Source: Dyadobacter flavalbus (GTDB taxonomy: Bacteria; Bacteroidota; Bacteroidia; Cytophagales; Spirosomataceae). From it: a stretch of 64,000 nucleotides of DNA. Numbering within the stretch: the stretch's first letter is position 1; each line of letters opens with the position of its first letter. The stretch is taken from positions 1-64,000 of the forward strand of contig NZ_VBSN01000059.1 in NCBI RefSeq assembly GCF_006149045.1, given 5' to 3'. A program made the position numbers and the translations under genes. Positions 1 to 64,000 of the stretch are shown piece by piece. The notes beneath the pieces are model-generated. The model had not been told where the DNA came from. It saw only the letters and a program-made list of their open reading frames with translations, and made no database searches.

Positions 1-81
1 TCCTTTAATACTATCTCCGTTCAGATAAGCATTTACAATCGTTAGTCTGAACTCTACACTGAATTTTCTGTTTTTACCCAT
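1..81 (-). CDS. IS3-family transposase OrfA, N-terminal fragment
   Basis: Reading leftwards from ATG at 81 there is an open frame of 27 codons to the window edge, starting MGKNRKFSVEFRLTIVNAYL. This is the beginning of the helix-turn-helix OrfA protein of IS3-type elements, which binds the terminal repeats and is normally joined to the DDE-domain OrfB by a -1 frameshift. Only the first helix is visible, so the protein cannot be judged intact. The start lies about 7 bp inside a strong hairpin formed by the IS end, which may limit its translation from outside transcripts. Confidence 0.7.
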   Translation of the reverse strand, partial: MGKNRKFSVEFRLTIVNAYLNGDSIKG

Positions 82-87
82 AAAAAA

Positions 88-120
88 TGCCCCCAAGAAG
101 TGTCTAACTTTTTGGGGGCA
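88..120. repeat. Hairpin at the IS3 terminus
   Basis: TGCCCCCAA (88-96) pairs with TTGGGGGCA (112-120). Four further pairs (AAGT with ACTT) lie inside after one mismatch, leaving a 5-nt loop. The terminus of the element is thus itself a palindrome, placed between the IS end and the OrfA start codon. In other insertion sequences (for example IS10 and IS50) such structures hide the start codon when transcription enters from flanking genes. That role is inferred here. Confidence 0.7.
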
Positions 121-121
121 G

Positions 122-598
122 TGCACAATTACCGGTGTTTTTTCCACGATCCAAGACGCAGATAACGCATATCACGCTTTACTGGAATTTGGTTACAAAC
201 CATATGAAATAACCCTCATCATGTCAGAAGAAACGCATCAAAAGCTTTTTACTCAGCATGATATAGATTTTTACCTGAACAGCAGCTCATTCAGAGAAAA
301 CGGCAGGGAACCGGAAATTTCAAGTATTTCCGATGCACTGGATGTGTTCGGAAGGTTCGTTGCCATTCCCGGACTTTCGCTGGTTGTAGCAGGCAATTTC
401 ACCGACGGCGGTTTCCGGGCGCTCTCGGGTTCGGTCATGTCGGACGAATACGCAGCCTATTTTCAGAGCCGTATCAAGGAAGGTGAAATCCTGATTGATT
501 TCAATTTGCATACCGTAAGTGAAAGAAATTACATTATAAACTTATGGGAATATTACGGCGGATTTCCGCTTGTACGCAAAGTCAGTCACGCTGCCTAA
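122..598 (+). pseudogene. YflT-like general stress protein, 5' end removed by the IS3 insertion
   Basis: The frame is open from the IS junction at 121 through the first in-frame ATG at 221 to the stop at 598. The part before the ATG is clearly coding: it reads TGVFSTIQDADNAYHALLEF followed by a stretch ending in the MSEETHQK region, the usual N-terminal pattern of small general-stress proteins of the YflT type (TGVF..., ALLE.GY, MSEETR). The original start codon and promoter have been displaced by the element. The remaining 125 codons after ATG 221 could still be translated, but they would lack the first strand and helix. No function is known beyond the stress association of the family. The gene ends at a bidirectional terminator. 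Confidence 0.65.
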
Positions 599-612
599 AA
601 ATATAAAAATAG

Positions 613-643
613 ACAGCCGGCACATGCAACTTGTGCCGGCTGT
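613..643. terminator. Bidirectional rho-independent terminator
   Basis: A perfect 12-bp stem, ACAGCCGGCACA (613-624) with TGTGCCGGCTGT (632-643), has a 7-nt loop. It is flanked by A-rich and T-rich tracts and lies exactly between two convergent genes. The last stem base is also the last base of the minus-strand gene's stop codon. Confidence 0.85.
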
Positions 644-3006
644 TATTTTAACTGCTCCTCAAACAACTTCAGAATCCGTTTGTATTCGTCCGTCCACGAA
701 GAGGCTTCTGTAAATGCATGATCTTCCATCGGGTAGGAGGCAAGTTCCCAGTTATCTTTTCCCAATTCGATCAGCCTTTGCGACAATCGCACTACATCCT
801 GATAATGCACGTTCACATCGAGCATGCCGTGACAGATCAGCAAATGGTTTTTCAGACCGGCCGCATGATAAATCGGTGAACTTCTTCTGTAAGCCAGACT
901 GTCTGTTTGCGGGAGATTCAGGATATTGGAGGTGTATCCTTGATTATAGGCCGACCAGTCTGTTACGGGCCGCAAAGCGGCGCCGGCCCTGAAAACGTCC
1001 GGAGTTGTAAACAGGGCCATTAATGTGATAAATCCGCCGTAAGAACCGCCGTAAATCCCTATTTTTTCAGGATTGATATTGTAATTGCTGATCAGCCATT
1101 TGGCTCCGTCCGTATGATCCGTCAGATCTTTTCCGCCCATATGCCTGTAAATTCCCGTACGCCAGTCGCGTCCGTAGCCGGAACTTGCGCGGTAATCCAT
1201 ATCCAGCACGGTATAACCCAGATCGGTGAGAAGATTATTGAACATATATTCGCGGAAGTACTGGCTCCACCAATGGTGCGCATTCTGGAGATAGCCCGCA
1301 CCGTGGACAAAAATCACCGCTTTGCCGTTTGATTTCACAGGTTCGTAAACTCTTGCATAAACCTCTTTTTCATCACTCGATTTGAAAGTCACAATTTTTG
1401 CCTTTCGCCAGGCATAAGAGTTGAATTCTGTGGAAGTGGAATGGGTAATCTGTTCCGGTTTGGCCATTTCGCCGGATTTCGGGTTTTTCATGATGTACAG
1501 TTCCCACGGCGTGTTGCTGTTGGAATAGCGAAGTGCAATGTTCCTTTCATCCGGTGACAAGGTTACTTCATGCGCGCCGGGATTATGCGTAAGGCGGGTG
1601 CGGTTTCCGCCCTTGGCCGACATTCGGTATACATGCTGCTCGCCGGGATGTACTTCATTGGTTATCAAATAGAAATGCTTTTTATTGGCAGAAAGTATCA
1701 CGTTCTGTACTTCAAACTTTCCGGCTGTCAGAGCTGTTTTTACACCCGTCACAACATCCATGGCATAAAGGTGCGAATAGCCTGTTTCTTCGCTCTGGAA
1801 ATAAAAAGTACGATTGTCGAGCCAGCCGGAAACGCCTGGGCTCAACGGATAATTTCCGATTCCCGGCCCGCCGATCCATGCTTCATCGCGTTGCCTGTCC
1901 AGTAATTTCAGCGAAAGCGAATCCGGGTCAAATGCCATAATCCAGCGGTCTTTGTTGTCGGTTGAACGGATGATCACCACGGCCTGCTGCCCGTTTTCAG
2001 ACCAGTACGGACCGTGAAAAATGACTTTTCTGTCGATTTGGGCTGTATCCCGTTTCGGATAATCTTTAAGAAAGTCCGGCTTATTGCGGATGCCCGGAAT
2101 GTCTTTTACACTAACCATCCGGGCCGTGTCTTTTTTTACATCATAAACCCAGAATTCATATTCCGAAGCCGGCGCCCCGACTTTTGTCCTGCCCGGAATA
2201 TCCTCCGTAAAGCCCGATTCGGTGACGTATTCCGGAATGTTTGTGGTTTTGGCAGATTTATCCGGTTTGGTCAGGCGATACGTTACAAAGCGATTGTCCG
2301 GGCTTGCCTGCTGATTGGAAACGGTTTTTTCGCCTAAATAAATTTCTTTCAGATACGCGGGTTTTTCTGCTTCCGAAATTTTCTTGCCTGCATCTTTTTT
2401 GCTTTTTCTTTCCTGTAAAACCTTGAAAAGCGCCAGTTGTTCGGCTTCCAGAAATTTCTCAGACGCATCCGGCTTTGGTTCGGACTTTTTATGGCCGGTT
2501 TTAAAGTCCGTCAGCTGCGACAAAAGCCCGGATGCAAGCGAAATACTGAAAAGATTGTTGCCTCGCCTGAAAACCACACTTTTTTCATCGCCGCTAAATT
2601 CAGGGTCCTGTTCTTTCTCGACTGTGTTTGTAAGCTGCCGAATGCTGAAATCCTTGTAGCTGACCAGAAAAATATCGTCGTTTTTTTCATACAGTCTTGC
2701 GGTATGAAGTCGGTTATAAACACCGTTTTTCCCGGGCATTCTTTTGCGGTCTTCGAGCGTGACTTTGCTGATTTTTTTAGTGGCAAGCGAATAGTTATAT
2801 AAGGAATCGTCCGGATTTTTATCCGGGTTCCAGTCAAAGTAAACCGAAGCCGAATTGTCCGCCCAGGTTATATCCGAAGGCGAGGTTCCGATCCACATTT
2901 TGGGATCTCTCATGATTTTTTCAACAGTGAGCGGAGCAAGAGACTGTGCCGAAAGCGAGGCATTTGCAAAAAGCAGGAACAGGAGAAAATGGATGCGGTA
3001 ATTCAT
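643..3006 (-). CDS. S9 family (dipeptidyl peptidase IV-like) exported serine peptidase
   Basis: A 787-residue protein with a signal peptide (about residues 1-20, ending ...LSAQ). It then has an eight-bladed-propeller-type N-terminal half, rich in repeated strands, and a C-terminal alpha/beta hydrolase domain from about residue 560. The catalytic triad can be read directly: Ser655 in GGSYGG, Asp730 in HGMLDVNVHYQD and His763 in EDHAF. Length and motif order are normal for prolyl oligopeptidases/DPP IV, which clip N-terminal dipeptides or short peptides in the periplasm. It is monocistronic and convergent with the upstream stress gene. Exact substrate preference cannot be seen; the conserved Glu motif of true DPP IV was not identified. 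Confidence 0.9.
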   Translation of the reverse strand: MNYRIHFLLFLLFANASLSAQSLAPLTVEKIMRDPKMWIGTSPSDITWADNSASVYFDWNPDKNPDDSLYNYSLATKKISKVTLEDRKRMPGKNGVYNRLHTARLYEKNDDIFLVSYKDFSIRQLTNTVEKEQDPEFSGDEKSVVFRRGNNLFSISLASGLLSQLTDFKTGHKKSEPKPDASEKFLEAEQLALFKVLQERKSKKDAGKKISEAEKPAYLKEIYLGEKTVSNQQASPDNRFVTYRLTKPDKSAKTTNIPEYVTESGFTEDIPGRTKVGAPASEYEFWVYDVKKDTARMVSVKDIPGIRNKPDFLKDYPKRDTAQIDRKVIFHGPYWSENGQQAVVIIRSTDNKDRWIMAFDPDSLSLKLLDRQRDEAWIGGPGIGNYPLSPGVSGWLDNRTFYFQSEETGYSHLYAMDVVTGVKTALTAGKFEVQNVILSANKKHFYLITNEVHPGEQHVYRMSAKGGNRTRLTHNPGAHEVTLSPDERNIALRYSNSNTPWELYIMKNPKSGEMAKPEQITHSTSTEFNSYAWRKAKIVTFKSSDEKEVYARVYEPVKSNGKAVIFVHGAGYLQNAHHWWSQYFREYMFNNLLTDLGYTVLDMDYRASSGYGRDWRTGIYRHMGGKDLTDHTDGAKWLISNYNINPEKIGIYGGSYGGFITLMALFTTPDVFRAGAALRPVTDWSAYNQGYTSNILNLPQTDSLAYRRSSPIYHAAGLKNHLLICHGMLDVNVHYQDVVRLSQRLIELGKDNWELASYPMEDHAFTEASSWTDEYKRILKLFEEQLK

Positions 3007-3179
3007 GCAGTTAAAGGATTGTATTTACGCAAAGTTCTGGGCAAAAAGATAGAAAATGCTGTTTAGTGAACGGAAAGCCTTGTTTTTAAATATTTCATCA
3101 TCTTTGCCCAATATGCTGATAAATTTTCAGCAATACGGATTTTATAAAAAATTAGCCATAAACAAGGATCATTTTAACC

Positions 3180-4172
3180 ATGAAAAAAACAATTCTGAGC
3201 CTTCTGATTATCTTCCGGGTTTTTCATTGCGGAGCACAGTCCATGCAGTTTACCTTTTCGGACAGCACCATTCTTCCTCTGAAACCCGCCGGACTGCTGC
3301 ACGGCATTTCGGCCATTGAATATATTCCTTCCAAAAAACAGTGGCATCTGGCGAGTGACCGCGGAAATTATTTTGTTTTTGACAGCATTCAGAATATCCG
3401 GGATTTTGACCGGAAAAGTACGGCTTCGCTTGTGAAAAATAACCGGAACTGGTTTGAATCCGTGCGGTACGACGCCGTTACGGGCAATTATTTTTTTGCC
3501 ATTGAAAACGAGTACAAGGCAAATGACGAAAATGCGGACACTACAACCTGGGTTTCTGTTTATGAATCTTTTCCGCCGACAAGACCGAACCCGTTTTACC
3601 TGGTTCCGCCCATGCCGCTTCCTGCTGATAACAAAGGCATTGAAGCCATTGCGGTTACGGAAAACGGGAACGTGTGGGTTGCGCCGGAAGTCGGCTGGAA
3701 AGGAGAAACCGAAGTCGGGAACGATACAATTCATTTCCTGAAATTCTACAGGGATTCAAATTATGAGCAGCTTCAGACTTACAGCTACGTCATTGACCGC
3801 AGCGGATGCCCGTACGGAACGGTGGAAACCCGGGGCGGAATTTCGGAAATATTAACCGTAAGTGAGGACGAGCTGCTGGTGCTGGAAAGATGTTTTGACG
3901 AAGGAAATGGTGGTACAAACAAAATTAAGGCTAAATTGTGGAAGGTTACAGCCGACGGCCTGCATCTGAAGAAAGATCCGGCGCCTGCTTTTGATTTCAA
4001 TACCGGAATGAAGTTTGTGCCCGATAACCTGGAAGGAATGGCCTGGTGGCCGTCTGAAAACGGGAAAAGAAAGCTCGTTGTGATCAGTGACGACAATCCC
4101 GGCGCCAAAAACAAACAGCGGACCCAAATCATTTTACTGGAAGAAAAGGAAGCGGCTGTACGCAACAAGTAA
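3180..4172 (+). CDS. Exported esterase-like/phytase-like beta-propeller protein
   Basis: A 330-residue protein with an N-terminal signal peptide (cleavage near residues 18-20, ...HCGAQS). The body matches the 'esterase-like activity of phytase' family: an LHGISAIEY strand near the N-terminus, NKGIEAIAV in the middle, and NLEGMAWWP followed by VVISDDN near the C-terminus. These acidic and asparagine residues line the propeller centre in phytase-like folds and suggest calcium-dependent phosphoester hydrolysis, but the family name is predictive only. It lies 27 bp upstream of the M1 peptidase gene on the same strand, so the two are probably co-transcribed. Confidence 0.8.
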   Translation: MKKTILSLLIIFRVFHCGAQSMQFTFSDSTILPLKPAGLLHGISAIEYIPSKKQWHLASDRGNYFVFDSIQNIRDFDRKSTASLVKNNRNWFESVRYDAVTGNYFFAIENEYKANDENADTTTWVSVYESFPPTRPNPFYLVPPMPLPADNKGIEAIAVTENGNVWVAPEVGWKGETEVGNDTIHFLKFYRDSNYEQLQTYSYVIDRSGCPYGTVETRGGISEILTVSEDELLVLERCFDEGNGGTNKIKAKLWKVTADGLHLKKDPAPAFDFNTGMKFVPDNLEGMAWWPSENGKRKLVVISDDNPGAKNKQRTQIILLEEKEAAVRNK

Positions 4173-4199
4173 CATAATCATATCAACGATTGTTTTTTC

Positions 4200-6782
4200 A
4201 TGAGGTTTCCTTTTAGCATCATTTTAATTGCCGGTATTTTTCTTGTTTTCAGTTGTAAAAAAAATAAGCGTTACAGGCCGGAAAAAGGGGTTTCCTACTC
4301 ATTGAACGAACAGCGAAAAAAGACGATTGACAGTATTCATTATGAAATCGAGCTGGACATTCCGACTGGAAAAAACGAGCGGATCAAAGGCAAAGAACGC
4401 ATTTCATTTAACCTGCATTCACTGGATTCTGCGCTTGTTCTGGATTTCAGTACCGACAGTTCACATGTGGTTTCGGTGCAGGCAAAAGGAAAAGCAATCC
4501 CTTATGAATTTGTAAATCAGCACATTGTTATTGAACCTGCCAGTCTTGTAAAAGGACGAAATGAAATCTTTGTAGAGTTTGTTGCGGGCGATCTTTCGCT
4601 GAACCGGAGCGAAGAATATTTGTACACGCTTTTTGTTCCCGACCGCGCTTCCACTTGTTTTCCGCTTTTCGATCAGCCCAACCTGAAAGCTACTTATGCG
4701 CTGACGCTGAAAACGCCTGCAAACTGGGAAGCGGTTTCCAACGGAAGCCTGCAATACAAAAGGTCGGAAAATGGCCGGAATATTTATCATTTCAATAAAA
4801 CAAAGCCGATCAGTTCCTACCTTTTTGCATTTGCTGCCGGCAAGTTTTTTAAAACGGCGAAGACAATTGGCGGCCGTGAAATGACCATGTATTACCGCGA
4901 GACGGATACGGTTAAAGTCAGGAAAAACAGCGATGAAGTGTTTTCGCTGCATGCGAAAGCGTTGTCGTGGCTGGAAAATTACACGTCCGTTTCTTACCCT
5001 TTCGAAAAGTTTGACTTCGTTCTGATCCCGTCTTTTCAGTATGGCGGCATGGAGCATCCGGGTTCGGTGTTTTACAATGAATCGTCTTTGTTTCTGGATG
5101 AAAATGCATCGGTTAACAAAAAACTGTCAAGAGCCAGCGTGATTGCGCATGAATCGGCGCATATGTGGTTTGGCGATCTGGTGACGATGGACTGGTTTAA
5201 CGATGTCTGGCTGAAAGAAGTTTTTGCCAATTTCATGGCAGCCAAAATCGTTCATCCGAGTTTTCCGGAAATCAATCACCGGCTGCGCTTCCTGCTGGCG
5301 CATTATCCCGGCGCATATGAAGTGGACCGAAGTGCGGGCACCAATCCTGTTCTTCAGGAACTTGGAAACCTGAAAAATGCCGGCACGCTGTACGGGGCCA
5401 TTATTTACCTGAAAGCACCGGTTGTCATGCAGCATCTTGAACTCAAAATCGGGGAAAAAAGGATGCAGGAAAGTTTGCGCGAGTACCTCAAAACATTTGC
5501 CTACGGCAATGCACGCTGGGATGATCTGATCCGGATTATTGACAAGAAAACACCGCAGAATATTTCAGAATGGAGTGAAGTATGGGTGAAAACGCCCGGA
5601 ATGCCCGCCTATGATTTTGTCACTAACGACGGAAAAATGCAGGTTGTTCAGGCAAATGACTCCGTTTCAGGCCGTGTATGGCAGCAGCCGCTTTCGGTAA
5701 AATGGAAAAAGGACAATACTTATCACGACACCGTTTTTGCTCTTACAGACAAGCAAATTAATACAGTTGCCATAAAACCCGGAACGTTGGTTTTTCCGAA
5801 TCATAACGGCGTAAGTTATGGTTATTTCAAAATGGATACTGCGAGCAGAGCGGACTTCATCCGGAACTATAATAAAACGGCGGATACGGTCCGGACCAAT
5901 CCGGTTTTCAGAGGCGCCATGCTTGTAAATATCTGGGAATCCTTTCTTCATGGTGACGGGCCTTCATCCGAAAAATTGGTAAATGATATCTTCGCCATTT
6001 TACCGAAGGAAGAAAATCCGTTGCTTGTGGATTACCTGCTTTCCGATATGCAAACAGTCTGGTGGACGTTTCTTGGTCAGGATAAGCGGTCGTTTTTACA
6101 GGATAAAGCAGAACATGTCCTTTGGGATTTACTGGAAAAAACCGGAGACAAGGGCATCAAAACATCCTATTTCCGGGCATTCAAAAACGTGGCGCTTACG
6201 CCGGACGGACTGCGTAAGCTGGAATTACTCTGGAATGACAAGCTGGTTGTGAAAGATCTCGTTTTATCGGAAGATGATAAAATTTCGCTGGCCTGCGAAC
6301 TGGCCTTGAAAGGAAACGGAGACAACAATCAGATTTTGAACAAACAACTGGAAAATACCAGAAATCCGGACCGCAAAGCAAAGCTGAAATTTGTCATTCC
6401 TTCGCTGAGCAAAAATACAGCCGAGCGCAATGCATTTTTTGAGTCGCTGAAAAAACCTGAAAACCGCGAGAAAGAAGCCTGGGTGCTGGAAGCATTGGCT
6501 TACCTTCATCATCCTTTGAGGGCGAAAAGTGCCATTCCGTATTTGCGGCCTTCGCTGGACATGCTTCAGGAAATCCAGCTGACGGGTGATATTTTCTTTC
6601 CGACGCGCTGGATGAACACGACTTTTGCGGGACATCATTCCACGGAAGCCGCAGCAATTGTTCAGGATTTCTTACACGATAATCCTGATTATCCTTCTTA
6701 TCTGAAAAACAAAGTCTTGCAGGCAACAGATGTGCTGAACCGTGCGGTGAGATTGCAAAGAGATGCGGATCATGAAAAGTAG
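4200..6782 (+). CDS. M1 family zinc aminopeptidase, lipoprotein
   Basis: An 860-residue protein with a lipoprotein signal (about 19 residues ending LVFSC), so it is probably anchored in the outer membrane or periplasm. The M1 signatures are complete: the exopeptidase motif GGMEH at residues 282-286, and the zinc motif HESAH at 317-321 with the third ligand Glu340 in NDVWLKEVF. It removes N-terminal amino acids from peptides. The long C-terminal helical half (after about residue 560) is typical of the family's cap domain. It follows the phytase-like gene after 27 bp, and a UxuA-like gene starts 46 bp downstream. Confidence 0.92.
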   Translation: MRFPFSIILIAGIFLVFSCKKNKRYRPEKGVSYSLNEQRKKTIDSIHYEIELDIPTGKNERIKGKERISFNLHSLDSALVLDFSTDSSHVVSVQAKGKAIPYEFVNQHIVIEPASLVKGRNEIFVEFVAGDLSLNRSEEYLYTLFVPDRASTCFPLFDQPNLKATYALTLKTPANWEAVSNGSLQYKRSENGRNIYHFNKTKPISSYLFAFAAGKFFKTAKTIGGREMTMYYRETDTVKVRKNSDEVFSLHAKALSWLENYTSVSYPFEKFDFVLIPSFQYGGMEHPGSVFYNESSLFLDENASVNKKLSRASVIAHESAHMWFGDLVTMDWFNDVWLKEVFANFMAAKIVHPSFPEINHRLRFLLAHYPGAYEVDRSAGTNPVLQELGNLKNAGTLYGAIIYLKAPVVMQHLELKIGEKRMQESLREYLKTFAYGNARWDDLIRIIDKKTPQNISEWSEVWVKTPGMPAYDFVTNDGKMQVVQANDSVSGRVWQQPLSVKWKKDNTYHDTVFALTDKQINTVAIKPGTLVFPNHNGVSYGYFKMDTASRADFIRNYNKTADTVRTNPVFRGAMLVNIWESFLHGDGPSSEKLVNDIFAILPKEENPLLVDYLLSDMQTVWWTFLGQDKRSFLQDKAEHVLWDLLEKTGDKGIKTSYFRAFKNVALTPDGLRKLELLWNDKLVVKDLVLSEDDKISLACELALKGNGDNNQILNKQLENTRNPDRKAKLKFVIPSLSKNTAERNAFFESLKKPENREKEAWVLEALAYLHHPLRAKSAIPYLRPSLDMLQEIQLTGDIFFPTRWMNTTFAGHHSTEAAAIVQDFLHDNPDYPSYLKNKVLQATDVLNRAVRLQRDADHEK

Positions 6783-6828
6783 CCGGGAGCCTGAATCTGC
6801 TTTTTAGTAGAAAATTCAACTTAACTCC

Positions 6829-7929
6829 ATGGAAAGCTCCAGACGTAAATTCATACGCAACAGTGCCGCACTTGCCGCTGTTACCGTTTCCGGTCAGCCT
6901 GGCTTGAACAACACATCGCTGCTTAAAAAGGAATACGTGCAGGACGGCGGAATGCAGTTTTGTCTTGCGCATTTTTTCGGAATGGACAAGCGCCGGATCG
7001 AATTGTCGAAGCAGATGAAAGTCCTTGGCGCGGTAGGAGGGATCAATCCAAAAAGTGTCGGCCTTTCGGATGTGAATTCATGGGATTATGCTGCAGTTAA
7101 GGCTGTTAAGGAAGCGTGGGAAAATGCAGGTCTGAAGTTGAAGGTTATCGAAGGCCCGCCGGCTTTGTACGAGAAAACAAAGCTTGGACTGGAAGGAAAA
7201 GATCAGGAAATCGACAACTTCATCAGTCTGATCAAGAACCTTTCCAAAGCAGGCATTGATACGATTTGCTATAACTGGATGCCGGTGATCAGCTGGGCAC
7301 GAACGACGATGGACCGGCCGAGCAGAGGCGGCGCTTTGGTGAGTGCCTTCGATTATGAAGATATAAAAGATTTGTCTGTAACGGATTACGGCACGTTTAC
7401 AAAGGATGTAATGTGGAAAAATCTGGAATATTTTCTTAAAGCCGTTGTGCCCGAAGCAGAAAAGCACGGTGTCAAACTGGCGCTGCATCCCGATGATCCG
7501 CCGGTGGATTCCATTCGCGGCATTGCGCGGATCATGACTTCCGCTGATGCATTCAAAAGGCTGATTGAAATTGTTCCGAGTCCGAGCAACGGCATTACGC
7601 TTTGTCAGGGCACTTTTGCAACCATGGGCGAAGATATTCCGTCCGTAATTCGATATTTCGGCAAACGCGAAAAAATCCATTTTGTGCATTTCAGGGACGT
7701 GCGCGGAAACCGTCAGAATTTCGAGGAAACGTTCCACGATGACGGAAAAACGGATATGTATGAAGCTATGAAAACGTATTATGAAATCGGGTTCAAAGGT
7801 CCGATCCGTCCGGATCACGTGCCGACCATGTCCGAAGACAGTAATGAACATCCGGGTTACAGCAATATCGGTGCATTGTTTGCAATCGGCTACATGCGCG
7901 GGCTGATCGAATCGGTGGCAAAAGGTTGA
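6829..7929 (+). CDS. Mannonate dehydratase-like (UxuA family) protein with Tat signal
   Basis: A 366-residue protein opening with a twin-arginine motif (SSRRKFIRNSAA) and a hydrophobic stretch, so it is predicted to be exported folded. The rest is a TIM-barrel of the UxuA family: LALHPDDPP near residue 215, LCQGTFATMG near 260, HFVHFRDVRG near 280 and a metal-site-like FHDDG near 303. UxuA converts D-mannonate to 2-keto-3-deoxygluconate in glucuronate catabolism. A Tat-exported paralogue may act on another sugar acid, so the exact substrate is open. Same strand as the M1 peptidase but functionally unrelated. Confidence 0.8.
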   Translation: MESSRRKFIRNSAALAAVTVSGQPGLNNTSLLKKEYVQDGGMQFCLAHFFGMDKRRIELSKQMKVLGAVGGINPKSVGLSDVNSWDYAAVKAVKEAWENAGLKLKVIEGPPALYEKTKLGLEGKDQEIDNFISLIKNLSKAGIDTICYNWMPVISWARTTMDRPSRGGALVSAFDYEDIKDLSVTDYGTFTKDVMWKNLEYFLKAVVPEAEKHGVKLALHPDDPPVDSIRGIARIMTSADAFKRLIEIVPSPSNGITLCQGTFATMGEDIPSVIRYFGKREKIHFVHFRDVRGNRQNFEETFHDDGKTDMYEAMKTYYEIGFKGPIRPDHVPTMSEDSNEHPGYSNIGALFAIGYMRGLIESVAKG

Positions 7930-8363
7930 AAAGAATTATAGAAATTAATTTCCGGATCATTTCAATGGATGAAGCTAAGCCGGGCTTAACCAGTTGATTG
8001 TGGTTTTGTCTGCTGTTCCGCCTTACGGATTTACACCCACCATGCTGTGTTTGCGAAGAATCCCCGATCGTCCGGGCTGATCTGCCATTTTGATGTGCAA
8101 CTGTTTGTGTGTTCTCACACATGCGTACAACGCCTGTTTTGTGTCAAATTTACTTTCTACGGAATACAGTCAGAATAAACACATTCTTGCCGTTTTTAAC
8201 TTAAAACGGTTATTGAAATTAATTCCTGAACCATTTTTAGCTTTATTAAATTACGTTTTCAGAAGATGTACGCATACAATTGAGCAATGTTATTATTTAA
8301 AATGATATTCAATAGCTTCTTCAGCATTCCCGGCAATTTAAATGATCAGAAAATAGGCTGCTT

Positions 8364-8390
8364 CCGGTTTTATATAAAAAATCAAACCGG
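8364..8390. promoter_or_regulatory. Inverted repeat upstream of the 8488 gene
   Basis: CCGGTTT (8364-8370) is repeated in inverted form as AAACCGG (8384-8390), 13 bp apart. It lies about 100 bp upstream of the start codon. It could be an operator half-site pair or part of a leader hairpin; the sequence does not decide this. Confidence 0.35.
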
Positions 8391-8401
8391 TATACGTTGC
8401 A

Positions 8402-8427
8402 CAAAACGCGTTCTAGAACGGTTTTTG
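8402..8427. promoter_or_regulatory. Operator-like palindrome centred on GTTCTAGAAC
   Basis: A perfect 10-bp palindrome GTTCTAGAAC (8410-8419) is flanked symmetrically by CAAAA and TTTTG, giving a 26-bp dyad with matching ends. It lies about 60 bp before the start codon of the unrecognised 201-aa gene, the usual place for a repressor operator. No cognate regulator gene is adjacent. Confidence 0.4.
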
Positions 8428-8487
8428 TAGCGTAAATGCATCTGAAAAAGGAAGCGTTGTATCCAATTCATTATTAATGTTAAGATC

Positions 8488-9093
8488 ATGCGAAAAGTCA
8501 AACTGTTTTCCTTGTACGATACAAATTCATTATTTTACAAAATCGGCATGGAGATTAATCAAGAGATCAACAAATGGCCGCAGGAATATTTTGCAGATGA
8601 TCAGATTGAAGGTCATGTAAAAAACCTGAAAACCGGCAAAGAACTCAGTATACCCGAAATCCATTTTGCCCGTTCGGAATCCAGAACGAGCAGTAAGATA
8701 TTTCCCAATTCGGTACTTCGCCCCGGAAGCGGTTCTGAAATGAAAATAAAAGTGAATGTAATCGAATACCGCATCCCTTTTGAAGGCGATGTCAATCTGC
8801 TGGCATGCAGAGTTTCATCAAACAACAGCATAAAGTCCGAAGAATGGACAGTCGATCCTAAAATCGGTGAATTAACAATAGAATACCCGGTTTACGGCAA
8901 AACTTCCAAAGTTTTAATCCATGAACACAAAAACTACGTAACGGACCTTATGCAGCAGCAAAGTGATCTCAAAGCCGAACTTCTGGAGTTTAATTCCGGG
9001 CTGGAGAACATGATCCGGCAAGTAGTTGAAAAAAGGAAAAATGAAATCAGATCCCAGAACAGCTTGTTATCATCACTGGGCCTAAAATCCTGA
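8488..9093 (+). CDS. Unrecognised protein, beta-rich N-terminus with C-terminal helix
   Basis: A 201-residue cytoplasmic protein with no signal peptide. Residues 1-145 alternate short hydrophobic strands (for example YRIPFEGDVNLLACR near 90-105). Residues about 147-190 form a long charged helix (LKAELLEFNSGLENMIRQVV followed by EKRKNE). The pattern of strands followed by a 'FN..L..MI...V..RK' helix is reminiscent of the N-terminal module of some larger accessory effector proteins, but I cannot name the family. Here the protein stops right after the helix, so it may be a stand-alone module or a truncated gene. It sits alone in gene-poor DNA behind operator-like palindromes. Confidence 0.6.
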   Translation: MRKVKLFSLYDTNSLFYKIGMEINQEINKWPQEYFADDQIEGHVKNLKTGKELSIPEIHFARSESRTSSKIFPNSVLRPGSGSEMKIKVNVIEYRIPFEGDVNLLACRVSSNNSIKSEEWTVDPKIGELTIEYPVYGKTSKVLIHEHKNYVTDLMQQQSDLKAELLEFNSGLENMIRQVVEKRKNEIRSQNSLLSSLGLKS

Positions 9094-9108
9094 TAAATTA
9101 CATCAATG

Positions 9109-9146
9109 AACGTTGGGAATGATCTGAAAAGGTTATTTCCAACGTT
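9109..9146 (+). terminator. Hairpin downstream of the 8488 gene
   Basis: AACGTTGGGAAT (9109-9120) pairs with ATTTCCAACGTT (9135-9146) over 12 bp with one G-T pair and a 14-nt loop. It starts 16 bp after the stop codon. A proper T-run is missing, so it is either a weak terminator or an mRNA-stabilising structure. Confidence 0.4.
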
Positions 9147-9543
9147 TCTGTTATACCGCATTGATAATCTCCGGTTCCGTGCGCGGAAACTGATCAAAGT
9201 CATTATAGTTCCTGATTTTAATTTGCAGTTCGAAAATCCTGAAAATGTTAATTTTGGGCGTATAATGAGGCACGTAAAAGCAAAATTCAATTAAAATCAG
9301 ATGAAAAAAGATATACGTTCAGGAACAGGAATACCGGATAAAGAACTTGCCATATTAATTGTACATTTTCATGATACGACGGCGAATCAGTCCGTTATTT
9401 TTGTCACATAAAACAAACCTAATGTCTGTTTTATCAGTACATTTGTCCGTTTGAATACCTTGATATTTATAGTTGTCTCAATTCTGTGCAAATTTGATTA
9501 AATTAATTAACCTCCACATGGCATTTTGAAGTTCCTTGGTAAA

Positions 9544-9834
9544 TTATTGAGGGACAGTTCCAACACTAAAATCAGTTTTGCTTAGCCTGATTTTCAAACC
9601 ATAACGGACACAGTTGTTAATAAACAATTCTATGAACCAATTCTTCAATTTCTGGTCTTTCTCTCTTCCATCTATATTTAATACAAGCGTAAATGTCTTT
9701 CCATGTTATATTCGGACATTTGATTCTTTAATGCCTGCGCATACTGCAATTCCAAACTCACACTTCATCAGGATCGTTAGCTGATCCCGCAATTCTTTAT
9801 TCATGAATGGGCGGGATTTTAGGCCAGCGGACAT
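9544..9834 (-). pseudogene. Possible relic of a small protein gene with an internal stop
   Basis: On the minus strand an open frame from ATG at 9834 runs 42 codons to TAA at 9706-9708, then continues in the same frame for another 53 codons to TAA at 9544-9546. Both halves have protein-like composition (for example KDQKLKNWFIELFINN in the second half). Only one stop interrupts about 95 codons. No homologue is recognised. It could also be chance, since the region is AT-rich. Confidence 0.25.
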
Positions 9835-9873
9835 ATAAATGCATTTTACTCATCAATCTCTTGAAAATTTACC

Positions 9874-12800
9874 ATGATAAAATTTAGGCACACTAAACAT
9901 TTTCATTTCAGGTCACGCTTTTCGCAGGAATGGGTGATTCTGGTTATTTTAAGTATCTCTTTCAATTTTATTTGCTTTATATCTGCATTTGGTAAAAATA
10001 AAGTTTCAGTAAAACCATACTTTAATTCTGAAGAAAAATCCCTTTCCCTATGGCCGGAACATCAGCCGGTTTCTGAAGATACAATAACGAATAAAGGCGT
10101 TTCCGGCCAAGAAACAAATCGTCTTTCGCAGCTTGGCAGGTCCGGTCACAACCTGGATGCATATGTTCAGAATCCGATCACTTTTGAAGAAAATGAACCC
10201 GAAGCCGTTCATACTGCTGCGGAAAAAGAGAATGATGATGAAGAGGTGAATGTGCTGGGTGTAAATGTCGTGGCTGAAAAGAAAATGCAGCTGGAAGTCC
10301 ATGTGACCGATCCGGAAAGAGTTTCAGCTCAGCATGGCGGCCTTTTTTACGGACTTAAGGACAAGACATTCATCAAGCTCGGCGTTGCAGGAAACAAAAT
10401 CGGACTGACGAAAGAAAAGCGTCCTTCGTCTGCTGACGCATTGAATGGCAGAAATAATGAGCGCATAACAGAAGTAGCCGGCGGGTTTGATTCAAAGACA
10501 CTGCGTTTAAAAATGGTTATAGATCCCGCTGCCAAAACGGTTGAAGGTTTTTACTCGACCGACGGTGTAAATTACGTGAACACAGGTTCGTCATATTCTT
10601 CCCCGGCATTGGACATCAGTGAACTGAACATCATGGACAGTACGGTCTACGCAGGCGTGTATACTTCCGGCGGAAATACTTCACTGATGCCGGACAACCA
10701 TTTTGATGACTTTGCTGTAAACAATGTAAACGTTACCTTGTTCCGGGGTATCCATGCCGATTTTCAGCCTGAAGGCATTGCGGTTTTGAACGGGCATATT
10801 GCTGATTTCGGCCTGCCGTATGATGAATCGCGGAGATACGGCTGGGTCAGCTCAAAAACTAAACAGCCGGTAAGTGTTAAAAACAAAGTGCACCCGCGCC
10901 GAAAAGGAACGGATAAAAGCATGCCGCTTGCTGCTGTGGAAATGCAGAACACGGACAATGAAGAAAAAAATGCCGCATGGGAATTTTCGGTTCCAAATGG
11001 ATTTTACAGGGTTACGGTAAGCGCCGGTGACAGCGGATATTACAACAGCCGTCATCAGATCAATGTGGAAGGGCTGCCTGCAATCAGTGATTTTGCTTCC
11101 TCCAAAGCCGATCAATACCGCATCGGAACAGCTACGGTTGCGGTAAACGATGGTAAACTGACAGTGGATGCATTGGGCGGGCTCAATACCAAAATGAATT
11201 ATATAACCATTAATCCGGCTGTACCGGCAGTAGATACCATTGCTCCGGTTGCCAGCGCAAGGTTTGAAGGAAAAAAGCGTTCGCGGGGTATTTACGAAAA
11301 ACAGGTCAGGTTGTTTCTTTCTGCTTCCGACGAAGGCGGCTCCGGTTTAAGTGAATTTCAGTATGCGCTGAATGACAGTAAATTCCAGGATTACACCATT
11401 CCTTTTGTCATAAAAAAGAAAGGTGAATACAGCCTCAAGGTAAAAGCCGTTGATGCGAGCAATAATGAAACGGTGACCGGAACATACCACTTTACCGTCA
11501 AACCACGTGTGGCTAAAAAGCTTGCTTTTACGCAGGACAAGATCAGTTTTACAGTTTTAAAGGGCAAACCGGTTATTCCGCAGACAATCAACCTGAATGC
11601 AGGTTCCGGGAATGCCACTTTCCGTTTGTCCAAAACAAAGGCGGACTGGCTTACATTGCCACAAACCGTTTCCAATACCCTGCAGCTCGGGCCCGAAAAT
11701 ATCAATTCTGACCTTGAACCGGGCAATTATCAGGTTCTGGTTACGCGTACCGGAGGCGGCTTTCGTCCAGCTACGATGCTTATTGACCTGCATGTGGTGG
11801 AACCGCTTGATGCTCCGAAAGTGAGCATTGATTTTGCGGATTCAGAATCCATCCCGCCTGTGGGTTACCTTAAAGATTACGGTCAGCCGTTCGGACAAAG
11901 AAGCGGCGCGCATCAGGGTGCCGGGTTTCAGTTTGGCTGGAAAAACCGTGCCGACGGAAGCCTGCTCGATCTGACTGCAAACGGACGCAACCGCTATACG
12001 CCCGAAGATGTGCTGCTTGCGACGCTGATGCATATGCAGGCCGTGCATATCGACAATGATTACTGGCCGGGCGTAAAGGAAGAAGGTTACTGGGAAATGA
12101 AAGTGCCTAACGGGGTTTATGATGTCACGGTTTCGGTTGGCGACGGAAATCCCAATAAAAAACCTGAAAAACATTCCATTAATGTGGAAGGGAAAAAAGC
12201 CATTTCAGGATTTATACCAAACGGAAAAAAAGGTACGATCAGCCGGTTTAAAACGGTTACGGTACGGGTGAATGTAAAAGACGAGCTGCTGACCATTGAT
12301 GCAGACGGCGGAACAAGTACCAAAATCACGTTTACAAACATTGTCCCTGTCAGTATTGATCCTTACGTGTACTGGGCTTCCAAAAACCAGAACATCATTG
12401 TTAAAAAAGGAATAAAGGAAAACAGTTCGACATCAATCGTTCTGGGCAGTTCCAATAATCTGGCCAGTTCATTCAAGATTTCTGTGCGGTACTGTCAGGG
12501 TTTGCCGGGCTGGCTGAAATACGATCCGAATCCGAAAGGAATCCAGCCGAATGTTGTTTTTGATTACTCAAAAGCTGAAAATCTGCCGGTTGGTATTTAC
12601 AAGGCATTTGTAAAAGCCACTTCTCCGCAGTTTACAGGCCAGGAATTTGAAATACTGCTGAATGTCGTTGATCCTTCCAGACCTTACGTCGTATCGTCCA
12701 ACCCGCTAAACGGGTCGGTAAAGGTGGATCTGAATACGGTAAGCATTGCGGCAAATAACCTGAATGTTCCGGAAGCAAAAGGCTTTAAAGGAGGCGTGGA

Positions 12801-14472
12801 CAATTCCACGATCACCAACAATACTGTCAAACTTTTCAAGCTTTCTGACAATGTCTCCACTTCGGTCAACGGCGTTGTACAGGGAACGGGCGGCGGTGAT
12901 GCCATCAGCTTTTCACCCGTCGGCAGCCTGGAACCGAATACAATTTACAAGTTCGTGATTACTTCCGGTGTGAAATCTTATACCGGGGCGTCATTTGCTC
13001 CGTACGAGGCTACTTTTACAACGGATGAGGCGAAGATTGATTCCAGCAATTTCCTGAATGCCCAGTTTATTAAAGTCGGGATTCCGGGTACGGAAAATAA
13101 AAAATACTGTTCGCTGACAATTGGTCCCGACGGCAGGCTCTACGCGCTCCGCCTCGACGGTATCGTAGAAAGGTTTGATATCAATCATTCAAACGGAATG
13201 CTGTCAAATCTGAAAACGATCAATACGATTGTGAAAAAGTATGGCAACCGTTCAGCGGTAGGTTTGGCTTTTGACCCAAAATCGACACCATCCAACCTGA
13301 TACTCTGGATTTCACATTCATCGCCCGGTCTTTCCGTGGCACCGGCGTTCGACGGCAACATCTCCCGGCTGGAAGGACCGGAGCTGCAAAAGGAGCAGCT
13401 GGTGATCATCAGGCTCCCGAGGTCAAAACGGGATCACTTGATCAACAGTCTTGCTTTCGGGCCGGACGGCGCTTTGTACATGTCGCAGGGCAGCAACAGC
13501 TCGGCTGGTTCCTATGACGAAGACTGGCAGCGGAACGAAAGTCTTTTGTCAGGAACCATTCTGCGGCTCGACCTGAAAAAGCTGAAAGGCTTCAAACTGC
13601 CGCTGAATGTACTTACAACGTCGGATCAAAGCATTATCAACAAGGCGCCGGCAAAGGCTGCAACCATGCGGGACGGAACTTACAATCCTTACGGCAGCAG
13701 TGCGCCGCTGACAATTTACGCATCCGGCATACGCAATGCATTTGACTTGCTGTGGCATACCAACGGACAGCTTTACCTTCCAACGAACGGTTCCGGGGGC
13801 GGCGGTAATTCACCCGAATCCGTTGCTGGTACCCGAAAACCGGACGGTACTTTTTACCACGGCCCCGAAATTCCGGCAACGTTTGGTATAAAGGCGCAGA
13901 ACGACTGGCTTTTCAGGATCAACCCGAACAGACCGATCGGTTACTTTGGCCATCCGAACCCGTTGAGAGGCGAGTATGTGATCAACAGAGGCCATGAAGA
14001 CAATCCGCTCTACTTGCCATCGGTAACAGCCGATCCGAATTACCGTCAGGGTTATAATTTTGGCCTCAACAAGTCTCCGAATGGCGTAATCGAGTACAAA
14101 AGCAATACTTTCAACGGTGCATTGAAAGGCAAGTTACTGGTTTGCCGCTTTTCAGGCGGTGGCGATATTGCCGTCATGGAACCGGGATCCCTGGTGAAAA
14201 CGGATAATCCGGCGGATGACAGTATTTATGATATTGTGAAGGTCAATACCGGTTCAGGAAATAACGGCCTTGTCGGCGCATCCGGTTTTGGAAACCCGCT
14301 GGATATTGTGGAAGATCAGGTGAACGGCAACTTGTATGTAATCGAGTACAACTGGAACGACAGCCCGAACCTTGCTGCACGGATTACCCTTTTGCGTGTG
14401 AAACCGGAACCAGTTGCAGAGCCGGAAGTGACGGCAAGCACCAAAGAGACCGGTAAAAGACGGATCAAGTAG
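9874..14472 (+). CDS. Large secreted multi-domain protein: malectin-like, Ig-like and sugar-dehydrogenase-like propeller
   Basis: A 1532-residue exported protein with a hydrophobic signal at about residues 20-40. In order I read: a ConA/LamG-like domain (about 100-285); a malectin-type carbohydrate-binding domain (about 287-450); an OmpL47/Ig-like domain (about 457-545, ending VDASNNETV); a BACON-like domain (550-645); a second malectin-like domain (about 646-825); another BACON-like stretch (828-933); a Big_5 Ig domain starting PYVVSSNPLNGS near 935; and a C-terminal six-bladed propeller resembling glucose/sorbosone dehydrogenases (about 1060-1515, with LTIGPDGRLYAL and SLAFGPDGALYMSQG). The combination points to surface binding and oxidation of a glycan, but cofactor residues were not verified. 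No type IX sorting tail was seen. A terminator follows. Confidence 0.75.
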   Translation: MIKFRHTKHFHFRSRFSQEWVILVILSISFNFICFISAFGKNKVSVKPYFNSEEKSLSLWPEHQPVSEDTITNKGVSGQETNRLSQLGRSGHNLDAYVQNPITFEENEPEAVHTAAEKENDDEEVNVLGVNVVAEKKMQLEVHVTDPERVSAQHGGLFYGLKDKTFIKLGVAGNKIGLTKEKRPSSADALNGRNNERITEVAGGFDSKTLRLKMVIDPAAKTVEGFYSTDGVNYVNTGSSYSSPALDISELNIMDSTVYAGVYTSGGNTSLMPDNHFDDFAVNNVNVTLFRGIHADFQPEGIAVLNGHIADFGLPYDESRRYGWVSSKTKQPVSVKNKVHPRRKGTDKSMPLAAVEMQNTDNEEKNAAWEFSVPNGFYRVTVSAGDSGYYNSRHQINVEGLPAISDFASSKADQYRIGTATVAVNDGKLTVDALGGLNTKMNYITINPAVPAVDTIAPVASARFEGKKRSRGIYEKQVRLFLSASDEGGSGLSEFQYALNDSKFQDYTIPFVIKKKGEYSLKVKAVDASNNETVTGTYHFTVKPRVAKKLAFTQDKISFTVLKGKPVIPQTINLNAGSGNATFRLSKTKADWLTLPQTVSNTLQLGPENINSDLEPGNYQVLVTRTGGGFRPATMLIDLHVVEPLDAPKVSIDFADSESIPPVGYLKDYGQPFGQRSGAHQGAGFQFGWKNRADGSLLDLTANGRNRYTPEDVLLATLMHMQAVHIDNDYWPGVKEEGYWEMKVPNGVYDVTVSVGDGNPNKKPEKHSINVEGKKAISGFIPNGKKGTISRFKTVTVRVNVKDELLTIDADGGTSTKITFTNIVPVSIDPYVYWASKNQNIIVKKGIKENSSTSIVLGSSNNLASSFKISVRYCQGLPGWLKYDPNPKGIQPNVVFDYSKAENLPVGIYKAFVKATSPQFTGQEFEILLNVVDPSRPYVVSSNPLNGSVKVDLNTVSIAANNLNVPEAKGFKGGVDNSTITNNTVKLFKLSDNVSTSVNGVVQGTGGGDAISFSPVGSLEPNTIYKFVITSGVKSYTGASFAPYEATFTTDEAKIDSSNFLNAQFIKVGIPGTENKKYCSLTIGPDGRLYALRLDGIVERFDINHSNGMLSNLKTINTIVKKYGNRSAVGLAFDPKSTPSNLILWISHSSPGLSVAPAFDGNISRLEGPELQKEQLVIIRLPRSKRDHLINSLAFGPDGALYMSQGSNSSAGSYDEDWQRNESLLSGTILRLDLKKLKGFKLPLNVLTTSDQSIINKAPAKAATMRDGTYNPYGSSAPLTIYASGIRNAFDLLWHTNGQLYLPTNGSGGGGNSPESVAGTRKPDGTFYHGPEIPATFGIKAQNDWLFRINPNRPIGYFGHPNPLRGEYVINRGHEDNPLYLPSVTADPNYRQGYNFGLNKSPNGVIEYKSNTFNGALKGKLLVCRFSGGGDIAVMEPGSLVKTDNPADDSIYDIVKVNTGSGNNGLVGASGFGNPLDIVEDQVNGNLYVIEYNWNDSPNLAARITLLRVKPEPVAEPEVTASTKETGKRRIK

Positions 14473-14506
14473 TGAGAGGACGGTATCTAAAGTGATTTTA
14501 AACAGC

Positions 14507-14531
14507 AAAGAGGGCTTACAAAGCCCTCTTT
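14507..14531 (+). terminator. Rho-independent terminator
   Basis: AAAGAGGGCTT (14507-14517) pairs with AAGCCCTCTTT (14521-14531) around a 3-nt loop and runs into T7. It lies 35 bp after the stop codon of the 1532-aa gene. Confidence 0.9.
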
Positions 14532-14753
14532 TTTTATTCCTCAAAAAATAAAGTTCCGGGCTGCATTTGCCGATGTCAAGAAAGACAACGTTACTGCCGG
14601 GCCATATTTGATTTTGCTGTAAAACTCGTACAAAATCAGCGGAAAGCAGGAATTGCGAACTACTTCCGGAATCGCTCAAATTATTCTGGCATAAATATTG
14701 GTAAGCTGCAAGGTAGACAATTGAACACTGAAAACAATTAAAATCAACAGGTT

Positions 14754-15899
14754 ATGAAATCAACTTATAAACGACGTCAGTTTCTGCATCAAGTGGGACA
14801 AGCGGCTGTTGCTGTTCCGGGATTAAGTATGTTAAGCTTTGACGCATTAAGCGAGTCTCTGATCTCCGCTGAAAACAAGCCGGCAGAAGATAACAAACAG
14901 GCCAAGAAGCTTGGCATCGCATTGGTCGGATTGGGCCAGTACAGTGAAAAGCAGCTTGCCCCCGCACTGCAGGAAACAAAAAACTGCAGGCTTGCCGGAA
15001 TCGTGACCGGCACGCCCGATAAAATTGGCAAATGGAAGGAAAAATACAATATACCCGATAAAAACGTCTACAACTATCTGAATTTCGATTCTATAAAAGA
15101 TAACCCGGATATTGACATTGTATACATTGTTCTGCCGAACTCCATGCATGCGGAATATACAATACGGGCAGCAAAAGCGGGCAAGCATGTAATTTGTGAA
15201 AAACCGATGGCAACATCCGTAAAGGACTGTGAGGCGATGATTAAAGCCTGCAAGGAAGCAGGCAAAATGTTGTCGATAGGTTACAGGCTTCATTTTGAAC
15301 CGCATAACATAGCAATGGCAAATTACGGCAGTAAAGAAACCTTCGGAAAAGTTAAAAAAGTCATTGCCATAGACAGTCAGGAAATGGAAGCCGGAGCATG
15401 GCGGCTGGACAGGGAAAGAGCCGGCGGCGGACCTTTGATGGATCTTGGAATTTACTGCGTTCAGGGAGCTCTTTACACAGTCGGTGAAAATCCGGTCAGC
15501 GTTTCTGCCAAGGAAGGTGCGAAAACGGATGTAAGCCGGTTTGCCGAAGTTGAGCAGTCCATTGATTTTCAGCTTGAATTTCCGGGAGGAGCCGTTGCAA
15601 ACTGTCATACAAGCTATGCAGAACAGGGAAATACATTGAGGGCAGAAGCGGAAAAAGGCTGGTTTGAGCTGGATCCGGCATATGGGTACGACGGGCTGAA
15701 AGGCAAAACCAGCAAGGGCGATATGGATATACAAAACGTAAATCAGCAGGCCTTGCAAATGGATGATTTTGCAGATTGCGTGGCCAACAAAAAACCGACC
15801 CGGGTACCGGGCGAAATGGGTTTGCGCGATGTGAAAATCCTGATGGCCATTTATGAAGCTGCCCGCACCGGAAAGCCTGTGCCGCTGAAATTGTCATAA
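14754..15899 (+). CDS. Gfo/Idh/MocA family oxidoreductase with Tat signal (glucose-fructose oxidoreductase-like)
   Basis: A 381-residue protein. A twin-arginine signal (KRRQFLHQVG, then a hydrophobic run) is followed by an NAD(P)-binding Rossmann fold starting LGIALVGLGQYSEKQLAPAL near residue 48. The family motif CEKPM lies near residue 144, and YRLHFEPHN near 178 is a glucose-fructose-oxidoreductase-type signature. The C-terminal beta-sheet domain carries GGGPLMDLGIYCVQ. Such exported enzymes hold the nucleotide tightly and oxidise or reduce sugars in the periplasm. It has its own upstream and downstream terminators, so it is a single-gene unit between the large propeller protein and the SusC/D pair. 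Confidence 0.88.
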   Translation: MKSTYKRRQFLHQVGQAAVAVPGLSMLSFDALSESLISAENKPAEDNKQAKKLGIALVGLGQYSEKQLAPALQETKNCRLAGIVTGTPDKIGKWKEKYNIPDKNVYNYLNFDSIKDNPDIDIVYIVLPNSMHAEYTIRAAKAGKHVICEKPMATSVKDCEAMIKACKEAGKMLSIGYRLHFEPHNIAMANYGSKETFGKVKKVIAIDSQEMEAGAWRLDRERAGGGPLMDLGIYCVQGALYTVGENPVSVSAKEGAKTDVSRFAEVEQSIDFQLEFPGGAVANCHTSYAEQGNTLRAEAEKGWFELDPAYGYDGLKGKTSKGDMDIQNVNQQALQMDDFADCVANKKPTRVPGEMGLRDVKILMAIYEAARTGKPVPLKLS

Positions 15900-15927
15900 T
15901 TAAAATCTGTTGAAAAAATATTGTCTG

Positions 15928-15973
15928 ATAAAAACAGGCAGCATGAATATAAAAGCATGCTGCCTGTTTTTAT
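15928..15973 (+). terminator. Strong rho-independent terminator
   Basis: An 18-bp perfect stem, ATAAAAACAGGCAGCATG (15928-15945) with CATGCTGCCTGTTTTTAT (15956-15973), and a 10-nt loop. It ends the oxidoreductase transcript. The A- and T-rich arms would let it work in both directions. Confidence 0.9.
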
Positions 15974-16060
15974 GGTATTATCTTATCCCTGAGGTTCCGA
16001 ATTCCATAAAATTTATCAAAATGCTCACCGGTTTTCTGCTTTGAAATCGTATATGGTTAT

Positions 16061-16327
16061 ATGCAGATAAAACTGGATTACATTTTGAGCCACACAATCC
16101 GTCAATTAGTACCGCATCCCAGAAATGACGAGATACTTCCGCAATATCGGCTGTGGTTTTTGAAAGATGCTTTGAAGACTGTGTTTTCAGACGGTCCTAA
16201 ACGATTAGGCAAATTCAGGATTGCCAGAATATAATATGGTCTGAACAACAAGTCTCAGAAAATTCAGGCTGAAAAAGACGCAGATGGTAAAATCGTGAAG
16301 TATATGAAAGTATTAACATCTATATAA
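16061..16327 (+). pseudogene. Possible relic of a small gene with an internal stop
   Basis: An ATG at 16061 opens 57 codons ending at TAA 16232-16234. The same frame continues for another 30 codons to TAA 16325-16327. The first part reads like protein (LWFLKDALKTVFSDGPKRL), and the second is lysine-rich (QKIQAEKDADGKIVKYMKVL). Together it looks like the end of a gene broken by one stop. No homologue recognised. Confidence 0.3.
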
Positions 16328-16523
16328 TAGCTGTAATATTTTTGTATAAATAGTATTACGTATAGTTAACTTCCGTGAGATTTATAAAATTTTAAGTTGC
16401 TCTTTGATTTGTACTATTTTAGCTGTAAGAATAATACAATTTCAATACTAACTAGGATTAAACAAAATATATTTTTGTTGGCACTTTATCGTACTTCAAG
16501 AAATAGTTAAAATAGTACTATGT

Positions 16524-16550
16524 TTTGGATCGAAAAAGTATCTTAATTTG
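16524..16550 (+). promoter_or_regulatory. Possible Bacteroidota promoter for susC-susD
   Basis: TTTG (16524-16527) and TTAATTTG (16543-16550) resemble the TTTG and TAnnTTTG boxes of Bacteroidota promoters. The 15-bp spacing is shorter than usual and the second box has one mismatch. It lies 35 bp before the susC start codon. Confidence 0.3.
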
Positions 16551-16585
16551 TATTATAAATCACAAACCAATAACAAGTCATAAGT

Positions 16586-19500
16586 ATGTTCAAAAGTGCA
16601 TGTATGACTGTCTCACTTATTCTGGTAAGCTGGCTCATGGCCTTCTCGCAAAGCCAGAATATCAGCGGGACAGTCTCGGATGAAAAGGGGGAAGGTCTTC
16701 CCGGAGTAGGAATCGTAGTAAAAGGTACAACAATAGGAACAACCACGGATGTAGAAGGGAAATTTACCCTTGGATTGCCGGAGAATGCCACCACACTGGT
16801 ATTGAGCTCGGTTGGTATGAAGTCCATGGAAGTGCCTGTGGATGGAAAAACCGTATTTGCAATTACAATGCTGTCGGATGAACGTGCATTGAATGAAGTA
16901 GTTGTAGTCGGTTACGGTACGACAAGAAAAAGTGATATTACAGGTGCTGTGGCGTCTGTAAAAGCAGAACAGATCACGCAGATTGCAACAGCAAACCCGC
17001 TTCAGGCCATTCAGGGCCGCGTGGCCGGCGTCAATATCACAAGCCAGTCCGGTGAGCCGGGTTCAGGTGTCCGTGTACGTATAAGGGGGGTCGGTACCAT
17101 TAACAACAGCGATCCATTGTATGTTGTGGACGGTTTTCAGACCAACGATATCAGCTTTCTGGCTCCGGGCGACATTGCGTCCATGGAAATCCTGAAAGAT
17201 GCTTCTGCAACGGCCATTTACGGTTCGCGCGGTGCAAACGGTGTGATTCTGGTTACGACCAAAAGAGGAAAAAGCGGCGCACCGAAAATTTCTTTTGATG
17301 CTTACGCAGGCGTTCAGAAAGCCTGGAACAAAGTGGATTTGCTGAACGCAAGCCAGTATGCTACGCTGAGACTGGAATCTTATGCCAATGACGGAACGGT
17401 TCTGCCGACAGACGGAACGCTTTACCAGACGCTGAACGGTTTCAAACAAAGCGGCGAAAAAGGAACCAACTGGCAGGATGAAGTGATGCAGACAGGCGTT
17501 ATGCAGAATTACAGCCTGAATATCATGGGCGGTAATGAAAAACACCGTTACAGCCTTACAGGAACTTATTTTGATCAGCAGGGTATTGTGAAAAATACGC
17601 CGATGAAAAAGCTGTTCCTTCGCTTCAACAATGATTTTTACGTAACCAAATGGCTGAACGCGGGTATTTCTGCGGCATATGCGAGTACAGACAGAACGCC
17701 CTATTTCGGCGATCAGTACGGCGGCGTGCTTACAAGTGCTTTATCGGTTTCATCCCTGGCGAAAGCCTGGGACCCGGCAACCAATTTCTGGGGAAAACGT
17801 CCGGTTCCTGAAGGAGGCGCATACAACCCGGCACGTATCGTAAGCGAATACAAAAACAACAAGGCTTATCAGACGCTGGTGAATTCCAACTTCTTTCTGG
17901 ATGCCAAAATCAGCAAGGATCTTTCTTTCCGCACGCAATTCGGTATGAACTGGCTTACAACGCATGACAAGCGCTATTTGCCTCAGTATTATCTTGCCAA
18001 CGATGACCAGCGCCAGCACAGCAGCCTCCGCGAAGGAAGAGGCGAAACGCTTGGATGGGTATGGACCAATTATCTTACTTATAACAAGACTTTCGGAAAG
18101 CATAACATTACGGCAATGGCCGGTATTGAAAGCCAGCGTTCGACATTCAGCGATATGCGTCTGACTGTACTGGACGTTCCGAACGACAAATCGCAATGGT
18201 ACCTTTCCGCAACAAAAAGCACGGATTACTTACTGGAAACCGGCCAGTCTGACGAGTCGATCCAGTCGTATTTCGGACGTGTGAACTATAACTTTGACGA
18301 GCGTCTGTTATTGACAGCCACGTTAAGAAGAGACGGTTCTTCCCGCTTTCTGCCTAATAACCGCTGGGGAACATTCCCGTCGTTTGCACTTGGGTACAAC
18401 CTTGCAGAAGAATCTTTTATCAAAAGCATTCCTGCGATCAGCCAGCTGAAATTACGTGCAGGTTGGGGACAGGTTGGTAACCAGAACAGCGCAGCCAATT
18501 ACGGTTATGTAACTACGGTTTCAGGAAACAACATGTACGTATTCGGTGACAATGCCGTTCAGGGATTTGCTCCGACAACCGCAAGCAACCCGGATCTTAA
18601 ATGGGAAACGACCACAAGTACAAACTTTGGTATCGACGCCGGTTTCTTCAGCAACCGTCTTTCGCTTACAGCGGATTACTTCATCAAGAACACATCCGAT
18701 ATGATCGTGCGTGTTCCGATTCCGGTATTCGCAGGCGTAGGTCCTCCGTACGTGAATGCAGGAAGCATGAGCAACAAAGGGGTGGAACTTGCCCTGAATT
18801 ACAGAAGTTCAGTAAAAGATTTTACCTATGATATCGGAGTCAATGCAAGCAAAATCCTGAACCGGGTAACGGATCTTGGCGGCGGCGAACCGATTGCAGG
18901 CGGTGATGTAAACGGATTGGGACAAACAACCCGTACGGAAGTAGGACGTGAAATCGCCGTATTTTACGGACTGAAAACAGACGGAATTTTCAGAACGCAG
19001 GCGGATCTGGATGCCTATACAAAAGAAGGAACACCGATTCAGCCGAACGCAAAGCCGGGCGACGTAAAATTTGTGGACCTGAACAATGACGGTGTGATCG
19101 ATAACAAAGACCGTACGTATCTTGGAAGCGCTACGCCAAGTTTCTCATTCGGGTTCAATACCAGTCTGGGTTACAAAGGCTTTGACCTGAGCTTCTTTTT
19201 ACAAGGCGTTACCGGTGTGGAGCTTGTAAACGGTCTCGGCCACTGGATGAACAATGCAAACGGTATGTTCAACTCCGTAGCAAGCCGCATGGATCGCTGG
19301 ACCCCTGAAAATACCAATACAGACCAGCCCCGCATGACGCAGCTGAACCCGAACAACAACGACCAGTTCAGTGACCGTTTTGTAAGCAACGGAAATTATG
19401 TTCGTTTCCGTAACCTTACGCTGGGTTATACCTTGCCAAAAACGGTACTTGAAAAGGCACGCATCAGCAACCTGAGAATTTACGTTGCGGCAGATAACCT

Positions 19501-19636
19501 TTTCACATTCACCAAATACAAGGGAATGGACCCTGAAATCGGTGAATTCAACAACAATCCGCTGAACTTCGGTGTGGACATGGGTGCATACCCGCAGCCG
19601 CGCGTAGGACGTATCGGATTGAGCGTAAACTTTTAA
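16586..19636 (+). CDS. SusC/RagA family TonB-linked outer membrane protein
   Basis: A 1016-residue outer-membrane transporter. It has a signal peptide (about 1-22, ending AFSQ), a carboxypeptidase-like regulatory domain (about residues 25-95, ISGTVSDEKGEGLPGVGI...), and the SusC signature LNEVVVVGYGT near 103. The plug domain follows (about 110-225, with DPLYVVDGFQ and SATAIYGSRGANGVILVTT), then a 22-strand beta-barrel to the C-terminus ending VGRIGLSVNF, as expected for barrel assembly. It imports glycans or peptides bound by its SusD partner, energised by TonB. It is followed after about 90 bp by susD. No N-terminal sigma-regulator (STN) domain is visible, consistent with the absence of ECF sigma/anti-sigma genes here. 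The ligand is unknown. Confidence 0.95.
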   Translation: MFKSACMTVSLILVSWLMAFSQSQNISGTVSDEKGEGLPGVGIVVKGTTIGTTTDVEGKFTLGLPENATTLVLSSVGMKSMEVPVDGKTVFAITMLSDERALNEVVVVGYGTTRKSDITGAVASVKAEQITQIATANPLQAIQGRVAGVNITSQSGEPGSGVRVRIRGVGTINNSDPLYVVDGFQTNDISFLAPGDIASMEILKDASATAIYGSRGANGVILVTTKRGKSGAPKISFDAYAGVQKAWNKVDLLNASQYATLRLESYANDGTVLPTDGTLYQTLNGFKQSGEKGTNWQDEVMQTGVMQNYSLNIMGGNEKHRYSLTGTYFDQQGIVKNTPMKKLFLRFNNDFYVTKWLNAGISAAYASTDRTPYFGDQYGGVLTSALSVSSLAKAWDPATNFWGKRPVPEGGAYNPARIVSEYKNNKAYQTLVNSNFFLDAKISKDLSFRTQFGMNWLTTHDKRYLPQYYLANDDQRQHSSLREGRGETLGWVWTNYLTYNKTFGKHNITAMAGIESQRSTFSDMRLTVLDVPNDKSQWYLSATKSTDYLLETGQSDESIQSYFGRVNYNFDERLLLTATLRRDGSSRFLPNNRWGTFPSFALGYNLAEESFIKSIPAISQLKLRAGWGQVGNQNSAANYGYVTTVSGNNMYVFGDNAVQGFAPTTASNPDLKWETTTSTNFGIDAGFFSNRLSLTADYFIKNTSDMIVRVPIPVFAGVGPPYVNAGSMSNKGVELALNYRSSVKDFTYDIGVNASKILNRVTDLGGGEPIAGGDVNGLGQTTRTEVGREIAVFYGLKTDGIFRTQADLDAYTKEGTPIQPNAKPGDVKFVDLNNDGVIDNKDRTYLGSATPSFSFGFNTSLGYKGFDLSFFLQGVTGVELVNGLGHWMNNANGMFNSVASRMDRWTPENTNTDQPRMTQLNPNNNDQFSDRFVSNGNYVRFRNLTLGYTLPKTVLEKARISNLRIYVAADNLFTFTKYKGMDPEIGEFNNNPLNFGVDMGAYPQPRVGRIGLSVNF

Positions 19637-19726
19637 TAAATCCTTGTCTGAATCCTTTGAACGGCACTTCTATAACAATGCTGCTTAAAGGAAAAGACAA
19701 ATGTTAACAGCATAATGATTTTAAAA

Positions 19727-21322
19727 ATGAAAAAATATAAAGTTCTTGGCCTTATGTTAACAGCCACCATGCTGTTGCAGGGCTGTAATGATTTTCTTGA
19801 CAAAGAGCCGCTCGGACGGGAAACGGATACCAACTATTTTTCCGATTCCACAAACACCCTGCTTGCCATCAATGCCGCCTATGACGCTGCTTCCTACGAC
19901 GAAGGAAACGATGGTCTGGGGAATTACCTGCCGCACAATTACGAATGGATGTTCGGTGATGTATTGTCGGACGATGCAGAAAAAGGAAGCACGCCAAGTG
20001 ACTTTCTGGATATTCAGTATATTAAAGAATGGCGCGCATTGCCTACGAACGGCCCGGTTTCCGGGGTTTGGGGAAACCTGTGGATCGGTATTTACCGTTC
20101 CAACTGGGTTCTGAAAAACATTGAAACGGCTCCGATCAGTGAAACGCTGAAAAACCGTGTAAAAGGTGAAGCGCATTTCCTGCGCGGGTACTATTACTTT
20201 TATCTTGCGCGTTTGTTCGGCGGAATGCCTTTGTTTTCAGAACCTGTAAAAACTTCTGAGTATTCCGCTACCAAAAGATCGACGCTGGCAGAAACGTATG
20301 CATTCATAGAAGCGGATCTGGAACAGGCGATTCAGTTGCTTCCTGAAAAAAACCAGTATACGGCTGTTGATCTGGGACGTGCAACCAAAGGTGCGGCCCG
20401 CGGCTATCTTGCGCGTGCCATCATGTATCAGCTTGGAATGGACAATACCAACAATCATACGTGGCAGGAAGTTTACGACCTGACCAACGCCATTTCGCAA
20501 TCCGGTCAGTACGGCCTTACTGCTAACTATGCGGCCATCTTCGATGAAGAAAGCGAAAACAATATCGAATCGATCTTTGAAGTGCAGGCAAAGGAATCAG
20601 GACAAACCTGGGGAACGATCAAGACCGGAACAACGAACAACGTAATCCAGAATAACCGTTCTACATGGGGCTGGGGTTTCAACAATCCGACTGCTAACCT
20701 GGCATCCGCCTTTGAACCAAACGATCCGCGCAAAGCCATGACCTTGTACGGAAATAATGACGTACTGTTCGGCGTAGTGCAGAAAGTAAGCTATCCCGAC
20801 GAAAACATGACCGGTTTCCTGAACCGCAAGGCAGCCATTGTACAGCCTGCACAGGCATCGGCATCCGGCCAGAACATCCGCAAAATGCGTTATGCGGAAG
20901 TATTGCTTATGAAAGCAGAAGCTGCTGCGCATATCGGAAACGAAACCGAAGCACGTACAGCCGTGAATATGATCCGTCAGAGGGCACGCAAATCGACTTT
21001 GCCGAAAGGCTCCAAAGTGGGAACTTCGACATACGATCCGACCAACATTCCTGCTACTGCATTGCCGGACATTACAAGCGCCGTTACAGGACAGGCTTTA
21101 CTGCAGGCAATCCTGCACGAGCGTCGCGTTGAGCTGGGTATGGAGCAGCTTCGTTTCTGGGATCAGGTTCGTACGGGCACTTACATGAACTCGCTTTCAG
21201 GCGATGTCAAAACCCGTGCAATGGCGCATTCCATTCCCGGAAGCGTAAATCCGGTTCCTGTTCTGCCGATACCGCTGAACGAAGTACAAACCTGGGGACT
21301 TGAACAAAACCCCGGCTATTAA
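19727..21322 (+). CDS. SusD/RagB family nutrient-binding outer membrane lipoprotein
   Basis: 531 residues from the chosen start; an in-frame ATG 12 bp upstream is possible. This start was chosen because it gives a clean lipoprotein signal with the lipobox LQGC, Cys at residue 20. The conserved CNDFLDKEPLG start and the tetratricopeptide-like helices (GEAHFLRGYYYFYLARLFGGMP) follow. The C-terminal RagB motif (MRYAEVLLMKAEAAAHIGN, ...LGMEQLRFWDQVRTG) completes the family pattern. It caps the SusC barrel and captures the substrate at the cell surface. Co-transcribed with susC, and ended by a terminator. Confidence 0.95.
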   Translation: MKKYKVLGLMLTATMLLQGCNDFLDKEPLGRETDTNYFSDSTNTLLAINAAYDAASYDEGNDGLGNYLPHNYEWMFGDVLSDDAEKGSTPSDFLDIQYIKEWRALPTNGPVSGVWGNLWIGIYRSNWVLKNIETAPISETLKNRVKGEAHFLRGYYYFYLARLFGGMPLFSEPVKTSEYSATKRSTLAETYAFIEADLEQAIQLLPEKNQYTAVDLGRATKGAARGYLARAIMYQLGMDNTNNHTWQEVYDLTNAISQSGQYGLTANYAAIFDEESENNIESIFEVQAKESGQTWGTIKTGTTNNVIQNNRSTWGWGFNNPTANLASAFEPNDPRKAMTLYGNNDVLFGVVQKVSYPDENMTGFLNRKAAIVQPAQASASGQNIRKMRYAEVLLMKAEAAAHIGNETEARTAVNMIRQRARKSTLPKGSKVGTSTYDPTNIPATALPDITSAVTGQALLQAILHERRVELGMEQLRFWDQVRTGTYMNSLSGDVKTRAMAHSIPGSVNPVPVLPIPLNEVQTWGLEQNPGY

Positions 21323-21360
21323 TAAGCCGAAAGCATCTGATTGCTGATTTTTCAAAGTTA

Positions 21361-21391
21361 AAAGGCCGTTTCTTGTATTGAAACGGTCTTT
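21361..21391 (+). terminator. Rho-independent terminator after susD
   Basis: AAAGGCCGTTTC (21361-21372) pairs with GAAACGGTCTTT (21380-21391), with one G-T pair and a 7-nt loop, and runs into a T-tract. It ends the susC-susD transcript. Confidence 0.88.
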
Positions 21392-21583
21392 TTTTGTTTA
21401 CAGCCGGCAAGTGAAAAAGGTTATTTCAAAACAGACTGACAAGTTCGGAATTCGGAATTTGTACTAAATGCATCATGCATTCTAAATTACAGTCCTGGCT
21501 TTGAAACTGCTCCTGAACAACTTGTTTCCTCTGCTGGCGTGATTATTATGTGCTGCTAAAATAGAACTAAATAGGACAAAGAT

Positions 21584-23659
21584 TTGCAAAAGCAGGTTTT
21601 AAACAATGTTTTCCATTTTATCCGGGGCGGAGGTGAAATGGGTGCGTTAATACGCGGGTTCGACTGGTCGCAAAGTTCGCTCGGAACGCCTGAGCAATGG
21701 CCGTTAAGCCTGCGCACTGCGCTTGGTATCGTATTGAATTCCGGTTTTCCAATGTTTCTTTATTGGGGAGAAGACGGAATTTGCTTTTACAACGATGCCA
21801 GTAGCCTTGTTTTAAGCAACGCGGGAAAACATCCGGCTATCGGTAAGACATACAAAGAAATCAGTCCTGAAATATGGGATATTGTGGGTATGGACATTCG
21901 GCGGGTTCTGGAAACGGGCGAACCCATGCAATTTGAAGACCGGCTCTTTCCATTATTCAGAAACGGCAAAAGGGAAAACCAGTTCTGGACTTTCAGCTAT
22001 TCTCCCGTTTTTGATGTAGCTGGTAAAGTGGACGGAGTTTTGATCAGCAGTGTAGAAACAACAGAAAAGATACAGGCCGTTCATAAACTGAGAGAATCCG
22101 AAAACCGTTTTCAGAACCTGGTGCAGGAAGCAACAGTCGGGATAGTTGTGCTGACGGATGAAAACATGACGGTCGAAATTGTAAACGAAGCCTTTGGAAA
22201 ATTAATCAATAAAAGTGCGGATGAACTGATCGGAAAGCCGTTGTTTGATGTAATTCCGGAATCAGAACCTTATTTCCGGCAAGTTGCAGAAAAAGCAAGG
22301 ACCAAAGGTGAATCATTTTCTATATTTGACCAGCCATATAGTGTCAGCTATCACGGAAACAGAAAAGACGGTTTTCTGAATATCGTTTGTCAGCCGCATC
22401 AAGAGCCGAATGGAAAAGAAGGCGTCATGGCACTGTGTCAGGACGTAACTGAACAGGTCATCGCACAAAAGAAAATGGAAGAAAGTGAGCAGCGGGCGCG
22501 TTCTATTGTGGAAAGTGCGCCATTTCCGATTGGCGTGTATATCGGCAGAGAAATGCGTATTAACCTTGCAAATCAGGCTATCATTGATGTCTGGGGCAAA
22601 GGAAATGATGTTATCGGCAAGTTGTATTCCGAAATTTTGCCGGAGTTGGACAATCAGGAAATCTTCGGTCAGCTCGATCATGTTTTTACACAGGGAAAAG
22701 CTTTTCATGCCAGGAACCAGCGCGTTGATATTGTTGTGGACGGCCGGCTTCAGTCGTTTTATTTCAATTACAGCTTTACACCGCTTTTCGATTCCGAAGG
22801 ACAGGTATACGGCGTGATGAACACGGCGGCGGAAGTTACGGACCAGGTTCTGGCCAGACACAAAATTGAAGAAATTGTGGCGGAGCGTACCAAAGAACTG
22901 GCAGAAGCAAACAGCAACCTGCAGAGATCCAATGCAGAACTTGCACAGTTTGCCTACATTGCATCGCACGATCTTCAGGAGCCGGTCCGGAAAGTAAGCA
23001 CTTTTGCGCAGATGCTGGAAACGAATTTGCAGAAAACAGACGAACGTTCACTGCATTATGTAAGTAAAATCAAGGATTCGGCAGGCCGGATGCTCGTACT
23101 GATCCGGGACGTACTGGCTTATTCCCAGCTTTCCAAAAAGGCGGAAATGATAAAGGCAATCCAGCTCGGGAAGGTCATTGAGGAAGTTAAAAGCGATCTG
23201 GATCTGCTGATCGAGCAGAAAATGGCTGAAATTATTTACAACGATTTGCCGGTAATCGAAGGCGTGCCGCTTCAGATTTTACAGCTGTTTGCAAATCTTA
23301 TCACCAACGCATTGAAGTTCAGCAGAAAAGATGTAAGTCCCGTTATTTCCATTTCCTGCACGGTTCTGGAAAAACAACGGTATGCACAATACCAGCTGCC
23401 TTTTACAGAAGGAACTTATTATAATCTGGAGGTAAAGGACAACGGCATCGGATTTCGTCAGGAACATGCCGAACAGATTTTCAATATATTCCAGCGGCTG
23501 CATGGCAAAAAAGAATATGAAGGGACAGGAATCGGGCTTGCCATGTGTAAAAAAATTGTCCAGAACCACCACGGTCATATTTACGCAACCTCCAATCCGG
23601 ATGGCGGCGCCGTTTTTCACGTCATACTTCCTGAAAAACAAATGCAGATTTCCGAGTAG
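21584..23659 (+). CDS. PAS-domain sensor histidine kinase
   Basis: A 691-residue protein without membrane segments, so it is probably cytoplasmic. The start taken here is TTG (21584), preceded by an AGGA-like site. The next in-frame ATG is in the GGGEMGAL motif, residue 19, and losing those residues would clip the conserved start of this kinase type. Domains: an N-terminal PAS/GAF-like sensor (about 15-160, DWSQSSLGTPEQWPLSLRTAL), two PAS domains (about 165-295 and 305-425), a coiled coil, and a HisKA domain with the phospho-accepting His462 in SHDLQEPVRK. The HATPase domain follows (DNGIGFRQEHAEQIFNIFQR, GTGIGLAMCKKIV). No response regulator is adjacent, so the partner must be elsewhere. It lies downstream of the SusC/D terminator, so it is probably an independent unit. 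Confidence 0.88.
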   Translation: MQKQVLNNVFHFIRGGGEMGALIRGFDWSQSSLGTPEQWPLSLRTALGIVLNSGFPMFLYWGEDGICFYNDASSLVLSNAGKHPAIGKTYKEISPEIWDIVGMDIRRVLETGEPMQFEDRLFPLFRNGKRENQFWTFSYSPVFDVAGKVDGVLISSVETTEKIQAVHKLRESENRFQNLVQEATVGIVVLTDENMTVEIVNEAFGKLINKSADELIGKPLFDVIPESEPYFRQVAEKARTKGESFSIFDQPYSVSYHGNRKDGFLNIVCQPHQEPNGKEGVMALCQDVTEQVIAQKKMEESEQRARSIVESAPFPIGVYIGREMRINLANQAIIDVWGKGNDVIGKLYSEILPELDNQEIFGQLDHVFTQGKAFHARNQRVDIVVDGRLQSFYFNYSFTPLFDSEGQVYGVMNTAAEVTDQVLARHKIEEIVAERTKELAEANSNLQRSNAELAQFAYIASHDLQEPVRKVSTFAQMLETNLQKTDERSLHYVSKIKDSAGRMLVLIRDVLAYSQLSKKAEMIKAIQLGKVIEEVKSDLDLLIEQKMAEIIYNDLPVIEGVPLQILQLFANLITNALKFSRKDVSPVISISCTVLEKQRYAQYQLPFTEGTYYNLEVKDNGIGFRQEHAEQIFNIFQRLHGKKEYEGTGIGLAMCKKIVQNHHGHIYATSNPDGGAVFHVILPEKQMQISE

Positions 23660-23828
23660 TATTTTATTCTGTATAAATTTATGAACAGGAAATAATCTTC
23701 TTCTGAAATCGCCGTAAAACAAAAATTAATAACATAGCGCAGAAAACTTCTGACAAAATGCGTTGTAAGGGTTAACTTTATAGCTTGTGAAGTAAACAAG
23801 CAATTCAAATAACATTTTTATCTCTGCT

Positions 23829-25226
23829 ATGGCAAAGTTTAGTGACAACAACCGACGGGATTTTATTAAGAAAGTATCCGGCAGCATGCTGCTGGCTGCA
23901 AGTCCTGTCAATTCATTGTTTGCCGGAAAATCCGGCGTATCCAGGGAAATTCCGGTATCTGAACAAAAATTTTCTGCAAATGACAATATTCAGATTGCCT
24001 GCATCGGAACGGGTATTATGGGAATGGGCGATACGAAAACGGCATTGATGCTGCCGGGTGTGAAGTTGATGGCTGTTGCAGATCTTTATGACGGCCATCT
24101 TGTACGGGCCAAGGAAATGTTTGGCAATGATATACAAACCACGCGCGATTACTCTGAAATACTGAACAGAAAGGATATTGATGCCATTATTCTGGCCACG
24201 CCGGATCATTTGCATTCACAAATCGGCATAGAAGCACTGAAAGCGGGCAAAGCGGTATATTGTGAAAAACCGATGGTGCATAAAATCGAGCAGGGTTATG
24301 ACATGATCAAGGCGCAGAACGATTCCAAGAAAGTTTTTCAGGTGGGCAGCCAGCGCGTGAGCTCGATTGTGTATACCAAAGTGAAAGAACTTTATCAGGC
24401 GGGCGTAATCGGTGAACTGAATTTTGTAGAGGTATTTTACGACAGACATTCCGCACAAGGTGCATGGCAATATTCCATTCCGCCGGATGCATCGCCTGCA
24501 ACAGTAGACTGGAACCGTTTCCTGAGCAATAAAGCGCCTAAAATAGCTTACGATCCGCTTCGCTTTTTCCGCTGGAGAAATTATCAGGATTACGGAACGG
24601 GCGTTGCGGGCGATCTTTTTGTCCACCTTTTCTCAGGAATGCATTACATTCTGGATTCAAAAGGGCCGACGCGTATAATGACAAGCGGTGGTCTTCGTTA
24701 CTGGAAAGACGGCCGTGATGTTCCGGATTTCATGGTCGGGATTTATGATTATCCGAAAACAGCTTCACATCCGGCGTTCAACCTGACGTTGCGTGTGAAT
24801 TTTGCAGATGGTTCCGGCGGCGGTTCCGGATTCCGCTTTGTAGGAACAGACGGCCAGATCACGCTGATGGGCAATACGGTGACAGTAAAAAGGAAAAAGA
24901 TGTCCAAAGCGCCGGGTTACACGATTGACACTTTCCCGAAAGCACTGCAGGAAAAATTCCTGGCCGATTACAACGCCAAATATCCGTCGAAGCCCGAAAT
25001 GTCGGAACCGGAAACTGAAGAGTACAAAGCGCCGAACGGGTATGACGACCGTCTGGACCATTTTGCCAATTTCTTCGAATCCATGCGTACCAACAAGCCT
25101 GTGCTGGAAGATGCCGTTTTCGGGTTCCGTGCAGCCGGCCCGGCATTGCTTTCCAATAAAAGCTATTTTGAAAACACCGTCGTAAGCTGGGACCCGCAGG
25201 AAATGAAAGTGGTAAAAGCGGTATAA
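23829..25226 (+). CDS. Gfo/Idh/MocA family oxidoreductase with Tat signal
   Basis: A 465-residue protein with twin arginines in NNRRDFIKKVSGS and a hydrophobic run, so Tat export is predicted. The Rossmann fold starts IQIACIGTGIMGMG near residue 57. CEKPMVHKIEQGYDMI lies near 145, and the catalytic-domain region includes DLFVHLFSGMHYILDSKGP near 265. A long C-terminal part beyond the usual 380 residues is typical of the Bacteroidota Tat-exported subgroup. It probably oxidises or reduces a sugar or cyclitol in the periplasm with bound NAD(P). The genes that follow on the same strand (membrane acyltransferase, sugar isomerase) suggest a small sugar-processing set, although a terminator separates the first two. 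Confidence 0.88.
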   Translation: MAKFSDNNRRDFIKKVSGSMLLAASPVNSLFAGKSGVSREIPVSEQKFSANDNIQIACIGTGIMGMGDTKTALMLPGVKLMAVADLYDGHLVRAKEMFGNDIQTTRDYSEILNRKDIDAIILATPDHLHSQIGIEALKAGKAVYCEKPMVHKIEQGYDMIKAQNDSKKVFQVGSQRVSSIVYTKVKELYQAGVIGELNFVEVFYDRHSAQGAWQYSIPPDASPATVDWNRFLSNKAPKIAYDPLRFFRWRNYQDYGTGVAGDLFVHLFSGMHYILDSKGPTRIMTSGGLRYWKDGRDVPDFMVGIYDYPKTASHPAFNLTLRVNFADGSGGGSGFRFVGTDGQITLMGNTVTVKRKKMSKAPGYTIDTFPKALQEKFLADYNAKYPSKPEMSEPETEEYKAPNGYDDRLDHFANFFESMRTNKPVLEDAVFGFRAAGPALLSNKSYFENTVVSWDPQEMKVVKAV

Positions 25227-25272
25227 AAAGGCTATTATACAAGCATAAAGCTTTAAAACAGCAAAAAAATTC

Positions 25273-25312
25273 TGGTATAATCCGGCAAGAAATCCCCCGC
25301 CGGATTATACCA
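25273..25312 (+). terminator. Rho-independent terminator
   Basis: TGGTATAATCCGGC (25273-25286) pairs with GCCGGATTATACCA (25299-25312), 14 perfect bp, followed by T5. It separates the oxidoreductase from the acyltransferase gene. Confidence 0.85.
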
Positions 25313-25372
25313 TTTTTAAATTATACAAATCCGATTCCGATCAAAAACACAAAACCCGGAACGCTTCCAGTC

Positions 25373-25414
25373 TAACATCCAACCTTTCACATCTTACAAC
25401 TAACCTTTTACCCC
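25373..25414. repeat. Degenerate 7-bp tandem repeat
   Basis: Six consecutive heptamers follow the pattern T/C-A/T/C-A-C-n-n-n: TAACATC, CAACCTT, TCACATC, TTACAAC, TAACCTT, TTACCCC. They lie directly upstream of the acyltransferase start codon at 25434. The repeat has a strict 7-bp phase but variable bases. Confidence 0.6.
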
Positions 25415-25433
25415 TTTTTGGTTAACAAACCCG

Positions 25434-26639
25434 ATGCAAAATCCTAAATCTTCTTCGCTGCGACTGGACTCCATTGATGTTTTCCGCGCGGTCACCATGT
25501 TTCTCATGATATTTGTAAACGATTTCTGGACATTGCAGGGCGTGCCGAAATGGATGGAACACAGCAAAGGCGCAGACGATGCCATGGGACTTTCAGATGT
25601 CGTTTTTCCGGGATTTTTGTTTATTGTCGGACTTTCGCTGCCGTTTGCCATTGCCAACAGAAAATCCAAAGGCGACAGCAATGCAACCATTCTCAGGCAC
25701 ATTGCCGAACGAACATTTGCGTTGCTGTTGATGGGGATTTACCTCGTCAATCTGGAAAACGCAGTGGATTCCGGCATGGTCATCAGCAAGTATGTGTGGG
25801 AAATCCTTGTGGTGATTGCATTCTTTCTGATCTGGAACGTCTATCCTGAAAATCCTGAAAAAAAATCACTTTATACGGGCTTGAAAATAGGCGGATATAT
25901 TTTGCTGACCGTCATGGCTGCTGTTTACAAAGGCGGGAATCCGGAAAACCCTTCGTGGATGGAAACACACTGGTACGGAATTCTCGGGCTTATCGGCTGG
26001 TCGTACCTGCTTTGTGCCGTGTGTTATCTTTTTGCCGGAGACCGTTTGCCGCTGATCATCGCGGCCTGGCTGTTTTTTGTATTGTTCAATCTGGCCGATT
26101 TTGCCGGCATACTCGACTTTCTTGATCCTGTAAAACAATATGTATGGATCGTGGGCAGCGGTTCCATGCCGGCATTCACAATGGCGGGCGTTGTCGCATC
26201 CGTTATGTACCGGCTTTATACAAAAGCCAGTGCTGTCCGCAACAGTTATCTTTTCATTCTGCTTGCGCTGGGAGTTGTTGCCTTGCTGTACGGATTCGGT
26301 ACACGGCCGTTCTGGGGAATATCAAAAATCCGTGCAACGCCGGCGTGGGTAGGAATCTGCAGCGGGATCAGTTTTATTGCATTTGCTTTTATGTTCTGGC
26401 TTGTCGATATAAAAGGAAAGAAAAGCTGGGCTGCTGTCATCCGTCCGGCGGGTACGGCAACGCTCACCTGTTATCTGGTTCCTTATATCTGGTATGCATT
26501 TATTACACTGGTGCATATTGAACTTCCAATGGATTTACGCACCGGCATGATCGGGTTATTGAAATCGGCATTGTTTTCATTGCTCGTGATTGTGGTTACG
26601 GGGCTCATCAACCGGATCGGAATCAAATTAAAGATTTAA
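25434..26639 (+). CDS. Heparan-alpha-glucosaminide N-acetyltransferase-like membrane protein (DUF5009)
   Basis: A 401-residue polytopic inner-membrane protein with about ten hydrophobic segments. The N-terminus carries the family signature RLDSIDVFRAVTMFLMIFVN followed by a conserved DFW and the loop DVVFPGFLFIVGLSLPFAI. Human HGSNAT and related bacterial NagX proteins use cytoplasmic acetyl-CoA to acetylate a sugar amino group on the other side of the membrane. Transfer of that activity to this protein is inference. It sits between a Tat-exported oxidoreductase and a sugar isomerase. Its stop is followed by an AAAGGAGGTGG sequence not placed in front of any usable start. Confidence 0.82.
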   Translation: MQNPKSSSLRLDSIDVFRAVTMFLMIFVNDFWTLQGVPKWMEHSKGADDAMGLSDVVFPGFLFIVGLSLPFAIANRKSKGDSNATILRHIAERTFALLLMGIYLVNLENAVDSGMVISKYVWEILVVIAFFLIWNVYPENPEKKSLYTGLKIGGYILLTVMAAVYKGGNPENPSWMETHWYGILGLIGWSYLLCAVCYLFAGDRLPLIIAAWLFFVLFNLADFAGILDFLDPVKQYVWIVGSGSMPAFTMAGVVASVMYRLYTKASAVRNSYLFILLALGVVALLYGFGTRPFWGISKIRATPAWVGICSGISFIAFAFMFWLVDIKGKKSWAAVIRPAGTATLTCYLVPYIWYAFITLVHIELPMDLRTGMIGLLKSALFSLLVIVVTGLINRIGIKLKI

Positions 26640-26706
26640 AAGGAGGTGGTAAATTCCGGTTTCCTCGTCTTTGAGTAGTATAGTGTTTTATCAAACTCGG
26701 AAATAA

Positions 26707-27546
26707 ATGAATACAAGAAGAGGATTCGTAAAGAAGAGCATAGCAGGTCTTTTTGCAGCCAACATGATTTCAGTACCGGAAAAAAGGGTGGCTGGCAGCG
26801 TAATAAAAAAGACGCCGGATACATTCAACCTTGCCATGGCGGGATACAGTTTTGTACATTTCAATCTGGATCAGGCATTGGAAATGATGAAGAAAACGGA
26901 TGTACATTATCTTTGTATCAAAGATTTCCATTTGCCACTGAACAGCACGCCGGAGCAGATCCAGGCTTTTCATGCCAAGCTAAAAGAAGCCGACGTAAAG
27001 GGTTACGCCGTCGGACCGATTTATACCAAAACCACGGCAGACATTGACAATGCATTCGAATATGCCAAGAAAGTAGGCGTAAAGCTCATTGTCGGGATTC
27101 CTTCGCATGCGGACCTGAAATATGTGGAAAAGAAAGTAAAGGAATACGATATCAAGTTTGCGATTCATAATCACGGACCGGAAGACAAACTTTACCCGAA
27201 TGCGGCTTCTGTTTACAATCTGGTGAAAAATCTGGACGAAAGAGTAGGGCTTTGTTTTGATATGGGGCATAATCAGCGGGATAATCAGGATCCGTCCAAT
27301 GACCTTTGGAAATACTCGAAAAGGATTTTTGATATACACCTCAAAAATGTAACCGCAGCCAACAAGGACGGAAAAACGTGCGAACTCGGACGCGGAATTA
27401 TTGATATTTCTCTGTTTGTGAAAATGCTGCGTAAAATCAAATATGCGGGTGCATGCAGTCTTGAATATGAGAAAGATATGAAAGATCCGCTGGCCGGAAT
27501 CGCCGAATCTGTCGGTTACTTCAGAGGGATTTGCGACGCGAGCTAG
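26707..27546 (+). CDS. Sugar phosphate isomerase/epimerase family TIM-barrel protein with Tat-like signal
   Basis: A 279-residue protein opening NTRRGFVKKSIAGLFAAN, a short twin-arginine-type signal. The barrel matches AP-endonuclease-2-like sugar isomerases: FAIHNHGPEDKLYP near residue 156 and VGLCFDMGHNQRDN near 182. IFDIHLKNVTAANKDGKTCE follows near 210, and CSLEYEKDM near the end. These hold the metal-binding His/Glu/Asp residues. Substrate unknown; exported members act on keto- or inositol-type sugars in known pathways. It lies 67 bp after the acyltransferase on the same strand, so an operon is likely. Confidence 0.82.
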   Translation: MNTRRGFVKKSIAGLFAANMISVPEKRVAGSVIKKTPDTFNLAMAGYSFVHFNLDQALEMMKKTDVHYLCIKDFHLPLNSTPEQIQAFHAKLKEADVKGYAVGPIYTKTTADIDNAFEYAKKVGVKLIVGIPSHADLKYVEKKVKEYDIKFAIHNHGPEDKLYPNAASVYNLVKNLDERVGLCFDMGHNQRDNQDPSNDLWKYSKRIFDIHLKNVTAANKDGKTCELGRGIIDISLFVKMLRKIKYAGACSLEYEKDMKDPLAGIAESVGYFRGICDAS

Positions 27547-27579
27547 TCATAAAAAAGCGTTTAAAGTGCCGTAAAGTCA

Positions 27580-27587
27580 TATTTTTG
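27580..27587 (+). promoter_or_regulatory. Promoter -7 box for pgi
   Basis: TATTTTTG matches the Bacteroidota consensus TAnnTTTG exactly and lies 37 bp before the pgi start codon. The -33 box is poor (TTTA 16 bp upstream). Confidence 0.45.
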
Positions 27588-27621
27588 CAGGAAAGGTAGA
27601 TTCTAAACAATAACACCATAA

Positions 27622-29636
<2,015 letters not shown>

Positions 29637-29825
29637 TGTTTGAAGAAAGGTTTTAAGGCAAATTTACGGTCTATTCAGCAAATGATTTCAGCAGATGTAA
29701 ATTAATTATAATCAGTCCGGCAATATGGTGTACAGAAAGGTTTAATTTGTTTTATTAATTAGTGGGAAGTAATTTTTAAGATTTTTTATTAAGTTTAATC
29801 TTTTAAATTATTCCTGAACTTATCA

Positions 29826-32282
29826 ATGAAGCGATTCTTACTTGCCCTTGTTTTACTTACCGGCCTCGGTTTTCAGGCTTATGCCCAGCAGGATTATTAT
29901 TTCAAAGAAGGCCTTGGCATCGGGCCATGTCATCAGTATGGCCGGGAAGCCTTGTACAAAGATGAACTTGCGTACCAGCTTTATAACGGAACGCTTTCCA
30001 GACCGGCGGAAGGAAAGGTGCTGTTTACAAATGAAAAAGGAACGGAGGTCAAATGGCGGAAAATCAATGCGGATTCACTGAACCGTTTTCGCGGAGAAGC
30101 ATTTACAAACGGCTATGTTTACCTCACTTATAACTCTGCAAAGGAACAAACGGCGGTTCTGACAATGACCGGGCATGACATGGCATTTGTGAACGGCGTT
30201 CCGCATGCAGGCGATATGTACCGGTATGGCTGGATGCATTTGCCGGTACGGTTAAAAAAAGGAAACAATGAAATCTATGCACGTGTGGCCCGTTTTGGAA
30301 GTTACGGCGGCGTAAAGGCCCAACTTTCTTTTCCCAAGAAACCCGTTTACCTCAATATCGAAGATCTGACCATTCCGGATATTGTTCCCGGTTTGAAAAA
30401 CGATTCATTATGGGCCGGGCTTGTCGTTGTGAACACCAGTTCAAAAGTGTTAAAAGGCTTTCAGATAAAATCTTCCGTTTCAGGCAAAGAGACAATCACA
30501 ACGATTCCTTCGGTACCGGCATACGGGTTGCGGAAAGTAGGCGTACTGATCAATGCGGCGGATGTTTCTGCTCCCGGAAAACAGGATGTTGCCGTTACAT
30601 TGTTAAAAGACGGCAGACAAATAGATGAGTCCATAATGGCCATACAGTCTGTTGAACAAGGAAAACAGTATAGCCGGACGTTCATTAGCGAGCTGGACGG
30701 AAGCGTTCAGTATTATGCAGTAAGTCCGCAGCTGAAACCGACATCCGACAAAAAGCCGGCTCTGTTCTTTTCCGTTCACGGAGCGGAAGTGCAGGCGATC
30801 AGTCAGGCGAGGGCGTACAAGCCGAAAGAGTGGGGCGTGGTTGTGGCGCCAACAAACCGGCGACCAAGAGGTTTCAATTGGGAAGACTGGGGCCGGCTGG
30901 ACGCACTGGAAGTACTGGAAATTGCCAAAAAGCAGTTTCAACCCGATTCTTCGCGCATTTATCTGACAGGCCATTCCATGGGCGGGCACGGAACCTGGTT
31001 CCTGGGGGCTACTTATCCCGAAAAATGGGCAGCCATTGCGCCGTCGGCCGGTTATCCGACATTGTCTTCATACGGCTCGCACGACGGTGTCATTCCCGAT
31101 AGCGCGGGTTCGCCGATGGAATCCATCCTGTTAAGATCGAGCAATGCAAGCAATGTGCTCGCATTGACTTCCAACTATAAAAGTCTGGGCGTTTATGTAG
31201 CGCACGGCGATGCGGACAAAACCGTTTCTGTAAAATACGCTCGGCAAATGCGGGATATTCTGGGGAAATTTCACCGTGATTTTAGTTATTACGAACACAT
31301 AGGCGGCGAGCACTGGTACGGCGACATCAGCGTAGACTGGCCGCCGATCTTCGACTTTTTCAGCTGGCATTTTATTCCTGCGGATACGGCTGTGAACTTT
31401 GTTGATTTTATTACGGCTAATCCCGGCATCTCTTCCAAAATGCGGTGGGCAGAAATTCAGCAGCAAGTAACGCCTTTGAAGTACAGCAGAATTCAGATCA
31501 GCCTGAATAAAAAAGCAAACAAAATTTCTGGCTCAACAAGCAACGTTGCGGCCATCTCATTCAATCTCGGCGCATTTGCAACGGGAACAGAAGTGCAGAT
31601 TGCGCTGGATAGCCTTGCTGCTGTGAATTATAAAGTAAAACAGCGAAACGAAACAATTTACCTCAAAAAGGATTCAAACTGGACCGTTTCAACGCCTGAA
31701 AAGCAAAGTAAAAATCCGCGCAGAAACGGAACATTCAAGGAGGCTTTTAAAAACAATATGGTTTTTGTGTATGCAACCGGCGGATCAAAAGAGGAAGCTG
31801 ACTGGGCTTTGGAAAAAGCAAAGTATGATGCAGAAACGTGGTATTATCGAGGCAACGGAGCAGTGGAATTAATAGCCGACAAAGACTTTAATCCAGAACA
31901 GTATAAAAACAGGGGCATAGTGCTGTACGGAAATAAAGATACCAATGCAGCCTGGAACAAGCTGCTCAGAGATTGTCCTGTAAATGTCTCAAGCGGAAAA
32001 ATTACAATAAGTAATAAAAACTTTGCAGGCGATAATCTAGCGGCCTGTTTTATCTGGCCACGATCAGACAGTGAAAATGCATCCGTTGCCGTAATTTCCG
32101 GAACCGGAAAGAAAGGTTTTCAGGCTGCCAATGCAAATCAGTATTTCAGCGGTGGAAGTGGTTTCCCGGATTTAATGATCTACTCGCTGGAAATGCTTTC
32201 AGAAGGAATAAAGGATGTGAAAATGGCCGGTTTTTTCGGAAACGACTGGAGTGTGGAAAAAGGGGAATTTATATATAATTAA
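29826..32282 (+). CDS. Exported alpha/beta-hydrolase (prolyl-oligopeptidase/PHB-depolymerase-like esterase)
   Basis: An 818-residue protein with a signal peptide (about 1-20, ending QAYAQ). Residues about 1-280 form a beta-rich part with a sugar-binding-like look. The hydrolase domain is at about 290-520 with nucleophile Ser384 in GHSMGGHGTW, an acid candidate in HGDADKTV near 461, and a His in GGEHWYGD near 494. A C-terminal region of about 300 residues (from TPLKYSRIQISL) is unlike short esterases and resembles other large Bacteroidota hydrolases. It probably cleaves esters or peptides in the periplasm; the substrate cannot be read. Single gene with its own terminator. Confidence 0.78.
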   Translation: MKRFLLALVLLTGLGFQAYAQQDYYFKEGLGIGPCHQYGREALYKDELAYQLYNGTLSRPAEGKVLFTNEKGTEVKWRKINADSLNRFRGEAFTNGYVYLTYNSAKEQTAVLTMTGHDMAFVNGVPHAGDMYRYGWMHLPVRLKKGNNEIYARVARFGSYGGVKAQLSFPKKPVYLNIEDLTIPDIVPGLKNDSLWAGLVVVNTSSKVLKGFQIKSSVSGKETITTIPSVPAYGLRKVGVLINAADVSAPGKQDVAVTLLKDGRQIDESIMAIQSVEQGKQYSRTFISELDGSVQYYAVSPQLKPTSDKKPALFFSVHGAEVQAISQARAYKPKEWGVVVAPTNRRPRGFNWEDWGRLDALEVLEIAKKQFQPDSSRIYLTGHSMGGHGTWFLGATYPEKWAAIAPSAGYPTLSSYGSHDGVIPDSAGSPMESILLRSSNASNVLALTSNYKSLGVYVAHGDADKTVSVKYARQMRDILGKFHRDFSYYEHIGGEHWYGDISVDWPPIFDFFSWHFIPADTAVNFVDFITANPGISSKMRWAEIQQQVTPLKYSRIQISLNKKANKISGSTSNVAAISFNLGAFATGTEVQIALDSLAAVNYKVKQRNETIYLKKDSNWTVSTPEKQSKNPRRNGTFKEAFKNNMVFVYATGGSKEEADWALEKAKYDAETWYYRGNGAVELIADKDFNPEQYKNRGIVLYGNKDTNAAWNKLLRDCPVNVSSGKITISNKNFAGDNLAACFIWPRSDSENASVAVISGTGKKGFQAANANQYFSGGSGFPDLMIYSLEMLSEGIKDVKMAGFFGNDWSVEKGEFIYN

Positions 32283-32304
32283 CTCCTTCCGGATTAAAAT
32301 GAAT

Positions 32305-32330
32305 AACGCCGGATTTTCAGGTCCGGCGTT
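32305..32330 (+). terminator. Rho-independent terminator
   Basis: AACGCCGGA (32305-32313) pairs with TCCGGCGTT (32322-32330) around an 8-nt loop and is followed by GTTTTTATTT. It lies between convergent genes. Confidence 0.85.
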
Positions 32331-32362
32331 GTTTTTATTTATCGATGAAGTATAATTTGTTT

Positions 32363-33187
32363 TTAACCGTTGTCGGCAAATTCCGGGTATAACGTCATTC
32401 CGCCGTCAATGTATAAGGTTTCTCCATTTACATAGTCGGAATCATCAGAAGCCAGCCAGGCAACTGCCTTTGCAACATCCTGCGGCGTTCCTATTCTCTT
32501 GTATGGAATCAGATCCATTAATCCGTCGTATTTCTGCGGATCGGACCAGACTTCTTTGTTAATCGGCGTTTTGATAGCTCCCGGACTCACAGAATTGACC
32601 CTGATTTTATGAGGCGCCAGTTCCTGCGAGATTGTTTTCATGAACATCATTACACCGCCTTTTGAAGCTGCATAATTCACATGCCCTGCCCAGGGAATCA
32701 CATCATGTACCGAACTCATCAGTACTATTTTTCCAATGGAAAGCTCGTTATGGCTGTTTTCCTGCGGTTTTTTTGCTTGCTCCACAAATATCCTTGCTGC
32801 TTCACGGCAACAAAGAAACTGGCCGGTAAGATTTACATCAATTACTTTCTGCCATTGTTTCAGAGTCATTTCCAGAAATGGAGCGTCCTGCTGCAGACCT
32901 GCGTTGCTTACGAGAATATCCAGCTTTCCGTATTTGCTGATAGTCTCGTTGAACATTGCTTTTACTTCCTCTTCATTGCTTACATCTGCTTTGACAAGGA
33001 TACCGCTTCCGCCGTTTGAAGTAATTTCATCCACCGTTTTCTGACCTTCGTCCTTACTGGAGCTGTAATTGACAACAACGTGCGCGCCCAGACTGGCAAG
33101 ATGAATGGCGCATGCTTTTCCAATTCCGGAACTTGCACCGGTAACAATGGCAACCTGATCTTTGAATTTCAGACTTGAATCGGTCAT
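32363..33187 (-). CDS. SDR family oxidoreductase (glucose 1-dehydrogenase-like)
   Basis: A 274-residue classical short-chain dehydrogenase. The cofactor motif TGASSGIG lies near residue 17 and the NAG-type motif VSNAGLQQDAP near 93. Catalytic Ser is in MSSVHD, and Tyr/Lys in YAASKGG near 167-173. SPGAIKTPIN follows, and the C-terminus has DGGMTLYPEF, as in glucose 1-dehydrogenases. It oxidises glucose or a related polyol with NAD(P). The start ATGA overlaps the stop of the upstream 71-aa gene by 4 bp, which indicates translational coupling. Confidence 0.88.
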   Translation of the reverse strand: MTDSSLKFKDQVAIVTGASSGIGKACAIHLASLGAHVVVNYSSSKDEGQKTVDEITSNGGSGILVKADVSNEEEVKAMFNETISKYGKLDILVSNAGLQQDAPFLEMTLKQWQKVIDVNLTGQFLCCREAARIFVEQAKKPQENSHNELSIGKIVLMSSVHDVIPWAGHVNYAASKGGVMMFMKTISQELAPHKIRVNSVSPGAIKTPINKEVWSDPQKYDGLMDLIPYKRIGTPQDVAKAVAWLASDDSDYVNGETLYIDGGMTLYPEFADNG

Positions 33188-33399
33188 ATAATTTCTTTTT
33201 CAAACGACTTTAACTTTTTCCAGACACGGCGATTAACATTTTTAACCGCCCAGTTTTTAGCAATGAGAATTGCTTTTGCAACTGCTTCACGAGGAGAAAT
33301 ATTATCGGCTTTTAAAAGTTCCTGTGCAATCGTAACCGCTTTTTCACGGGTCGTCGGGGATAAATACATCAACTCTGGCAATGCGATCCTTGTGTCCAT
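33184..33399 (-). CDS. Small conserved-looking protein coupled to the SDR gene
   Basis: A 71-residue basic protein with two predicted helices. The segment LSPTTREKAVTIAQELLKA followed by SPREAVAKAI and AKNWA looks like a small stress-associated family seen in Bacteroidota, but I cannot name it. Its stop overlaps the SDR start in an ATGA arrangement. It is likely real because of the coupling and the well-formed helices. Confidence 0.6.
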   Translation of the reverse strand: MDTRIALPELMYLSPTTREKAVTIAQELLKADNISPREAVAKAILIAKNWAVKNVNRRVWKKLKSFEKEII

Positions 33400-33543
33400 T
33401 TCTGTTTGAATTTTAGTCAGTAAGGTTATTATTATTGATGATTGTGCTAGTCTGTTTTAATAAAATTTGATGCCAGTGGGGGAGCAGTTTGGATTTTTGT
33501 CGAGAAAGAATCTTATTACCCACTTTGGCCGGAATACGTGTAA

Positions 33544-33578
33544 AAAAAATCCCCATCTTATTCAGACGGGGATTTTTT
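33544..33578 (-). terminator. Rho-independent terminator of dnaK
   Basis: AAAAAATCCCC (33544-33554) pairs with GGGGATTTTTT (33568-33578) with a 13-nt loop. On the minus strand a T-tract follows. It lies 15 bp beyond the dnaK stop. Confidence 0.85.
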
Positions 33579-33593
33579 CAGAAGCTGACTGGC

Positions 33594-35504
33594 TTATTTC
33601 ACTTCTTCAAAATTAACGTCTGTTACATCATCAGTAGCACCGTTGCCGTCAGCTTGTGCATTGCCCTGTGCGTTGCCGCCCGGAGCACCTTGCTGAGGAT
33701 CACCGCCTTGTGCGTACATTTCCTGAGATGCAGCCTGCCATGCAGCGTTCAGTTTTTCCATGGCTGAATCGATTCCGGAAATATCCTGGCTTGAATGTGC
33801 CGTTTTAAGCTCGCTCAAAGCACCTTCAATGGCGGATTTGTTTCCTGCCGAAAGTTTATCGCCGAATTCTTTCAACTGCTTGTCAGTTGAGAAAATCAGA
33901 CTGTCTGCTGCATTTATTTTTTCTATTTTTTCGCGTTCTGCCTTGTCAGCCGCTTCATTGGCTTTTGCTTCTTCGCGCATCCGGTTAATTTCGGCGTCAG
34001 TCAGTCCGCTGGAAGCCTCGATCCGGATTTTCTGTTCTTTTCCTGTTCCTTTGTCTTTTGCAGAAACATGCAGGATACCGTTTGCATCCACGTCGAATGT
34101 TACTTCGATCTGAGGCGTACCGCGTTGTGCAGGCGGTATGTCAGAAAGGTGGAAACGTCCGAGCGTACGGTTCTGGTTTGCCATCGGGCGCTCTCCCTGC
34201 AGAACATGGATCTCGACAGAAGGCTGGTTATCCGCAGCGGTTGAGAACACTTCCGTTTTCTTGCTCGGGATTGTAGTGTTTGCATCAATCAATTTGGTGA
34301 AAACACCGCCTAATGTTTCAATACCCAGAGACAATGGAATAACGTCAAGCAAAAGGACATCTTTTACTTCTCCGGTCAACACACCGCCCTGAATGGCCGC
34401 ACCCACCGCAACGGCTTCATCCGGGTTGACGTTTTTGGAAGGTTTTCTGCCGAAGAATTTTTCCACTTCTTCCTGTACTCTTGGAATACGTGTAGAACCA
34501 CCCACCAGAATCACTTCATTGATATCGTTGTTGGAATAACCTGCATTTTTCATGGCTCTTTTGCAAGGTTCCATCATTCTCTGGAACAAAGTATCCGCAA
34601 GCTGTTCGAATTTCGAACGTGTCAAAGTACGTACAAGGTGCTTTGGAATACCGTCGACAGGGAAAATGTAAGGCAGGTTGATTTCAGTCTGTGTAGAGCT
34701 TGACAACTCAACTTTGGCTTTTTCCGCTGCTTCTTTCAAGCGCTGCAAAGCCATGGCATCTCTTTTAAGATCTACACCTTCGTCTTTCTGGAATTCATCG
34801 GCAAGCCAGTTGATAATCACCTGGTCAAAGTCGTCACCGCCGAGATGCGTATCGCCGTCCGTGGATTTTACTTCAAAAACGCCGTCACCCAGTTCAAGGA
34901 TCGAAACGTCGAAAGTACCGCCGCCAAGGTCAAAAACAGCAATTTTCATATCAATATGCTGCTTGTCCAGACCATATGCAAGCGCTGCTGCTGTCGGTTC
35001 GTTAATGATCCTTTTTACATCAAGTCCTGCAATCTGACCGGCTTCTTTTGTAGCCTGACGTTCTGCATCATTAAAATAGGCCGGAACTGTAATTACGGCT
35101 TCTGTTACTTCCTGCCCAAGATAATCTTCTGCGGTTTGTCTCATTTTTTGCAAAATGAAAGCAGAGACTTCCTGAGGTGTATATAGTCTGTCACCAATCG
35201 GAATGCGTGGTGTGTTATTCGGACCTTTTTCTACGTTGTACGCAACCGTTTTCAACTCGCTGGTTACGTCATCGTATTTTTTACCCATAAAACGTTTTAT
35301 GGAACTGATAGTATGTTTGGGATTGGTGATCGCCTGACGTTTAGCTGGTGCACCGATTTTACGCTCACCGTTGTCCATGAATGCAACTACCGAAGGAGTT
35401 GTACGTGCACCTTCACTGTTTGCAATTACAACCGGCTCATTACCCTCCATGACAGCCACGCAGGAGTTCGTTGTTCCCAAGTCTATGCCAATAATTTTTC
35501 CCAT
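33594..35504 (-). CDS. dnaK: Chaperone DnaK (Hsp70)
   Basis: A 636-residue chaperone. The ATPase domain starts [19 protein letters not shown], with the phosphate motif [17 protein letters not shown] near 193 and [12 protein letters not shown] near 335. The substrate-binding domain begins near 390 ([14 protein letters not shown]). The C-terminal lid ends in a Gly/Gln/Asn-rich tail and the sequence DVNFEEVK. It refolds proteins with DnaJ and GrpE, whose genes are not adjacent. Stand-alone dnaK is common in Bacteroidota. No CIRCE element was seen upstream. Confidence 0.98.
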
Positions 35505-35634
35505 CGTTCTATATATAAAGTTAAGTATGATTTGATTCTTTCAGTTTGCTGATTTGGGGTGCCAAGTCAGGCTTCTACGGGATTATTAAAAACCCCGTAC
35601 CAGCATTCAGAAGGGAAAACAGAAGTGACAAAGT

Positions 35635-35658
35635 GTCAGGCCGAGATTCCGGCCTGAC
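35635..35658 (-). terminator. Terminator hairpin after the phospholipase gene
   Basis: GTCAGGCCG (35635-35643) pairs with CGGCCTGAC (35650-35658) around a 6-nt loop. It lies 12 bp beyond the minus-strand stop codon. The T-tract is weak. Confidence 0.6.
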
Positions 35659-35669
35659 GAAGATGGAAA

Positions 35670-38213
35670 TCAACTGAGCATTTGTCCCATATAAGGGTCG
35701 CTCTGGCTCATACTGCCCGTTTCAATGTGGCCTGCGTAGCGTTGCAGAAAATCAGGGTTGTTTGAAATTGTAACCGAGAAATCGTACCAGTTTGCGCTTT
35801 TACTTAGGTCGAAAGGAACAAGCACTTCATTGTCTGCCAATCGTTTTGACACATCAATAACCTTATTTTCAGTGCCGTATGCATTGTCTTTAATGGTCAG
35901 AACACCTTCTTCGTCCTGGTCAGAAACGGCCAGGCTAAACAGGATATATGCCTGTGATTTTTTGTTCTTGTCAACTTGATAACGCGCACCTACTTTTACC
36001 GTTCCGGATTTTTTGTTACCCATGTATTCCCTGTAAAAACCATTGGGCCCATACACGCGCAAATGGTATTTTTCATCTTCAAAATCATTGATTTGCCATG
36101 TAGCTTTAAGCATATCGCCTGCTTTTACGGCATAATTCCAGACTTTAAAATGCTCGTTTTTGTATTTGACCGGCGCATAAACGATGAAAGGAGCACCGGC
36201 AGACTGATCTTTGAACATGTCATTTTTGGCTTCCAGCGCGATTTCGAATGCACTTTTGTCAGCGTTCACTGCCCCTTCGGCATTGATTTCGTACGGTATC
36301 GGGCATGCTGGACGCGTACCTTTTTCCTGATTTGGTAAAATGGAAGAGCCAATCGGGTCCCGATTTACTTCTGCGATCTGCTCCTTCGTTAGCGTCTTGT
36401 AGCCATTCGGCAGCTTTTTAAACTTTGCATTGTAAATGCTTTCCATGAATTCATTTCTTTCCACGAACGTCGGTAAAGCCGTTTTTTCTCCGTTGTAAGG
36501 TGTAAAGGTAGAAGTAAGATCGCCGCAGATTGTCCGCCGCCATTCACTGATATTAGTTTCTTTGATCTGTTTTCCTGATTTATGGCTGACAAATTTTTCC
36601 AAAAACTGTAAAATGGACGTATGGTCAAAAACTTCGGAACAAACATTGCCGCCGCGGTTCCAGGGCGATGCAACGATCAGCGGAACGCGGTAGCCCAAAC
36701 CAATCGAACTGTGCCTGGATTCTTTTTCATCCTTTTTCGTCATGTCCTGTTCCAGCGTCACAAATTCCGTTTTACAGTCAATACCATCTGAAACTGCACC
36801 GGTATCAGCTTTGTACGGATCGGGAACTGTAAATGGCGGAACATGGTCGAAGTAGCCGTCATTTTCGTCATAACATAGAATGAAAATGGTTTTTTTCCAA
36901 ACCTCGGGATCCGAAGTGAGAATATCCATCACTTCGGACACATACCATGCGCCGTACCACGGGGAAGTCGGATGATCTGAAAAGTTTTCCGGTGCAACGA
37001 GCCAGGAAACCATAGGCAGATTGCCTTTTTTTACATCGATTCTGAACTGATGCAGAATATCTCCCTGGGGTGCTTTGGCTTCATTGATGATGTCGCCGTC
37101 ATTGTATTTGACAGTTGTTACTTTCCTGTAATCCGGATCGTTTTTATTGGTTGTAAAAGCTTTGGAGTGAATGTTTTTTGATCGCTCGGAAAGTTTTGCA
37201 TAGTTTTCAGGGCTCCATCTTTCCAGTTCCTCCTTTGCAGTCTGCAGGTCAGCCTTTTTCTTGTTAACAGATTTTTCCAGCGCTGCGCGGTCTTTTTCAT
37301 CGCCGGAAAAATGTTTCAGCTTTTCTTCCTGTTCACTGATTTCAGCAGGAAGTTTTTCCAGCCTTTCTTTCAGATGTTTCTGATATCCCGTATGATAGCG
37401 CACATTATACTGTGTAAACCATTCAATCGGGTTATCCGTAAAGTTGGCAAGCCATGCATCTTCTTCCCCTGTAAGTCCTGTATCAATGCTTAGTTCATTC
37501 TGATAGATTTTCCAGGAAACATTGTTGTCTTCAAGCCTTTCCGGGAATGTTGTCCATGAAGCTTCCGCATTATCCGTCACATTTTCATTCCGGACATTTG
37601 CATAGTGCGAAGGATCCGGATTTTCGCGGATCGTTCCCGACCATAAATAAAGGCGGTTCGGTGTAGTTCCGGTTAGTGAAGAGCAGAAGTTTTGGTCACA
37701 AACGGTGAAAGCGTCAGCCAGTGCATAATAAAACGGAATGTCTTCGCGATTGTAAAAGCCTTGCGTCAAAGGCATTCTGGTGTAATCCTTATGTCCGGGC
37801 TGTTTGGCAACAAGCCACTGGTCATATTTTCCTTCATTGCGCGCATCCACCTGATTGGTCCATGAATGCGGAAGCGAACCCATCCACGTTGCCCTGGATT
37901 CCTTCATATTAAGCCGGAACGGGACGTAGGTTTCACCGAAGGCATTGGTTTGAAGCCAGACCGAATTTTTATTGGGCAGCTGGATAGCACGGGGATCGTT
38001 AAATCCCCGTACTCCGCGCAAAGTTCCGTAGCAATGGTCAAAAGAGCGGTTCTCCTGCATCAGGATAACCACGTGTTCCGCATCCAGATAAGTGCTGCCT
38101 TTTTTCGGATCGATTGCAAGTGCTTTCTGAATGGAAGCAGGCAGGGTGCTGAACAATCCGGCAGCGCCGGTAAGCATGGTTGCTTTTTTTATAAATTCTC
38201 TTCTGGACTCCAT
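35670..38213 (-). CDS. Phosphocholine-specific phospholipase C, Tat-exported
   Basis: An 847-residue protein with a Tat signal (ESRREFIKKATMLTGAAG). The phosphoesterase domain begins HVVILMQENRSFDHCYGTLRGV, whose NRSFDHCYG motif defines the PlcH/PlcC acid-phosphatase-like superfamily, and continues with LPMVSWLVAPE and FILCYDENDGYFDHVPP. Two C-terminal beta-sandwich domains (DUF756 type) follow from about residue 650. Residues about 275-345 contain a charged coiled coil (KERLEKLPAEISEQEEKLKH and on), which appears as an insertion in the catalytic domain. It hydrolyses phosphatidylcholine or sphingomyelin. Its role outside pathogens is probably phosphate acquisition. Confidence 0.9.
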   Translation of the reverse strand: MESRREFIKKATMLTGAAGLFSTLPASIQKALAIDPKKGSTYLDAEHVVILMQENRSFDHCYGTLRGVRGFNDPRAIQLPNKNSVWLQTNAFGETYVPFRLNMKESRATWMGSLPHSWTNQVDARNEGKYDQWLVAKQPGHKDYTRMPLTQGFYNREDIPFYYALADAFTVCDQNFCSSLTGTTPNRLYLWSGTIRENPDPSHYANVRNENVTDNAEASWTTFPERLEDNNVSWKIYQNELSIDTGLTGEEDAWLANFTDNPIEWFTQYNVRYHTGYQKHLKERLEKLPAEISEQEEKLKHFSGDEKDRAALEKSVNKKKADLQTAKEELERWSPENYAKLSERSKNIHSKAFTTNKNDPDYRKVTTVKYNDGDIINEAKAPQGDILHQFRIDVKKGNLPMVSWLVAPENFSDHPTSPWYGAWYVSEVMDILTSDPEVWKKTIFILCYDENDGYFDHVPPFTVPDPYKADTGAVSDGIDCKTEFVTLEQDMTKKDEKESRHSSIGLGYRVPLIVASPWNRGGNVCSEVFDHTSILQFLEKFVSHKSGKQIKETNISEWRRTICGDLTSTFTPYNGEKTALPTFVERNEFMESIYNAKFKKLPNGYKTLTKEQIAEVNRDPIGSSILPNQEKGTRPACPIPYEINAEGAVNADKSAFEIALEAKNDMFKDQSAGAPFIVYAPVKYKNEHFKVWNYAVKAGDMLKATWQINDFEDEKYHLRVYGPNGFYREYMGNKKSGTVKVGARYQVDKNKKSQAYILFSLAVSDQDEEGVLTIKDNAYGTENKVIDVSKRLADNEVLVPFDLSKSANWYDFSVTISNNPDFLQRYAGHIETGSMSQSDPYMGQMLS

Positions 38214-38307
38214 GATATCTCGGTATAAGGGCTGTTTCCGTACATTAATTTACGCAAATGTACTTTCAATTCAAATTACCAGTTTTACCGGGATATTATA
38301 CTTTTAT

Positions 38308-38817
38308 TTATTTGTTTCCAAACAGACCGCCCAGCATGCCTGTCAAATCAGTGCTTTGCTTTCCGTCTGCCATATCTCTGCCCAGATTGGAATGATTTGA
38401 ACCGCCCAGAAGTCCGCCGAGCAAACCTCCGAGGTCCATACCGGAACTGTTGCTGTTGTTGTTACCTAACTTTCCGATCAATCCGCCCAGTACGCCCGGA
38501 AGTACCGAACTTACAATTCCGCCGGCAACCTGATTGCTGAGGCCGAATTTCTGCATAATGGCGCTGATTGCATTGGAAGCAATGGATGAGACCATTGGAT
38601 TGTTCATCAGTGCGTTGCCCGAAGTGCCATGGCTTCCCGACAGTAAATTCGAAATTTCGGAAATATTTCCGCTTTGCGCCTGTTGCTGCAAACCGCCCGT
38701 GATGGAACCCAGTAAGGTATGCATGACATCCTCATTATGCTCATTGGGAACTTCGGGATTCTGAACGATGGCTTGCTGGGAATTTTGCTGGATAAGGCCT
38801 AATAATTGATCTAACAT
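38308..38817 (-). CDS. DUF937 domain-containing protein
   Basis: A 169-residue soluble protein. The N-terminal helices start MLDQLLGLIQQNSQQAIVQN. The DUF937 core is at about 40-120 (LLSGSHGTSGNALMNNPMV, GLSNQVAGGIVSSVLPGV), and a Gly/Asn/Ser-rich tail has repeated LGGLLGG units. Function unknown; related proteins are small helical proteins of the YidB type. It lies downstream of rplT on the same strand, separated by a terminator. Confidence 0.75.
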   Translation of the reverse strand: MLDQLLGLIQQNSQQAIVQNPEVPNEHNEDVMHTLLGSITGGLQQQAQSGNISEISNLLSGSHGTSGNALMNNPMVSSIASNAISAIMQKFGLSNQVAGGIVSSVLPGVLGGLIGKLGNNNSNSSGMDLGGLLGGLLGGSNHSNLGRDMADGKQSTDLTGMLGGLFGNK

Positions 38818-38893
38818 GGTTTTATGTCTTTATGCATGAATACTGAAACAAGCAGCAATCTTTTTGCTGCGCCTGAAGTATATGCATAAAAAA

Positions 38894-38914
38894 ATCCCGC
38901 CAGAGAGGCGGGAT
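38894..38914 (-). terminator. Rho-independent terminator of the infC-rpmI-rplT operon
   Basis: ATCCCGCC (38894-38901) pairs with GGCGGGAT (38907-38914) around a 5-nt loop. On the minus strand it is followed by T7. It lies just beyond the rplT stop codon. Confidence 0.9.
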
Positions 38915-38920
38915 GCTGTT

Positions 38921-39265
38921 TTATTTTACCTGATCAACGATTGCTTTGAAAGCTTCCGGATGATTCATTGCCAGGTCGGCAAGTACTTTCCGGTTTAGCT
39001 CGATGCCTTTTGAACTCAGTTTGCCGATGAAAGCAGAATACGATAATCCGTGAATGCGTGCACCTGCATTGATACGCTGAATCCACAATGCGCGGAAATT
39101 GCGTTTCTTTTGTTTACGTCCTTTGTATGCGTAAGCCAAACCGCGTTCTACCGCATTTTTAGCAACTGTCCATACATTTTTGCGACGGCCGAAATAGCCC
39201 TTCGCCAATTTTAATACTTTCTTACGTCTTGCGCGTGACGCTACGTGATTTACTGAACGTGGCAT
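38921..39265 (-). CDS. rplT: 50S ribosomal protein L20
   Basis: 114 residues, normal length, starting [20 protein letters not shown], with the conserved [12 protein letters not shown] motif. It binds 23S rRNA and is needed for early 50S assembly; in other bacteria it also represses its own operon. It is the last gene of thrS-infC-rpmI-rplT and is followed by a terminator. Confidence 0.98.
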
Positions 39266-39368
39266 AATTTAACTGTTTTTGATGGTCGGCGCTCTTTTGA
39301 GTCTTAAAAAGCCTTCTATCGGGTGGAACAAAAAACCAGAATGGTATTTAATTTTAATGGCTTCGGAA

Positions 39369-39563
39369 TTACTTTCCAAGCATTGCCATCACCTGCTTCA
39401 CGTTGGTCACATCGATCAGACCTGTTTTAACAAGATTGCGTTTGCGCTTGTTGGATTTTTTGGTCAGGATGTGGCTGTGAAATGCGTGCTTACGTTTGAT
39501 TTTGCCGGTGCCGGTAAGCGCAAAACGCTTTTTAGCGCCGGAATTTGTTTTCATTTTAGGCAT
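39369..39563 (-). CDS. rpmI: 50S ribosomal protein L35
   Basis: 64 residues, starting [20 protein letters not shown] and containing [12 protein letters not shown], the standard L35 pattern. It lies between infC and rplT in the canonical order. The gap of 103 bp to rplT is larger than in many genomes. Confidence 0.98.
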
Positions 39564-39711
39564 GATTCAAATAAACATTAATTGATAATTATAAAACAGC
39601 GCGCAAAATTAATTAAAAGGATCGGAAAATGAAAATCGTGTTTCCAGCTATTGCCGGAAACACGATTTCACAAAGCTTTTATAACTTCAAATATATGAGT
39701 AAACTCCGGAA

Positions 39712-40263
39712 TTATTTTTTTGCAGGTGCCGGCGCAAGAATGATTGTCATTCTTTTTCCTTCCAGTTTTGGCTCCATTTCAAGCTTGCCATAATCTGAAA
39801 GTGCTTCCGAAAATTTGTTCAGAAGGTTCACACCACGTTCCTTGAACACAATTGTACGGCCGACAAAATGAACATATGCCTTTACTTTCGAACCTTCCTT
39901 AAGGAAATTGATGGCATGTTTCAGTTTGAATTCAAAGTCATGGTCATCCGTGTTCGGACCGAAGCGAATTTCCTTGATAACCACTTTCTGTGCCTTCGCC
40001 TTGATTTCTTTCTGCTTTTTTTTCTGTTCGTATTTAAACTTTGAATAGTCTACAATTTTACAAACAGGAGGAACTGCTGTCGGTGCAATTTCTACGAGAT
40101 CAAGGCTTTGCGCTTTTGCCATTGCTCTGGCAGTATTAATATCCACTATTCCCGGTTCAATGTTTTCTCCAACCAGGCGTACTTCTTTTGCTGTAATTCG
40201 TTCGTTAATTTTATAAGGTTCTTCGGGAACTCTTAACCGTCCACTCGGGGGTCTTAATGCCAT
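39712..40263 (-). CDS. infC: Translation initiation factor IF-3
   Basis: 183 residues. The N-terminal domain begins near [16 protein letters not shown], the linker is the lysine-rich helix ([16 protein letters not shown]), and the C-terminal domain carries [20 protein letters not shown]. It binds the 30S subunit and checks initiator tRNA and start codons. The gene starts with ATG, not the rare AUU/AUA used for autoregulation in enterobacteria. The protein has about 15 residues before the conserved core. Transcribed after thrS with a 113-bp gap that contains an AT-rich hairpin (TTATAAC/GTTATAA, 40353-40371). Confidence 0.97.
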
Positions 40264-40376
40264 ATAACTTTGGATTGGTGTATTTTGGGTTTTTTGGTGA
40301 AAATCAAAAAAGACAACATTGAAGTCACAAAAATAGTGCCTTGCTGCGGGAATTATAACAAAAAGTTATAAAAACA

Positions 40377-42320
40377 TCAACTAATACTGGCTTCTTTTTT
40401 AAAATAGTTCGTAAATTCTTCCACAGTCATGCTTCCAAGGTCGCCTTCGCCCTTTCTGCGAACGGATAATTTTCCTTCTGCCATTTCTTTTTCACCAACC
40501 ACAAGCATAAACGGAACCTTTGTAACCTCGGCATCGCGTATTTTCCGTCCGATCTTTTCATCCCGGTGATCCACAAATCCACGGATGTCATGATCCTGTA
40601 ACTGGAAAAACACGTCTTCCGCGTATTCGGCAAACTTTTCGGAAATCGGCAAAATGGCAATCTGGTCCGGAGACAGCCACAACGGAAACTGACCGGCTGT
40701 ATTTTCGATCAAAATCGCAATAAAACGTTCCATGGAACCGAACGGCGCGCGATGGATCATAACCGGACGGTGTTTCTGATTGTCCGAACCCGTATATTCC
40801 AGATTAAAACGCTGAGGAAGCTGATAATCAACCTGAATGGTGCCAAGCTGCCATTTTCTGCCCAGTGCGTCACGCACCATAAAGTCGAGCTTCGGACCGT
40901 AAAAGGCGGCTTCGCCCAGTTCGGTTACCGTACTCAGATTCCGTTCGGCAGCGGCTTCAATGATTGCACTTTCCGCACGTTCCCAGTCTTCATCCCTGCC
41001 GATATATTTCTGTTTGTCGTTGGGGTCGCGAAGCGAAATCTGCGCGCTGTAATCTTCAAAGCCAAGCGACTTGAAAACATACAGTACAAGGTCAATAACC
41101 CGGATAAATTCTTCCTTCACCTGATCCGGACGGCAGAATATATGCGCATCGTCCTGCGTAAAACCTCTTACCCTTGTAAGCCCGTGCAATTCACCGCTCT
41201 GCTCATACCTGTAAACCGTTCCGAATTCAGCAAATCGAAGCGGAAGATCCTTGTAGGAGCGGGGAGAAGTCTTGTAAATCTCACAGTGATGCGGACAATT
41301 CATCGGTTTCAGCAGATATTCTTCACCAATATTCGGTGTTTTGATCGGCTGAAAGGAATCCTTGCCGTATTTGTCCCAGTGGCCGGAAGTTACATACAGA
41401 TCCTTGCTGCCGATATGCGGTGTCACAACCGGAAGATACCCGGCTCTGGACTGCGCTTTTTTCAGGAACGATTCCAGGCGTTCGCGTATCATGGCGCCTT
41501 TCGGAAGCCATAGCGGCAAGCCTTGTCCGACTTTTTCGGAAAATGCAAACAGTTCCAGTTCTTTGCCCAAGCGCCTGTGATCGCGTTTTTTGGCCTCTTC
41601 CATCAAAGTCAGATACTCTTCGAGTTCTTTCTGCTTAGGAAAAGTAATCCCGTAAATGCGGGTTAGCATTTTATTTTCCTGCTTGTTGCGCCAGTAAGCA
41701 CCACCGATGTTGGTGAGCTTAACCGCTTTTATAAAACCGGTATTCGGAATATGCGGACCGCGGCACAAATCGGTAAAGTTACCTTGTTCATACAGCGTAA
41801 TGGAGCCGTCTTCCAGTCCGTCGATCAGTTCCAGTTTGTATTCGTCGCCTTTTTCGGTAAAGTATTCCACCGCATCGGCCTTGCTGATCGGCTTTCGGAT
41901 GTATTCGTTTTTCTGGCGGGCCAGTTCCAGCATTTTGGCCTCGATCTTCGGAAAATCATCCTGAGACAGCGACTTTTCTCCCAGATCAACATCATAGTAA
42001 AAACCTTTTTCGATAGAAGGTCCGGTCCCGAATTTCACGCCCGGGTACAATGCTTCCAGCGCCTCGGCCAGCAAGTGCGCCGAAGAATGCCAGAATGTAG
42101 CTTTGCCGTCTTCATCATTCCATGTCAGCAGCTTCACAAGCGAATCCTGCGTTATTTCCCGGGTCGGGTCCCATACTTCATTGTTGACTTTGGCTGCAAT
42201 GACATTACGTGCCAGTCCTTCGCTGATGCTGAGTGCAATGCCGTGTGCTGTAATACCTTTAGGGTAATAACGTTCACTGCCGTCGGGCAGGGTAATTTTT
42301 ACTTGAGACTCGTCTTTCAT
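40377..42320 (-). CDS. thrS: Threonyl-tRNA synthetase
   Basis: A 647-residue class II synthetase. It has a TGS domain (about 5-65), an editing domain with the [17 protein letters not shown] motif near 78 and the later Cys site ([14 protein letters not shown]). The catalytic core includes [14 protein letters not shown] and [20 protein letters not shown] (motif 2), the zinc-binding Cys/His residues and motif 3 [17 protein letters not shown]. The anticodon-binding domain is at about 540-640. First gene of the conserved thrS-infC-rpmI-rplT cluster. Confidence 0.98.
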
Positions 42321-42379
42321 TCAGAAATCATTCGATGACAATTGTTCAAAATCTTTGCGCTGTACGGCAAAGTGCAAAT

Positions 42380-43576
42380 CTATTCAATTTTAGCTTTTCG
42401 CGTAGAATCGATTCGGATATTTGTGGTTCCTCTCGGCTGGATTTTGTTAATCTTCACCCGCGACGTATCCAGAAGCTTGTAACCCGATCCATTCTCATTG
42501 TCCGTATCATAGGCGGAATAAAGCCCGGCACCTTCCCGCTGACGGATGCGATACAGGCCGTAACGTGCATCCTGATCGCCCGGACTGAGCGCAAGTGCAT
42601 CCGTATAATATACTTTTGCCCTTTCATAATCACCCGTTTTTTCATGACAGAAGCCAATCATATTGTTGATTTCCTTTGACTTCGGATTCATCCGGTACAA
42701 ACGCGTTAATGCCGGAAGCGCCTGATTGTATTCTCTCAGCTCGATGCCTGTTGTAGCTACCTTGTACAATGCTTCTTCATAGTCCGGTTTCAGGGCAACC
42801 GCTTTCTTGTAATTGATCAGTGCGGTATCCGGCCTTAGTTTTGTTGCAAATATTTCGCCTCTTTCAAAGTAAAGTTCTGCCGTTTTCGGAAAACGCTGGA
42901 TTGCCTTCCGGTTCACGACAAGCGCCTGATCCAGGTTGTTTAATTTCCTCAATATAAAACTGCATTGCTCGTATGCACGCAACAGCCTCGGATTTACACT
43001 GATGGCATAATTAAAGCTGGAAATACTGGCAAGCGAATCGCCTTGCCGGGCCTGCAGCATGCCTTTTACATAATAGGCCGATCCGTCGTAAGGTGCCATT
43101 TTCATGGCCTGATTAAGGTAACCGGCCGCTTCCCGGAAGTTGTTTTTTACCTGAAGAATATCCGCCAGCAGAATATAAAGATCCGGGCTGTTCTGCTGCA
43201 ATGCTTCGGCGCGCTGTGCATCTTCCAGCGCGGGATCGATTTTTCCGAGTTCGCGGTTGATTTTCCCGCGCAGTAAAAAGTAATCGCTTGCATTGTTCTT
43301 TTCATAAATGGATTCATTGATATCCGCAAGCGCAAGCGTGTATTGTTCGCGTTCAAAATAGATGCGGGCCCTTTTATAATAGTTAAGGTCCACATCAATA
43401 TTGCGGTTAATCAGATCGGTCAGCGAAAGGATGGCGTCGTTCTGCCATTGCGCTTTTGACTTTTTGATCACAGGCGGAATGCGCGTAGCATTTCTGGCAT
43501 CACTCTGGCAGCCTGAAATCAGCACCGGCAAAGTAATCAGTAACGGATAGATGTATTTAAAACAACAGAATTTCAT
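42380..43576 (-). CDS. TPR-repeat lipoprotein
   Basis: 398 residues from the chosen start. The frame is open further upstream, but that part overlaps the methyltransferase gene and has no protein character. The start at 43576 gives a lipoprotein signal with Cys in VLISGCQS. Nine or more tetratricopeptide repeats follow (for example YYKRARIYFEREQYTLALAD, FERGEIFATKLRPDTALINY). TPR proteins scaffold other proteins; here probably at the periplasmic face of the inner or outer membrane. Lies 60 bp upstream of thrS on the same strand. Confidence 0.8.
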   Translation of the reverse strand: MKFCCFKYIYPLLITLPVLISGCQSDARNATRIPPVIKKSKAQWQNDAILSLTDLINRNIDVDLNYYKRARIYFEREQYTLALADINESIYEKNNASDYFLLRGKINRELGKIDPALEDAQRAEALQQNSPDLYILLADILQVKNNFREAAGYLNQAMKMAPYDGSAYYVKGMLQARQGDSLASISSFNYAISVNPRLLRAYEQCSFILRKLNNLDQALVVNRKAIQRFPKTAELYFERGEIFATKLRPDTALINYKKAVALKPDYEEALYKVATTGIELREYNQALPALTRLYRMNPKSKEINNMIGFCHEKTGDYERAKVYYTDALALSPGDQDARYGLYRIRQREGAGLYSAYDTDNENGSGYKLLDTSRVKINKIQPRGTTNIRIDSTRKAKIE

Positions 43577-43652
43577 GCAATGCAAAAGCGCAAACTTTGA
43601 CCGCCACTCATTTGGCACGCTCAACAACAAAATTGAACATTCTGAACGTAAT

Positions 43653-44540
43653 TTAAATACTTTGATCCGAAAATCGGGAAAATACACCGAGCGGCAGGTT
43701 TTTCCCGAATGAGTCCGGAATGAACAGTTCGCCGAATTCGTGATGTATTTGCGTGCCGAAATGCGCTTTGATGAGGTTTTCAACGATAAGCGCCGAAAAT
43801 CCGAGCGAGTACAAATTGATGATAAAAAAGAAGTTTTCCTTTTTCAGAAGCAGCGCACACAAACGCAGTATTTCATTCAGGCTTTCTTCCAGCAGCCATT
43901 TTTCGCCATCCGGTCCGCGCCCGTATGCCGGCGGGTCCAGTATGATTCCGTTGTACTGGTTATTGCGGCGCACTTCCCGCTGAACAAATTTCAGTGCATC
44001 TTCCACAACCCAGCGAATGTTGTCAAGCCCGCTCAGTTCCATATTTTCCCGCGACCAGCTGATAACCTGCTTTACCGAATCCACGTGCGTAACATCCGCA
44101 CCGGACGCTTTGGCTGCCAGCGACGCAATGCCCGTGTAGGCAAAAAGATTCAGAACCGACGGCTTGGATTCAGGAATCTGTTTCAGCTTTTTTGAAATAT
44201 AATCCCAGTTTGTCGCCTGCTCCGGAAAAAGCCCTACGTGCTTGAAAGAGGAAAGCGCCAGCTTGGCACGCAAGTGCAAGGCGTTGGTTCTGTACTGGAA
44301 AACCCATTTGTCCGGCATTCCTGCTTTTGAAATCCATTGTCCTTTTTCCTGCGAATTTTTATCACGTTTGAAAACCGCATGTGCCTGTTTTTCCCATTCC
44401 TGATCAGAAAGCGATTTATCCCAGATTGCCTGCGGCTCCGGACGTGAAAGAATATAAGGACCGAAACGTTCCAGCTTTTCAAATCCGCCGGTATCAATAA
44501 GCTGATAATCGGTATGCTGGTCGGGTGAAAGTAGTATCAA
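43653..44540 (-). CDS. Class I SAM-dependent rRNA methyltransferase (RlmI/RlmK-like)
   Basis: A 295-residue Rossmann methyltransferase. The SAM site VLNLFAYTGIASLAAKASGA lies near 130 and the acidic end of strand 2 is in VTHVDSVKQVISW. The catalytic-type motif LDPPAYGRGPDGEKW lies near 202, as in 23S rRNA m5C/m7G enzymes of the RlmI group. The N-terminal PUA domain of RlmI is missing; residues 1-110 are a different, shorter extension. It probably modifies 23S rRNA. The exact base is unknown. Confidence 0.85.
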   Translation of the reverse strand: MILLSPDQHTDYQLIDTGGFEKLERFGPYILSRPEPQAIWDKSLSDQEWEKQAHAVFKRDKNSQEKGQWISKAGMPDKWVFQYRTNALHLRAKLALSSFKHVGLFPEQATNWDYISKKLKQIPESKPSVLNLFAYTGIASLAAKASGADVTHVDSVKQVISWSRENMELSGLDNIRWVVEDALKFVQREVRRNNQYNGIILDPPAYGRGPDGEKWLLEESLNEILRLCALLLKKENFFFIINLYSLGFSALIVENLIKAHFGTQIHHEFGELFIPDSFGKNLPLGVFSRFSDQSI

Positions 44541-44554
44541 GGTGTTGTGGGGTT

Positions 44555-44617
44555 TTTAGCTGTTGGTTTTTAGCTGTTGGCTATTGGCGAATTATTTTGG
44601 CTTTCGGCTTCTGGCCG
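44555..44617. repeat. Degenerate 7-bp tandem repeat
   Basis: Nine heptamers in strict phase: TTTAGCT, GTTGGTT, TTTAGCT, GTTGGCT, ATTGGCG, AATTATT, TTGGCTT, TCGGCTT, CTGGCCG. The first four contain a perfect 14-bp duplication. They fill most of the gap between the methyltransferase start and the 527-aa gene's stop, and have the same 7-bp period as the repeat at 25373-25414. Confidence 0.6.
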
Positions 44618-44651
44618 GAAACAAAGTGATTTGGAAATGTTACAAGAGCGG

Positions 44652-46229
44652 TCAGAATGCGATTTTGTTTAGATAAAATACATTTCTTCTTCCTCTTGTC
44701 TGCGGATCGCCGGCGGCATTGACGATTTTCTGTTCGCCCCATGCAAGATAAAAATTTCCATACCAGTAATCGATGTCGTCCGTGCTGGTTTTTCTTACTT
44801 TGTCGCCTTCCACATTGGTGCCGTTCGGGATCACACGGTCGCTGTCAACAACCTGATTTCCTTTAATGATTTTACTGCGTATGGCACCGTTATGGCTGTA
44901 AACCAGTTTGGAATTTCCGTTTTTGAACGTCTGTATCTTAATCTTTTCACGCAGTTCCATGCTTTTTACATGATCAAAATTAATGCTGTTGTCCCATACA
45001 AGTTTCCCGTTCTGATCCACACCTGCAATTACGGCATGCGTGTACGTAAATCCGTCAAAAACCTGCTGGTTATAGCCGCGCCCGCCATACATCGGGTTCC
45101 ATAAGTACGGATTGTAAAGGCCCATTCCAAACGGATAGCTCATGATTCCGCCGTAGCCCATTCCGCCCAGCATACCCGGATTCTGGTAACGGTACTCCGG
45201 ATAAAAAACTTCTGCAACGAGCAGAAAATTGTTTTCTTTCGGTACAATATCGTGTACGAGCAGCCTGTAATTCAGTTTCAGGTCATCACCGCTTTCTTTC
45301 TTTTTACGGATACGCCTTTCGATTTTTTCCTGCTGGCGCTCATTCATGAAATTAAAGAAATTCTTGAAATCGGTAAAGCTGTGATACCGGGTAAATACCG
45401 TCTCGTCATGGACTATTTTGCTGATATACAATCCCTGTGACGCTGCATTGTTGCTGCTCTGCATTTTTCTGTACCCGTAAGTACCGATTACAATCCGAAC
45501 GGAATCGTTCAGCACCTGCATTCTTCCGCTCAGCAATGAATAATCATCTTCCGGATCAACGGAAACCTGCGTGTACAGCTCGCCGGTTTCTTCATAAGAG
45601 CGTGCAACAATCCGCGTTTGCCGGCCTTTTTTGACTGCAAAACTTACATTTACAAGATGATGCGCAGTGTCAACTTCCACGGTCTGAATGGCATTGGAAC
45701 CTTTGATGGCAGACGGCAGCACTTTGGTCTGCGCATTGGTAAGCTGCGTGTAAATCAGCACCGGCTCATTCCGGACCATTCCGGCCATAAAAACCGAATA
45801 GCCAAGGGTTTTAAAATCAGTGATTTCAAAACGGTCCAGTGTATTGATCATAAATGTTTCCACAAACCCCGGCCCGATATTCACTTTCACGATCTGGTAA
45901 AGGGAACTGCGGTACTTGCTGAACAGCAGAAAAACAGCTTTGCCGTCAAATGAAGACGAAATATAATCCAGGTTGGATTCAATTGGACCGTCAATCGACC
46001 AGATCCGGTCGAGGTTCGCGTCAAATTTCTGCACGTTGAAAGTTCCTTTGTCAGGCTTGGAAATCAGCAGAACACCCTGTTCGCCAAGCGGAACCGTCTG
46101 GTATGCTGCGTTTCCGGATAGCGGCAATTCAATTCTTTTTACGCCTTGCGAAAGCACGCATTGCAACGATAGCGCACTGAAAAACAGCGCCAGCGTAACA
46201 TTAAAAATAAATTGCCGTTTATACTTCAT
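44652..46229 (-). CDS. Exported protein of unknown function with a Gly/Tyr/Pro/Met-rich segment
   Basis: 525 residues from ATG 46229 (two further codons upstream would need TTG). Signal peptide about residues 1-28 (ending LQCVLSQG). The first 300 residues look like a beta-propeller (repeated LDRIWSIDG, GKAVFLLFSKY type strands). A low-complexity segment rich in Gly, Met, Tyr, Pro and Asn lies at about 340-388 (for example MLGGMGYGGIMSYPFGMG). A final domain ends WYGNFYLAWGEQKIVNA. No family recognised. Its start overlaps the end of the EVE-domain gene by 11 bp, so the two are co-transcribed. Confidence 0.75.
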   Translation of the reverse strand: MKYKRQFIFNVTLALFFSALSLQCVLSQGVKRIELPLSGNAAYQTVPLGEQGVLLISKPDKGTFNVQKFDANLDRIWSIDGPIESNLDYISSSFDGKAVFLLFSKYRSSLYQIVKVNIGPGFVETFMINTLDRFEITDFKTLGYSVFMAGMVRNEPVLIYTQLTNAQTKVLPSAIKGSNAIQTVEVDTAHHLVNVSFAVKKGRQTRIVARSYEETGELYTQVSVDPEDDYSLLSGRMQVLNDSVRIVIGTYGYRKMQSSNNAASQGLYISKIVHDETVFTRYHSFTDFKNFFNFMNERQQEKIERRIRKKKESGDDLKLNYRLLVHDIVPKENNFLLVAEVFYPEYRYQNPGMLGGMGYGGIMSYPFGMGLYNPYLWNPMYGGRGYNQQVFDGFTYTHAVIAGVDQNGKLVWDNSINFDHVKSMELREKIKIQTFKNGNSKLVYSHNGAIRSKIIKGNQVVDSDRVIPNGTNVEGDKVRKTSTDDIDYWYGNFYLAWGEQKIVNAAGDPQTRGRRNVFYLNKIAF

Positions 46230-46629
46230 GCGCAAATGCCACGATTAAGTCAAATTCTTCAAGCCTTACCGGAATAACGGATAATCTGGAATTGCGGATC
46301 AGCAGCATATCCTGCAAACGTCTTTCGGCTTTTATCTCGGCAAGCGTCACCGTTTTAGGAAATTTTGCGACCGGAACAAGATTGACAACAACCCAGCCTT
46401 TTTCTTCCGTTGTCGGATCGGGATAAAATTCCTTTGAAACCTTTGCCAAACCCACAATTTCCTTTCCTTCATTGCTGTGATAAAAAAGAACGAGGTCATC
46501 CGTTTTCATATTCATCAGATTGTTTCGCGCCTGATAATTCCGGATGCCGTCCCACACAGCTTCACCTTCGGTTACAAAATGATCCCATGAATATTTAAAA
46601 GGTTCACTTTTTACAAGCCAGTAATTCAT
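46219..46629 (-). CDS. EVE domain-containing protein
   Basis: 136 residues forming one EVE (PUA-like) domain. It starts MNYWLVKSEPFKYSWDHFV, with the pocket motif VWDGIRNYQARNNLMNMKTD and VLFYHSNEGKEIVGLAKVSK, and ends with the LIRNSRLSVIPVRLEEFDLI strand pair. EVE domains bind modified bases in DNA or RNA, and stand-alone members like this one (thymocyte nuclear protein 1-like) are widespread with unclear targets. The 3' end overlaps the next gene by 11 bp. Confidence 0.9.
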   Translation of the reverse strand: MNYWLVKSEPFKYSWDHFVTEGEAVWDGIRNYQARNNLMNMKTDDLVLFYHSNEGKEIVGLAKVSKEFYPDPTTEEKGWVVVNLVPVAKFPKTVTLAEIKAERRLQDMLLIRNSRLSVIPVRLEEFDLIVAFAHEV

Positions 46630-46680
46630 TGATTCAAATTTATATTTAAAAAGGTCTCTGGAAACAGACCTTTACAACGA

Positions 46681-47505
46681 TCATGGAAATTTGGGAAACT
46701 TGCTGAAATCAGGTTTTCTTTTTTCAAGGAATGAATTCTGGCCTTCTTTCGCTTCTTCGCTCAGATAATACAGCAACGTTGCATTTCCGGCAAGTTCCTG
46801 AATTCCGGCCTGTCCGTCCAGTTCGGCATTGAACGAGCTTTTCAGCATCCGGATAGACAAAGGACTTTTTTCCTGAATTTTTTTACACCACGCAATTGTA
46901 GTCGTTTCGAGCTCTTCCAGCGGAACTACTTTATTAACCAATCCCATTTGCAAAGCTTCCTGTGCATCGTACTGATCGCACAAAAACCATATTTCCCTTG
47001 CTTTTTTCTGACCAACGACGCGCGCCAGATACGAAGCGCCGAAACCGCCGTCAAAACTTCCTACTTTCGGCCCGGTTTGTCCGAAACGCGCATTTTCAGC
47101 AGCTATGGACAAATCGCAGATGACATGCAGCACATGTCCGCCGCCGATTGCCCAGCCTGCAACCATGGCAATGACTGCTTTCGGGATCGAGCGGATCATG
47201 CGTTGCAGATCCAGCACGTTCAGACGCGGCACGTGATCATCGCCGATGTAACCGCCATGTCCGCGCACCGACTGATCGCCGCCCGAACAGAAAGCTTTTC
47301 CGCCTTCGCCCGTTAAAATAATCACATCAATTCTCGGATCTTCGCGGCAGATATGCATGGCATCGATCATTTCCGTCACCGTCAGCGGCGTAAATGCATT
47401 GTGCTTGTGAGGACGGTTTATGCTTATTTTTGCAATTCCTTCATGAAGTGTAAAGAGGATTTCCTCATATTCCTTGATGGTTTCCCATTGAACTGTACCG
47501 GACAT
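46681..47505 (-). CDS. menB: 1,4-dihydroxy-2-naphthoyl-CoA synthase
   Basis: 274 residues from the chosen start at 47505; an upstream in-frame ATG at 47574 would add a hydrophobic stretch that is not part of the family. Crotonase fold with the MenB pattern: [19 protein letters not shown] near 82, [22 protein letters not shown] near 126, and [20 protein letters not shown] near 155. The C-terminus has [16 protein letters not shown]. It closes the naphthoate ring from o-succinylbenzoyl-CoA in menaquinone synthesis. Divergent from menE across a 126-bp gap, so the two steps of one pathway share a control region. Confidence 0.96.
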
Positions 47506-47631
47506 AGAATCAAAATGTAGATGTAAAACCAATGCAATGAGCACCAAAAAATGCATGCAGCTCATTTGCGACAATTTGCGAAATTACAGATTGTTTGGGT
47601 TTCCTTCAAAAACAAATAAATAACTTTCAGA

Positions 47632-48699
47632 ATGCAGTGGATTACGGATATAAACGATTTTGAACAGCAGCAAAGGCCGGAGCATCCTTATTTTGCCGCG
47701 GCATACGACTTTATTGAATCCTGGCTGGGCGGTAAAAAAGAATTCATACTGAATACATCGGGCTCGACAGGAACGCCCAAGCCCATTGCAATTTCCAGAA
47801 ATCAGCTCACCAGCAGCGCGGCCATGACGGGAAATGCGCTGGCACTGGGTAGCGGAACGCGTGCTCTGGTCTGTCTCAACATTTCCTATATAGCCGGCCT
47901 GATGATGCTCGTCCGCGGAATGGAACTGGGCTGGAAACTTACTGTAATCGAACCCGCTTCCAATCCGCTGCTGAAACTGGACCATGAAAAATTTGATTTT
48001 ACCGCACTGGTTCCGTTGCAGCTTTCCGGAATTCTGGAAAATCCTGAAACTGAAAGCCAGGTGTACAAACTGGGCAAAATATTACTTGGCGGCGCACCCG
48101 TCGGCATTGCGCTGCAGAGGAAAATTCTTGACCTTGCCGTTCCCGTTTACCAGAGTTACGGCATGACGGAAACCGTTTCGCATGTCGCATTGCGCCGGCT
48201 GAACGGAGAAAAACCGGAACTGCATTATACTTTTTTGCCCGGAATTGAATTTGGCCTTGATGAAAGAAACTGCCTGTATGTTTCCGGTGCGGTTACAAAC
48301 GGCGAAAAAGTACAGACCAATGATCTGGTCGAAATCCATGGAAATACATTTAAATGGATCGGGCGTGCGGACAATATCATCAATTCCGGAGGCATCAAAA
48401 TGGTGCTGGACGAAGTGGATGCCCGCATGGCAGAAGTATTTTACAACCTCAATATCCCGAATCCGTTTTTTGCCTGGTTCCGTCCGGACGAAAAACTGGG
48501 CCAGATGCTTATACTGATTATTGAAGGAACAATCGCTGCCATCACGCCGGAAATGCTGCTTGCTGAAATAAGGAAGCAGAATTCAGCTTATGAAACGCCC
48601 AAACATGTTTACTTTGTGGATCAGTTTACAAGAACGGCCACCGACAAAGTGGATAAACGCAGAACAGTACAATCGCTTTCAGAATCTTCACATGGATAA
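47632..48699 (+). CDS. menE: o-succinylbenzoate-CoA ligase-like AMP-binding protein
   Basis: 355 residues, an adenylate-forming enzyme of short MenE type (many are 450 or more). The phosphate loop LNTSGSTGTPKPIAISR lies near 42, and VYQSYGMTETVSHVALRRLN near 172. The hinge region is IGRADNIINSGGIKMVLDEVD near 243, and the C-terminal lysine motif is TDKVDKR near 343. It activates o-succinylbenzoate for MenB, whose gene is divergent next door. The assignment rests on this context plus length, as AMP-binding motifs alone do not define the substrate. Its end overlaps the next gene by 8 bp. Confidence 0.85.
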   Translation: MQWITDINDFEQQQRPEHPYFAAAYDFIESWLGGKKEFILNTSGSTGTPKPIAISRNQLTSSAAMTGNALALGSGTRALVCLNISYIAGLMMLVRGMELGWKLTVIEPASNPLLKLDHEKFDFTALVPLQLSGILENPETESQVYKLGKILLGGAPVGIALQRKILDLAVPVYQSYGMTETVSHVALRRLNGEKPELHYTFLPGIEFGLDERNCLYVSGAVTNGEKVQTNDLVEIHGNTFKWIGRADNIINSGGIKMVLDEVDARMAEVFYNLNIPNPFFAWFRPDEKLGQMLILIIEGTIAAITPEMLLAEIRKQNSAYETPKHVYFVDQFTRTATDKVDKRRTVQSLSESSHG

Positions 48700-49468
48700 A
48701 AACATTCAGATACCCGGACAATATATCATTCGTTTTCAGACCGCGCCGGTTGTTCCGGCTCCGTTTTCGCACTTTTATACATTACAGCTGGAAATCGCTT
48801 CCGGAAATCAGCTGAACGTAGATTTCAGCATCGTTTATACGGATCGTGAAGAAATGGATGAAGATGACTTGCTGGACGAAGGTTTTTCCACGGATGACGA
48901 TTATAAATGGAAAGGACCGCTGCCGGCAAACTGGATCAATGAATTTGAAGAAATTTTTTCCTCTTCCAAAACCATCCGGAAAAGAGAAGAAAGCGAGTTT
49001 GAAGACTTTATCGAACTGGAACTGGAAGAAAACGGAAAAATGGTAACCATTTATCCGGTCGACAAAGAACGCTGGTCTTATTTTCTTCAGGAATTCATGC
49101 AGGCGATTTTTGAAGCCAGCGGAAGAGAAAAGCCCTTTGAACTGACATTCCTGGAAATTGATGCAGATAAAAGACAGACGCAAGTAGACCTTAAAGCTTC
49201 CTTTGCCCGGAAAACCTTTACATTAAGCAAAGGCAAAAATCCTGCAAGGCAACTGGAATGGACTCAGTTGCAGCGAATTATGGACACCGTTTATAAAGCT
49301 GAATTCGTGGCGGACAATGCATCTGAATCCAGGCCATCTCAAAAGGGCCTGTATATTACGGCTGGCGACGGGCTATGGTATCAGCTGGGCGTTGCTGTTC
49401 TGGAAACAACTGCAAAAAGTAAGGATCTGCCTAAGATCGAAGCTTTGTTCAGAACTCTGGCCAAGTAG
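48692..49468 (+). CDS. Unrecognised acidic protein coupled to menE
   Basis: 258 residues from ATG 48692, chosen because it overlaps the menE stop by 8 bp (translational coupling). The longer frame starting at 48590 would overlap menE by 110 bp and has no coding look. No signal peptide. The sequence is rich in Asp/Glu (for example EEMDEDDLLDEGFSTDDD near 44). The pattern of strands (QYIIRFQTAPVVPAPFSHFY) and a helix KERWSYFLQEFMQAIFEASG suggests a compact soluble fold. I cannot name a family. The last base is 4 bp from the convergent XRE gene's stop. Confidence 0.7.
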   Translation: MDKNIQIPGQYIIRFQTAPVVPAPFSHFYTLQLEIASGNQLNVDFSIVYTDREEMDEDDLLDEGFSTDDDYKWKGPLPANWINEFEEIFSSSKTIRKREESEFEDFIELELEENGKMVTIYPVDKERWSYFLQEFMQAIFEASGREKPFELTFLEIDADKRQTQVDLKASFARKTFTLSKGKNPARQLEWTQLQRIMDTVYKAEFVADNASESRPSQKGLYITAGDGLWYQLGVAVLETTAKSKDLPKIEALFRTLAK

Positions 49469-49472
49469 GAAG

Positions 49473-50531
49473 CTATTGTTTATACTGGCTTAATTCAAGC
49501 TGCAATTCATCCACAAGCCTGCTTACTCTTTCCAGAGAAGGCTGCGGAACGGGCATCTGCAAGCTTATGAATGCATTGATTTCCCAGACTTCGAGCACGT
49601 CCTGCAACGGTACTTCCAGATCGTTGACGGACGCGTCGTCGGAAGTCAACAGCAGAAAACCGGTTGTTTTTACGTGGTTAAATGCGGTTCGGTATATAAA
49701 CCCGTGCTGACGCAGCACAAACACGTATTGCATGCCGTCTTTGATATCGTACCAGTTTCTTACAAACGTTCCGACAAGCAAAGAGCCCGGATACATGAAA
49801 TCGTCGCCGCTTTCGAAAGCGCGGTAATAGCCTGCCGGCAAATTGGGAAGCTGGAATGAAGGCAGCTGATTCAGATACGATGGGTTCTGGCAGTTCTGAA
49901 TGTAGTCAAGCTGAAGATTTTTGGCAACCCATTGAATGGTCGGATACTTTTCCGTCCTGTCCTCAGTTATATTGTTAAACTGGCTTGCCGGATACTGATT
50001 ATTAAAAACCGGAATCTGCGCATTGACGTCATTTGCAGCATCCGGCTTTTTGAAAGCCGCATTGCGTTGTTCGGCAAAAAGGCTATTCGCTTGATTTGCA
50101 GCTGGCTGTACTTCGCCATTTACCGGCTTCAGATTAACCTGCCGTGAAACCATTCTGATTTCAGGTTCCGGCTGTTTATACTTGTCAATAATGGTGGAAA
50201 GCGGCTGAGGTTCAGCAAAAGTCGGAACTCTGGAAGGCGCCGCTGCCTGCACCGAACCCGAATGCGATACGGTCATCGGCCGGGCTGCATTGAGCGGCAA
50301 TGATAAATCCGGCGTTTCTCTCAGCTTCCTTAAATCGTTTTTCAGCAGGTTGTCCACAGAAATGCCAAAAGCAGCCGCCATATTCTTAAGGTTCGTCAGA
50401 TTGGGATTGGCACGCGCTTCTTCATAGGCTCCCAGCAACGAGCGTTTAATCGCAATTTTTCTTGCAAACTGCTCCTGTGTGAGGCCGTTAAGCCTTCTGA
50501 GATATTTGATATTATTGCTGACAATACTCAT
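49473..50531 (-). CDS. XRE-family transcriptional regulator with degenerate S24-like C-terminus
   Basis: 352 residues. The helix-turn-helix is at residues about 7-60 (NNIKYLRRLNGLTQEQFARK, RSLLGAYEEARANPNLTNLK). A proline/glutamine-rich, probably flexible linker follows (70-195), then a C-terminal domain that looks like a LexA/CI peptidase fold (about 210-330: YYRAFESGDDFMYPGSLLVG, YVFVLRQHGFIYRTAFNHVK). The usual Ser (GDSM) is replaced (GDDF) and no clear catalytic Lys is seen. It is therefore probably a non-cleaving sensor domain and not a self-cleaving repressor. Single gene, target unknown. Confidence 0.8.
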   Translation of the reverse strand: MSIVSNNIKYLRRLNGLTQEQFARKIAIKRSLLGAYEEARANPNLTNLKNMAAAFGISVDNLLKNDLRKLRETPDLSLPLNAARPMTVSHSGSVQAAAPSRVPTFAEPQPLSTIIDKYKQPEPEIRMVSRQVNLKPVNGEVQPAANQANSLFAEQRNAAFKKPDAANDVNAQIPVFNNQYPASQFNNITEDRTEKYPTIQWVAKNLQLDYIQNCQNPSYLNQLPSFQLPNLPAGYYRAFESGDDFMYPGSLLVGTFVRNWYDIKDGMQYVFVLRQHGFIYRTAFNHVKTTGFLLLTSDDASVNDLEVPLQDVLEVWEINAFISLQMPVPQPSLERVSRLVDELQLELSQYKQ

Positions 50532-50659
50532 AAGATGGTCTTTCCGTGAAAGTACAACTAATTGACAAATCTTTCAGTAAAAAACGAATTCAGCAACTTT
50601 ATAATGTCTTTTTTGATTTTTTATGTGAAAAATGGCTGTAAAAAGGTAAAATTACTTCG

Positions 50660-51541
50660 TTACTTGTAAATTTCCTTTTTGGCTGCCTTGAAAGTGTTCG
50701 TCAGCAATCCGCAGATGGTCATCAATCCGACACCGCCCGGAACCGGCGTTATATAGCTGGTTTTTGGAGCCACATCATTGAAATTGACGTCGCCTTTTAT
50801 TGCAAACCCGCTCTTTTTGCTTGCGTCTACAACTCTTGAAATGCCCACATCAATAACGACCGCACCTTCTTTTACATAATCTGCTGTTACAAATTCCGGT
50901 CTTCCCAAAGCAGCAATGAGTATATCCGCAGTCTGGCAGATTTCCTTCAGATTGTGCGTTTTGCTGTGCGTTATGGTTACCGTACAATTGCCCGGATATT
51001 CGTTGCGCTGCATCAGAATACTCATCGGAAGTCCCACAATCTGGCTTCTTCCGATTACTACGCAGTGTTTTCCGCTGGTTTCTATCCCGGCCCGGATCAG
51101 CATTTCAATGATGCCGAAAGGCGTGGCAGAAATGTATGACGGAAGTCCTTTGCACATTTTCCCCACGTTTACCGGATGAAAACCGTCTACGTCCTTGGCC
51201 GGATTCACAGCTTCCATAATGGTGTTTTCGGAAATATGCTTGGGAAGCGGCAGCTGAACGATAAACCCGTCCACATCCGGATCGTTATTCAATGATTCCA
51301 CCGCATCAAGTAACGCTTCTTCGGTGATTTCAGGACCAAACCGAAGCAGGGTAGAAGTGAACCCAATTTCTTCGCAGCTCCGGATTTTGGAAGCAACGTA
51401 AGTTTCGCTCGCGCCGTCCTGCCCAACGAGTATAGCCGCCAGATGCGGTTTTTTGCCGCCATCCGCAATCCATTTTTCAACCTCTGCCTTTATCTCTGAT
51501 TTTATTTGGGAAGAAATAAGTTTCCCGTCAAGTAGTTGCAT
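50660..51541 (-). CDS. folD: Bifunctional methylenetetrahydrofolate dehydrogenase/cyclohydrolase
   Basis: 293 residues with all FolD signatures: [13 protein letters not shown] near 50 (the active-site Lys in the YVxxK pattern), [12 protein letters not shown] near 95, and the NADP-binding [20 protein letters not shown] near 160. [18 protein letters not shown] lies near the end. It interconverts 5,10-methylene- and 10-formyl-tetrahydrofolate in one-carbon metabolism. Gene start at ATG 51541; it is followed on the same strand by the XRE gene but with about 130 bp between. Confidence 0.96.
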
Positions 51542-51580
51542 TCTGTTGTGTATTTTAATGTAAACAGCGGATTGTTAAAG

Positions 51581-52276
51581 TTAAACCTGCTGCTCGTCAA
51601 TCAGTTTTTTTGTCAGGATTTCCATTCCCGTGGTTGCTTTTTCCTGAATAAAGGTCATGTTCTTTTTCAGACCGATATCGGGTTTTGCAGGATCAATAAT
51701 GTAAATCGGCTTGGAAGAACCAACGTAATGAACAAGTCCGGCAGCCGGATAAACGGCCAGTGAGGTGCCGATAACCAAGAATATATCCGCTTGCTCCGTG
51801 ATGTCAATGGCCGTTTCCATCATCGGGACTTCTTCTCCGAACCACACGATATGCGGTCGAAGCTGACTTCCAAGTTCGCATAAGTCGCCCTTTTTCAGTT
51901 CCCACGATTTCATTTCATAAACCAGATCCGGGTTTTTAGTACTTCTGGATTTGAATAGTTCGCCATGCAAATGGATTACGTTCGTCGATCCTGCCATTTC
52001 ATGCAGGTTGTCTACATTTTGCGTAATGATCGTTACTTCAAAGTGCTTTTCCAGTTCGGCCAATGCATAATGCGCCGGATTGGGTTTTACACTCGAAGCC
52101 TGTTTTCTGCGCTGATTATAAAAATCAAGCACAAGTTCCTGATTTTTATGCCATGCTTCCGGCGTTGCTACGTCTTCAATCCTGTAATTATCCCATAATC
52201 CTCCGTTGTCGCGAAATGTACTGATCCCGCTTTCTGCACTGATGCCCGCACCGGAAAGAACGACAAGTTTCTTCAT
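51581..52276 (-). CDS. cobB: NAD-dependent protein deacylase (sirtuin)
   Basis: 231 residues. The NAD site VVLSGAGISAESGISTFRDN lies near 5, ITQNVDNLHEMAG near 83 and the catalytic His in HLHGELF near 98. The zinc-binding Cys pairs of class III sirtuins are missing. RPHIVWFGEEVP and FLVIGTSLAVYPAAGLVHYV complete the fold. It removes acetyl or succinyl groups from lysines using NAD+; the Tyr/Arg pair for succinyl-lysine was not checked in detail. Lies 40 bp upstream of folD on the same strand, so possibly co-transcribed. Confidence 0.9.
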   Translation of the reverse strand: MKKLVVLSGAGISAESGISTFRDNGGLWDNYRIEDVATPEAWHKNQELVLDFYNQRRKQASSVKPNPAHYALAELEKHFEVTIITQNVDNLHEMAGSTNVIHLHGELFKSRSTKNPDLVYEMKSWELKKGDLCELGSQLRPHIVWFGEEVPMMETAIDITEQADIFLVIGTSLAVYPAAGLVHYVGSSKPIYIIDPAKPDIGLKKNMTFIQEKATTGMEILTKKLIDEQQV

Positions 52277-52462
52277 GGTTTAATTCGGTTTTTGATTTCA
52301 ACGAAAACAAGTAGTTTCTGCCAATTGGCTTCAAGCGGTTGGAAAACTTTTATTGCTTATAAATTAGCTTTTAAGGCTTATTTATTCTGGGCAATTGCAG
52401 TCAGCTACTTATATCCGTGTAAATCGGTGTATTGGTGGCTTCTGAAATTCAATGTGATAAAA

Positions 52463-54928
52463 TCAGCTTTTTTTAGTTGCTTTTTTTGCAGCCGGTTTTT
52501 TTGCGGCGGCGGTTTTTGCAGCGGTTGCTTTTGGCGCAGCTGCTTTTTTCACGGCCGCTTTCGGTGCATCCGGTTTTGGCGCAGTAACTTTTGGCTCCGG
52601 CGTTTTTGCAGCCGGTTTTTTCGCTCCGCGTCGTGCCGGCTTATCCGGTGTTTCAGCAGCAAGCTTTACGATTTCCTCGTAAGTAAGCGCGGCCGGATCT
52701 GTTCCTTTCGGGATTTTTACATTCTTTTTCCCGAAAGCGATATACGGTCCGTATTTTCCGTTAAGAACCTTTGCCTCCGCATCTTCACTGAATTCCTTGA
52801 TCGTCCGGTTACTGTCCTGCTGACGTTTTTCTGTAATTATTTCTATCAGCCTTTCCTCGGTAACAGCCATCGGATCATCCGTCCGTGCAAGTGAAAAATA
52901 CTTGTTATCATGTTTCACATACGGCCCGAATTTTCCGATATTGACAATCAGCTCCTTATCTTCAAAAATTCCTACTTGCCTTGGCAATTTGAAAAGTTCA
53001 AACGCCTCTTCCAAAGTAATGCTTTCCATCAGCTGGCCTTTCTGAAGACTTGCAAACTTCGGCTTTTCTTCATCTTCCACATCACCGATCTGTACATAGG
53101 GGCCATATTTCCCGATTCTTACGGAAACCTTTTTCCCTGTCGCCGGATCTTCTCCGAGTTCTCTGGAAGTCAGGCTGCGGTCAATGGCTTCTTCCCGCGC
53201 TTCGGCAACTTTTTTCTGGAAAGGGGTATAAAAATCCTTGATCATTTGCCGCCATGGAAGCTGTCCTTCTGCAATGTGATCAAAGTCTTTTTCAACACTT
53301 GCCGTAAAGGAATAATCAATGATATTGTTAAAATGGCTGACAAGAAAATCATTCACAACCATTCCGGCACTGGTTGGAAACAGTTTGGCCTTTTCCGAAC
53401 CATATATTTCCTTATTAATCTTGCTTTTGATTTCATCGTTGGCAAGCGTAATTTCCTTGAAATCCCGCTCGGTTCCCTGCCGGTCTTCCTTTACGATATA
53501 TTCCCGTTTTAAAATCGTTGAAATCGTCGGCGCATAAGTGGAAGGACGGCCGATACCCATTTCTTCCAGCTTTTTGACAAGGCTCGCTTCTGTATAACGC
53601 GGCGGGTTTCTCGTAAAACGTTCCGTCGCTTTCATGTCCGAAAGTTTCAGAATCTGGTTAATGTTCAAAGGCGGCAGCATTCCTTTTTGCTCTTCGTCCC
53701 CTTCGTCATCGCTGGATTCCATGTAAACTTTCAGAAATCCTTCAAATTTGATTACTTCACCCTGTGCTACAAGTTCTTCAGAAGTGGTTGAAATGCTGAT
53801 TGTTGCCGTTGTCCGTTCCAGCTGGGCGTCCGACATCTGTGAAGCAATGGCACGTTTCCAGATCAGTTCATATAATCTTTGCTCATTCCGGTCGCTGCTC
53901 GCGTTCAACGTTGAAAAATCCGTTGGCCGGATGGCTTCGTGCGCTTCCTGCGCAGATTCCGATTTGGTTTTGAAAACCCTTTTGTGGTAGTAATCATTGC
54001 CGTATTCTTTGGTAATCTGCTGCTTGGCCTTGTCCAGTGCTTCCTCCGACAAATTGGTGGAGTCCGTACGCATATAGGAAATTTTCCCTGCTTCGTAAAG
54101 TCTTTGCGCAACGGACATCGTCTGTGCCACTGAAAAACTCAGCTTTCTGGAAGCTTCCTGTTGTAAAGTAGATGTTGTAAATGGCGGTGCCGGTGTCTTT
54201 TTAGCTGGTTTGACTTCCAGGTTTTTGATAGAAAACTGTGCGCCGATACATTTTTCAAGAAACTGGACTGCATCAGCTTCATTGGCAAAATTTCTGGCAA
54301 GCTCGGCATTGAGTACTTTGCCGTTGCCCAGATCAAAACGGGCTGTTACCTTATAACTGCTTTTGCTTTTAAATGCATCGATTTCCCGTTCCCTTTCCAC
54401 GATAATCCGGACAGCAACAGACTGTACGCGTCCGGCAGAAAGGTTGGTTTTTCCGATACGGATTTTTTTCCATAATACCGGAGACAACTCGTAACCTACA
54501 AGCCGGTCGAGGATTCTTCTTGCCTCCTGCGCATCCACCAGATCGGCATCAATGGTTCTCGGGCTGGAAATGGCATTCTGAAGAGCGGTTTTTGTGATCT
54601 CGCGAAATACAATCCGCTTGGTGTCGTCGGGAAGTCCCAATGCTTCTTTCAGGTGCCATGAAATGGCTTCACCTTCACGGTCATCATCCGTTGCCAGCCA
54701 TACTTCCGCATCCTTGGCCAGCTTCTTTAATTCAGAAATAACCTTCATTTTATCAGAAGATATCTCGTAAGAAGGCTGGAATTCATGTTCTACATCCACG
54801 CCCATATCATGTTCGGGAAGGTCACGGACATGTCCGAAACTAGACTTGACAGTGAAGTCCTGCCCTAAATAACTTTCAATGGTTTTGGCCTTCGCCGGTG
54901 ACTCTACGATCACCAGATTTTTTGACAT
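52463..54928 (-). CDS. topA: DNA topoisomerase I
   Basis: 821 residues from ATG 54928; a longer frame upstream lacks family similarity. The Toprim domain starts KNLVIVESPAKAKTIESYLG, with the metal motif TDDDREGEAISWHL. The catalytic Tyr is in ISYMRTDSTNLSEEA, and GRPSTYAPTIST follows. The C-terminal half carries Toprim-like C-terminal repeats (for example GKYGPYVQIGD, GKFGPYVKHDNKYFSL, GKYGPYIAFGKKNV) in place of zinc fingers. A tail of about 60 Lys/Ala/Pro residues follows. It relaxes negative supercoils. The 185-bp gap before the sirtuin gene holds no feature. Confidence 0.97.
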   Translation of the reverse strand: MSKNLVIVESPAKAKTIESYLGQDFTVKSSFGHVRDLPEHDMGVDVEHEFQPSYEISSDKMKVISELKKLAKDAEVWLATDDDREGEAISWHLKEALGLPDDTKRIVFREITKTALQNAISSPRTIDADLVDAQEARRILDRLVGYELSPVLWKKIRIGKTNLSAGRVQSVAVRIIVEREREIDAFKSKSSYKVTARFDLGNGKVLNAELARNFANEADAVQFLEKCIGAQFSIKNLEVKPAKKTPAPPFTTSTLQQEASRKLSFSVAQTMSVAQRLYEAGKISYMRTDSTNLSEEALDKAKQQITKEYGNDYYHKRVFKTKSESAQEAHEAIRPTDFSTLNASSDRNEQRLYELIWKRAIASQMSDAQLERTTATISISTTSEELVAQGEVIKFEGFLKVYMESSDDEGDEEQKGMLPPLNINQILKLSDMKATERFTRNPPRYTEASLVKKLEEMGIGRPSTYAPTISTILKREYIVKEDRQGTERDFKEITLANDEIKSKINKEIYGSEKAKLFPTSAGMVVNDFLVSHFNNIIDYSFTASVEKDFDHIAEGQLPWRQMIKDFYTPFQKKVAEAREEAIDRSLTSRELGEDPATGKKVSVRIGKYGPYVQIGDVEDEEKPKFASLQKGQLMESITLEEAFELFKLPRQVGIFEDKELIVNIGKFGPYVKHDNKYFSLARTDDPMAVTEERLIEIITEKRQQDSNRTIKEFSEDAEAKVLNGKYGPYIAFGKKNVKIPKGTDPAALTYEEIVKLAAETPDKPARRGAKKPAAKTPEPKVTAPKPDAPKAAVKKAAAPKATAAKTAAAKKPAAKKATKKS

Positions 54929-55198
54929 AACTTTGGATTTAAGGGATCTGGTAGCACTTTGAATGTCCAAATATAGGTTACAATAAAGCAAAAAATCAAA
55001 GTGCTGTTAAAAAGGTATTCTAAAATATAAGCGGATCAGGGTATTCTGCCGGCTTGTTTTCGAAATAATTTCTTAAATATATCGCTTGTCAGAACAAAAA
55101 AAATTACACCACGGTTATCTTAATGATACATTAGTATATAATGATGCTAAATAGTAGTGAAAAACCGGACGGATACCTTCGGATATTCGGTAATTTCG

Positions 55199-55206
55199 TA
55201 CTTTCG
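55199..55206 (+). promoter_or_regulatory. Promoter -7-like box for aconitase
   Basis: TACTTTCG differs at one base from TAnnTTTG and lies 40 bp before the aconitase start codon. A TTCG sequence 17 bp upstream may be a weak -33 box. Confidence 0.35.
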
Positions 55207-55246
55207 CGTGTTATTGACAACAGATAATCCAATATAGTTAATTACT

Positions 55247-57520
55247 ATGGCTTTTGACTTAGACATGATTAAGGGCGTTTATGCCCGTATGCAGGAAAGA
55301 GTAGAAGCTGCTCGTAAAATTGAAGGGCGGCCTTTAACCTTGGCAGAGAAGATTTTATACTCCCACTTGTGGGAAGGAACGCCAACGCAGGTTTACGAGC
55401 GTGGCAAATCTTATGTGGATTTTGCCCCGGACCGTGTAGCCATGCAGGATGCTACAGCTCAGATGGCCCTTTTGCAGTTTATGCAAGCCGGAAGACCGCA
55501 GGTCGCAGTTCCTTCAACCGTGCACTGTGACCACCTTATTCAGGCGGAAGTAGGTGCATCGCAGGACTTGAAAAATGCAGTTGATAAAAATAAAGAGGTT
55601 TACGATTTTCTTTCGTCTGTCTCAAACAAATATGGTTTAGGTTTCTGGAAAGCAGGCGCCGGTATTATCCATCAGGTTGTGCTTGAAAATTATGCATTTC
55701 CCGGCGGTATGATGATCGGTACCGATTCACATACACCAAATGCAGGCGGCTTGGGAATGATCGCAATCGGTGTAGGCGGTGCAGATGCAAGTGACGTGAT
55801 GTCAGGCCTTGCATGGGAGCTGAAAATGCCAAGATTGATCGGTGTGAAACTGACCGGCAAACTGAGCGGGTGGACGGCTGCGAAAGATGTAATCCTTTGG
55901 GTTGCAGGCCAGCTGACTGTAAAAGGAGGAACCGGGTACATTGTTGAGTACTTCGGCGAAGGTGCTGAAAGCATCTCGGCAACAGGTAAAGCAACCATCT
56001 GTAACATGGGTGCTGAAATCGGAGCTACAACTTCCATTTTTGCTTATGATCAGAGAAGTGCCGCTTATCTGAGAGCAACGGAAAGAGCAGATATTGCTGA
56101 TGCAGCAGACGCAATAAAAGAAAATCTTCGTTCAGATGAAGAAGTTTATGCAGATCCTGCCAGATATTTTGACCAGCTGATTGAACTAGATCTTTCTGCA
56201 CTTGAACCGCATATTAACGGTCCGTTTACTCCGGATCTGGCATGGCCGCTTTCCAAATTTGCAACAGCTGTCAAGGAAAACGGATGGCCGGAAGTACTTT
56301 CGGTGGGTCTGATTGGTTCCTGTACAAACTCTTCTTATGAAGATGTGAGCCGCGCGGCTTCCCTTGCTCAGCAGGCAGTGGATAAAAAGCTGGCGGTCAG
56401 CTCGGAATATACCATTACACCGGGATCAGAGCTTGTTCGTTATACAGTGGATCGCGATGGTTACCTGGATACCTTTGCACAAATTGGCGGTGTTGTACTG
56501 GCAAATGCTTGTGGACCTTGTATTGGTCAGTGGGCTCGTCATGGTGCGGAAAAAGGAGAGAAAAACTCCATTATCACTTCCTTCAACCGTAACTTCTCGA
56601 AACGTGCGGATGGAAACCCGAATACGCATTCATTTGTAGCTTCGCCGGAAATCGTAACTGCAATGGCTATTGCGGGACGGCTTACCTTCGATCCGCGTAC
56701 CGATAAGCTGATCAATAAAGATGGTGAAGAAGTAATGCTGGACGAACCAAGCGGACTGGAATTGCCGATCAAAGGATATGCAGTGGAGGATGCAGGCTAT
56801 CAGGCTCCGGCAGAAGATCCGAGCCAGGTTCAGGTTCTGGTAAGCCCGACTTCTGACCGTCTGCAGCTTCTTGCACCTTTTCCGGAATGGGAGGGAACTG
56901 ATCTGAAAGGCTTGAAATTGCTTATCAAGGCGAAAGGCAAATGTACAACGGATCATATTTCAATGGCCGGACCCTGGCTGAAATACCGCGGACATCTTGA
57001 TAATATTTCCAATAACATGCTGATCGGTGCGGTAAATTATTATAACGAGAAAACCAATACCGTTAAAAATCAGCTTACAGGCCAGTATAGCGAAGTTCCT
57101 GCTGTTCAGCGCGATTACAAAGCAAATGGAATCGGAACTATCGTAGTGGGCGATGAAAACTATGGTGAAGGTTCATCTCGTGAGCATGCAGCAATGGAGC
57201 CACGCTTCCTTGGAGTTCGTGCAATTTTGACAAAATCATTTGCCCGTATCCATGAAACAAACCTTAAAAAGCAGGGAATGCTCGCTTTGACTTTCGCCAA
57301 CACAGCGGATTATGACAAGATTCAGGAAGATGATGTGATTGATATCCTGGGCCTGCAAAGTTTTTCAGAAGGTCAGCCATTGACCATCGTTCTGCATCAC
57401 AGCGACGGAAGTACAGAAGAGTTCCCGGTTAACCATACCTATAACGAACAGCAAATCGAATGGTTCAAGGCGGGTTCTGCATTGAATATTATTCGCAAGT
57501 CTGTCGGCGCAAGTGTGTAG
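55247..57520 (+). CDS. acn: Aconitate hydratase
   Basis: A 757-residue TCA-cycle enzyme of mitochondrial-type length. The 4Fe-4S ligands can be read: Cys359 in GSCTNSS and Cys422/Cys425 in [10 protein letters not shown]. The swivel domain with [19 protein letters not shown] near 633 carries the catalytic Ser of the SREH loop. It converts citrate to isocitrate via cis-aconitate. It is followed by a strong terminator, after which the IS110 element begins, so the insertion did not disrupt the gene. Confidence 0.97.
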
Positions 57521-57543
57521 AATCGGCTTTTAAATAAAATCAG

Positions 57544-57582
57544 ACAAAAAACCTCCTGTTTTAAAAGCAGGAGGTTTTTTGT
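57544..57582 (+). terminator. Strong rho-independent terminator after aconitase
   Basis: A 15-bp perfect stem, ACAAAAAACCTCCTG (57544-57558) with CAGGAGGTTTTTTGT (57568-57582), and a 9-nt loop. It lies 23 bp after the aconitase stop and 44 bp before the IS110 element. Confidence 0.92.
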
Positions 57583-57629
57583 TTGATGATTTTCATGTTT
57601 TGTAATTGGTGCATGTAAGAGAGCTCCTC

Positions 57630-57840
57630 GTATGTTGTTAAAGATTTGACATTTCCGATAAAGATCTTGAATTTGGAGTGTGAAGGGAAGAGAGCAGATA
57701 CTCCTTGGCAACAGTCTTGTATGCCGTTCCGGAGCGATTCCTCCTTTCGCATTTCCAGATTAATCAGAACAGTACCAAAGGCCTTTCCTGGATGGAAAGC
57801 AGCCAGTATTACGAGGGAAGTTTCACTCTTTAGGATCCAA
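57630..57840 (+). ncRNA. Candidate IS110 bridge RNA in the left-end leader
   Basis: IS110 elements are known to encode a bridge RNA in a non-coding end that pairs with both target and donor DNA. This leader has the right place and length. It can form three stem-loops: GGAGT/ACTCC (57675-57704, 20-nt loop), GGCA-ACA/TGT-TGCC (57707-57725), and GGC-CTTTCC/GGAAAG-GCC (57780-57804). It also holds 8-nt copies of flanking or terminal DNA: AAGAGAGC (57688-57695, as in the left flank 57617-57624), TCCGGAGC (57728-57735, as in the right flank 59001-59008) and ACAGTACC (57769-57776, as at the right end 58993-59000). A near copy of the left end, CTTGTATG, lies at 57716-57723. Assignment of these to guide loops is inference. 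Confidence 0.5.
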
Positions 57841-57844
57841 AGAA

Positions 57845-58921
57845 ATGGAAAAGTCAAAGACATCAATTCGTCAGCATGTGGGAATTGATATGAGCAAAGA
57901 TTCATTTGTTGCCGCTGTTGCTTTACAGCACGCAGATTTGACGGTGAGCATAGTGAGCACAAAGAAATTTACAAATAGTGCACCCGGTTTTGAAAGTCTG
58001 CTCAGGTGGACAAAGGTATTTACATCGCCTGAGCTTCCGTTTGGTTTTGCCATGGAAGCGACCGGGGTCTACTATGAACCTTTATGTTACTGGCTATTTG
58101 AGCGCGGCCTTCCGGTCAGTGTGCAGTTAGCCCAAAAGGTGAAACATTACGGGCAATCTTTAAATATAAAGACCAAGACAGACCGCTCGGATGCAGCGGT
58201 GATTGCCCGGATGGGCTTGGAGCGAAAACTGAAAGCCTGGAATGCAGGTAGCGCAGCTTTACGGCAGATCAAGCTGGTGCTGCGTGAAAGAGAGGCCCTG
58301 ATAGAGGAAGTCAAAGGTGTGAAGAACCAGTTGCACGCGCTCAGCCATGCTCACCAGGCGCCTGTCCCTATCCTGGAGCGGTTGAAAAAACGCCTTGATT
58401 TTATGGCCCAGCAGCTGGCCGAAGTGGAAGCCGGGCTTACGGAGCTGGTAAAAGCAGATGCGCCTTTGAAAGAAAGGGTCGAGCATGTGTGCACCATCAA
58501 AGGGGTTGGCTTTATCAGCGCTATAACCGTTATTGCCGAAACAAACGGTTTTGCTTTGTTTGGCAGTCAGCGGCAACTGGTCAGTTATGCAGGCTATGAT
58601 GTTGTGCAAAACCAGTCGGGTTCATCACTCAACGGCAAAACAAGGATATCCAAGAAGGGCAACAGGCGGATCCGCAAAGCGCTGTACTTCCCTGCCATCA
58701 CAGCAAGCATGTACGATGCCAGGCATAAAGCGATCTTCGGGAAAATCTATCAGAAAACAGCTATAAAAATGAAGGGTTCCGTAGCCATTCAGCGCAGGCT
58801 TCTGATCCTGATTTACACACTCTATAAAAACAACGAACCCTATGATGAGCACCGACTCAACCAAGCAGCAAGAGCAACAACAAAAATTAGGCAGGACCAG
58901 ATCGAAACCTGCCCTGCCTAA
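57845..58921 (+). CDS. IS110-family transposase/recombinase
   Basis: 358 residues, full length for the family. The N-terminal DEDD RuvC-like domain is visible: Asp in VGIDMSKDSF near residue 15, Glu in MEATGVYYE near 72, and the Asp pair in KTDRSDAAVIARMG near 117. A coiled-coil middle (about 140-205) leads to the C-terminal transposase_20 domain (VCTIKGVGFISAITVIAETN near 218), whose catalytic Ser is expected in the VVQNQSGSS region near 258. No frameshift or internal stop, so it may be active. The stop codon is part of a hairpin. Confidence 0.95.
   Translation: MEKSKTSIRQHVGIDMSKDSFVAAVALQHADLTVSIVSTKKFTNSAPGFESLLRWTKVFTSPELPFGFAMEATGVYYEPLCYWLFERGLPVSVQLAQKVKHYGQSLNIKTKTDRSDAAVIARMGLERKLKAWNAGSAALRQIKLVLREREALIEEVKGVKNQLHALSHAHQAPVPILERLKKRLDFMAQQLAEVEAGLTELVKADAPLKERVEHVCTIKGVGFISAITVIAETNGFALFGSQRQLVSYAGYDVVQNQSGSSLNGKTRISKKGNRRIRKALYFPAITASMYDARHKAIFGKIYQKTAIKMKGSVAIQRRLLILIYTLYKNNEPYDEHRLNQAARATTKIRQDQIETCPA
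58887..58921 (+). terminator. Hairpin overlapping the end of the transposase gene
   Basis: TTAGGCAGG (58887-58895) pairs with CCTGCCTAA (58913-58921), 9 bp with a 17-nt loop. The right arm contains the stop codon. No clear T-tract follows. It may end the transcript or protect it. Confidence 0.5.
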
Positions 58922-58999
58922 ACAGCATAGCCAAAGATGACTTGCTTCTTGTTTGCAAAGATAAAAAACTCCCGGAATTATTGGATTTTAACACAGTAC

Positions 59000-59656
59000 C
59001 TCCGGAGCTAAGAATTGTTTCTCACATTTTGCATTGCTACAAACAGTTTGGCTCCGGAGCTAAGAATTGTTTCTCACATTTTGCATTGCTACAAACAGTT
59101 TGGCTCCGGAGCTAAGAATTGTTTCTCACATTTTGCATTGCTACAAACAGTTTGGCTCCTCCGGAGCTTTTTTGGAATCGGCTCCAGAGGAGCCTTTTGT
59201 TTATAAAACCACGAATGTCGGCATTCACAAGCCCGCTCCGGAGCTAAGAATTGTTTCTCACATTTTGCATTGCTACAAACAGTTTGGCTCCTCCGGAGCT
59301 TTTTTGGAATCGGCTCCAGAGGAGCCTTTTGTTTATAAAACCACGAATGTCGGCATTCACAAGCCCGCTCCGGAGGAGCCCTCTGATTATAGGAAACAGG
59401 AATAGCGGCAATTCACAAGCCGGCTCCGGAGGAGCCTTTTGTTTATAGCAATAGGAATGTTGGTAATTTACAGGTCGGCTCCGGAGGAGCCCTCTGTTTA
59501 TAGAAACAGGAATATCGGCAATTCACAAGCCGGCTCCAGAGGAGCCTTTTGTTTATAAAACCACGAATGTCGGCATTCACAAGCCCGCTCCGGAGGAGCC
59601 CTCTGATTATAGGAAACAGGAATACCGGCAATTCACAAGCCGGCTCCGGAGGAGCC
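59000..59656. repeat. Array of palindromic and tandem repeats next to the IS110 element
   Basis: Two unit types. Type A: 52-bp units starting CTCCGGAGCTAAG at 59000, 59052, 59104 and again 59236, each followed by the next CTCC exactly 52 bp on. A 132-bp block (59104-59235) is duplicated in 59236-59367. Type B: hairpins GGCTCC-n3-GGAGCC starting near 59180, 59312, 59366, 59422, 59477, 59532, 59586 and 59642, from 59312 on at 54-56 bp spacing. Linkers alternate between a TTTTGTTTATA form and a CTCTGATTATA/CTCTGTTTATA form. The 52- and 55-bp periods are not multiples of three, so the short frames in it are not genes. Linkers are repeated too, so this is not CRISPR. Fills the gap up to the lspA stop. 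Confidence 0.85.
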
Positions 59657-59672
59657 TCCTGCTTCTGAATAC

Positions 59673-60182
59673 CTATAAAAATCGTTTCAACTGCCGATTA
59701 TAGGACTGGATCAAAAAAATAAACATTCCGGTCATAATGGAAACATCTGCCATATTGAAAATACCCGTTTGAAAAAAACCGAAATTGATATGCAGAAAAT
59801 CCGTCACTGAACCATGAACAAGTCGGTCATAAATATTGCCGATCCCGCCGCCGATGGCAAAGCTGAGCGCCAGCGCACTCATTAACGTCAGATTCCTTTT
59901 CAGTAAAATGTAGGCAATGCCGAAAAACAACGCGATCAATGGAATAATGGACAAAACTAGAATCTTAATTGACTGCGGCAACGTGCTGCCGATACTCAGA
60001 AAAGCACCCGTATTTTCAACGTAAGTAATGGTGACATAATTTTCAATAACGCTGATTGTCTCGTAAAATCCAACATTCTTCCTGATGGCATTTTTGGAAA
60101 TCTGGTCACATCCTATATTGGCGATTAGAATAATCAGTATGGCAATATTGCGTGCAGTACGGTCCGATTTTAACTTTTGCAT
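59673..60182 (-). CDS. lspA: Lipoprotein signal peptidase (signal peptidase II)
   Basis: A 169-residue inner-membrane protein with four transmembrane helices. The active-site aspartates are in GNIYDRLVHGSVTDF (Asp119 and Asp128) and FNMADVSI (Asp146); ENTGAF near 56 is also conserved. It cleaves lipoprotein signal peptides before the lipid-bearing Cys and so serves the many lipoproteins in this window (SusD, M1 peptidase, TPR protein). Its start codon directly follows the stop of the DUF1080 gene without a gap, so the two are translated from one mRNA. Downstream lies the palindrome array. Confidence 0.95.
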   Translation of the reverse strand: MQKLKSDRTARNIAILIILIANIGCDQISKNAIRKNVGFYETISVIENYVTITYVENTGAFLSIGSTLPQSIKILVLSIIPLIALFFGIAYILLKRNLTLMSALALSFAIGGGIGNIYDRLVHGSVTDFLHINFGFFQTGIFNMADVSIMTGMFIFLIQSYNRQLKRFL

Positions 60183-60872
60183 TTAATTTGATAATGCTTT
60201 TATTGGTGCAACTTTCACTTCTCTGAACTCCACTTCCGATCCTTCCGACTGAAGTGCAATATTTCCTTTTTCCGCCGTGGCATTATAGCCGTAATTAACC
60301 AGTTCACCGTTCAGCCAGACCTTGATGGAGTTTTTAAGACATTCAATCGTCATGCTGTTCCATTCTCCAAGCGGCTTTTCGGTGCCGTCGGTCAGGTTCG
60401 GTATCCTGCGCAGTTTGTCGCCGTTTACGCCCCATTTTTCTTTCGGACCGCGTCTTTTTTCCATATCGGGAACCGTAATATCTTCCTGGATACACCAGAA
60501 ATCGCCGGCATTCTGATTCATCATCTGGATTTCAATGGATTTTGGGAACATATCGTAAAGTGCACGCGAAGTGGAAACGAAAACCAGCGCTCCGCAATTG
60601 CCCGGCTTTCCTGCAAAACGGTACTGAAAAGTCAGCCGGAAATTTTGATATTCCTCGTCTGTAATCAAATGTCCGCCGGGTGTTCCCAAGCTCACCAACA
60701 AGCCGTTACGCACCAGAAACGGATTTCTTTGTTTCGGATCTTTGTCCATTTCCGGAACATCCGTGTGCCAGCCGGTCAGGTCTTTACCGTTAAAAAGAGA
60801 TTTCGTCTGAGCCAGTAATGGATGGGCAAACAGCAAAGCAGCGAACGCACAAATACATAGAACTTTTTTCAT
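60183..60872 (-). CDS. DUF1080 (3-keto-disaccharide hydrolase-like) exported protein
   Basis: 229 residues with a signal peptide (about 1-21, ending PLLAQ). One ConA/LamG-like beta-sandwich domain starts SLFNGKDLTGWHTDVPEMDK and contains FRLTFQYRF, GNCGALVFVS, KSIEIQMMNQNAGDFWC and GEWNSMTIECLKNSIKVWLN, the DUF1080 pattern. Members cleave 3-keto-glycosides made by sugar-oxidising enzymes, which would fit the Gfo/Idh/MocA genes elsewhere in the window, but the two sets are 35 kb apart. Immediately followed by lspA. Confidence 0.88.
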   Translation of the reverse strand: MKKVLCICAFAALLFAHPLLAQTKSLFNGKDLTGWHTDVPEMDKDPKQRNPFLVRNGLLVSLGTPGGHLITDEEYQNFRLTFQYRFAGKPGNCGALVFVSTSRALYDMFPKSIEIQMMNQNAGDFWCIQEDITVPDMEKRRGPKEKWGVNGDKLRRIPNLTDGTEKPLGEWNSMTIECLKNSIKVWLNGELVNYGYNATAEKGNIALQSEGSEVEFREVKVAPIKALSN

Positions 60873-61023
60873 GAATGCTTTCCGATCTTTCAGGTTTAAG
60901 ATTTTTTGCTGAAAAATTAAACAATAATTCCTTTCAAAAGACTATTGCAGCATCGTTTTCATCCGATATAAAACAGATTTGACGAAATCATCAGAAATAG
61001 TGTCAGCAAAGGAACAAATTTGC

Positions 61024-61794
61024 CTAAGCCTGTTTTTCCGACAAATACTTCCAGTAACGTTTTGGAATATGCCGGATGTGCAGTTTCATGTTCTTTCTTG
61101 CAGGAATGTTGGTGCTGCGGAAATAATCTTTCCAGAGCAGGGAATACAATTCTTCTTTCGGGTCAAGAAGCGTTTCGGGCAATGCATTCAGCGCAGGCGA
61201 CATTTCCGTTGTAAAATCAAAAACAACTTCTTCTACTTTTTCAAGATCAAAATAAAGTCCGTACTTGCGTTTCAGGTCGTAAATAATCCATTTCTGATCA
61301 GCATACCGGTTTTTGAAGTGATCTGAAATAAGCGGCAGAACGTTGAAATCCGGCTCTATATGCGCATAGAAAATACCGTCTGCAGTCTGCTGAAAACGGA
61401 TGAACGCTTCCATTCTGTGCTTTTCACGATGTACTTTCTGCGCCATTTGGGAAATGGCCAGCACATGCTTGTTGCCGAAATTTTCCCCGGCACCTGCCGG
61501 ATTGTCAAGAATATACCTTGAAAATTCCAGCAGGTCGTGAAACGTTTCCTGATTTTCAGATAGAAAGGATTTGTAAAACCGCAGCATCCAGTCTTTGTCC
61601 AGCTTCTTTCTCAAGCCGGCCCAGACCCGATTGGCTTTTTCATCCGCGCTGACAACTGTAAAACTTTCCTGAAATACGTCCGGATGGAAGTTTTCCTGAC
61701 TGACAATCTTCACTGCACCGGATTTTCTCTGGTAACAGTCAAAAACTGCCGTCAGCAAACCTTCCAGTGTGCCGTCAAAAACATATAGTTCCAT
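61024..61794 (-). CDS. Partner protein of the DNA-repair radical SAM enzyme (TIGR03915-like)
   Basis: 256 residues, cytoplasmic. It starts MELYVFDGTLEGLLTAVFDC with QENFHPDVF, and has the conserved SQMAQKVHREKHRMEAFIRF in the middle, followed by FYAHIEPDFNVLPLISDHF. The end has LWKDYFRSTNIPARKNMKLH and RHIPKRYWKYL. This is the uncharacterised family found next to a radical SAM protein and in some genomes fused to a uracil-DNA-glycosylase-like domain; no such fusion is present here. It starts one base after the radical SAM stop, so the two are strictly coupled. Biochemical role unknown. Confidence 0.85.
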   Translation of the reverse strand: MELYVFDGTLEGLLTAVFDCYQRKSGAVKIVSQENFHPDVFQESFTVVSADEKANRVWAGLRKKLDKDWMLRFYKSFLSENQETFHDLLEFSRYILDNPAGAGENFGNKHVLAISQMAQKVHREKHRMEAFIRFQQTADGIFYAHIEPDFNVLPLISDHFKNRYADQKWIIYDLKRKYGLYFDLEKVEEVVFDFTTEMSPALNALPETLLDPKEELYSLLWKDYFRSTNIPARKNMKLHIRHIPKRYWKYLSEKQA

Positions 61795-63051
61795 TTAAAA
61801 CAGGGAAAGCTGGTTCTGAGGCGTTTTAAGATATTTGCTCGTACTTTCCGAAAGGATAACGCCTTTGAGATGGCTTGCATCGAAATCCCGCAACTGCAGA
61901 GGGCTGTCTGCATAACGGATAAAATGCCTTGCCTTTTTAAAAGCAATCCCGATCTTTTTCAGCTGATTCTGATGCAGACGCCCGAACTTTCTGGCCTGAA
62001 CAATCTTTTTAGCCGAGCCGACGCCAATCCCCGGAACACGCAGTATCATTTTGTAATCAGCCGTATTCACATCCACCGGAAACTGGTCGAGGTTCCGTAA
62101 AGCCCAGCTCAATTTCGGGTCAATATCCGCATCCAGGTTCGGATGGGCGTCGTTCAGGATTTCCTGTACGTCGAAGCCGTAAAAACGCATCAGCCAGTCG
62201 GTTTGATACAAACGGTTTTCACGGATCAGCGGCGGCTGCGAACCGATTATCGGCAGCCTTGTATCGGTGCTGATCGGAATATAGCCGGAATAGTAAACCC
62301 TTTTAAGCGAAAAATCCTTGTAAAAATTACTCGCCGTATGCATGATTTCCTTGTCTGTTTCCGGCGTAGCGCCAATCACCATTTGCGTACTCTGACCGGC
62401 GGGAACAAACTTCGGAGCCGATTTGATCAGCGATTTTTCGTCTTTCAGCTGGACAATGTTCTTCTGGATAAAATCAAGCGGCTTTTTAACATCTTCATGC
62501 GACTTTTCAGGGGCCAGCAATTTAAGTCCGGATTCCGTAGGCATTTCCAGGTTGATACTCATTCTGTCGGCATAAAGGCCGGCTTCCTTAAGCAGTTCCT
62601 CGCTGGCTCCGGGAATGGTTTTCAGATGTATATAACCGTTAAAACGCTCTTCAATACGCAGTTTCTTAACAATCCGGACAAGCCGTTCCATCGTATAATC
62701 GGCATTCTTGAAAATACCCGAACTCAGGAAAAGACCTTCAATGTAATTTCTCCGGTAGAAGTTCATGGTAAGTTCCACAACTTCCTCCACCGTAAAGGCA
62801 GCACGCTTGATGTCATTGCTCTTGCGCGAAACACAAAACGCACAGTCGTAAATACAATGATTGGTTAAAAGAATTTTAAGCAGTGAAACGCAACGGCCGT
62901 CTTCGGTGTACGAATGGCAGATTCCGCTGCCTTCGCTGTCGCCCAGACCTTTGTTGGTATTTTTCCGGTTACTTCCACTTGATGAACATGAAACATCATA
63001 TTTTGCGGCATCAGCCAATATTTCCAGCTTTTCGCGGATCCGTTCAAACAT
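61795..63051 (-). CDS. Putative DNA modification/repair radical SAM protein (TIGR03916-like)
   Basis: 418 residues. The radical SAM cluster motif CxxxCxxC is Cys66, Cys70 and Cys73 in NHCIYDCAFCVSRKSND. GLFLSSGIFKNADYTMERLV follows near 105 (barrel strand). Near the C-terminus is a helix-hairpin-helix (MILRVPGIGVGSAKKIVQAR) that binds DNA backbone without sequence specificity. The combination suggests radical chemistry on DNA, by family annotation modification or repair, but no reaction is proven. It is directly followed, without gap, by its usual partner. Confidence 0.88.
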   Translation of the reverse strand: MFERIREKLEILADAAKYDVSCSSSGSNRKNTNKGLGDSEGSGICHSYTEDGRCVSLLKILLTNHCIYDCAFCVSRKSNDIKRAAFTVEEVVELTMNFYRRNYIEGLFLSSGIFKNADYTMERLVRIVKKLRIEERFNGYIHLKTIPGASEELLKEAGLYADRMSINLEMPTESGLKLLAPEKSHEDVKKPLDFIQKNIVQLKDEKSLIKSAPKFVPAGQSTQMVIGATPETDKEIMHTASNFYKDFSLKRVYYSGYIPISTDTRLPIIGSQPPLIRENRLYQTDWLMRFYGFDVQEILNDAHPNLDADIDPKLSWALRNLDQFPVDVNTADYKMILRVPGIGVGSAKKIVQARKFGRLHQNQLKKIGIAFKKARHFIRYADSPLQLRDFDASHLKGVILSESTSKYLKTPQNQLSLF

Positions 63052-63188
63052 AGATAAATATTAAGTTGTTTGGCTTAAAATATCAGGCAGGATTAGTAGT
63101 TATATTAACACCGGACGCACACTTTTAGTGCTTCAAAAACGGTCTTTTTGCCCATTTTAACAGTTAATTTCCTACATCATTTTTCAAG

Positions 63189-63938
63189 ATGAATTTCAGC
63201 AGAACCTTGATTTTTATCCTGCCATTTTACCTGCTTTTTTCCGCCGCCGTATGCGCCCAGACGCAGGAACCTAAAGTCACACGATACAACGGAAAGGTAA
63301 GTCAGCAGTTCGCAATGAACCGCGAAACGCCGATCATTGATCATGCAACGGGCCGAAAAATCAGCTATGAAGCCTATAATGAAATCCTCAGAAAAAATCC
63401 GGGCGCGTATAAAACGCAGCCGGTTTTTGATAAATACGGAAAGCCGTCATCTTTTGAACTGATCAAAAAAAGCCAGCTGCTGATACAAAGTAACGGTGCC
63501 GTTATGCAGAATCCGGATCTGATGCCGGAAGTAGGAGAGCCGTTGCCGCCGTTCGTCATGACGGGACTGGACGGAAAGGAATACAATTCGGAAAAGCTCC
63601 GGGGCAAATACATTCTGCTGGGTTTCTGGATAAAATATGAAAAACCGCTTTACACGCTGGCAAGTACCAAAGTGATTTCGGATTTTGTGGAGGAAAACCG
63701 CAGAAAAGGAGTTGAAATCATTTCGCTTGGAACCACATTGAATACCGAAGAAGAATGTCTTGAAGCAATCCCGAAGCGGAATTGCGGCTTTGTTCCCGTT
63801 CCGGAATCGTACGGCTTCAATCACCGCTATAAAATCAGTGAAACACCGTTTTTCATATTGGTCGACAGAAAAGGCGTTATAAAAGCCATGGCGCCGCATA
63901 CCGAATTTTCAAAAATCAGCGAACTGAATTTAAGGTAA
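63189..63938 (+). CDS. Exported thioredoxin-like (redoxin/TlpA fold) protein without CxxC
   Basis: 249 residues with a signal peptide (about 1-24, ending VCAQ). The C-terminal thioredoxin fold is at about 115-245: GEPLPPFVMTGLDGKEYNSE, then KLRGKYILLGFWIKYEKPL. The last segment stands where active members have FWA.WC..C, but both cysteines are replaced. The cis-proline region ETPFFILVDRKGVIKA is kept. The residues 25-110 have no recognised domain. It is therefore probably a binding or scaffold protein and not a reductase. Confidence 0.78.
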   Translation: MNFSRTLIFILPFYLLFSAAVCAQTQEPKVTRYNGKVSQQFAMNRETPIIDHATGRKISYEAYNEILRKNPGAYKTQPVFDKYGKPSSFELIKKSQLLIQSNGAVMQNPDLMPEVGEPLPPFVMTGLDGKEYNSEKLRGKYILLGFWIKYEKPLYTLASTKVISDFVEENRRKGVEIISLGTTLNTEEECLEAIPKRNCGFVPVPESYGFNHRYKISETPFFILVDRKGVIKAMAPHTEFSKISELNLR

Positions 63939-63948
63939 ACGATTTCTT

Positions 63949-64000
63949 TTAACCAAGTTGGCCGCTGATCCAGTTGAAAACAAGATTGCTTTTCCATTCT
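63949..64000 (-). CDS. C-terminal end of a gene running in from the right edge
   Basis: On the minus strand a frame open from the window edge ends at TAA 63949-63951 after 16 residues (EWKSNLVFNWISGQLG). It is convergent with the preceding gene at an 10-bp distance. Too short to identify. Confidence 0.35.
   Translation of the reverse strand, partial: EWKSNLVFNWISGQLG

What the first reader, a model, noticed from the sequence alone, without database searches (positions are those of the whole stretch)
57630..57840. Leader of the IS110 element carries short copies of both flanks and both ends: candidate bridge RNA
Three 8-nt exact matches (AAGAGAGC to left flank, TCCGGAGC to right flank, ACAGTACC to right end) and one 7-of-8 match (CTTGTATG to left end) lie in about 210 bp that also form stem-loops. 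AAGAGAGC lies in the 20-nt loop of the GGAGT/ACTCC hairpin. By chance a given 8-mer would match in such a leader with a probability of about 0.3 percent; I chose the 8-mers after looking, so the true significance is lower. The order (target, donor, target, donor) differs from IS621, where target and donor loops are separate.
Basis: partly seen in the sequence, partly recalled or inferred. Interest (0 to 1): 0.8.

Follow-up and report, generated by a model that had tools for sequence, protein, structure and literature searches.

The report
Bridge RNA of a repeat-targeting IS110 element

Summary
The element (57627-59001) encodes an IS110 recombinase with its catalytic residues. Its leader carries an IS621-type bridge RNA, about 57680-57830, in canonical order: LTG GATACTCCT 57697-57705, RTG GTTCCGGAG 57726-57734, LDG ACAGTAC 57769-57775, RDG TACGAG 57810-57815. 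AAGAGAGC and CTTGTATG fall in conserved scaffold; the true RDG was missed. A covariance model from nine homologues without the window has its best window hit at 57680-57850 (E 7e-4; next 4.5). In 19 leaders (window included) guide columns follow each element's own target and donor (LTG, RTG, LDG: 0 of 20,000 permutations; RD-RDG 98.9% paired). The target GCTC-CT-CCGGAGC is a repeat present 101 times in the host genome (control 0); the closest relative found also sits in an abundant palindrome. A 113-bp left-end remnant elsewhere ends at RTG, suggesting guide-flank deletion (one case). Weak points: the window's own LT matches its LTG at only 5 of 9 positions; RNA and activity are not shown. New member of a known kind.

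The parts
57617..57626 (+). left target half (LT), AAGAGAGCTC, host DNA next to the left core
   Evidence: alignment of the end with homologues LT-CT-CGTATGTT
57627..57628 (+). left core dinucleotide CT
   Evidence: CT before CGTATG, CCTATG or TGTAT in 18 of 19 left ends, window included; L086 has TT
57629..57636 (+). right donor half (RD), CGTATGTT, start of the element
   Evidence: A1 columns 3-10, mostly conserved
57645..57675 (+). possible Bacteroidota-type promoter TTTG-N19-TGAATTTG (weak; one mismatch to TAnnTTTG, a consensus recalled from memory)
   Evidence: exact box within -24..+6 of the model start in 6 of 25 leaders, shuffled mean 0.45 and maximum 3; the window's box is not exact
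57680..57830 (+). bridge RNA (bounds approximate, inferred from the covariance model and the RDG)
57688..57695 (+). AAGAGAGC: scaffold, not a guide
   Evidence: columns 84-92 of A1
57697..57705 (+). left target guide LTG GATACTCCT
   Evidence: placed by alignment; fixed-column test over 19 leaders; own LT match weak, 5 of 9
   Evidence: homologous to helix 3 of A3, 100% of cells paired, 6 of 7 pairs with a change on both sides
57726..57734 (+). right target guide RTG GTTCCGGAG, complement of CTCCGGAGC with one G-U wobble
   Evidence: own match 8 of 10, 9 with wobble
57769..57775 (+). left donor guide LDG ACAGTAC
   Evidence: the two positions that vary most (6 and 8) follow own LD in 16 of 16
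57810..57815 (+). right donor guide RDG TACGAG, complement of CTCGTA
   Evidence: pairing found unprompted by RNAalifold, counted
57816..57816 (+). candidate handshake-guide base G, complement of the last LT base C
   Evidence: 11 of 19 elements, permutation P 0.007
57845..58921 (+). IS110 recombinase, 358 aa, with D15, E71, D113, D116, S258
58991..58999 (+). left donor half (LD), right end of the element, ACACAGTAC
59000..59001 (+). right core dinucleotide CT
59002..59008 (+). right target half (RT) CCGGAGC, host repeat
58999..59690 (+). array of palindromic repeats into which the element is inserted (52-bp units, then units spaced 110-132 bp)

Best explanation
The leader encodes the bridge RNA of an IS110-group insertion sequence. 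The RNA folds into two internal loops. Loop 1 holds LTG and RTG, which pair with the bottom and top strands of the host target GCTC-CT-CCGGAGC. Loop 2 holds LDG and RDG, which pair with the element's own joined ends ACAGTAC-CT-CGTATG. The DEDD/serine recombinase encoded just downstream would use this RNA to bring donor and target together and exchange strands at the shared CT core, inserting the element into a palindromic repeat. Shown here by sequence: recombinase family and catalytic residues, conserved RNA structure in homologues, four guides that follow target and donor across homologues, target equal to an abundant repeat. Inferred: transcription, binding, the reaction itself.
For: Recombinase: NCBIfam 'IS110 family RNA-guided transposase' 185.5 bits against a cut-off of 140, both Pfam domains, IS621 chain 8wt6 1.6e-27 and ISCro4 9t56 3.1e-28. 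RNA: nine homologues give 50 pairs, 32 with a change on both sides, 92.4% of cells paired against 45-54% when slid; a model from those nine, window excluded, hits 57680-57850 at E 7e-4, next hit 4.5. Guides in fixed columns: LTG own 6.11 of 11 against 3.80 for others' targets (19 elements), RTG 6.56 of 10 against 4.09 (16), LDG 6.81 of 8 against 5.62 (16), each 0 of 20,000 permutations. Opposite-orientation controls give no signal. RD-RDG 98.9% paired, eight G-C to C-G changes. Target: GCTCCTCCGGAGC 101 times in 6.48 Mb, 0 for the reversed pattern; a partial second copy of the element lies in another such repeat.
Against: The window's LT matches its LTG only at CTCCT, 5 of 9, and in the search of its whole leader its best LT match (6 of 9) lies elsewhere; the second site matches LTG 7 of 9 (read by eye). 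Single-sequence folding is only moderately stable (z -1.45, 12 of 200 shuffles as good). Rfam has no match at gathering threshold. The model E-value is rough and not extreme. In the RD-RDG count the measures by pairs and by pair types do not exceed the shuffles (116 and 499 of 500). The handshake base of the target loop does not fit the window. No RNA or activity data. Only one full copy in the genome, so targets of this exact element rest on two sites. Elements are related, so permutation counts are not strict probabilities.
Confidence: 0.94

Rival explanations
1. The 8-mer matches are chance in an ordinary leader; there is no guide RNA.
Against: Structure with compensatory change, homologue-only model hit, guide columns following own targets and donors.
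Confidence: 0.02
2. A bridge RNA in the order the reader proposed (target, donor, target, donor), a new architecture.
For: Four short matches in that order exist.
Against: AAGAGAGC and CTTGTATG sit in columns conserved in leaders with other targets and ends; LDG and RDG lie together in the second loop.
Confidence: 0.02
3. A bridge RNA that has decayed: the left target guide no longer fits well, so the element is stuck. (Compatible with the best explanation of what the RNA is; differs on present activity.)
For: LTG to LT only 5 of 9 in the window; one full copy and one remnant in the genome.
Against: Open frame with the catalytic residues; the other three guides fit; the remnant's site fits LTG better (7 of 9), and the same array holds GATGCTCCT, 8 of 9 to LTG (both by eye).
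Confidence: 0.15

Closest known systems
IS621 (IS110 group, E. coli) bridge RNA: PMC11208160 (outline and passages seen) and PMC11208158 (passages seen)
   Same: RNA upstream of the recombinase; two internal loops; target guides in one, donor guides in the other; CT core; LTG and LDG pair with the bottom strand, RTG and RDG with the top strand; repetitive palindromic target; DEDD and serine residues.
   Different: Recombinase only distantly alike (E 1.6e-27); RTG about 7 nt with the core by the per-position counts, where the paper's passage uses a four-base RTG for IS621 and says some relatives have longer ones; different repeat as target; likely a Bacteroidota host (inferred).
ISPpu9, ISPpu10, ISPa11, ISRm19: IS110-family elements in REP sequences, PMC1525189 (passages seen)
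   Same: Insertion into repetitive extragenic palindromes.
   Different: Hosts in the table passage are Pseudomonas and Sinorhizobium; in the passages seen, target choice is put to the transposase, no RNA.
seekRNA of IS1111 and IS110 types, PMC11187229 (passages seen)
   Same: IS110 type: non-coding region upstream of tnp, bottom-strand match before top-strand complement.
   Different: IS1111 members have the RNA region downstream and subterminal inverted repeats usually of 11-13 bp.

Membership tests
IS110 family | DEDD RuvC-like domain plus Tnp domain with catalytic serine | tested here: met
IS110 family, IS110 group | long non-coding end upstream of the recombinase gene, short end downstream | tested here: met
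   216 bp between left core and start codon, 78 bp between stop codon and right core
IS621-type bridge RNA | conserved two-loop structure | tested here: met
   for nine homologues; for the window, with some mismatched pairs
IS621-type bridge RNA | LTG and RTG complementary to own target | tested here: inconclusive
   met across the set and for the window's RTG; the window's LTG is weak, 5 of 9
IS621-type bridge RNA | LDG and RDG complementary to own donor | tested here: met
IS621-type bridge RNA | handshake guides | tested here: inconclusive
   donor-loop base fits in the window and in 11 of 19; target-loop base fits in 10 of 15 but not in the window
IS621-type bridge RNA | RNA made, bound by recombinase, reprogrammable | not testable with these tools
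   needs experiment
IS1111 group | RNA in the downstream end | tested here: not met
   RNA upstream
IS1111 group | long subterminal inverted repeats | tested here: inconclusive
   by eye only: a 7-bp inverted match TGTTAAA between the ends, at unequal distances from the core; 7 is the low end of the 7-17 bp given in a passage of PMC11208160
REP-like target | palindromic repeat in many copies | tested here: met
   101 copies, reversed-pattern control 0

The most novel reading that the evidence does not exclude
Because the target is palindromic, the DNA of the right target guide is also a direct copy of the right flank, so an inserted element carries a built-in deletion point. The 113-bp remnant (G000:C50:264825-264937) would be the product: recombination between RTG and the flanking repeat removes the recombinase and the donor loop and leaves a left-end stub. 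This would be a routine decay path for bridge-RNA elements in palindromic repeats. It rests on one case.
Probability: 0.35. Interest if true: 0.4.

Novelty: new member of a known kind. Interest (0 to 1): 0.32.

Why it matters
It adds a well-resolved bridge RNA whose targets and guides can be read from natural copies. It suggests that the habit of IS110 elements to sit in REP palindromes, reported for proteobacteria, recurs in a distant lineage with different repeats and matching guides, and it offers a recombinase with about 100 natural target sites in one genome for tests of specificity.

Tried and rejected
AAGAGAGC as LTG in a shifted register: it ends 2 nt before the core in the flank but 8 nt before the core letters of the guide in the leader, so it would need a bulge, and the columns are conserved in leaders with other targets. 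CTTGTATG as donor guide: hairpin arm. RNAalifold on all 19 leaders found only the five RD-RDG pairs and no stem; I put this down to the mixture of subgroups and used the nine-sequence alignment A3 for structure and the five nearest leaders. The whole-leader match test has a high background (own LT 7.05 against 6.26), so the fixed-column test was made. The fold of the window alone is not convincing. A Bacteroidota promoter box is suggestive in some homologues but not exact in the window. The one genome-contig scan gave 3 loci, the best at 36% identity.

Rows dropped: searches list 44 distinct matches by my count, window included; 39 came with a locus and were oriented; 19 of these, window included, had a left end that I could recognise by eye and were used; the other 20 were dropped (ends not recognised or contig broken). 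The core of L086 was set to TT by hand. MAFFT shifts the guide of L086 (LTG) and of L085 and L113 (RTG); they were counted as they stand. In one search the target-loop test used 15 of 16 (L113 left out) with RTG strings placed by hand.

Full report
Observation. The three exact 8-mers together occur in 1 of 5000 dinucleotide shuffles of the leader, but the two flank matches singly in 6-8%. So there is a real signal, carried best by ACAGTACC.

The element. The open frame 57845-58921 (358 aa) has both IS110 Pfam domains, passes the NCBIfam model for IS110 family RNA-guided transposases with 185.5 bits against 140, and matches the solved IS621 and ISCro4 recombinases. By the alignment and the motifs the residues D15, E71, D113, D116 and S258 correspond to D11, E60, D102, D105 and S241 of IS621 as named in PMC11208158 (passages); D15 lies outside the printed alignment and is placed by motif, and the serine assumes that the PDB chain is offset by two residues. 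The own genome holds one full copy and four weak partial matches.

Ends. Homologues came from searches of 48 genus, 222 family, 395 phylum and 395 class genomes, which overlap. In 19 of 39 oriented loci, window included, the left end could be recognised as LT-CT (TT in L086) before CGTATG, CCTATG or TGTAT, and in 16 of these the right end as ACAG or similar, then CT and RT. This sets the window's core at 57627-57628 and 59000-59001 and the target as GAGCTC-CT-CCGGAGC.

Guides. In a plain MAFFT alignment of the 19 leaders the letters in fixed columns were compared with each element's own target or donor and with those of the others. LTG: own 6.11 of 11, others 3.80 (19 elements). RTG: 6.56 of 10, others 4.09 (16). 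LDG: 6.81 of 8, others 5.62 (16); its positions 6 and 8 match the own donor in 16 of 16, against 34% and 47% for others' donors. Each beats all of 20,000 permutations. Elements are related, so the permutation count is not a strict probability. In the whole-leader test the opposite orientations showed nothing (permutations as good: LT reverse complement 18898 of 20,000, RT same strand 2559, LD reverse complement 3491, RD same strand 8921). The fourth guide was found without being asked for: RNAalifold on the 19 leaders paired the element's first five bases, CTCGT in ten of them, with ACGAG near the end of the leader, and found nothing else. 98.9% of cells pair, eight sequences change G-C to C-G and two C-G to U-A, against 34-63% when slid; two of the five shuffle measures (pairs with a change on both sides, pair types) do not exceed their shuffles. 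In the window this guide is TACGAG at 57810.

Against: single elements fit poorly for LTG, notably the window itself (5 of 11, 5 of the last 9, only CTCCT), L019 and L103 (2 of 11), L089 (3 of 11); L086 also scores 3 of 11 because its row is shifted by one.

Structure. Nine leaders of one subgroup give 50 pairs, 32 with a change on both sides, 92.4% of cells paired (45-54% slid), with two stem-loops; LTG and RTG flank the inner hairpin of the first, LDG and RDG that of the second. The five leaders nearest to the window, window included, give 28 pairs, 11 with compensatory change; five of the 28 are the RD-RDG pairing. A covariance model from the nine, without the window, has its best hit in the 64-kb window at 57680-57850, 25.2 bits, E 7e-4; the only other hit listed has E 4.5. 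Over 43 loci it gave 35 matches at E up to 1; nine of them are the model's own sequences, L001 (the window's element) is among them, and a few weak ones lie on the opposite strand. Rfam has no match at gathering threshold.

AAGAGAGC falls in columns 84-92, where 14 of 19 leaders (window included) have [AG][AG]GAG, although only 2 of 19 LTs contain AGAG (rows and count; the 14 is my count from the rows). CTTGTATG is the 3' arm of the hairpin that corresponds to helix 3 (100% of cells paired). Both are scaffold.

Target. GCTCCTCCGGAGC occurs 101 times in the own genome, 0 for the reversed pattern; 30 of 48 genomes of the genus, the own one included, have it, two of them (the own one and G006) with about 100 copies; the reversed control occurs once each in two of the 48. 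The closest relative found (L084, 64% identity) is inserted at CTTCTCGAAAG, a form of a palindrome with 39 places in its genome, each read on both strands; its RTG GTTTTCGAG fits that target (7 of 10, 9 with wobble). So guide and repeat differ together between the two. IS621 and other IS110-family elements are known from REP sequences (PMC1525189, passages; PMC11208160, passages).

Remnant. 113 bp identical to window 57623-57735 lie at G000:C50:264825-264937 in another array of the same repeat. The copy begins at the repeat, runs through RD and LTG, and ends at TTCCGGAGC of RTG, where the repeat continues. The simplest account is an insertion followed by deletion between RTG and the right flank over the 8 bases TCCGGAGC. 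This rests on one case.

Handshake guides. The base after RDG complements the last base of LT in 11 of 19 elements (permutation P 0.007), in all of the five closest, window included; the base after RTG complements the last base of LD in 10 of 15 (P 0.03) but not in the window.

Mechanism and standing. The element most likely works as IS621 does. Literature searches. The search for bridge RNA with IS110 and Bacteroid- gave one review (listing only); the library lacks most subscription papers and preprints, so I make no claim that Bacteroidota bridge RNAs are undescribed.

Noticed in passing
L119 1412-2390 (G000:C1 about 973.4-974.4 kb): A Y1 transposase gene (153 aa; NCBIfam IS200/IS605 above cut-off, REP-associated tyrosine transposase below cut-off) has one GGCTCCGGAGGAGCC palindrome just upstream and six GCTCC-N-GGAGC palindromes just downstream, so it may be what spreads the repeat that the IS110 element targets. 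The loci of the other two Y1 genes found (L117, L118) show none.
   Followed up: partly
58999-59366: Three 52-bp tandem units and a perfect 132-bp tandem duplication directly beside the right end of the element.
   Followed up: partly
G000:C50:264825-264937 (L014 1501-1613): 113-bp left-end remnant of the element that stops at the right target guide.
   Followed up: partly
L110, bridge RNA matches at 2554-2719 and 2727-2826, minus strand: A homologue with a duplicated left end: a partial bridge RNA (first loop) followed by a full one.
   Followed up: no
55247-57520 and 59673-60182: The element sits between an aconitate hydratase gene and lspA (signal peptidase II), after a terminator-like hairpin at about 57546-57581 seen by eye.
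   Followed up: partly
L086 876-877 and 2214-2215: Left core reads TT and right core CT, as if the target had a TT core; its left target guide reads ATTTATT at that place.
   Followed up: no
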